From the IMG/VR virus record IMGVR_UViG_3300049847_000137, positions 1 through 27,720 of that record: a DNA stretch of 27,720 nt; one strand, written 5' to 3'. This DNA comes from a virus. Of this stretch, positions 1 through 27,720 are shown piece by piece (the first letter of the stretch is position 1; the number at the start of each line of letters is the position of its first letter). The notes beneath the pieces are model-generated. The model ran no database searches. It was given only the letters and a program-made list of their open reading frames with translations, and was not told the origin of the DNA. Position numbers and translations under genes: made by a program.

Positions 1-231
1 AGGTCATGGCGTATGGATCGAGCCAGGTCGAGGCGTTTGAATTGAGCAAGGTCAAGGCGTTTGAATCGAGCCAGGTCATGGCGCATGGATCGAGCCAGGT
101 CGAGGCGTATGGATCGAGCCAGGTCATGGCGTTTGAATCGAGCAAGGTCAAGGCGTTTGAATCGAGCAAGGTCGAGGCGTTTGAATCGAGCAAGGTCGAG
201 GCGTTTGGATCGAGCAAGGTCGAGAATCATT
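1..231 (+). repeat. 24-bp tandem repeat array, nine copies plus a partial copy
   Basis: Nine consecutive 24-bp units (1-216) and a partial tenth (217-224) follow the pattern AGGTC-NN-GGCG-TTTGAATCGAGCA. The copies differ at only a few columns: unit bases 6-7 (AT, GA or AA), 12-13, 17, 19 and 24. The array may continue left of the window. Because 24 is a multiple of three, it is open in the reading frame that ends at 263, where it encodes an octapeptide repeat of the form SSKVEAFE. It ends just before the ribosome binding site of the exonuclease gene. There are no unique spacers, so this is not CRISPR. It could be protein-coding or a DNA-level element. Confidence 0.93.
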
Positions 232-263
232 CATTCATCGAAAACAAGGAATCAAAAAAATGA
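3..263 (+). CDS. Possible 3' end of an octapeptide-repeat protein (partial, uncertain)
   Basis: The frame is open from the left edge to a TGA at 261-263. It encodes about ten copies of an octapeptide with pattern (Q/K)V(E/K/M)A(F/Y/H)(E/G)SS and then a charged tail ending KESKK. An ATG at 6 could be a start, but the frame is open upstream and may belong to a longer gene. The stop overlaps the exonuclease start as ATGA, which suggests translational coupling. All differences between copies change an amino acid; none is silent in this frame. That is odd for a conserved protein and fits either diversification or non-coding DNA. No domain is recognised. Confidence 0.35.
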   Translation, partial: VMAYGSSQVEAFELSKVKAFESSQVMAHGSSQVEAYGSSQVMAFESSKVKAFESSKVEAFESSKVEAFGSSKVENHSFIENKESKK

Positions 264-1243
264 ACTCTTTTACACTAGCACCAGTCGGCGAACTGGATCG
301 CCGCACGTACATCGGAGGATCACGCGTATCTGCGATCCTCGGGCTTGAACCCTATGGCCGCACGCCATTGACGGAATATCTGTCGATCATTGCCGATATC
401 GAAAATCGCCCCGACGAGGAAACGCTGCGGTTTTTTGAATGGCGCAAGGAATGGGAACCCATTGTGATCAAGCGCGTGATACGCGAATTCGATGCGCAAA
501 TCGTCGGCGTGAATAACCGCTACATCGACCGGGAGCACGAATTTTTCGCGGCTGAAATTGACGCTGAATGGGTCGATAGCAAAGGGCAGACGCAGAATCT
601 TGAAATCAAGACAGTTCACCCGCTGGCGTTCGGCGAGAAAAGCGGATGGGGCGAGCAAGGAACGGACGAGGTGCCGATACACTATGCCGCGCAGTGTATG
701 TGGGGTTTGGGCGTCACCGGGCGTCAGACGTGCATTCTGGTGGCGATGGTCGGCATCGACACGTTTGTGTTCTACCGCATCGACCGCGACGAGGAAACCA
801 TCAAGCGGATGCGCCAAGTGTGCGCAGCGTTTTGGCACGACAACGTACTCGCGCGCAAGGCGCCGGATGTGATGAACCTCGATGACGTTCGGATGCTTTC
901 ATTCCGCATCGCAGGCAAAGCTGTCGAGGCAAGCGACGAAATGCTCGACAACCTCGAAAACTTGAAACGCCTGCGGTCGTCGATGGCGATGATGGACGAG
1001 GAAAAGGACGAGCTGATGTTCAAAATCACCGCAGAGATTTTGCGGGAATGGCAAGCCGATCCTGGCACTCCGCCGCAAGACAAGGCCGTGATCCTGAAGG
1101 GCGGCCGGGAGATCGCCAGTTGGAATTATCAGGAGACCACCCGCATCATGACGAAAGAGTTACGCGCCGCGCACCCTGACATCGCGCGGGAATTTTCCAA
1201 AACCACACCCAGCCGCGTGTTGCGGTTCAAAAAGGAAAAATGA
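260..1243 (+). CDS. YqaJ-type viral recombinase, lambda-exonuclease-like alkaline exonuclease
   Basis: This 327-residue protein matches the YqaJ/lambda exonuclease fold of the PD-(D/E)XK superfamily. It should degrade the 5' strand of double-stranded DNA ends to expose 3' single strands for annealing. Visible signature parts are the N-terminal YIGGSRVSAILG segment (residues 17-28), an acidic residue in EWEPIVIKR (E66), the catalytic D101 in AEIDAEW, the E115-x-K117 pair in LEIKT, and the following glutamine helix (Q145, YAAQCMWGLG). The C-terminal third is helical and charged. The start at ATG 260 has AAGGA 9 nt upstream. The stop overlaps the next gene, a probable annealing protein, as expected of a two-component phage recombinase. 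Confidence 0.9.
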   Translation: MNSFTLAPVGELDRRTYIGGSRVSAILGLEPYGRTPLTEYLSIIADIENRPDEETLRFFEWRKEWEPIVIKRVIREFDAQIVGVNNRYIDREHEFFAAEIDAEWVDSKGQTQNLEIKTVHPLAFGEKSGWGEQGTDEVPIHYAAQCMWGLGVTGRQTCILVAMVGIDTFVFYRIDRDEETIKRMRQVCAAFWHDNVLARKAPDVMNLDDVRMLSFRIAGKAVEASDEMLDNLENLKRLRSSMAMMDEEKDELMFKITAEILREWQADPGTPPQDKAVILKGGREIASWNYQETTRIMTKELRAAHPDIAREFSKTTPSRVLRFKKEK

Positions 1244-2496
1244 CCATGAACGATTCACAAAACCCGTTTGAAAGCACCGCCATTGCACAGCGCAATAGCG
1301 CCATGACCGCACGCACGGCAGAAACAGCAGCGTCCGCCGTTGCTGCACAGGCGACCGCCATGGTCAACGCGCGGTATGGTATGGCGATGCGTAACCCGCG
1401 CAACATGGATCAGGTGCGTCAAGACCTGCTGAAAGAATGCCGGCGCCCGAGCTTCGCCAACAACAAGTCGGCTCTTTACAATAAACCGATTGGCAAGGGT
1501 GTCGAAGGCCTGGGCATCCGCTTCGTCGAAGTCGCGCTGCGCTGCTTTCGCAACACGCTGAACGAATCCACGATGGTGTTCGCCGACGAGGAACGCGAGA
1601 TTCACCGCGTCAGCATCACTGACCTGGAATCTAACACCACGTGGCCGATGGATGTTACCGTCACCCGCACCGTCGAACGTTCGAAGCCGTCAGACGATGG
1701 CAGCTATATTTCGATGCGGCTTAACAGCTACGGGAAAAAGGTTTACACCGTAGTGGCAACAGATGACGATCTGCTGAACAAGCGCGGCGCGCTGATCTCT
1801 AAGGCAATCCGCACGCTTGGCCTGCGCGTGATTCCCGGCGATCTACAAGACGAAGCCGAAGACACGATCCGCGCCGTACGCCTGAACAGTGCTGCGCAAG
1901 ACCCTGACGCCGAACGGCGCAGGCTGGCCGATGCCTTCGCCGGCCTTGGAGTGTCACCGACCGCGCTCCATGAATACCTGGGGCATGGTCTCGATGCATG
2001 CACGCCGGCGGAGTTGGTCGACCTTCGCGGCTTGTATGGCGCGCTGCGCGATGGCGAAGCGACATGGGCTGAGGCATTGGACAACAAAAATTCGCAACGC
2101 GATCAAGCACCGGCAACGAACGAGAAACCGTCGCCCAAGGCAAAGCGTGGTGTTGACGGGCTCAAGGCGGCCGCGGCCAAGCGTGCCGATGATTTGCCTA
2201 AGACTGAGCACGCCGGAGTTGAAAGCGCCAACCGATATGACCCAATCACTGGGATTAGACACCCAGTAGAGCGTGGGATTGATGTCGATCAGCAAACCGG
2301 CGAGGTTGCACCGCTGCTGAGTGATGTCGAACGGATTTGTAGCTCTGCGCTTGACATCGCAGATTCACAGACGGCGTTCCTGCGCCTCGATGACGCGCGG
2401 ATTCTGCTGCCTGAAATGTCGGACGAAAACCGGAAGCTGGCGATTGAAAAGATCGACGGCGCGGTGGCAGCGCTGAAAGCAAAGTTCACTGTTTAG
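1240..2496 (+). CDS. Probable phage single-strand annealing protein (RecT/Erf-like role)
   Basis: The product has 418 residues, and its gene overlaps the exonuclease stop by ATGA. Genes in this position next to YqaJ nucleases normally encode the annealing partner. The core at residues 75-200 includes the stretches GKGVEGLGIRFVEVALR and SITDLESNTTW and a charged beta region. It resembles phage proteins with a G-x-x-IR-x-x-E motif that are placed among RecT-like annealing proteins. The N-terminus (10-45) is Ala-rich and helical, and the C-terminus is a flexible linker followed by a small helical domain. A second ATG at 1246 has better spacing from AAGGA (1232-1236), so the first two residues are uncertain. 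The functional call is mostly from context. Confidence 0.55.
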   Translation: MTMNDSQNPFESTAIAQRNSAMTARTAETAASAVAAQATAMVNARYGMAMRNPRNMDQVRQDLLKECRRPSFANNKSALYNKPIGKGVEGLGIRFVEVALRCFRNTLNESTMVFADEEREIHRVSITDLESNTTWPMDVTVTRTVERSKPSDDGSYISMRLNSYGKKVYTVVATDDDLLNKRGALISKAIRTLGLRVIPGDLQDEAEDTIRAVRLNSAAQDPDAERRRLADAFAGLGVSPTALHEYLGHGLDACTPAELVDLRGLYGALRDGEATWAEALDNKNSQRDQAPATNEKPSPKAKRGVDGLKAAAAKRADDLPKTEHAGVESANRYDPITGIRHPVERGIDVDQQTGEVAPLLSDVERICSSALDIADSQTAFLRLDDARILLPEMSDENRKLAIEKIDGAVAALKAKFTV

Positions 2497-2594
2497 AGGC
2501 AGTCTAGGCAGGGCGGGGAGAGGCACGGGGCGGCGTGGGTAGGCACGGCAAGGCAGGCGAGGCGCGGCATGGCAAGGAGCGGCACGGCATGGCA
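2497..2594 (+). repeat. Degenerate GGCNN pentamer array, first copy
   Basis: Directly after the stop of the annealing gene, the sequence consists of loosely repeated GGCAN, GGCGN and GGGGC pentamers with occasional 4-mers. The pattern is G-rich on the plus strand. The same kind of array fills the gap at 3911-4136. Frames through it yield only low-complexity peptides, so it is treated as non-coding. Confidence 0.75.
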
Positions 2595-2620
2595 GGCAAT
2601 ATGCAGTTGCACTAAGCGGC

Positions 2621-2676
2621 GCCGCAGCGCTTTCTCTGCGGTATTTGCTCCCTGTACGTGGCGACACGGGGCAAAT
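2621..2676 (+). other. Two hairpins in the leader of the 2705 gene
   Basis: The region between the repeat array and the next gene holds two inverted repeats. CCGCAG (2622-2627) pairs with CTGCGG (2636-2641) around an 8-nt loop. TTTGCTCC (2644-2651) pairs with GGGGCAAA (2668-2675) if one G-U pair is allowed, and an inner TGT/ACA pair is also possible. Neither hairpin is followed by a T-run, so they are not classical terminators. They may be an RNA structure or a protein-binding site controlling the next gene, whose AGGAG lies about 20 nt further on. The function is unknown. Confidence 0.4.
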
Positions 2677-2704
2677 TCACGAGGCCACATTTTAGGAGAT
2701 TTAA

Positions 2705-3343
2705 ATGGCATTCGGAAAAAAGGAAGACGGCATAGCAGTTGTTCACCCTGCTAATATTCTGCGGGCAACGTTTGAGATCAATGGCACAGCACCGTTTGTT
2801 CAGGCGCGCTTTTCCAAAAAAGCTGAACTGATGGGCGCCATGGCGACAAAGTCGGCAGACAAAAAATCCAAATCCGCGCGCGCGCCGCGTGATTATGACA
2901 AGGATTTCATCGACGCGCAGCATGTCTCCACCGCCGGCTGGAACGGCATTCCCTGCCCGGCGTTCCGCTCGGCAATGATCGCCGCCTGCCGAACAGTTGG
3001 CCTAGTCATGACCACCGCCAAAATGTCGGTGTTTGTTTTGCCTGACGGATTCGACGCGGAAGAGGGTACGCCGCTGGTGCGTTTGATTGCAAAGGATAAG
3101 CCCGAGCGCTCCGAATTGCCGGTGCGTAATGCCAATGGCGGAATTGACATCCGCATACGTCCGATGTGGCGGGAATGGGGTGCGAAGGTCACGGTCGAGT
3201 TTGATGCCGACATGATTTCAGCGGAGTCGGTGGTCAACCTGCTGGATCGCGCCGGTCGTCAGGTCGGCATCGGCGAAGGAAGACCTTTTTCCAAAAACTC
3301 CACCGGGCAAGGCTGGGGCACATTCACCGTTGTTACCAAATAA
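2705..3343 (+). CDS. Conserved phage early protein with RAMP/Cas7-like sequence features
   Basis: This 212-residue protein starts at ATG 2705 behind a good AGGAG. It belongs to the recombination block but has no firmly known function. Residues 14-60 contain a short beta segment and a Lys-rich loop. Residues 78-95 (GWNGIPCPAFRSAMIAAC) resemble the IPGSSLKGALR-type motif of RAMP-fold proteins. Residues 170-207 form a helix (SVVNLLDRAGRQVG) followed by a glycine-rich stretch (GIGEGRP, then GQGWGTF), which resembles the C-terminal glycine-rich loop of Cas7/Csm3-type RNA-binding proteins. No other cas gene is present. Its place after the exonuclease and annealing genes also fits a single-strand-DNA-binding or recombination accessory role. 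The similarity was judged by eye. Confidence 0.6.
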   Translation: MAFGKKEDGIAVVHPANILRATFEINGTAPFVQARFSKKAELMGAMATKSADKKSKSARAPRDYDKDFIDAQHVSTAGWNGIPCPAFRSAMIAACRTVGLVMTTAKMSVFVLPDGFDAEEGTPLVRLIAKDKPERSELPVRNANGGIDIRIRPMWREWGAKVTVEFDADMISAESVVNLLDRAGRQVGIGEGRPFSKNSTGQGWGTFTVVTK

Positions 3344-3365
3344 TTTATTTTATCCGGAGATTTTC

Positions 3366-3908
3366 ATGGCAAAAAAACCACCGAAGCAAACGACCATTTC
3401 GCAGCACGACATTTTGACGGCAGCGCTCGAATCGCTCATCAACCGCAACAATGGTCGAATCGGCCCGCGCACCCTGTTGGAAGACGCGCGCGATCCGAAC
3501 AGCCCGTTCCATTCCAAGTTTGAATGGGACGATGAAGTTGCCGGCGAGCAGTACCGGCTTGCGCAGGCCAGCCATTTCCTGCGCGAATGGAAGGGCGTTG
3601 TCATGCGCGTTTCGTCAGAATCTAAAAGTATCGTTGTCGAAGTCGGGCGAGCATTGCAAAGCCCGGCATCGGATCGCTCGAAAGGCGGGAGGTCGTATCA
3701 GTCGATTGAAACGATCATGGCCGATCCGGTCAAACGCGACGATTTGATTCTAACCGTGTTGAACGAATTGCGCGCCTACCGCAAACGCTACGCGCAACTG
3801 ATCGAGCTGGCGAATGTGTGGCATGAGATCGACGCAGCGATTCACAAACACGAACCGGTTGGATCGATGAATAAATCGGTGTCTGATCAAGTTGAAGTTA
3901 CAACGTAA
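3366..3908 (+). CDS. Conserved phage protein of unknown function
   Basis: This 180-residue protein starts at ATG 3366, chosen over an in-frame upstream ATG (3330) inside the previous gene because CCGGAGA lies about 7 nt before it. It resembles a widespread phage protein with the core SPFHSKFEWDDEVAGEQYRL (about residues 50-70), a middle beta region that may form a small domain (SKSIVVEVGR), and a C-terminal helical hairpin rich in Arg, Leu and Glu (about 115-160). There are no membrane segments. Its position in the recombination operon suggests a DNA-transaction or regulatory role, but no catalytic motif is visible. Confidence 0.72.
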   Translation: MAKKPPKQTTISQHDILTAALESLINRNNGRIGPRTLLEDARDPNSPFHSKFEWDDEVAGEQYRLAQASHFLREWKGVVMRVSSESKSIVVEVGRALQSPASDRSKGGRSYQSIETIMADPVKRDDLILTVLNELRAYRKRYAQLIELANVWHEIDAAIHKHEPVGSMNKSVSDQVEVTT

Positions 3909-3910
3909 TT

Positions 3911-4137
3911 CTCGGCTGGGCATGGCAGGCATGGCTCGGCGAGGCCTGGCGAGGCGCGGCCGGGCTTGGCAAGGCAGGCAAGGAAGGGCAGGCAAGGCGA
4001 GGCAAGGCAAGGCAAGGCGAGGCAGGCATGGCATGGCACGGCATGGCATGGCATGGCAAGGCAGGCGTGGCTAGGCAAGGCGAGGCAAGGCATGGCAAGG
4101 CGTGGCAGGCATGGCATGGCACGGCATGGCATGGCAA
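3911..4137 (+). repeat. GGCNN pentamer array, second and longest copy
   Basis: About 225 bp are built almost entirely of GGCNN units, mainly GGCAT, GGCAA, GGCGA and GGCAC, with scattered 4-bp GGCA units that shift the register. A block reading GGCA-GGCAT-GGCAT-GGCAC-GGCAT-GGCAT occurs twice, at 4021 and 4104, so there has been an internal duplication with an 83-bp offset. The strand bias is the same as in the array at 2497-2594. It ends about 30 bp before the next start codon. Open frames through it encode only Gly/Arg/Ala/His low-complexity peptides and are not called as genes. Confidence 0.9.
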
Positions 4138-4168
4138 TTTTTAAACTCAAATCAAAGGAATATGCACC

Positions 4169-4450
4169 ATGGCTAAAAAATCAAATTTAGGTCGCAAGGA
4201 CTCGGAAGGCCAAGAGGCCGTCGTCAAAATCGAAACGCTCCAGGTCGGCATGGACGAACTGCTGAAGCTGCACACAGCCGCCGAGAACGCTGCGACTGAC
4301 TTCAAGGAAGCGGTAAAGGCCATCGCGGAAAAATCCGGCCTTAATGCTGCCACGGTATCGAAGTATGTCAAGGCGCGAGCGGGTGACAATTTCGACGCAA
4401 CGAAAGGCAAGGTTTTACAGTTGGCGCTGGTGTTTGAAGAGGTGAACTAA
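4169..4450 (+). CDS. Small phage protein with a possible helix-turn-helix
   Basis: This 93-residue protein starts at ATG 4169 behind AAAGGAAT. It is mostly helical and charged. Residues about 50-70 (AIAEKSGLNAATVSKYVKAR) have the spacing of a helix-turn-helix recognition unit with a short turn at SGLN, so it may bind DNA, possibly at the adjacent pentamer array. The N-terminal part is a Lys-rich tail and an amphipathic helix. The gene follows the array directly, and the membrane protein gene begins 2 nt after its stop. A regulatory role is inference only. Confidence 0.65.
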   Translation: MAKKSNLGRKDSEGQEAVVKIETLQVGMDELLKLHTAAENAATDFKEAVKAIAEKSGLNAATVSKYVKARAGDNFDATKGKVLQLALVFEEVN

Positions 4451-4451
4451 C

Positions 4452-4709
4452 ATGGATCGGCAGATTGATTTTCAGTGCAGGGAAAAGATTCGACATCTTG
4501 ATGAGGATGTATTTTTCTTCAAGGGCGCGATGGTCTTTGCTTCCTTACTGATTTTTGATCTGCTGATCCACGGTTACACGGTAATTTCAATGCTGGTCGC
4601 TGCGGTTTTGGCCCTGGTGATTCACCGCTGGATATCGGCATTCAGGTCGCTCAAGGCGTACCACGAGGAATTGAAAAAAACGGAGGTGTCATCATGCGAA
4701 AATCATTGA
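4452..4709 (+). CDS. Small membrane protein
   Basis: This 85-residue protein starts at ATG 4452, with GAGGTG located inside the end of the preceding gene. Two hydrophobic stretches (about residues 24-38 and 42-60) are separated by a very short His/Gly turn, giving a hairpin membrane topology. The N-terminus is charged, and the C-terminal tail is basic and then acidic. Size and topology would allow a holin-like or inner-membrane accessory role, but it lies at the end of the early operon with no endolysin beside it. Its 3' end overlaps the next gene by 16 nt. Confidence 0.65.
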   Translation: MDRQIDFQCREKIRHLDEDVFFFKGAMVFASLLIFDLLIHGYTVISMLVAAVLALVIHRWISAFRSLKAYHEELKKTEVSSCENH

Positions 4710-5044
4710 GGTTTTGTGCCATGGCCCTGTTCGCGCTTTCGGCTGGGCAGGCTTGCGCAGAGCAATACAAGTGCGCGGAGGATGTAGCGGATCGCAGCAT
4801 CTGGTGCTTCGCGTCGAGCGCGGTGACCGCAAAGGGTGATGTGCGTGCTGCGGATGTGTTCACCGGCGGGCCAAAGGAAATACACCCGAGCGGTTACACC
4901 GCGACAGTCAATTGCACCTTGCGCACGTTGGAGCTGACGGACCGGCGCGGCGTGTTGCTGCTTGGTGGCCCGCCGCGAACGCAGCAGGGAAGGGATTTTG
5001 TGCGGTACCTGTGCGAGCATACGCCGGCACGCGGCGGGAAATGA
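4694..5044 (+). CDS. Secreted (periplasmic) four-cysteine phage protein
   Basis: This 116-residue protein starts at ATG 4694 behind ACGGAGG. A typical Sec signal peptide is visible: a basic N-terminus (RKSLR), a hydrophobic core (residues 8-18) and a likely cleavage after Ala22 in GQACA. There is no lipobox in the right place. The mature part of about 94 residues has four cysteines (C27, C38, C74, C107), enough for two disulfides in the periplasm. No family is recognised. Together with the preceding membrane protein it may act at the cell envelope, for example in superinfection exclusion or lysis, but this is inference from localisation only. Confidence 0.68.
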   Translation: MRKSLRFCAMALFALSAGQACAEQYKCAEDVADRSIWCFASSAVTAKGDVRAADVFTGGPKEIHPSGYTATVNCTLRTLELTDRRGVLLLGGPPRTQQGRDFVRYLCEHTPARGGK

Positions 5045-5053
5045 GCGGATCGA

Positions 5054-5422
5054 CTACCATTTCGACGTGATGTAATGCATCACCAGCGCAATCGCCATAC
5101 TCAACAGGATCATCCAAAACACATTGCGCTGCCTGGTCTCGGCTGATTCTTTTTCGACCTTGAGTCGCCAGGTATCCATTTCGGCCCAGCGCGACTCTGA
5201 CAAATCGCGCGGCATATAGTGGTTGCGTTCGTTTTCCAGTCGCTCGATTGAGCGGGTCATCGAATCCAAGCGATGATCAACTTCATCCTGCCGGACTTGG
5301 CGCATGTCGTTGATCGACTTCATGTCTGACCGCTGAATTTGCGCAATGGCATCGATGCGATTTTCGATGTACGTGCGGAAGTAGTCTTGCGAATTGCCGT
5401 TCCACGACGGGTTTTCCGACAT
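5054..5422 (-). CDS. Membrane-anchored coiled-coil protein at the end of the late operon
   Basis: This 122-residue protein starts at ATG 5422 behind AAGGGGGA. Residues 20-95 are strongly helical and charged with heptad-like spacing (RLDSMTRSIERLENER), consistent with a coiled coil. Residues about 101-117 form one transmembrane helix (VFWMILLSMAIALVMHYI), leaving only a short C-terminal tail. The layout recalls small haemolysin/XhlA-like or holin-associated phage proteins, but the sequence is not clearly one of them. It is the last gene of the minus-strand virion operon and converges on the early operon with only 9 nt between stop codons. Confidence 0.65.
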   Translation of the reverse strand: MSENPSWNGNSQDYFRTYIENRIDAIAQIQRSDMKSINDMRQVRQDEVDHRLDSMTRSIERLENERNHYMPRDLSESRWAEMDTWRLKVEKESAETRQRNVFWMILLSMAIALVMHYITSKW

Positions 5423-5424
5423 GG

Positions 5425-5610
5425 CTATCCCCCTTTGGTTTTTAGTTTTTTGTGTTTAACGTCGATCTCGTGAGTTTCTTTGGTCACCACGGCCGTGGCG
5501 TCGATCTCAATGACATCATGGGCAACAACGACCCAGTCGCCGCTGGATGTGATCACGCTGGTGATCTTCCCATCTTTGTCGAATTGAACGTACTGTTTTC
5601 TTGTTGTCAT
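5425..5610 (-). CDS. Small protein downstream of the tail tip gene
   Basis: This 61-residue protein starts at ATG 5610, which overlaps the stop of the large tail-tip gene as ATGA. A longer in-frame extension upstream lies wholly inside the tip gene and is rejected. The sequence is beta-rich (QYVQFDKDGKITSVITS, then DWVVVAHDVIEI), with a Lys-rich end. It is probably a small virion or tail-fibre-associated protein; similar short genes often follow J-like genes. No function can be assigned. Confidence 0.65.
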   Translation of the reverse strand: MTTRKQYVQFDKDGKITSVITSSGDWVVVAHDVIEIDATAVVTKETHEIDVKHKKLKTKGG

Positions 5611-8600
5611 CGCATGATTTCCATCACAGACAATCGGCCGCTTGCGATTTGATAATAGATCAACTGTGTCGACTGCATCGTCCATTGGATGGCAATCGAT
5701 CCGCTCAACGTGTTGGGCAACAACGCCATCGCCGCGAATTCTATTTCCCACCCGCTGGAAGCTGCCACCGGGTGAGTCGAATAAGAAAATAATTTCGTCT
5801 CGACCGTCACACCGTTGACTTCCAAGGTCACATTGCCTTGAACGGCAACAGGCAACGGAGAACCTCCCCACACCGCATTGTTGATCTTGACCGTCGCCAA
5901 AATCATCAACGTCGATGGGTATTGGCTCGTACCGTGCAAGGTGAGTGTCAGCCCGAACGGGGCGCCGTAGCCGGGCGGTGATCCCTTTACATCGGCGGAA
6001 TAGCTGATCGCGTTGTTGGCAATTTTTAGGCGCGTGACTTGCAAGTCCTGAATGTTCGCCTCGGTCACCGCCAGCGCGCCGATCACGCCGGACGCAGCGG
6101 TGATGGTGCCGGCGGCTAATTTGTCGGCAGTGATGGTTCCGGCGGCGATTTTGTCCGCGGTGATGGTGCCGGCCGAGATTGACCGGCCAACAATCGTGCC
6201 ATCGATAATCAGATTTCCATTGAGCCCGAGCGCGGTCGATCCATTCACCGTGCCCAGCGCAAGTACCGGTGTTGGCGTGCCGCTGCCGTCCGGCTTCACG
6301 ATCAAAAACTTGTCGGCCAGGATGATGAAGGTGCCGGTGGTGCCGTCCTGCAACAGCTCATACCCGGTGACACGCCCGTTCACATCGACCTTGACGCCGT
6401 AGCGGGCTTCGAGGTTGCCCAGCCGACTTACCGATGCCGCCGCGCTTGTTTTCACTGCTGCGTAATCGCCACTGTCCAGCCGCGCCGATACCGTGGATAT
6501 GCTGCCGGCGTTGACCGAATCCTGAAATGCGCGCGTCGATGCCTCGGATGCGATGGCGCTGGTGTTGCCATTGACAGTCGATGTTAGGGCGGTGACTGAA
6601 TTTGCAATGGCGGTGTCGGCATTGGCGCGCGTAGTGACCTCGGTGGCGAGCGATGCCTGCGTGATGTACAGGCTGTTCTCGGTCGAATAGATCGACGCGG
6701 GCAAAGCGCCGGCTTCCAACTTTGGTTGGCGCACACCGACGTACGTGACATTCGTGCCGTAGAAGTAGGTTATCGGCAAACAGTAAGCAGCAGTCGCCGG
6801 CGCGACGGCGGAAGCACTCAACGCCAAGCGAACCGCTGGGTCACCAAACGGTGTTGGGGCGTTGTAGTTCCCCGTCACGATTGACGATCCACTGCCAAGA
6901 TATGCGAATGACGAATTGTAGAATGCGATCTCTGTATGGATCGTGACGCCGGTCGCTGAAATCGCAGCATCAATGGCGAAGCTATAGGTTTTCCCGAAGG
7001 ATACCGGAATGTAATCTGAACAATACGCGTGACCGCCTTGGCTTAATTCAAACGCATCGTCGGTCGCGTTCCGATCAAAAACTTTTCCAAAATCGCGGTC
7101 ATAGCGGTAGTTCAGCGCGAGCGTTGCATGCGATACCCAATTGTGATCAACATCCGGCACCAGATTCGCACGCGCACTGATCCGTGCCTGCACGGTATCC
7201 ACGCGGGTACCAAGGGCGCCATCAGCGTTGGCGCGCGCGGTGGCCTCAGAGGTGACGAGGCCGGCGGCGGTGGTGGCGTTGCTCGATACCGTGGCGCTCA
7301 GGTTCGATATGGATGTCGACAGCGCGCCATCGGCTGTTGAGCGCGCCGACCGTTCGTCATAGATCAGTCCGCTGGTGATGTTCGCCAGTGTCGCGCTTGC
7401 CGGATCAGCCATGCCGACCAGCTTGGTCGAGATCGCTTGCCGGCTCGCGGCCTCGGCAGCGTCGCCATCCGCGCGCGCGATCAGTTCCGCCGCCAGTTGC
7501 GCGCTTGATGCGCCCGGCGATGGCCTGCCGATGGCGATCCAATCGTACTCGATGTAATTGCTGTTATCGATGCCGGAGTACATTTGCAACAGGAGAACGG
7601 TGATGTTACCCGTCCACGCCATGTTGACGGTCACCACCGCGATGCCGTTCGCATCGTACGTCGGCGCGGAAATGGTCATGCTGGCGTTGGCGTCCAGCCA
7701 TCCGATATAGCCAAAAAATGTGGGATTCCCCACCTTGCGCATGCGAAATTTTATTTGCGTGTACTTGCTCGAACTCAGCGCGGCGAATGACGGGCTCTGA
7801 ATGTACGGATTCGCGCCGTTCGGTGGCCGTATCCATCCGGCACTCGCGGTCGGCGTGCCGGAATTGCTGGTGAACCCTTCAACGCCGGAGTCAAAATACC
7901 AAATCTGACCATAGTCGAACTGTTCGCCGGCGCCAGCGCTCATCAGGGTGATTTGCTGTGATAGCGCATCATCCGATGTCGCTCGTGCTACACGCTCGCT
8001 GTAAAGCAATCCTTCGGTGACCGAGGCAACGCTGGTACCGGTGTAGGTACCGCGCATTTGCGCTGCGAGCGTGGTGCGTAGCCCTGCTTCGGACGTGTCG
8101 GCGTCGGCCCGTGCCTGCGCCTCGGTGGATACCGCCGCAGATACCGTGGCAATCGAATTACTCAAACCCGTGTCCGCTGCTGTGTAGGCCGCCGTCACGG
8201 TGGTGATCTGACTGGCAAGGGAACTGTCGGCCGCGCTGCGCGTGTTGGCCTCGCTGGTGACGGCCGCGCCGCGTGCGTTGGCTTCAGTAATCACGGCGGC
8301 CGCGCGCGCATCCGCCTCTGCCTGCACAGCGTTGATGCGGTTGGTGGCCTCGGCCGACACCGCGGAGGCGCGCGCGCTGGCCTCGGCTGCGATCCGCGCG
8401 TTGACGGAATTACCGCCCGACCCTTCGACTAGCGATATCGTCCCGGCCAGGTCGGTGGTCAGTTGGCTCGTGCCAATGGCGCCGGTGAGTTGCGTCAGCA
8501 TCGCAGAGGTATCGGTCGATGGCACGCCCGAGACGCCCGCCGTGGCCGATGCCGGGTAGTAGGCACCATAGTTGCGCGAGGTGTCGCGCAGCCGCACCCA

Positions 8601-10571
8601 GTAATACCACTGCTGGCCCGGCGTCAGCCCGATGTGGTGATAGACGTTGTCCGGCCACGGCACGACCGCGATGCGCGTCGCGTTGGCGCGCTGGTTGGTA
8701 TTCGACGCGAGGATTTCGACGAATTCCAGATCGTTGCGAGACCCGCCGTTGATGGTCCAGGTCAGATTGACGCTGAATAATCCCGCCGTCGCGGTCAGCA
8801 CGGTCGCCGCCGGCGGCGCGCTGGTTTGGCCCGTGGCGACGTGACCCGATGCGGTAAGCGCCGCGGCGGATCGGCTGATATCGGTGAGTGTGTACACCTC
8901 GATCTCGTACTGATCGCCCACCGACACCGGTTGCAGCGTGATGGTGGGATCGGTAACGATCTGCGTTTGCCACACAGTCGCGCCCTGGATGCGATAGCGC
9001 ACTTCCCAGCCGCTGGTAAAGGGGTAACCGCTGGGAGTCCAGCTCGCGATGATCCTGGGCATCACAGTGCCATCGTCAAGCACTTTCGGCGAGTCGGTCA
9101 GCACCAAATTGGTTGGCGGCGTGACCGCAAACGGGTTAGGCAGACTGGTTTTTGGCGCGTCCGGCACCACCACGATCTCGCCGGTCGTCATGTTGTAGAC
9201 GTTGGAATCGGTTTCCCGAAGCGAAAGATCGACGCCCATGATCGGCACGCCGTTTTTCCCGGTCTCAAACAAAAGCGTTGACGTCACCACCTCAAAAGGC
9301 TTTGATACCCATCCGAGCATCGGGAACGACACCATGACCACGTTCCCGGCGCGCACCCGGTAATTGTTGAATTTCCCTTTCCATTCAACGGTGATCTGCC
9401 GGCGCGTGCGTTCTAACTCCACCTTGGCGATGCGCTGCGCCGTCGACGCGTATTTCGTGAACGGAAGTTCCAATTCATGGAACTGCACTTCGCCGTTGTC
9501 CTCGGCAACGTACGCCGCTTTGGATACCGGCGGGAAGTCGGTCGCCTGCCACAGGTTGGCCTCGCTGACGTAGATACCCTTCACCGTGTTGCAGGAATCG
9601 GCCGCCGACAAGGTCGGCGTGATCGACGGAATGCCGCGGCAGTCGTCTTCAGTAAGTGTCACGGTGGGTATTCTGTAGGCTGCCGTCTCTACAAAAAACT
9701 CGCCGCCGATGTAACGGCAAGCCCCTCCGTTCGCCGTCAACAGCCTGCTGAGTTTGTCGCCGGGATTGCTGTCGATCAGGAAACCGCCATCGCAGGTATA
9801 GCGCTTTTGCCCATCGACCACTTCGTCGTCTATATTGGCAGATGCGATCAGCGCGCTTTCGTTGATTTCGTCGGCGTAGTCGGCTTCGATGCCGCCGCGC
9901 AAATCGCAAACGAAATCGGCTTGACACAGGCTGGCGTTGTTACTCCATACCGAGTGCCCGAGGCGCGGGTCATAGACCTTTTTACCCTTGATCACCGCGG
10001 TGATGTTTGGAAGTCCCTGCGGGAATATCGCGCGGCTGGGCGCAAGGCGCACATATATTTTCGTGCGCCCAGTTTGCCGGTGCGCGTCCGTCCACTTGCC
10101 TTCGGATTCGGCTACCAGTTCAGAAAACGGCTGGCCTGATTCATCACCCAAGGACTTGCGCACGCGCGCGGTGGTCGCGTATTTTCCAATGACGTTGCCG
10201 TTTTGGTCGAACTCCAACAAGTCCTCATTGAAATAGATCGACTCGATCTCTTGCGACACGTGGCCGGCGAAGGTGATGATCATGTGCAGATTATTGTCTG
10301 CTGCGGACTCATGCGCAAAGGTGAGTACACCGCCAACGCGTGTGCGGCCGTAGATGTACTGCCAATTAGATATGGCCTGCCGGACGGTAGTCAGTGATTC
10401 GCCGACTTGCTGTACAAAGGACGGCGCACCGATATCGCCGCCGCTGCTCTTTTTACTGAATGCGGCGCGGAATGCGAACGACACCACGAATGCCGCGATT
10501 GTTGCGATAAGGGCACCGGCCTCGGCAAAAACAATCGCATAGACAATCGCGTAGATCAGCGAATAGGGCAT
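5607..10571 (-). CDS. J-like tail tip / central fibre protein (host specificity)
   Basis: This 1654-residue protein has the layout of lambda gpJ-type tip proteins. It has a hydrophobic N-terminus (3-35), a long hub region with the WQYIYGRTRVGG motif, and two fibronectin-III-like domains (about 485-680). Ala-rich repeats of the AEASARAAAV type follow (about 724-830), probably trimeric coiled coil. Two beta-rich domains resembling jelly-roll sugar binders come next (about 884-1016 and 1136-1301). A region with repeated GTITADKIAAGTITADKL (about 1468-1490), as in DUF1983-type ends, precedes a final beta domain. It forms the distal tail tip and probably binds the receptor. GGAAGG lies upstream of ATG 10571. 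Confidence 0.9.
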   Translation of the reverse strand: MPYSLIYAIVYAIVFAEAGALIATIAAFVVSFAFRAAFSKKSSGGDIGAPSFVQQVGESLTTVRQAISNWQYIYGRTRVGGVLTFAHESAADNNLHMIITFAGHVSQEIESIYFNEDLLEFDQNGNVIGKYATTARVRKSLGDESGQPFSELVAESEGKWTDAHRQTGRTKIYVRLAPSRAIFPQGLPNITAVIKGKKVYDPRLGHSVWSNNASLCQADFVCDLRGGIEADYADEINESALIASANIDDEVVDGQKRYTCDGGFLIDSNPGDKLSRLLTANGGACRYIGGEFFVETAAYRIPTVTLTEDDCRGIPSITPTLSAADSCNTVKGIYVSEANLWQATDFPPVSKAAYVAEDNGEVQFHELELPFTKYASTAQRIAKVELERTRRQITVEWKGKFNNYRVRAGNVVMVSFPMLGWVSKPFEVVTSTLLFETGKNGVPIMGVDLSLRETDSNVYNMTTGEIVVVPDAPKTSLPNPFAVTPPTNLVLTDSPKVLDDGTVMPRIIASWTPSGYPFTSGWEVRYRIQGATVWQTQIVTDPTITLQPVSVGDQYEIEVYTLTDISRSAAALTASGHVATGQTSAPPAATVLTATAGLFSVNLTWTINGGSRNDLEFVEILASNTNQRANATRIAVVPWPDNVYHHIGLTPGQQWYYWVRLRDTSRNYGAYYPASATAGVSGVPSTDTSAMLTQLTGAIGTSQLTTDLAGTISLVEGSGGNSVNARIAAEASARASAVSAEATNRINAVQAEADARAAAVITEANARGAAVTSEANTRSAADSSLASQITTVTAAYTAADTGLSNSIATVSAAVSTEAQARADADTSEAGLRTTLAAQMRGTYTGTSVASVTEGLLYSERVARATSDDALSQQITLMSAGAGEQFDYGQIWYFDSGVEGFTSNSGTPTASAGWIRPPNGANPYIQSPSFAALSSSKYTQIKFRMRKVGNPTFFGYIGWLDANASMTISAPTYDANGIAVVTVNMAWTGNITVLLLQMYSGIDNSNYIEYDWIAIGRPSPGASSAQLAAELIARADGDAAEAASRQAISTKLVGMADPASATLANITSGLIYDERSARSTADGALSTSISNLSATVSSNATTAAGLVTSEATARANADGALGTRVDTVQARISARANLVPDVDHNWVSHATLALNYRYDRDFGKVFDRNATDDAFELSQGGHAYCSDYIPVSFGKTYSFAIDAAISATGVTIHTEIAFYNSSFAYLGSGSSIVTGNYNAPTPFGDPAVRLALSASAVAPATAAYCLPITYFYGTNVTYVGVRQPKLEAGALPASIYSTENSLYITQASLATEVTTRANADTAIANSVTALTSTVNGNTSAIASEASTRAFQDSVNAGSISTVSARLDSGDYAAVKTSAAASVSRLGNLEARYGVKVDVNGRVTGYELLQDGTTGTFIILADKFLIVKPDGSGTPTPVLALGTVNGSTALGLNGNLIIDGTIVGRSISAGTITADKIAAGTITADKLAAGTITAASGVIGALAVTEANIQDLQVTRLKIANNAISYSADVKGSPPGYGAPFGLTLTLHGTSQYPSTLMILATVKINNAVWGGSPLPVAVQGNVTLEVNGVTVETKLFSYSTHPVAASSGWEIEFAAMALLPNTLSGSIAIQWTMQSTQLIYYQIASGRLSVMEIMR

Positions 10572-10572
10572 T

Positions 10573-10980
10573 TCAATCGACCTTCCATGCGCATTCGCAT
10601 TTCAGCGTTGGTACGTATTTCAATCCGTCTTTTTGTAGCCCGGCTGTCCACTCGCCGACGCATATGCCAAGGTGACGTTCGCCAACATCATCCACAATGC
10701 AGCAGATGTCACCGCGTCGCGCGAACTTCACCGAGATCGACGGCGAACCAAAAAACCAATCACCCGCGGCAATGAATGTCGAGCCAAACTGTGCCATTTT
10801 TTTCAAGGCTTGCTTGCTAGTCTTGTAGCCGGCGAATTCGGGCCAGCGATCCACGCCTGTCATGACCTCGATGGCTTGGCAGGCGAGATGAAAGCAGTCG
10901 TGCTCCCCGATCACGTAGGGCTTGTGGCGCGCGGCTTCCAGCAAATCAGCCAGGCGGGATTCCCACAATTCAATTCTCAT
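10573..10980 (-). CDS. NlpC/P60-like tail protein (DUF6950 type)
   Basis: This 135-residue protein starts at ATG 10980, which overlaps the preceding stop as ATGA; an upstream GTG at 10992 is less likely. The N-terminal pattern WESRLADLLEAA followed by EHDC (C29) and a helix, and the later ERHLGIC with H103, fit the permuted NlpC/P60-like proteins encoded just before J in many siphophages. C29 and H103 could form the catalytic pair of a peptidoglycan endopeptidase, or the protein could be a structural derivative. The family is lambda gpK-like by position. It probably sits in the tail tip and helps cell-wall passage. Confidence 0.78.
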   Translation of the reverse strand: MRIELWESRLADLLEAARHKPYVIGEHDCFHLACQAIEVMTGVDRWPEFAGYKTSKQALKKMAQFGSTFIAAGDWFFGSPSISVKFARRGDICCIVDDVGERHLGICVGEWTAGLQKDGLKYVPTLKCECAWKVD

Positions 10981-11540
10981 CGTGTGCCCCACTTGAATGT
11001 GATGTCCTGCAACGCCGGCACGTAGTCAAATCCGAGGTCGTTCGGGTAATCAAGTTTTTGGTCTTCGCTGGTGTAGCGCCGGACTTTGGTTTTTTTGGCG
11101 GTGATCAGCCGCGATTCGTAGCCGATCGAGATCACCGTGTTTACCGGATCGGGGATGATGTTCGGCCGGTCGGCCCGACCCTTGAAGCATTTGTACGGCG
11201 CATCGAGCATGTTGCCGGCGTCGTCGATCAGCGCCAGCCACACCGTGCCGGGTAGCCCGCGGCGAACCTGTTCCAGCGCGACGGATACCAGCTCAGAAAG
11301 TTGACCGTTGACAGAGATGCTGAAGTTCACCGCCTCGATGCCGGAAACCTCCTGCATGCTTGAGATTCGCAGTATGCCGCCGTCACCCGTCCATTCGTGG
11401 CCGTTCCAGTCGATGCGCCCGGTACCGGTGAACAGACGCGATGTCCCACCGGCGAATTCGCACTCAATAAAAAATAGTGGCTTGACGTGGCCGGTGGATA
11501 TGGCCGACACCATGCCCGCCGGCAGTGCGCGATCAGTCAT
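10977..11540 (-). CDS. Minor tail / baseplate protein
   Basis: This 187-residue protein starts at ATG 11540, overlapping the stop of the upstream tail gene as ATGA; the 28-residue upstream extension lies inside that gene. It is beta-rich, with segments such as PLFFIECEFAGG, WNGHEWTGDGGILRI and ISSMQEVSGIEA. These are typical of the conserved tail-tip protein found between the distal tail protein and the NlpC-like protein in many siphophages (DUF2163-like or lambda gpL-like by position). The C-terminal end contains YDYVPALQ-like residues and ends KWGTR. It is probably part of the tip hub. Confidence 0.72.
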   Translation of the reverse strand: MTDRALPAGMVSAISTGHVKPLFFIECEFAGGTSRLFTGTGRIDWNGHEWTGDGGILRISSMQEVSGIEAVNFSISVNGQLSELVSVALEQVRRGLPGTVWLALIDDAGNMLDAPYKCFKGRADRPNIIPDPVNTVISIGYESRLITAKKTKVRRYTSEDQKLDYPNDLGFDYVPALQDITFKWGTR

Positions 11541-12157
11541 AGCGCCTCGATTGCTGAAAAGTTCATGGTGTAAATCTGCCCCGAGGATTGAGAGTACCCG
11601 CGGTCGTTGCCGGCCAGCCGCCACACGCCGACGGTGTTACGCACGATGACATCCTGATTGTCGGCGAGGAATGTGCGCGGGCCTGGCCACAGATCTAGCG
11701 TGACTTCGCCCGAGCTGTTGGAATCGACGTTGGTCAGACAACGGTGCAGGCGCGAATTCATGCCCGTGCCGAACTGCACCCAGTCGCCGGCCTTTAGCCA
11801 ATTGGCGACGTTCGGCGTGCAACCATCGATCAGGATCGACGCGCCTTTCTGGTTGGCGCCTTTGACCAATGGCGTGCCGGTGGCGGCGCCGGCCGGGTTG
11901 CGGTTGATCACATCGCCGAGAAGGAACGTGCCGTACTGCCCGCGTAGCGACGCAAGGAACGCGATCCAGTCGTTCGCCTGCGGTTGGATCATGGGAATCA
12001 AGGACACGTCCACTTCCCAGCGCTTGCCGGCGTGCTCTTGCGTTTCGACGCTGAGTGTGTACGGCGATTGGTTCACGCCGATGACATCGACCATCCTGAA
12101 GGCGGTGGATGATATCGCCGCGCGCGCCGGGACGTTCAGAGGATAGGTAATGGTCAT
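11537..12157 (-). CDS. Distal tail / minor tail protein
   Basis: This 206-residue protein starts at ATG 12157, overlapping the tape measure stop by ATGA. It begins with a short beta strand (TITYPLNVP) and contains a central segment (LASLRGQYGTFLLGD) and a later segment (WPGPRTFLADNQDVIV). Both are characteristic of conserved phage tail proteins encoded directly after the tape measure gene, in the position of lambda gpM or distal tail proteins. It likely closes the tail tube and connects it to the tip. No enzymatic motif is seen. Confidence 0.75.
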   Translation of the reverse strand: MTITYPLNVPARAAISSTAFRMVDVIGVNQSPYTLSVETQEHAGKRWEVDVSLIPMIQPQANDWIAFLASLRGQYGTFLLGDVINRNPAGAATGTPLVKGANQKGASILIDGCTPNVANWLKAGDWVQFGTGMNSRLHRCLTNVDSNSSGEVTLDLWPGPRTFLADNQDVIVRNTVGVWRLAGNDRGYSQSSGQIYTMNFSAIEAL

Positions 12158-14844
12158 GCTGCTGCGCCCCTAATTTTGGCCTGCTCCATCACGATGAATG
12201 CGCGTCGCTCGATTGATCCGTTGATCGAATTCACGAATTGTTCAAGCCGTTGTACTGCATCCATCGATGCGCCGCGAAGATCGACGTTGAAGGTGTCGCC
12301 ACCTTTTCCGCCGAAGGCCACATTGTTCGGCGTGATCACGCCTGGGCTCGAACCGATGCGCAGTATTTCCGGCCCTTTTTCACCCACCAGATACGTCGAG
12401 TTTGCCGGGATCGACCCGCCTTCTGCCGCGAATCCAGTCATGCCAGTGATGCCGGCGTCCGTAGGTGCACCGGACGCAGCGCCGCCGCTACTACCGCCGA
12501 AAAAACTCCCTATGATGCTGCCCAAGCTGCTCAACAGGCTGCCAGAGTCAGATTTCTGGAACGATGCCGCGGCTGCCGCCAGTGTCGCGCGCACTTGAAT
12601 ACGGATCAGTTCGGTAATGATGGTGGTGGCGAACGATTTGAAATCGAGTTTTCCCTTGGTGATGAACTGCACGAGCGCATCCTCCATCGACTTGAAAGCG
12701 TTTTCAAAGAACGTCTTCGATTGCGACGCCACGTCGCGTGCCTTGTCGATGTAATTATTCAGCGCGTCATCCATGCCGTTCTTCCAGTCGGCACTTGACG
12801 CTAGCATGTCTTTGGTGCGCTTTTGATAGATGGCGGTTTCCTTTTCGTACACCGCCTTGACACGCGCGAGGTAGTCTTCATAGCGCTGCGGGTCGAATAG
12901 CGCATTTTGCGTATTGCGATGATCCCGCTCGGCTTTCTCCAAAGTTTGCTGGAATTTTTCATCAATCGATTGCTGCCCGGCGGCCGTCGAGCGCGCCAAA
13001 TCGCCCTTGCCGACCCCTTGCTGTTCGATGGCATTGCGCCGCACCAGCGATGCGATGTATTTTTCATCGGCAATCGCGGCCTCGTCGGTGGCCTTGGCAA
13101 TGTTTTTTAATGAGGTGCCCTGATTGATATCGACCACCTCAAGCGCGCGCGCGGCGTCGGCGCGCAATTTCGCCAGTTTGGCGGTGGCTTCGGCGATCTT
13201 GGTCTTGTTCTCGATTTCGTGGATCGCTGCCTTGTCACCGGTGAACTTCTCGGCTTGGAGTCGTGCGATCTGCTGCTTGGAAGCGACCTCTTCATAGTCA
13301 AGATTGGCGCTTATCAAGTCGCGCTTTTGATTGTAGTAGTCGGCCTCGCGCACGATGCCGGCGGCGTGCATGGCTTCGAGAACGCGTTCCCGGTTGGCAT
13401 ACTCATCCTTGATCGCGTCGCCGGTAATCTTGATCTGCGCCAGTTCGTTGGCGAGCGTGGCTTTTGCCAGTTGCTCGGCCAGAGACTCTGCGTTCCCCTT
13501 CGGCCCAGCCCGTTCGCTTTTTGTTGGCCCGCTGTAGACCAAGGCCGGCTTCGGTACCGCTGCCTGCCCGGTACCGCCGACCACGTCGGAGAATTGCCCG
13601 CCGCCCGGTTTGAACGAACTGCCCGCGGCCGATATCGTCCCAGCGGAACGTATTCTTGCAACCATCGTGTCGTACTTGGACTGAATCCCCTCGAACGTCA
13701 CGCGGGCATCATCACCCAGTTGCGAAAATAATTTGATGTCGCCTGATCCCAGCGCCTTGAGCCGTGTGACAAGTACTGTTGCCGCCGTGCTCAGTAGATC
13801 GATTTCCCGGCGCGTCTCAGCGACGAATGCCAGGCTTGCTTTCAGCCCACTCACAAACGAATCCCACGCCGCCCGAAGCGTTTTGACCACGACTGTTTGG
13901 ATATCACCGCCTTCGGTCAATCCAACAAGGTCGTTTTTCAGTTGGTTGTAGGCCGGCAACAAATCGGTCACTAGGCGCTGCCCGATCAGCGTCCATTCCG
14001 CGCGCAGGCGCTTTTGCGCATCGGCGTAGTCGTCCGCGAGTTTGATCTGCTGCTCGGTCAGGCCGGCGTTGGCGCTCAGTCCGCTCGCCAATTCTTTAAG
14101 GAATGGGAGCGACTCCGCGCCAGCCTTGCCGAACAGTGCTACAGCAACGTCTCCCTTGGCGGATGAATCGGCGAATTTATCCATCGCCTCGGCCAGCATC
14201 TGGATTCGCTCAGTTGGAGCGGCTGCCCGCAGCTTGTCGATATTCAGACCAAGCGCCGCCACTGCCGCACCCGCCGCCTTAGACTCATCGTCAACGCCGA
14301 CTAAGTTCTTCGACAGTTTGATTGCCATGCCGCCGACGGCGTCCATGGACACGCCGCCGACCGCCGCAGAAACGCTCAATTGTGAAAGACTGCTCGCGCT
14401 GGCGCCGACCTTCTCTGATAAATCCTGATAGTTGCCAGCGGAGTTGATCAGATTGTTGGCCGCATACAGCACGGCCGCGCCAGCCGCGAGCGCGGCCGTG
14501 GCAATGGAAATCATAGTGGTGCGCAACAGTTGCCCGGCGGCATAGGCTTTGTCATGCGCCTCGACGATACGCAGCGATGAATCAGCCGCTGCAATCTGCG
14601 CATCCGACGCACCGCGCAAGGCCAACTTGTACAACTCGGTTTCGCGCGTGGTCTTGCTGACGGTATCCGCTTGCAGCTTTAGCTTGGCGATGTAGTCTTC
14701 AATCGAACGCGCCGCTTTGACGCTGGTGCCGGCCTGCGTGTCGCCCAAGGTCTGAATCGCTCGCTTCGCGTCTTCGACGCCCGCGCGCACGCCGCGTGCG
14801 TCGGCCACCAGTTCGATGATGCCGCGGCCGATACTGTCGCTCAC
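12154..14844 (-). CDS. Tail tape measure protein
   Basis: This 896-residue protein starts at GTG 14844 with GGGAGA upstream, overlapping the DUF1799 stop as GTGA. The N-terminus is helical, followed by a hydrophobic stretch (about 108-130, ATAALAAGAAVLYAA). Long charged helices make up the middle. The C-terminus has the lambda-family signature region (LDFKSFATTIITELIRIQ) followed by a Gly/Ser-rich stretch and FAEGGSIPANSTYLVGEKGP, typical of tape measure ends. It sets tail length and is ejected ahead of the DNA. By the usual rule of about 0.15 nm per residue, the tail would be roughly 130 nm, which is an inference. Confidence 0.93.
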   Translation of the reverse strand: MSDSIGRGIIELVADARGVRAGVEDAKRAIQTLGDTQAGTSVKAARSIEDYIAKLKLQADTVSKTTRETELYKLALRGASDAQIAAADSSLRIVEAHDKAYAAGQLLRTTMISIATAALAAGAAVLYAANNLINSAGNYQDLSEKVGASASSLSQLSVSAAVGGVSMDAVGGMAIKLSKNLVGVDDESKAAGAAVAALGLNIDKLRAAAPTERIQMLAEAMDKFADSSAKGDVAVALFGKAGAESLPFLKELASGLSANAGLTEQQIKLADDYADAQKRLRAEWTLIGQRLVTDLLPAYNQLKNDLVGLTEGGDIQTVVVKTLRAAWDSFVSGLKASLAFVAETRREIDLLSTAATVLVTRLKALGSGDIKLFSQLGDDARVTFEGIQSKYDTMVARIRSAGTISAAGSSFKPGGGQFSDVVGGTGQAAVPKPALVYSGPTKSERAGPKGNAESLAEQLAKATLANELAQIKITGDAIKDEYANRERVLEAMHAAGIVREADYYNQKRDLISANLDYEEVASKQQIARLQAEKFTGDKAAIHEIENKTKIAEATAKLAKLRADAARALEVVDINQGTSLKNIAKATDEAAIADEKYIASLVRRNAIEQQGVGKGDLARSTAAGQQSIDEKFQQTLEKAERDHRNTQNALFDPQRYEDYLARVKAVYEKETAIYQKRTKDMLASSADWKNGMDDALNNYIDKARDVASQSKTFFENAFKSMEDALVQFITKGKLDFKSFATTIITELIRIQVRATLAAAAASFQKSDSGSLLSSLGSIIGSFFGGSSGGAASGAPTDAGITGMTGFAAEGGSIPANSTYLVGEKGPEILRIGSSPGVITPNNVAFGGKGGDTFNVDLRGASMDAVQRLEQFVNSINGSIERRAFIVMEQAKIRGAAA

Positions 14845-15158
14845 GATTTATTCTCCCGCATGGTTAATAGTGCAGCGTCTTCCATTGTTCGTATCCCATC
14901 GAATACAGCCCGCCGTTCGGTGATGGGCACGCCGTTGGCGCGCATGACGAAAGGCAGTACGGCGTAATCCAGTCCCGTCGGCCCAGCCATGCCGACGCGC
15001 CATTGTGTGCTCATCGAGATAAACACGTTGACGATCATCACGTTGTCCGGCCACACCTCGATGGCCTCGCCGCTGGCTTCGTCCAATGTGAGGCCAAAAC
15101 TGTGCGCCTCCGCCTCGGTGGTGGCCGGCGTGTACAGCGACCGGGCGGAGGCTTCTAG
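14841..15158 (-). CDS. DUF1799 segment: T part of a G-T frameshift fusion
   Basis: This frame encodes a DUF1799-type sequence with the conserved core STQWRVGMAGPTGLDYAVLP. Its only plausible own start is a TTG at 15086, with no clear binding site and with 24 open codons in front of it. Those codons (LEASARSLYTPATTEAEA...) continue in frame back to 15158, exactly at the AAAAAAC heptamer that ends the upstream chaperone gene. It is therefore best read as the C-terminal part (105 residues) of a 208-residue fusion made by -1 frameshifting, like lambda gpG-T. The T part is expected to bind the tape measure protein. It overlaps that gene's GTG start. Confidence 0.85.
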   Translation of the reverse strand, partial: LEASARSLYTPATTEAEAHSFGLTLDEASGEAIEVWPDNVMIVNVFISMSTQWRVGMAGPTGLDYAVLPFVMRANGVPITERRAVFDGIRTMEDAALLTMRENKS

Positions 15159-15164
15159 TTTTTT
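15106..15164 (-). promoter_or_regulatory. Programmed -1 ribosomal frameshift site with stimulatory stem
   Basis: Reading the minus strand, the chaperone gene ends GCA AAA AAC TAG. The heptamer A-AAA-AAC (15164-15158) is a canonical X-XXY-YYZ slippery sequence in the right phase. After a 5-nt spacer (15157-15153) comes GCCTCCGCC (15152-15144), perfectly complementary to GGCGGAGGC (15114-15106). The adjoining CGGT and ACCG extend the stem to about 13 bp with one bulged base and an inner loop of about 20 nt. Slippage bypasses the TAG and enters the DUF1799 frame. Tail chaperone frameshifts are conserved in long-tailed phages. Confidence 0.9.
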
Positions 15165-15466
15165 GCTTTGGCCTTCACCAGCTCATCGACGTAAACCTGA
15201 AACGTCGCCAGTGCTGCGCCCATGTAGTTTTCAAGCAGCAGCGTGATCGAGTCGTCGTTGAACGCGTCTTCCAAGTCCCACCCGATCACCATGTCCTTGA
15301 ATGTCAGTATGTCGGATCGTGATCCAGACTCTTTCACCCACTCATCCAATTGCGACTTGGTGCGATGCCTGAACGTCATCACCACGTCGGCAGGATCGCC
15401 ACCGGCCACCGGTATGCCAACCTTCGCCGTGAAGGTTGGCGATGCCACGAGCTTTAACTTGCTCAC
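15155..15466 (-). CDS. Tail assembly chaperone (lambda gpG-like)
   Basis: This 103-residue protein starts at GTG 15466, overlapping the tube gene stop as GTGA. It begins with a beta hairpin (KLKLVASPTFTAKVGIP) and continues into an acidic helical region (LDEWVKESG, MVIGWDLEDAF, ITLLLENYMGAA), as in phage tail assembly chaperones. It should coat the tape measure protein before tube polymerisation and is absent from the finished virion. It ends in a Lys-rich tail (VKAKAKN) whose codons form the slippery heptamer, so most ribosomes stop here and a minority make the G-T fusion. Confidence 0.9.
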   Translation of the reverse strand: MSKLKLVASPTFTAKVGIPVAGGDPADVVMTFRHRTKSQLDEWVKESGSRSDILTFKDMVIGWDLEDAFNDDSITLLLENYMGAALATFQVYVDELVKAKAKN

Positions 15467-16113
15467 GGCGCGGCGTAACGCATCGGCTCGGACAGCAGCG
15501 ACAGCGTCAGCTCGCAGGCCATGATTTCGTTCACGGTCAGCGTCGGCGTCTTGTTCAGCGAAATCCAGCCGTTGAACAGTACGATGGCGCCGCTGGGCAA
15601 TGTGATGCGCACCGCCCGCGGCAGCCGGTCGTCGTTTGCCGCCGACGCCAGGATGTAACCGGCAAGCGACGGATCATCGGCGATGGTGAGTTGGAGCCCG
15701 AGCGGGTTCTTGGAAGTCGGAATGCGGTGTCTCGCATCGGCTTCGAGTAACTGGTACTCGGTGAATTGTTGTTCGCCGCCCGAGCTTGAGCTTTTTAACA
15801 CCTGGGTTAACTGCGTCCAAGTGAGAATCTCGCGCACCGATCCGGCGCCGCCGCCCGTAGGAAAGAGCGTGCCCGTCGTGTCGATGCCGGCAAGCGGAAT
15901 GTTATCGCTGCTCGGTGTGCCCGCTTTGACGATGCGATCCGTGAGAGCGGACCAGCCGCTGGTGACTTCCATGAAGTCGCCGTCGGCAATGTTGTGCCCG
16001 CTGGCGAGCGCGGCGATTGCCGGGTTCGCCTTTGACACAGAGGTCATTGTTTTTGCCGCGCCGTAGCTGGCAGCGATGTGGATGACGGCGCCATTCGGGA
16101 GTGAAATGCTCAT
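15463..16113 (-). CDS. Major tail tube protein
   Basis: This 216-residue protein starts at ATG 16113 behind AAGGAAA. It resembles phage major tail proteins of the tail-tube family: an N-terminal beta region (VIHIAASYGAAKTM), a segment with DGDFMEVTSGWSALTDR (about residues 44-60), a Ser/Gly-rich loop (109-114) and a C-terminal beta domain with AIVLFNGWISLNKTPTLTVNE. It polymerises into the tail tube around the tape measure. Its place between the tail terminator and the chaperone agrees. A terminator-like hairpin lies just upstream. Confidence 0.88.
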   Translation of the reverse strand: MSISLPNGAVIHIAASYGAAKTMTSVSKANPAIAALASGHNIADGDFMEVTSGWSALTDRIVKAGTPSSDNIPLAGIDTTGTLFPTGGGAGSVREILTWTQLTQVLKSSSSGGEQQFTEYQLLEADARHRIPTSKNPLGLQLTIADDPSLAGYILASAANDDRLPRAVRITLPSGAIVLFNGWISLNKTPTLTVNEIMACELTLSLLSEPMRYAAP

Positions 16114-16136
16114 GATGTTTCCTTTTTCAGTGATGT

Positions 16137-16160
16137 AAAAAAACCGCCTTTCGACGGCGT
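16137..16160 (-). terminator. Rho-independent terminator-like hairpin before the tail tube gene
   Basis: On the minus strand CCGTC (16157-16153) pairs with GGCGG (16148-16144), including one G-U pair, around a GAAA tetraloop. A run of seven T follows directly (16143-16137). It sits after the tail-terminator gene and only 24 nt before the ATG of the tube gene. It may be an attenuator, or a 3' boundary paired with a separate promoter for the tube gene that I could not find. Confidence 0.65.
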
Positions 16161-16188
16161 TGCGTTGTGCCCAAGGGCGCTTTCAAAC

Positions 16189-17748
16189 TCAGTACAAGAA
16201 TGTGAAGTCCTGCATTGAACCACGAATATCCGTTGCCTCATCGTGCAGCGCGGTGGGTTCGCTTTCGATGATGGTCTGCAATTCCGGCGTGTTGCACAGT
16301 GTGTTCGCAATCGTCGCGGCGAGCGCGGCAATCTCGCGCCGGGTGCCGCCCCACACGTTGATCTGGAAACGCGGCCGCGCTTTGTTGGCCTGGGTGCCGT
16401 CCAAGAATTGCACCGGGTACCCGCCCACCTGTTGATAGGTGATATAGGGCATGCCGACATTGACCGGCGCGACATCCGGATACATGCGGTTCGCCACCAG
16501 GTTGCGCAGTGCGTAGAACAGTTGCATTTCGACCGTGTCGGGTACCGCGGCGCCCGCCACTGCCGCATGCACCGTATCGGTAGCGCTGACGGTTTCCGTG
16601 ATCAGCACGCGCAGTGCCTGCACGATAGACAGGGCATCTATAGCGCTGACGTTCTCCGTGATGATCACGGTCAACACCTGCATCACGGTGATGGTGTCGA
16701 TGGCGCTGACGTTCTCCGTCACGCTGGCGCTGACGTTGCCGGTCTGCCCGGCACTCACGGTGTCTATCGCCGTCACGTTTTCCGTCATGAGCGCGTTGAG
16801 AATTTGCGTCACCGTGGCGGTATCGCTTGCCGTCACGTTCTCGGTTACGCTGACGGTCGGCCCGGTGAAGGATACCGGCGTGTCCGTTGCGCTGACGTTC
16901 TCGGTGGCAGACGCTGACGATACGATGCCGCCCAGCGGCGAGTCGGTGGCGCTGACGTTTTCAGTTACCGCGGCCACGGCGGTCAGCAATGCAGAAACGG
17001 TGACTGTGACCGTCACCGGTTCCGACAGCGATACCTGTAAATCCTGCCGTACGGTTTCCGTTGCTGTCGCGGTCACGCTTTCGGTGACGGATGCGGCCAG
17101 GCTTGACGTGACCGTTTTGGATTCCGTGGCCGTCACGCTTTCGGTGACGGACGCCGGCAACGTCAATGTCGCAGACTCGGACGCAGTAGCTGTGGCGTTC
17201 TCGGTGACGGACGCGCTCAGTGTTTGACTTCCACCGCCTGCTGAATCAAAGAAAATTCCGCCAACGACACAGTTGGAACCGGTATTCGTAATCAGAATAT
17301 CGATGCTGCCGGTGAAGTCGTAGGTGTACCACACGCCATTTGCATATGACGCTTGAGCAAGGGTACGCGCAGAATCCAGCACCGTACCTGTGCCCGCCTC
17401 TTTTATCGTGATCGTTTGCGACCGGTTGCCATTATCCCAGTCGCATTGGTAAACGCTGACGCGATGCGTGCCGCTATCGTTGGGGACAATTGCAAAAGTC
17501 TGCGATCCACCTGAGTACCATGTTGACGCGATGCGGTTACTTCCGGACACGTATTGCAGGGACTTGGTGTCTGCATTAGGGTCGCCCCACGAATACAGCG
17601 ATCCTCCCGAGTTGGTCAGCGACGTGATGTACGACGGCAACACCGGTTCGCCCGACAAGTTGGCGATGTGATGCCCGTCGGCGCCATATACCCCGCGCCA
17701 TGATCCCTGCGTGGAGGAATCAGTAGCGACAAAGGTGGCTGTGCTCAC
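16189..17748 (-). CDS. Tail terminator (DUF3168) fused to repeat stalk and sugar-binding-like domain
   Basis: This 519-residue protein has three parts. Residues 1-172 look like a beta-sandwich carbohydrate-binding-like domain (QGSWRGVYGADGHHI, then RIASTWYSGGSQTF, YQCDWDNGNRSQT and VVGGIFF). Residues 179-398 are about eleven Thr/Ser-rich repeats of roughly 20 residues with core SVTENVSATDT. Residues 405-519 match DUF3168 tail completion proteins (LFYALRNLVANRMYPDVAP, PYITYQQVGGYP, RFQINVWG). Typical family members are only about 120-140 residues long. The start is GTG 17748, 12 nt after the preceding stop. The terminator ring would cap the tail at the neck, so the extra domains would project there. 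No strong internal ribosome site precedes M408. Confidence 0.82.
   Translation of the reverse strand: MSTATFVATDSSTQGSWRGVYGADGHHIANLSGEPVLPSYITSLTNSGGSLYSWGDPNADTKSLQYVSGSNRIASTWYSGGSQTFAIVPNDSGTHRVSVYQCDWDNGNRSQTITIKEAGTGTVLDSARTLAQASYANGVWYTYDFTGSIDILITNTGSNCVVGGIFFDSAGGGSQTLSASVTENATATASESATLTLPASVTESVTATESKTVTSSLAASVTESVTATATETVRQDLQVSLSEPVTVTVTVSALLTAVAAVTENVSATDSPLGGIVSSASATENVSATDTPVSFTGPTVSVTENVTASDTATVTQILNALMTENVTAIDTVSAGQTGNVSASVTENVSAIDTITVMQVLTVIITENVSAIDALSIVQALRVLITETVSATDTVHAAVAGAAVPDTVEMQLFYALRNLVANRMYPDVAPVNVGMPYITYQQVGGYPVQFLDGTQANKARPRFQINVWGGTRREIAALAATIANTLCNTPELQTIIESEPTALHDEATDIRGSMQDFTFLY
16555..17214 (-). repeat. In-gene repeats of about 60 bp coding for Thr/Ser-rich units
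   Basis: About eleven in-frame units of roughly 60 bp encode the stalk of the tail-terminator fusion. The conserved core is TEN/TES-V-(S/T)-A-(T/I)-(D/E), separated by variable hydrophobic 8-10-mers. The C-terminal units are most alike (ENVSAIDT), while the N-terminal units use TESVTATES/TATE. The copies have diverged, which suggests an old expansion rather than a recent slippage event. Confidence 0.85.
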
Positions 17749-17760
17749 GTCGCGGTTCCG

Positions 17761-18255
17761 TTAGACGAGCTTCAACGCAGCGACTCGAACAGCCGGCAGC
17801 GTAGCACTTGCAGCGTCACGGGCGTCGAGCATTGAGACGATGATATCCGCCTGCGCGTTGAGTTTTGCCAATGACATATCAGGCGCGGAGAAAGTACGCA
17901 TGCATGTGCCGCCGGTTTTGGCGTTGGTGAAATTCACCGTCACATCCATTCCGCCGTCCTGCCGCTTGACAGCATCGGCAATGACATATTTCCAGTCCGA
18001 TGCCGCCGGATCAACCGTGGTCACGGTCGCATCGCACACGGCATTGATCGCCGCGCGCTCTGCCGCCGTGCTGAGAATTGGCGTCGGCCCTTTGCGATAG
18101 ACCCCTGCCCACAGCTTGATCGCTTCACGATCTCGCAGTTCGATGGCCGCGATGAATGCGGGCAGGGATGGCGATGCCAGCAGCGCGGGCCAACTGGCAT
18201 CGACAATGGCGCCGAAGATATCGGCTTTGTTAAACGGCTTCGGGTTCACGGCCAT
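17761..18255 (-). CDS. Hypothetical virion-operon protein
   Basis: This 164-residue protein starts at ATG 18255 behind AGGAGA. It is Ala-rich and helical at both ends, with a central beta region (VIADAVKRQDGGMDVTVNF). No membrane segment, signal peptide or catalytic motif is visible. It is encoded between the beta-rich virion protein and the tail-terminator fusion, so it is probably a structural or neck-associated protein. No family is recognised. Confidence 0.68.
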   Translation of the reverse strand: MAVNPKPFNKADIFGAIVDASWPALLASPSLPAFIAAIELRDREAIKLWAGVYRKGPTPILSTAAERAAINAVCDATVTTVDPAASDWKYVIADAVKRQDGGMDVTVNFTNAKTGGTCMRTFSAPDMSLAKLNAQADIIVSMLDARDAASATLPAVRVAALKLV

Positions 18256-18284
18256 GATGACGTCTCCTGTTGGCGTTGGTGGCG

Positions 18285-18983
18285 TTACGCGCCGGCGGTG
18301 TAGCTCACGTTGAGCGTGTCGCTGTTGTTCAGCGCCTTCGCCGTGAAGGTTCCGACACTATACAGCGTGCCGCTGGTACCGCCCTTGGTCGAGACGGAAT
18401 TCAAAAACACGCCATCAATGCTCTGCGTGTTGGCGTTGATGCTGAACACCGCCACGGCTGATGTTGCCTTGCTGCCGGAAGCGGCGGCCGCGAATGATGG
18501 CGCGACACGCGTGGACTGGCTGTAGTTTTGGTTCTCCGTCCAGCCGGCGTGCGAACTCATGGTGTCGGCGGCCGCGGGCGTGGTGGTGGCCGAACACAGC
18601 CCGATGTACCATGTGGCGGTATAGTTGACGCCAGAAAGTTCACTTTCCAGCAAATGATTTTTGCCGGCCGTGGTCACCAAGTTGCTGAACGACTCCGACC
18701 ATTTTTCCTGCATCGGGATGAACGACAGCCGGGTTTCCAAATCTGCAATCAGCGGCGCGAGCAACATTCGCTTGATGGCGCCAACGATTTTAGAGCGGCT
18801 ACCCTTCAACGCCCAAAGACGGTCTCGCAGTCGGATATATTCCGCGCGGCGATGTTCTACCGGCGCGGTGCAGGTGACCGTGTATTTTCCGTGCGCAGAT
18901 ACGTTTTCTGCGATCGCGGCGGATTTGCCGGTCGACGCGGCAAGCGCGTCGTTGGCCGACACTTTCTCGTTCATATTTTCCAT
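18285..18983 (-). CDS. Beta-rich virion protein with a helical insert
   Basis: This 232-residue protein starts at ATG 18983 behind AAGGAG. The C-terminal half (about 100-232) matches a phage structural family with LVTTAGKNHLLE, YTATWYIGLCSATTTPA, SHAGWTENQNYSQSTR and SGTLYSVGTFT. Members usually have a short N-terminus reading into KW-x-E-x-x-x-NLVTTAGKN. Here a basic helical segment of about 50 residues (EHRRAEYIRLRDRL to LETRLSFIP) is inserted between the first strand (KYTVTC) and that motif. The first 31 residues (NEKVSANDAL, AENVSAHG) look like the repeats of the nearby tail-terminator fusion. It is probably a head, neck or tail decoration protein. Confidence 0.7.
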   Translation of the reverse strand: MENMNEKVSANDALAASTGKSAAIAENVSAHGKYTVTCTAPVEHRRAEYIRLRDRLWALKGSRSKIVGAIKRMLLAPLIADLETRLSFIPMQEKWSESFSNLVTTAGKNHLLESELSGVNYTATWYIGLCSATTTPAAADTMSSHAGWTENQNYSQSTRVAPSFAAAASGSKATSAVAVFSINANTQSIDGVFLNSVSTKGGTSGTLYSVGTFTAKALNNSDTLNVSYTAGA

Positions 18984-19016
18984 AGCGTGGGGCTCCTTGA
19001 TGATGGGTGAATGTGA

Positions 19017-19211
19017 TTATTTTGCGGGTTTGGCGGGCGCTGCAACGGACACAAGTTCGCTTTCCAGAAACCAACGCGAGTGATCCTCGCCGTCGTGATG
19101 CTTGAACGTCACGAGGTGGCGCAGTTGCATATGGCTTTTGTCGAACTCGGTGTCCGTGATCACGCCAGAGATCAACGAATTTTTTACCGTCACTTTGTCG
19201 TCTTTGTTCAT
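19017..19211 (-). CDS. Small phage structural-operon protein
   Basis: This 64-residue protein starts at ATG 19211 behind AAGGAAA. It has an N-terminal basic stretch, a central segment LRHLVTFKHHDGEDHSRWFLESELV that looks like a small beta-barrel or SH3-like strand set, and an Ala/Pro/Lys tail. Short proteins of this kind occur among head and neck genes. No function is known from sequence. Confidence 0.65.
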   Translation of the reverse strand: MNKDDKVTVKNSLISGVITDTEFDKSHMQLRHLVTFKHHDGEDHSRWFLESELVSVAAPAKPAK

Positions 19212-19235
19212 GGTGGTATTTCCTTTGCTGGTTGA

Positions 19236-19688
19236 TTACTTTGAAACGCTGGACATGCGGGCTTTCATACGTGCTTTTGCTGCTTCGATGGCCTTCGGCA
19301 TTGCTGCGAGCGCTTTGCGCATGAATGGATGCGCTGGCGCGCGCACGGTGCCGAACTCGACCATGAATCCGTAAGGGCATTTTTTGTGGTTCCAGCTCAC
19401 GTCATACACCACTTGGTCGGCGTTAGATTTGCGTTTCGAGTAAACGCGATAAATCGAGTTGCGCAGCGTGCCAGCATTGAACCAGTACTTCTGCCCGGTC
19501 TTTTTGTGGCTTGATCCGTAAAAATAGTGACCCTGAAGCGATACAGGTGCTGCCGCGCGCGCCGCATCATGGATCACCAACGCCGCGCTCGCGGCCGCCG
19601 ATGCCAACACCTGCGCCTTCACACCGCCGACGTAATTGTCGATGGCTTGTTCCACGTCGCCGCCGAACTTCTCATTGATCTGAATCAT
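19236..19688 (-). CDS. HK97 gp10-like neck / tail completion protein
   Basis: This 150-residue protein starts at ATG 19688; a TTG seven codons upstream lies in the junction with the previous gene and is rejected. Features of the HK97 gp10 family are visible: an N-terminal helix, the Ala-rich helix IHDAARAAAPVSLQGH, the segment AGTLRNSIYRVYSKRK, and the C-terminal MVEFGTVRAPAHPFMRKAL, where the EFGT and HPFMR elements are typical. It probably acts in head-tail joining or tail completion. It follows the head-tail adaptor by 13 nt. Confidence 0.85.
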   Translation of the reverse strand: MIQINEKFGGDVEQAIDNYVGGVKAQVLASAAASAALVIHDAARAAAPVSLQGHYFYGSSHKKTGQKYWFNAGTLRNSIYRVYSKRKSNADQVVYDVSWNHKKCPYGFMVEFGTVRAPAHPFMRKALAAMPKAIEAAKARMKARMSSVSK

Positions 19689-19701
19689 GGCAGTGTCCCG
19701 G

Positions 19702-20013
19702 TTAAACAAAGCGCTCGCACATCAACGTCATGTAAACAAAATCCTGACTTAACACGGCCTTGATGTTGTACGTGGTGTTGCGCCATACCACGCGCATGGC
19801 CGCGGTCACGTCTTCGCGGTAGCGCACGGTGATTTTGGTGATGACCATATCGCGCGTCGCGGACGCTGCGACGTATTCGTGGCCCTTGAAATCCTCGACA
19901 TGCGCAAAGCACGACACCAGCGTCGTCCATGCGATCACCGGCTGACCGTCGTCGTCCTGCGTCTGTGACTGCGCCTGGATGGTGATCCGCTGATCGAGTC
20001 TTGCCGAATTCAT
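19702..20013 (-). CDS. Head-tail adaptor / joining protein
   Basis: This 103-residue protein starts at ATG 20013, overlapping the stop of the methyltransferase as ATGA; the longer upstream frame lies in that gene. The opening SARLDQRITIQAQ and the following segments DDDGQPVIAWTTL, ATRDMVITKITVRYREDV and YNIKAVLSQD match the phage head-tail joining family (SPP1 gp16-like stopper or adaptor). It closes the connector below the portal. In most related phages it directly follows the gp6-like connector; here six enzyme genes separate them. Confidence 0.87.
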   Translation of the reverse strand: MNSARLDQRITIQAQSQTQDDDGQPVIAWTTLVSCFAHVEDFKGHEYVAASATRDMVITKITVRYREDVTAAMRVVWRNTTYNIKAVLSQDFVYMTLMCERFV

Positions 20014-20666
20014 GGGTTCCGCCTGAAAGCGAACGCGCCGATGTCCTCGCGCCCGGCTTCGGTTTCGTGATAGCTGCGCTCGATGAATGTCAAGCCGTAA
20101 TACGCCGCCCACTTGATCAGGCCGTCGGCAGTCCAGTAGTACAGATGCTCGCCGGGCCGGTAGTGCTTACTGCTGCGTATGTCTTTCAAGTTTTCAAAGA
20201 TCGGCAGGCTGACAAACAGCCACGCACCCGGCGCGATTTTTTCCAGCGCCAAATGCGGCTCTTTCATGTGTTCGAGCGTATCCCACAAGGTGACGGCTTC
20301 AAACTGGAATGGATCATTCGCGTACGCCTGATCTGCCTTTAGTCTACGCACCGCGGCGGGCATCACGTCGAAACCGTTCACATAGAATCCCGCCTCGCGC
20401 GCGGCGCGCACAAAGGCGCCCGATCCCGCACCAATGTCCAGCACCCATGTGCCCAGCGGCAGGTGCCGGCATAGCATTGCGCACCGCCCGTCGTTGACGC
20501 GCCGCGCTATGGGACTGTTTTCGTAGGCGGACACCTTGGCGAAATAGGCGTCATCGTAGGCCACCGGGTTCGCTTTCATGTCGGCTTGAAACGCCATACC
20601 TTGATCCTCGCAGATCAACAGGTCGTGATCTCGTTCGATCCTTGGCATGGCGATCACGTCATCCAT
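20010..20666 (-). CDS. Class I SAM-dependent methyltransferase (first of three)
   Basis: This 218-residue protein starts at ATG 20666, with GGGAGA in front and the previous stop 2 nt away. Motif I is clear (VLDIGAGSG, residues 75-83), with the acidic residue of motif II in GFDV (D100) and a later LWDTLEHM that fits motif IV of Ubi/UbiG-like methyltransferases. The C-terminal part contains SKHYRPGEHLYYWTADGL, typical of enzymes grouped with sugar or lipid biosynthesis. The substrate is unknown. Its place in a glycosyltransferase cassette suggests O-methylation of a sugar, which is inference. A DNA methyltransferase motif (DPPY/NPPY) is absent. Confidence 0.82.
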   Translation of the reverse strand: MDDVIAMPRIERDHDLLICEDQGMAFQADMKANPVAYDDAYFAKVSAYENSPIARRVNDGRCAMLCRHLPLGTWVLDIGAGSGAFVRAAREAGFYVNGFDVMPAAVRRLKADQAYANDPFQFEAVTLWDTLEHMKEPHLALEKIAPGAWLFVSLPIFENLKDIRSSKHYRPGEHLYYWTADGLIKWAAYYGLTFIERSYHETEAGREDIGAFAFRRNP

Positions 20667-20667
20667 T

Positions 20668-21303
20668 TTATTGTTTCTCCCAGTAGGCGAAGCAGTCGAA
20701 CTGCGCGCGCGTCACCTCATCCTGCGGCAGGCTGTTGACCAAATCCCACACCGACGGCTGGATCGGCCAGTATTCATGGAACAGCACGCGGCCGCACCGC
20801 CGCACCAGTTCAAAATCCGTGAAAGTGTCGTTTGCGTGATCACCGTCCGAGTACGCAAAGTCGAATTGCAAGTCCTTGATGACACGCGACTTCGCCTCAT
20901 TGTCGGCCACGTCAACAAATTTGATCTTGTCGGATAGCCCGAGAAAGTCGGCGATCTCATGTTTGATGATGCGGCTCGGATCGTCTTCGATGCTGATGCA
21001 GATCACCCGCTCGAAGTACTGCGACAGGATGACTGCGCTCATACCCTGAAATGTGCCGATCTCCAAGCAGGTACCGCCACCGGCGCCGATGCGTTTCAGG
21101 AACGGCTCGAACTCCATGCACGCGCTGCAACGCGCGAACGCCATGCGCCCATACTTGCGCAGCGTGGCTTCCCACAAGGGATTGGCCCATGCGCCGCTGG
21201 TGATGGGTTCCTTCGGTGCTGTCATGTTGTCCGGAATCGCCATACGCTGTGCCCAGGCGGACAACGGTTTGTCAGTTTTAAACGTCACTTGTTTTTGCTC
21301 CAT
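20668..21303 (-). CDS. Class I SAM-dependent methyltransferase (second, Methyltransf_24-like)
   Basis: This 211-residue protein starts at ATG 21303; an upstream in-frame TTG at 21321 is less likely. Motif I reads CLEIGTFQGMSA (79-90). Strand 2 has ISIEDDPS, with the SAM-binding acidic residues. The FAYSDGDHANDT stretch (149-160) is typical of the Methyltransf_24 group found in LPS, cephalosporin and glycan gene clusters. Four cysteines in the body have no obvious motif spacing. Its 5' end overlaps the third methyltransferase gene. The likely target is a sugar or another small polar group; this is inference. Confidence 0.8.
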   Translation of the reverse strand: MEQKQVTFKTDKPLSAWAQRMAIPDNMTAPKEPITSGAWANPLWEATLRKYGRMAFARCSACMEFEPFLKRIGAGGGTCLEIGTFQGMSAVILSQYFERVICISIEDDPSRIIKHEIADFLGLSDKIKFVDVADNEAKSRVIKDLQFDFAYSDGDHANDTFTDFELVRRCGRVLFHEYWPIQPSVWDLVNSLPQDEVTRAQFDCFAYWEKQ

Positions 21304-21778
21304 TGAATCCCACAACGGCAAAGCCCCACGCTAAATCCCGTTCGCTGTTGATCACATCGGTGAATCCCATGCTTTCCATGATGTTCACAATCTGATCGGG
21401 CCAAAAGCTGTGCAAGTGCTTTTTGCAATGCTCCGGGCGCCAGTAAACCATATCAGGATGCGGCAGGTACAGGAACAGCACGCCGCCCGGCCGGATTCTG
21501 GATTTCCAATGCTCGATTGCTTTGATCGGGTGATCAAGGTGTTCGAGGCAGTGCGACGAATAGACGAAATCCCACTGACCATCCGGTAACGCCATCGCGT
21601 CCATGCCGTGCTCACGATCCACTGCCATGGCATGCGCCAGCGGCCAATTGCCGGCGCCAATGTCCAGCCCTTGGCCGGTGCAGAAATGGTGCGCCATCGG
21701 CGCGATGAACTGCGTGGCGTTGCCATGCTTTAAATATTCCGGGTAGTTGATACCCTTGTACACGAACAACTTGTTCAC
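21278..21778 (-). CDS. Class I methyltransferase (third, type 11-like, compact)
   Basis: This 166-residue protein starts at GTG 21778, overlapping the GT29-like stop as GTGA; the longer upstream frame lies inside that gene. It has motif I GLDIGAGNWP (37-46), a short linker to FVYSSHCLEHLDHP (71-84, motif IV of type 11 enzymes) and IRPGGVLFLYLPHPD (95-109). The region between motif I and motif IV is unusually short, so part of the usual Rossmann beta2-beta3 region is missing. The enzyme is compact but keeps the motifs needed for SAM binding. The substrate is unknown and probably belongs to the glycan pathway of the cassette. Confidence 0.8.
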   Translation of the reverse strand: MNKLFVYKGINYPEYLKHGNATQFIAPMAHHFCTGQGLDIGAGNWPLAHAMAVDREHGMDAMALPDGQWDFVYSSHCLEHLDHPIKAIEHWKSRIRPGGVLFLYLPHPDMVYWRPEHCKKHLHSFWPDQIVNIMESMGFTDVINSERDLAWGFAVVGFNGAKTSDV

Positions 21779-22470
21779 GGTGCCACCCCCATTGCCTGCA
21801 AGTGATATTCGATGATGCCCGACAGTTTTTTGTCGAACAGCATCGGATATCGGTGCGCGTTCATTGCGATCCACGCGGCTTCTATTTCCGGCCGGTGCCC
21901 GATGGGGTCATTCGGATTTCCTGGCCGCCACCGCTCATCGACATTGTGAATGCGCGACGCGAAAAAATCAAAACCGGTGAGATAGACCGTGCTCGGGTTG
22001 CAGTCGATTACATCAATGACGGCGGCGAATCCCGTCGTCGGTATGTGCTGCGCCAGCAGGTCAAACTTGTACATGAATCTCGGCACGTCCGGCACGAACG
22101 TGTCACAAAACCACCACGTCGCGCGGGACTGGTAGATGTAGCGAAAATCGACGCCGTTGTTCCGGTTGTGCCGTTGATGCCACTCGGACGCTATCGGCTT
22201 GTCATTCGGACATTTGCACATGCACAGCGTCACGCCGTCGGCTTTCAAGGAATCATCCGACTTGGTGACCGACGCGCCGTAAAACGCGTAATGCACATCA
22301 CAGCGGTATCCCTGCGCGGCGCCGGTCTTGTAATTGTTGACGCGTACCACGACATCGAAGGAATCCACGAGCCCTGGCGCATTGTCCAGCACCGACGGCG
22401 CGCTGCCGACGATGGCGACGGATTTGCCTTTGAAGCGTTCCGCGACCTGCTCAAACGTGACGAAATGCAT
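21775..22470 (-). CDS. GT29/GT42-like glycosyltransferase (sialyltransferase-like)
   Basis: This 231-residue protein starts at ATG 22470 within the end of the GT9-like gene (20-nt overlap). The first part KSVAIVGSAPSVLDN and the following VDSFDVVVRVNNYKTGAAQGY resemble the L-motif of sialyltransferases (VGNSPS..., ...VIRVN). PTTGFAAVIDVI with VYLTGFDFF resembles the S-motif (TTG, then a hydrophobic strand ending GFD). It may transfer a nonulosonic-acid-like sugar from a nucleotide sugar to an acceptor in the cytoplasm. The acceptor is unknown: virion protein or host surface glycan. The family call is by motif reading only. Confidence 0.7.
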   Translation of the reverse strand: MHFVTFEQVAERFKGKSVAIVGSAPSVLDNAPGLVDSFDVVVRVNNYKTGAAQGYRCDVHYAFYGASVTKSDDSLKADGVTLCMCKCPNDKPIASEWHQRHNRNNGVDFRYIYQSRATWWFCDTFVPDVPRFMYKFDLLAQHIPTTGFAAVIDVIDCNPSTVYLTGFDFFASRIHNVDERWRPGNPNDPIGHRPEIEAAWIAMNAHRYPMLFDKKLSGIIEYHLQAMGVAP

Positions 22471-23227
22471 GCGCGACCTCGATTATTTTTTCTTCGTCCC
22501 AGTCATCCACCACATGCAGCGACGTGGCTTTGCTCAACACCTTGCGCGGCGTGATCTGCTGAATGTAGGGCTCACGCTGGTGATGCATGCCATTGGCGGC
22601 CCACACCGCCAACAGCGGCTTGTCGAAAACCTCGGCCATCGGTACGGCAAAGCTGCACTGCGCCACAATCCCGTCGCAGCAAGAACCCAGGTCGATCAGG
22701 TCTGACACGCTGGTTTTCCCGATCAGGTCGAGATCGGTTTCGAGCGGATAGACCTGTTCGCCGCCACCGATGCGCACGAGAAAGCATTCGCCGCGGATCG
22801 CATCGATCGCGCAGTTGAAACCCCCGACCGTTGGCAATAGTTCGGCGCCGAATCCGTCGGTGCGATCCATCGGCACGCGCCCGCCATGCACCAGCACCAG
22901 CGGCCGGCCTGCCGCCTGGTGACGCACACGTTCCACCAGCGCGACATTCTGGATGTGCCACCGCATGTGTAAATCACACGCGACGCCGGCGCGCGCGCAC
23001 ACATCCTGCCACTGATTGGTATACGGGTTGCTCTTGCCGTTCGTGTAGTGCGCGATGATGTCGATTTCCTGCCGGCGAAACGGCGACACGATGGCCGGCG
23101 ATCCGATGAACACTTCGGGGTAATCACAGCACACCTCGACCTTGTGACCGTGCGAAATGAGCTTGTCGACTATTGGCCGCTGATAAATCGCGTCGCCCAG
23201 TCCACTGCCGCCACGTATGCGAATCAT
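22451..23227 (-). CDS. GT9-like glycosyltransferase (heptosyltransferase-like)
   Basis: This 258-residue protein starts at ATG 23227, overlapping the Maf/DUF115-like stop as ATGA. The opening IRGGSGLGDAIYQRPIVDKL is typical of ADP-heptose:LPS heptosyltransferases (GG-x-GD). The C-terminal segment LIDLGSCCDGIVAQCSFAVPMAEVFDKPLLAVWA corresponds to the GT9 strand-helix element that binds the nucleotide sugar; the usual Ser/Asp-Ser-Gly-x-x-H pattern is altered. At 258 residues it is shorter than the usual roughly 320-350, so it may be a minimal or diverged member. It likely adds a sugar in the same glycan pathway as its neighbours. Confidence 0.72.
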   Translation of the reverse strand: MIRIRGGSGLGDAIYQRPIVDKLISHGHKVEVCCDYPEVFIGSPAIVSPFRRQEIDIIAHYTNGKSNPYTNQWQDVCARAGVACDLHMRWHIQNVALVERVRHQAAGRPLVLVHGGRVPMDRTDGFGAELLPTVGGFNCAIDAIRGECFLVRIGGGEQVYPLETDLDLIGKTSVSDLIDLGSCCDGIVAQCSFAVPMAEVFDKPLLAVWAANGMHHQREPYIQQITPRKVLSKATSLHVVDDWDEEKIIEVAHAFRHV

Positions 23228-23937
23228 CGTAGTGCGCTCGCCAGTTCACACTTCGGGAATGAATTGATCGCTGATCCAGGCGAACAGTTCAAAACCTCCA
23301 CGCCGGCATCGATCAACGCGTTTTCGCCCGAGCTCATGGACAACGCATATTCCGAATAAGCCGCTTGCGGCGTCGGCCGCGGATGATCTCCGTGCCAGTG
23401 CGACCGGCCCTCTTTGTCCTGTTGCCCGTCGAATCCGAGTAACACGATTTTTTTCGCGCCGGCCAGGACCGCCAGATTGATCGCCTGCCACCCACTGTTG
23501 CGCCCAGTCACCAGCGCGCGCGGGTCGCGCGACAGGCCGACCCCGTGATGTGGGTGATCGCGGTTTCGCAGGACGTGGACAAGATGGTCATCGAGCAATT
23601 TGTCGGCCTCGATGGTGCATTTTTGCCCGCCGAAGTCATGCCAGCGCTTGCGTACATCTTTCGCTTTTAGCCGGATGGCCGGCAGATCGATGCCCTCGGA
23701 CATCCAGCGATGCCAGCGGGCATCTGCGGCGTAACTCACGTTCGCCCATGGCGCCCACAGAAACGTGTTGTTCACCGCGATGCACTTGGTACCGGGCCAC
23801 CTTGTGGCGGCAGCGACATCAAACACTTGCGTGATCGTGAGGCTTGGCCCGCCGCCCAGCACCACCACCGTTTTACCTTTCCAGTCCGGCGCCACCGCGC
23901 TGAATCGGGAACCCGGCAAACGATAAAGCGGGCTCAT
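23224..23937 (-). CDS. Maf/DUF115 (MptE)-like Rossmann protein, probable sugar transferase
   Basis: This 237-residue protein starts at ATG 23937, overlapping the connector stop as ATGA; the longer upstream frame belongs to the connector. A nucleotide-binding-like motif is VVVLGGGPSL (24-33), followed by CIAVNNTFL. Then come SGWQAINLAVLAGAKKIVLLGFD and SHWHGDHPRP. This pattern is shared by DUF115/MptE-like proteins, a group that includes the Maf flagellin glycosyltransferases acting with nonulosonic acids. It is the first gene of the six-gene enzyme cassette and is translationally coupled to a structural gene. Its exact reaction is uncertain. Confidence 0.72.
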   Translation of the reverse strand: MSPLYRLPGSRFSAVAPDWKGKTVVVLGGGPSLTITQVFDVAAATRWPGTKCIAVNNTFLWAPWANVSYAADARWHRWMSEGIDLPAIRLKAKDVRKRWHDFGGQKCTIEADKLLDDHLVHVLRNRDHPHHGVGLSRDPRALVTGRNSGWQAINLAVLAGAKKIVLLGFDGQQDKEGRSHWHGDHPRPTPQAAYSEYALSMSSGENALIDAGVEVLNCSPGSAINSFPKCELASALR

Positions 23938-24578
23938 GCCACTTGCAGATCGACGCGTTCGATGCGCGCGAGATTCTCCGCTGCGCGCTGTATCAGTTCC
24001 ATCGTCCATTGATCGCGGTCGTACATGCTCGCCGCCCAGAGCTTCATGGCAAGAACAAGCGTTCTCGGTATCGCGTCCAGCGACTGCGGCGGGCTGGTGT
24101 CCATGTTCACGTACCCGGCACGAAATACGATCCTGCGTGTGCCGGTCGCAGACATTGGCCCACTCACCATGGCGACACGAGGCCAGCGCGTGCCGGCGCC
24201 CTCAAGCACATAAGTCGATGGGTCGATCAGCGTTGCCACGCCCGCATTATCGACTGAGTGCATCGACACCACGGACAGCACCGGCGATCGGCGCAACATC
24301 ACGCCGTTGATGTTTGACGGTGACGGCATCACGCCGCGCATCGCCGGCGTTGAGACGGTGTCGAAAAGCAGATTGTCGCCGAAGGTCAATTGCCATTGCT
24401 GATCGACCAACGCACGCCCGGTGTACTGCTCCACCCATTGCCGAGATGCGGTAATCAGCGCGTTGATGTCATCGTGCTCATCGGTCATGTCCTCGAAAAT
24501 ACGGAGGTGTCGTTTCATTTCGGCCAGCGTGATTGGCTCCAGCTCAGGCTGTGAGACGCGTTCGAGAAGGTATCTCAT
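23934..24578 (-). CDS. Head-tail connector, gp6-like (phiE125 gp8 family type)
   Basis: This 214-residue protein starts at ATG 24578, overlapping the collagen-like gene stop as ATGA. The N-terminal helical region (LEPITLAEMKRHLRI, then DDINALITASRQWVEQYTGRALV) is the signature of gp6-type connectors, including the phiE125 gp8 group seen in Burkholderia phages. The C-terminal part adds a beta domain (VLSVVSMHSVDNAGV) and a final helix (IPRTLVLAMKLWAASMY). It forms the ring below the portal. Here the stopper gene is displaced about 3.9 kb downstream by the enzyme cassette. Confidence 0.9.
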   Translation of the reverse strand: MRYLLERVSQPELEPITLAEMKRHLRIFEDMTDEHDDINALITASRQWVEQYTGRALVDQQWQLTFGDNLLFDTVSTPAMRGVMPSPSNINGVMLRRSPVLSVVSMHSVDNAGVATLIDPSTYVLEGAGTRWPRVAMVSGPMSATGTRRIVFRAGYVNMDTSPPQSLDAIPRTLVLAMKLWAASMYDRDQWTMELIQRAAENLARIERVDLQVA

Positions 24579-25348
24579 GACATCCTCACCGGCCCGGTTT
24601 TGCTCAACAGCGCACCGCCGTCCTTGCCGGGCGCACCGCTTTTAACCATGAGTTTCCAGTCCGCCGACGTGCCCGGCTTGTGGTTGGTCTTGTCGGCCTG
24701 ACAATGCCACGCCGACCCCGACCACGTGACCACGTCGCCGCAAACGAACTCGCCTTCCCGCCAGACCTCTTTGTAGATCATCGCCGGCAGACGCATGGTC
24801 TTCGTTTCGACCCGGCCGCTGGTTAAGGTTGTGCTGACGGTGAATTCTCGCGGATCAGATTCGCCCTGCTTCACAGCGGTATCCTTCACGCCGTCGCGCA
24901 TCACGCGCCAGCCGGCGGCGGACAGCGTCTTGCCGTCCAATGGGTCGGTCGCGCGGTCGGCGCGAACTTCGCCGCCGTCGTGCAGCGCGCAGGTGCCGGC
25001 CGGGTAACTGCGCGTGATGTCGATGCCGGGCAACACGATCAGTTCCGCGGCATCACGGCCCGGTGCGCCGTCCTTCGGTACCGGCAGCGATGCGATGGCT
25101 TTGGCGACCTGCTCGGCAACCATCATCGCCACGGTGTCTGGATGGATGTCCTTCCCGGGCTCGCCGTCTTTGCCGTTTACGCCGTCCTTGCCCGGCGCGC
25201 CGTCCTTACCGTTTACCGGTACCGGCAGCGCCGCCAGCATTTTGTCGAAGTCGGCAACCAGTCTATCGCTCTGCCGGACGAGTTCGCCACCGATGAACTG
25301 CTTGATGGTGGCGATCAGTTCGTCGGCGTAATTTTTCAGGTTTGACAT
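24575..25348 (-). CDS. Collagen-like protein with a sugar-binding-like domain, head module
   Basis: This 257-residue protein starts at ATG 25348 behind AAGGGA, overlapping the portal stop region by 13 nt. The N-terminal helix (1-45) is followed by seven perfect G-X-Y triplets (47-67, GKDGAPGKDGVNGKDGEPGKD-type), more GAPG units at 94-98 and 238-244, and a beta region. Residues 192-236 (YKEVWREGEFVCGDVVTWSG, then WHCQADKTNHKPGTSADWKL) look like a CBM5/12-type chitin-binding fold: Trp-rich, with a P-x-x-x-x-W end. Short G-X-Y stretches usually trimerise fibres. It probably forms head or neck fibres that bind sugars. Confidence 0.75.
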   Translation of the reverse strand: MSNLKNYADELIATIKQFIGGELVRQSDRLVADFDKMLAALPVPVNGKDGAPGKDGVNGKDGEPGKDIHPDTVAMMVAEQVAKAIASLPVPKDGAPGRDAAELIVLPGIDITRSYPAGTCALHDGGEVRADRATDPLDGKTLSAAGWRVMRDGVKDTAVKQGESDPREFTVSTTLTSGRVETKTMRLPAMIYKEVWREGEFVCGDVVTWSGSAWHCQADKTNHKPGTSADWKLMVKSGAPGKDGGALLSKTGPVRMS

Positions 25349-26736
25349 TTGAATCCCTTGGTCACGAGCTCAAAAAATTCTGCGAACTCTGCTTCAGCCT
25401 TCGCCGCGGCCGCTGCGCCGCTTGCTGCTGCCGCTGGATCAGGCTGCGTTGCTGCTGGCGCCGGCGGCGCCGCCGTGCCGAACGGATCAGCCCGTGCGTC
25501 CCGTTTCGCCAATGCTGCCAGCGAATAATTCTGTTGCTGCATCATCGGCGATGCGCCGCCAGGCACCGGCGGCAGGTTTTCACTGATGCGCGCTTCGTCC
25601 GGAGACATCCAGCCACCGGCCACCGCTTTGTTCAGTGCTTCGTATCGCGCCGCGGTGTCCATGCGCATCAATCCGTCGAGATCGAATTCGGTGTAATACC
25701 CCGACGGCAGGGACAGCCCTTCGTCCAACGATGCCTCCATCGATTCGATCAGCGCCTGCAAGCAGTCGGAGTAGTACGCCTGATTCAGTCCGTCGATGGT
25801 GGTCTGCGGCGGGATCGGCCCGCCGATTTTGTAGATGGGCACATGGAAACAGCGCGCCACGTCTTCGACCGTCCAGCGCAGTTGATCGATCAATTGTGCA
25901 TCAACGGCCGGTACCGCCATGGCTTCATATTTAAGCCCGTCGCCCAGCACCGCGACTTTGCCACTGTTCACGCCGGTAAAATTTTCGTCCCAGTCTCGTT
26001 TGAGTCTGATCGCGGTTTCATCGGTGATTGATGATGGCGCGGTTAAAATCCCGCTCGGCCGGCTTTGATTCGCGAAAAACGTTGTGCTGTTGCGCTGAAT
26101 GCGCGTTCCCATGGTGGCGGAATAGCCGCACGCGTAGATGGGTGACACGCCCACCAGCGGATGCCACAGGCAAACCATGCGGTCGTGAATGATCTCACTG
26201 GCCGGCACGACGATCGCCTCTTGGAGCCCGCTCAAGTAGTCGGCACTCAGTTGGTAATAGATGTCGCCGCTCTGCGCCACCAGCGGCACCACGCGCTGCG
26301 GATCCAGAACGAACAGGCCGGTCACCACGCCGCGCCCGTCACGGGATTTCAGGATGTAAGCGTTGCCAAATAACAGCTTGCTGACCACCCATTGCTCGAT
26401 CAGCTTGATGCGAGTCTGAAAACGGTTCGGCTTGCGTAACACCGGCAGGAATGCCGGACTGTTTTCGACCTCGGTGCAAATTCCGCTGGCCTCTTCCTGC
26501 ACCAAATCAATTTCCATCTTGGCGATGTCGCTGGCGATGATCGTCACGCAAGAATACACCGCGCTGAATGCCAGCACCTCGCGCGGCGCATCGACCACGA
26601 CATTGCCCTGAAAGGCGCCGCCGAACGACTCGCGCACCAGTGACATCCATCCGCCGCGACTGTCGACGGATGACATCGTGCCTGGATTGGATATCGACAG
26701 GCCAAACATTTTACGCACGAAATTCCACGGTTTCAT
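25336..26736 (-). CDS. Portal protein (HK97 family)
   Basis: This 466-residue protein starts at ATG 26736, overlapping the preceding small gene as ATGA. Portal features are the N-terminal segment AVYSCVTIIASDIAKMEIDL, the wing region (EQWVVSKLLFGNAYILKSRDGRG), FANQSRPSGIL, the segment RWTVEDVARCFHVPIYKIGG, and the C-terminal TAARYEALNKAVAGGWMSPDEARISENLPPVPGG. The last 70 residues are Ala/Pro-rich and flexible. It forms the dodecameric ring at one vertex through which DNA enters and leaves. Gene order and length fit the HK97-type family. Confidence 0.95.
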   Translation of the reverse strand: MKPWNFVRKMFGLSISNPGTMSSVDSRGGWMSLVRESFGGAFQGNVVVDAPREVLAFSAVYSCVTIIASDIAKMEIDLVQEEASGICTEVENSPAFLPVLRKPNRFQTRIKLIEQWVVSKLLFGNAYILKSRDGRGVVTGLFVLDPQRVVPLVAQSGDIYYQLSADYLSGLQEAIVVPASEIIHDRMVCLWHPLVGVSPIYACGYSATMGTRIQRNSTTFFANQSRPSGILTAPSSITDETAIRLKRDWDENFTGVNSGKVAVLGDGLKYEAMAVPAVDAQLIDQLRWTVEDVARCFHVPIYKIGGPIPPQTTIDGLNQAYYSDCLQALIESMEASLDEGLSLPSGYYTEFDLDGLMRMDTAARYEALNKAVAGGWMSPDEARISENLPPVPGGASPMMQQQNYSLAALAKRDARADPFGTAAPPAPAATQPDPAAAASGAAAAAKAEAEFAEFFELVTKGFKCQT

Positions 26737-26942
26737 GATGCGGCCTTGCGCCGGTACGCGGCAGGTTTCTCTGCGGTCATGTCACGCGTGATGTACGGCG
26801 CGTCCTCAGATTCCGGCTCTGCGAGTTCGGCCCTGCCGAGCCCGCGCAGCAAAGCGACGTGTCCATCCTCTGCGTCGAATTTATCTCCTGCGGACAAGGC
26901 ACGATGGTACCAATGACGTGTAAGGCTGATCATTTTAGGCAT
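26733..26942 (-). CDS. Small head-module protein between capsid and portal
   Basis: This 69-residue protein starts at ATG 26942, behind GGAGAAG; a longer frame running up into the capsid terminator region is rejected. The sequence (SLTRHWYHRALSAGDKFDAEDGHVALLRGLGRAELAEP) matches short proteins often placed beside capsid and portal genes, with a TxxxYHxx-GDxFxxxDxHAxxL-like pattern that is Ala/Glu-rich. It may be a capsid-associated or connector protein. It is encoded just after a hairpin terminator-like structure. Confidence 0.72.
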   Translation of the reverse strand: MPKMISLTRHWYHRALSAGDKFDAEDGHVALLRGLGRAELAEPESEDAPYITRDMTAEKPAAYRRKAAS

Positions 26943-26951
26943 GACTTCTCC

Positions 26952-26984
26952 GAAGAAACGCGCCCCCCGAACGCGGGGGGCGCG
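26952..26984 (-). terminator. GC-rich hairpin, terminator-like, after the capsid gene
   Basis: A perfect 10-bp inverted repeat, CGCGCCCCCC (26959-26968) with GGGGGGCGCG (26975-26984), flanks a 6-nt loop. On the minus strand it is followed by TTTCTTCG. The very stable stem lies just downstream of the major capsid gene and before the ribosome site of the next gene. It likely acts as a partial terminator or as an RNA-stabilising 3' end, allowing capsid to be made in excess of portal. Confidence 0.75.
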
Positions 26985-27001
26985 ATGATTAAACAAACAG
27001 C

Positions 27002-27720
27002 TTAGGCAACGTACGCAGCGTCTTTGATGTAAGCCACTGCCGACGTGCGCCGCTTCGCCCAGTTGATAAACCGGATCGCGCGGATCGCCACGGAGTCGGT
27101 TTGCCACATCGAGACCATGGTGGTTGGCGTTCCAGACTGCGCGTTGTTGGTCGGATTATCCAGCATCTGAATCGATGCTTCTGCGCTGGCGTCGATTGTA
27201 ACGCCGCCCTCATCGGCCAGCAGGATGTCCGGCGCGTTGATCAGCACCAGCAAACCGCCTTCGCCTGCCACCGGACTGCCGACCTGCATGGCCGCCTGCG
27301 ACACGATCACCGGATAGCCGAAAAACGTCCCGCCCTGCGGCGTCATGGTCGGGAAATACGGCTGCGACAGCGCATTGAGCATCAAGCTGATCGCCAGTGC
27401 CTGCGTTGCGGTCATCACCCACACCGCACCCTGCGGATTGACGTTGTTGGCGATCCACGAGTTGAACAGCGTCTGCACGTCGGCGCGAAGGGCGGCGGCG
27501 GTGGTGCCGGTTGCCGCTATCGGGTTCACGCCGCTGGTGACGGACGCCGGCGATACGTTGGTCACCGCGGCATAATCCGGCGCGATGAACTGCGTGTCCA
27601 GGAACTGCTGGATCGACTCGGCCAACGAGTTACGCACCATCAATTCCGCCGACGGCGCCGAACTCATCATCAATTCCTTGGTGAGTACCACGAGACCGGC
27701 GGCCTTGGCGATGCCCATTG
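27002..27720 (-). CDS. Major capsid protein, HK97-fold, 3' part (runs off the right edge)
   Basis: The last about 239 codons of a capsid gene are present, and its start lies outside the window. The segments GIAKAAGLVVLTKELMM, SIQQFLDTQFIAPD (P-domain helix region), WVMTATQALAISLML, GTFFGYPVIVSQAAM and WQTDSVAIRAIRFINWAKRR match the A-domain and C-terminal part of HK97-type major capsid proteins. The ADIR-like end is typical. Several hundred copies assemble the icosahedral head. It is the first gene seen in the minus-strand structural operon and is followed by a strong hairpin. Confidence 0.9.
   Translation of the reverse strand, partial: MGIAKAAGLVVLTKELMMSSAPSAELMVRNSLAESIQQFLDTQFIAPDYAAVTNVSPASVTSGVNPIAATGTTAAALRADVQTLFNSWIANNVNPQGAVWVMTATQALAISLMLNALSQPYFPTMTPQGGTFFGYPVIVSQAAMQVGSPVAGEGGLLVLINAPDILLADEGGVTIDASAEASIQMLDNPTNNAQSGTPTTMVSMWQTDSVAIRAIRFINWAKRRTSAVAYIKDAAYVA

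What the first reader, a model, noticed from the sequence alone, without database searches (positions are those of the whole stretch)
16189..17748. Tail terminator protein carries a 400-residue extension: sugar-binding-like domain and Thr/Ser-rich stalk
DUF3168 tail terminators are usually small ring proteins. Here the domain is the last 115 residues of a 519-residue chain with a beta-sandwich-like N-domain and about eleven repeats. The frame is uninterrupted and there is no obvious internal ribosome site. Each hexameric ring would bear six stalks at the neck, like whiskers, possibly helping adhesion to glycans or mucus before tip binding.
Basis: partly seen in the sequence, partly recalled or inferred. 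Interest (0 to 1): 0.75.

Follow-up and report, generated by a model that had tools for sequence, protein, structure and literature searches.

The report
Phage tail-terminator carrying sugar-binding-like whisker
In this uncultured phage the small ring protein that caps the tail is encoded in one uninterrupted gene with a sugar-binding-like domain on a long repetitive stalk, which would put six sticky whiskers on the phage's neck; the parts are known elsewhere but joining them to the tail cap has not been seen in any relative checked.

Summary
The minus-strand ORF 16189-17748 (GTG start, 519 aa) has no stop between three blocks. Residues 1-172 form a jelly-roll domain with the fold of CBM35-type carbohydrate-binding modules; its sequence relatives lie in bacterial extracellular proteins. 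Residues 173-404 are a Thr/Ser-rich stalk of eleven 20-residue repeats (ten clear). Residues 405-519 are a genuine gpU-type tail terminator (PF11367, PDB 9lbn), the only one in the window and in the usual place before the major tail protein (MTP). In 49 of 49 MTP-anchored relatives the terminator is a stand-alone gene with a start codon at this boundary; here that codon reads ACG, with no Shine-Dalgarno before it or before M408. The stalk's origin is also clear: the same 20-residue repeat, uncatalogued in Pfam, occurs as free-standing genes beside relatives of the gene two upstream (P0004; phrog_8123), whose family includes a solved virion structural protein. So a mobile head-plus-stalk module has fused to the terminator. 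Most likely it is a neck whisker, functionally like lactococcal neck-passage proteins but anchored differently. Sugar binding, incorporation and six-fold display are inferred. The fusion rests on one contig; internal initiation at M408 is not excluded.

The parts
16189..17748 (-). 519-aa fusion gene: CBM-like domain, repeat stalk, tail terminator
17233..17748 (-). N-terminal domain, residues 1-172; jelly roll with GxWxGVYGADG motif, like CBM35-type modules
16537..17232 (-). Stalk, residues 173-404: eleven 20-residue Thr/Ser-rich repeats (ten clear, one decayed)
16192..16536 (-). Tail terminator domain, residues 405-519
16534..16536 (-). Codon 405 (ACG), where stand-alone relatives have their start codon
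16525..16527 (-). In-frame ATG (M408), only plausible internal start near the boundary; no Shine-Dalgarno
17761..18255 (-). P0002, 164-aa protein of unknown family between P0004 and the fusion gene
18285..18983 (-). P0004, phrog_8123 family; a relative is a solved virion structural protein (26la_U); marks the display module
19236..19709 (-). gp10-like neck/tail completion gene that normally directly precedes the terminator
15463..16113 (-). Major tail protein, directly downstream as in relatives

Best explanation
The gene encodes a working tail terminator that also carries a neck whisker. The C-terminal 115 residues form the hexameric ring that caps the tail tube and docks the head. The 230-residue stalk leaves each subunit at its N-terminus and carries a CBM-like head outward, giving up to six flexible, sugar-binding whiskers at the neck that hold the virion on glycans before the tail tip engages. 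The extension came from a free-standing phage display gene (variable head plus 20-residue-repeat stalk, near a P0004-type structural gene) that inserted between the gp10-like gene and the terminator and became fused in frame. Shown: the open frame, the three domains, the conserved locus, the stalk family and its usual neighbour. Inferred: translation as one chain, incorporation, outward display, sugar binding, role in adsorption.
For: Single open frame; the two other frames carry many stops through the extension. Terminator identity by sequence and fold (9lbn_K Z 14.1, rmsd 2.5, 104 residues; lambda gpU Z about 10). It is the only PF11367 match in the window and lies between gp10-like and MTP genes as in relatives. 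A start codon stands at the boundary in all 49 MTP-anchored relatives; here it is ACG, with no SD. N-domain: bacterial extracellular relatives (Planctomyces 2e-24; Verrucomicrobiota 44%); fold like CBM35 and a beta-glucuronidase accessory domain (Z 10.9, rmsd 3.0, 124 residues). Stalk: the same repeat near P0004 relatives in 19 of 80 loci against 0 of 80 MTP loci and 0 of 80 opposite strands. P0004 profile hits 26la_U 'Structural protein' at 5e-18. CBM-tipped neck fibres exist in lactococcal phages (PMC10747895, PMC6669499).
Against: Only one contig shows the fusion; no close relative with it was found. The start GTG has only a modest SD (-3.5 kcal/mol). M408 could start a terminator only three residues shorter than its relatives. 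Most of the stalk is predicted with low confidence (pLDDT under 50). In T5 an N-terminal tag left the terminator soluble and monomeric while a C-terminal tag gave fibres, and its N-terminus takes part in the subunit interface (PMC11784142), so a large N-terminal addition could disturb assembly.
Confidence: 0.55

Rival explanations
1. Mixed expression: the full-length chain and a short terminator from internal initiation at M408 are both made, and the ring contains few long subunits, so whiskers are fewer than six.
For: M408 would give a protein only three residues shorter than stand-alone relatives; some genes and relatives also have weak Shine-Dalgarno sequences.
Against: M408 has one of the weakest upstream sequences (-2.4 kcal/mol; only 3 of 47 stand-alone terminators are weaker than -3), the ancestral start codon position is ACG, and no nearby upstream stop in that frame allows coupling.
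Confidence: 0.2
2. Assembly or sequence error: the display gene and the terminator are separate genes and the in-frame join is an artefact.
For: Single metagenomic contig; all other relatives have stand-alone terminators.
Against: No single-base indel at the join restores two genes: the other frames run on into or through the terminator with no stop until near its end or beyond. Near the join only GAA407 could become a stop by one substitution, and it lies inside the terminator domain. Both flanks fit the conserved gene order, and P0004 upstream is the usual neighbour of this stalk type.
Confidence: 0.12
3. The fusion is a recent accident without a role: the extension is clipped off by protease or merely tolerated.
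For: Not found in any other phage; flexible Thr/Ser-rich stalks are likely to be protease-sensitive (inference).
Against: The frame is intact over 400 codons, repeats keep their 20-residue period, and the domain keeps its conserved motif.
Confidence: 0.13

Closest known systems
Tail terminator (lambda gpU, phiXacJX1 gp8 9lbn, PF11367/phrog_347)
   Same: C-terminal 115 residues match in sequence, fold and gene position
   Different: Members checked here are stand-alone and small; this one carries 404 extra N-terminal residues
Neck passage structure (NPS) of lactococcal phages TP901-1 and 936 group
   Same: Elongated neck-anchored protein ending in a carbohydrate-binding module (PMC10747895, PMC6669499); proposed job is the same
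   Different: NPS is a separate gene with an N-terminal collar domain, a coiled-coil fibre and a terminal CBM; here the CBM-like head is N-terminal and the anchor is the C-terminal terminator ring
'Evolved' Dit and extended MTP (TpeX) with CBM extensions
   Same: A tail ring protein gains a sugar-binding extension (PMC6669499)
   Different: The protein extended is the terminator, at the head-proximal end, not the Dit or MTP
Free-standing 20-residue-repeat stalk proteins near phrog_8123 genes (L034, L036, L038, L154, L175)
   Same: Same repeat, same period, same kind of neighbour; several carry a globular N-terminal domain
   Different: None is fused to a terminator and none carries this CBM-like head
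phiCD508 tail terminator gp53 (9gb5_H, 272 residues)
   Same: A terminator longer than usual
   Different: Its extra part is C-terminal and contacts the tail sheath (PMC11948020)

Membership tests
Tail terminator (PF11367 / gpU-like) | Sequence match over family cut-off | tested here: met
   PF11367 35.8 bits vs cut-off 24.5; phrog_347 8e-11
Tail terminator (PF11367 / gpU-like) | Terminator fold | tested here: met
   9lbn_K Z 14.1, rmsd 2.5, 104 aligned; gpU Z 10.3
Tail terminator (PF11367 / gpU-like) | Gene between neck completion gene and major tail protein | tested here: met
   gp10-like gene upstream (P0004 and P0002 lie in between) and MTP directly downstream
Tail terminator (PF11367 / gpU-like) | Hexameric ring capping the tail | not testable with these tools
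   Needs a virion structure
Carbohydrate-binding module (CBM35/CBM6-like) | Jelly-roll beta-sandwich fold | tested here: met
   CBM35 2vzr Foldseek 3e-4; 6d8g accessory domain Z 10.9, rmsd 3.0, 124 aligned
Carbohydrate-binding module (CBM35/CBM6-like) | Sequence membership in a curated CBM family | tested here: not met
   No CBM model of Pfam or NCBIfam at E up to 0.1; no PDB sequence match with the domain profile. Not filed as a CBM family member
Carbohydrate-binding module (CBM35/CBM6-like) | Sugar binding | not testable with these tools
   Needs a binding assay
Neck passage structure (NPS) | N-terminal collar domain and terminal CBM at the far end | tested here: not met
   Order is reversed and the anchor is a terminator domain; works like, not a member
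20-residue phage stalk repeat near phrog_8123 | Exact 20-residue period with E(N/S)x(S/T)AxD core | tested here: met
   Ten clear copies, spacing 20; same in L034/L036 and 19 of 80 P0004 loci
20-residue phage stalk repeat near phrog_8123 | phrog_8123-type gene nearby | tested here: met
   P0004 at 18285-18983, phrog_8123 1.4e-20

The most novel reading that the evidence does not exclude
The tail terminator ring itself serves as the anchor of six covalently attached, sugar-binding neck whiskers: a way of mounting adsorption fibres on a virion distinct from Dit, MTP, NPS and tail-tip fibres, arisen by fusion of a mobile head-plus-stalk cassette to an essential assembly protein.
Probability: 0.5. 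Interest if true: 0.65.

Novelty: new variant of a known kind. Interest (0 to 1): 0.52.

Why it matters
If true, it shows that an essential ring protein at the head-tail joint can tolerate a 400-residue N-terminal passenger, which bears on how phages gain new binding parts. The wider result is a widespread stalk repeat with interchangeable heads, found in many phages near one structural gene and absent from Pfam, that looks like a general phage display cassette.

Tried and rejected
Phage and viral-contig searches for the N-domain alone found no viral relative (the Brevibacillus hit at E 0.1 is not significant). tblastn of the stalk in phage records found nothing. Three long frames with weak PF11367 matches in Bacillota (G017, G088, G136) looked like other fused terminators; the two that were read are TldD-type peptidases, and the third, with the same match length and frame length as G017, was not read. 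Stop-to-stop frames of 200-292 aa around terminators in the MTP loci looked like extensions; the six printed in full are Arg/Gly-rich out-of-frame reading before the domain (one of them, L102, less so), and all 49 have a start codon at the domain boundary. L051 seemed to lack a terminator; it has a divergent stand-alone candidate. In 30 further MTP loci no terminator was recognised, some because the locus is cut short, so they say nothing. The P0004 model gave only a weak fold match to the GP4 fibre-tail adaptor (8jou_a Z 6.6, rmsd 3.7, 114 residues), too weak to claim. No fold could be assigned to the stalk (low confidence). Relatives of the virus record could not be drawn by kinship. No paper describing a terminator with a sugar-binding extension was found in the open library; most subscription papers are not held.

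Full report
What is there. The window is a 27.7 kb virus record holding, on the minus strand, the head, neck and tail genes of a siphophage-type virus: capsid, portal, adaptor, head closure, gp10-like neck gene, major tail protein (MTP), tail chaperone-like genes, tape measure and tip protein. The frame at 16189-17748 (minus) is open for 519 codons from a GTG 12 bases after the preceding gene.

Terminator. Residues 405-519 are a tail terminator by three sequence libraries (PF11367, phrog_347, PDB 9lbn_K) and by fold (9lbn_K Z 14.1, rmsd 2.5, 104 residues; lambda gpU Z about 10). It is the only PF11367 match in the window. The gene order gp10-like, terminator, MTP is that of L002, L006 and Variovorax phage VarioGold, except that P0004, P0002 and the extension lie in between here.

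Is a long terminator unusual? Yes. Relatives L002, L006, L016 and L018 lie in frames of 115-123 aa. In 398 Bacillota and 388 Verrucomicrobiota genomes all 20 matches over the cut-off lie in frames of 123-163 aa; two of three long weak matches were read and are TldD-type peptidases. Among 80 loci with related major tail proteins (48-73% identical), 49 terminators were recognised, and each has ATG, GTG or TTG at or within a few residues of the domain boundary. In the window that codon is ACG, one base from ATG. None of the 80 loci holds the N-domain, the stalk or P0004 within the DNA fetched.

N-domain. Residues 1-172 match bacterial extracellular proteins: a Planctomyces protein with fibronectin domains (2e-24), a Verrucomicrobiota frame of 2072 aa (44%), and proteins of Paenibacillus, Cohnella, Planctomycetota and others, sharing the motif G-x-W-x-G-V-Y-G-A-D-G. 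No Pfam, NCBIfam or PDB sequence match covers it. The model is a jelly roll; its best fold matches include sugar-binding or enzyme accessory domains: CBM35 modules, the C-terminal part of a Bacteroides beta-glucuronidase (Z 10.9, rmsd 3.0, 124 residues), malectin. A shared fold does not show sugar binding.

Stalk. Ten clear copies of TE(N/S)V(S/T)A lie at residues 182 to 384 with a spacing of 20 (one of 22), and one decayed copy; shuffles give 0.018. Tandem Repeats Finder sees nothing at the DNA level, so the repeats have diverged. The same repeat with the same period makes free-standing genes in L033-L036, downstream of a relative of P0004; in L034 and L036 the next gene is a fibre with what looks like an endosialidase-chaperone end, read by eye. 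A scan with the P0004 alignment gave 583 relatives, the best 80 kept; 19 of these have a periodic repeat gene within 4 kb, 18 of them downstream, against 0 of 80 MTP loci and 0 on the opposite strand. Some have a globular domain before the stalk: L038, L135, and L154 with an immunoglobulin-type domain below Pfam's cut-off. The repeat has no Pfam match and, in the proteins tried, at most weak matches to PHROGs, mostly of unknown function. The P0004 profile matches PDB 26la_U, 'Structural protein' (5e-18), so its family is found in virions.

How it likely works. The simplest reading is that a display cassette inserted between the gp10-like gene and the terminator and that the stalk became joined to the second codon of the terminator. 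Terminator helices lie at the periphery of the ring in R4C (PMC10276861), so an N-terminal extension can plausibly leave outward. Each hexamer would then show six heads on stalks. Lactococcal phages carry CBM-tipped neck fibres of another make (PMC10747895), and isolated NPS-CBM and MTP-extension domains bind host cells (PMC6669499), so a neck-placed sugar binder is a known strategy. Against it, in T5 the terminator's N-terminus takes part in subunit contacts and an N-terminal tag left it monomeric (PMC11784142).

Limits. One contig; no reads; no closer relative. M408 could start a near-normal terminator, but its upstream sequence is among the weakest. Display, assembly and binding are inferred.

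Noticed in passing
window 20010-24009 (minus): Six cargo genes sit between the adaptor and the head-closure gene: an MptE/sialyltransferase-like protein (weak Pfam match), two unassigned proteins, and three methyltransferases. They could act on surface sugars or on the virion; function unknown.
   Followed up: partly
L033-L036, L038, L137, L145-L147, L152, L154, L160, L175, L191, L202: A widespread 20-residue phage stalk repeat, without a Pfam match, encoded near phrog_8123 genes and in some cases carrying different globular heads.
   Followed up: yes
window 18285-18983 (minus): phrog_8123 is listed as unknown function, but the family profile matches a solved virion structural protein (26la_U, 5e-18); the annotation can be improved.
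   Followed up: partly
window 24575-25348 (minus): A 257-aa protein with collagen-like GKDG repeats between portal and adaptor, a second possible virion fibre; a relative (46% over 201 aa) lies upstream of the MTP in L102.
   Followed up: no
window 17761-18255 (minus): P0002, 164 aa between P0004 and the fusion gene, with a strong Shine-Dalgarno and no match in Pfam or PHROGs.
   Followed up: no
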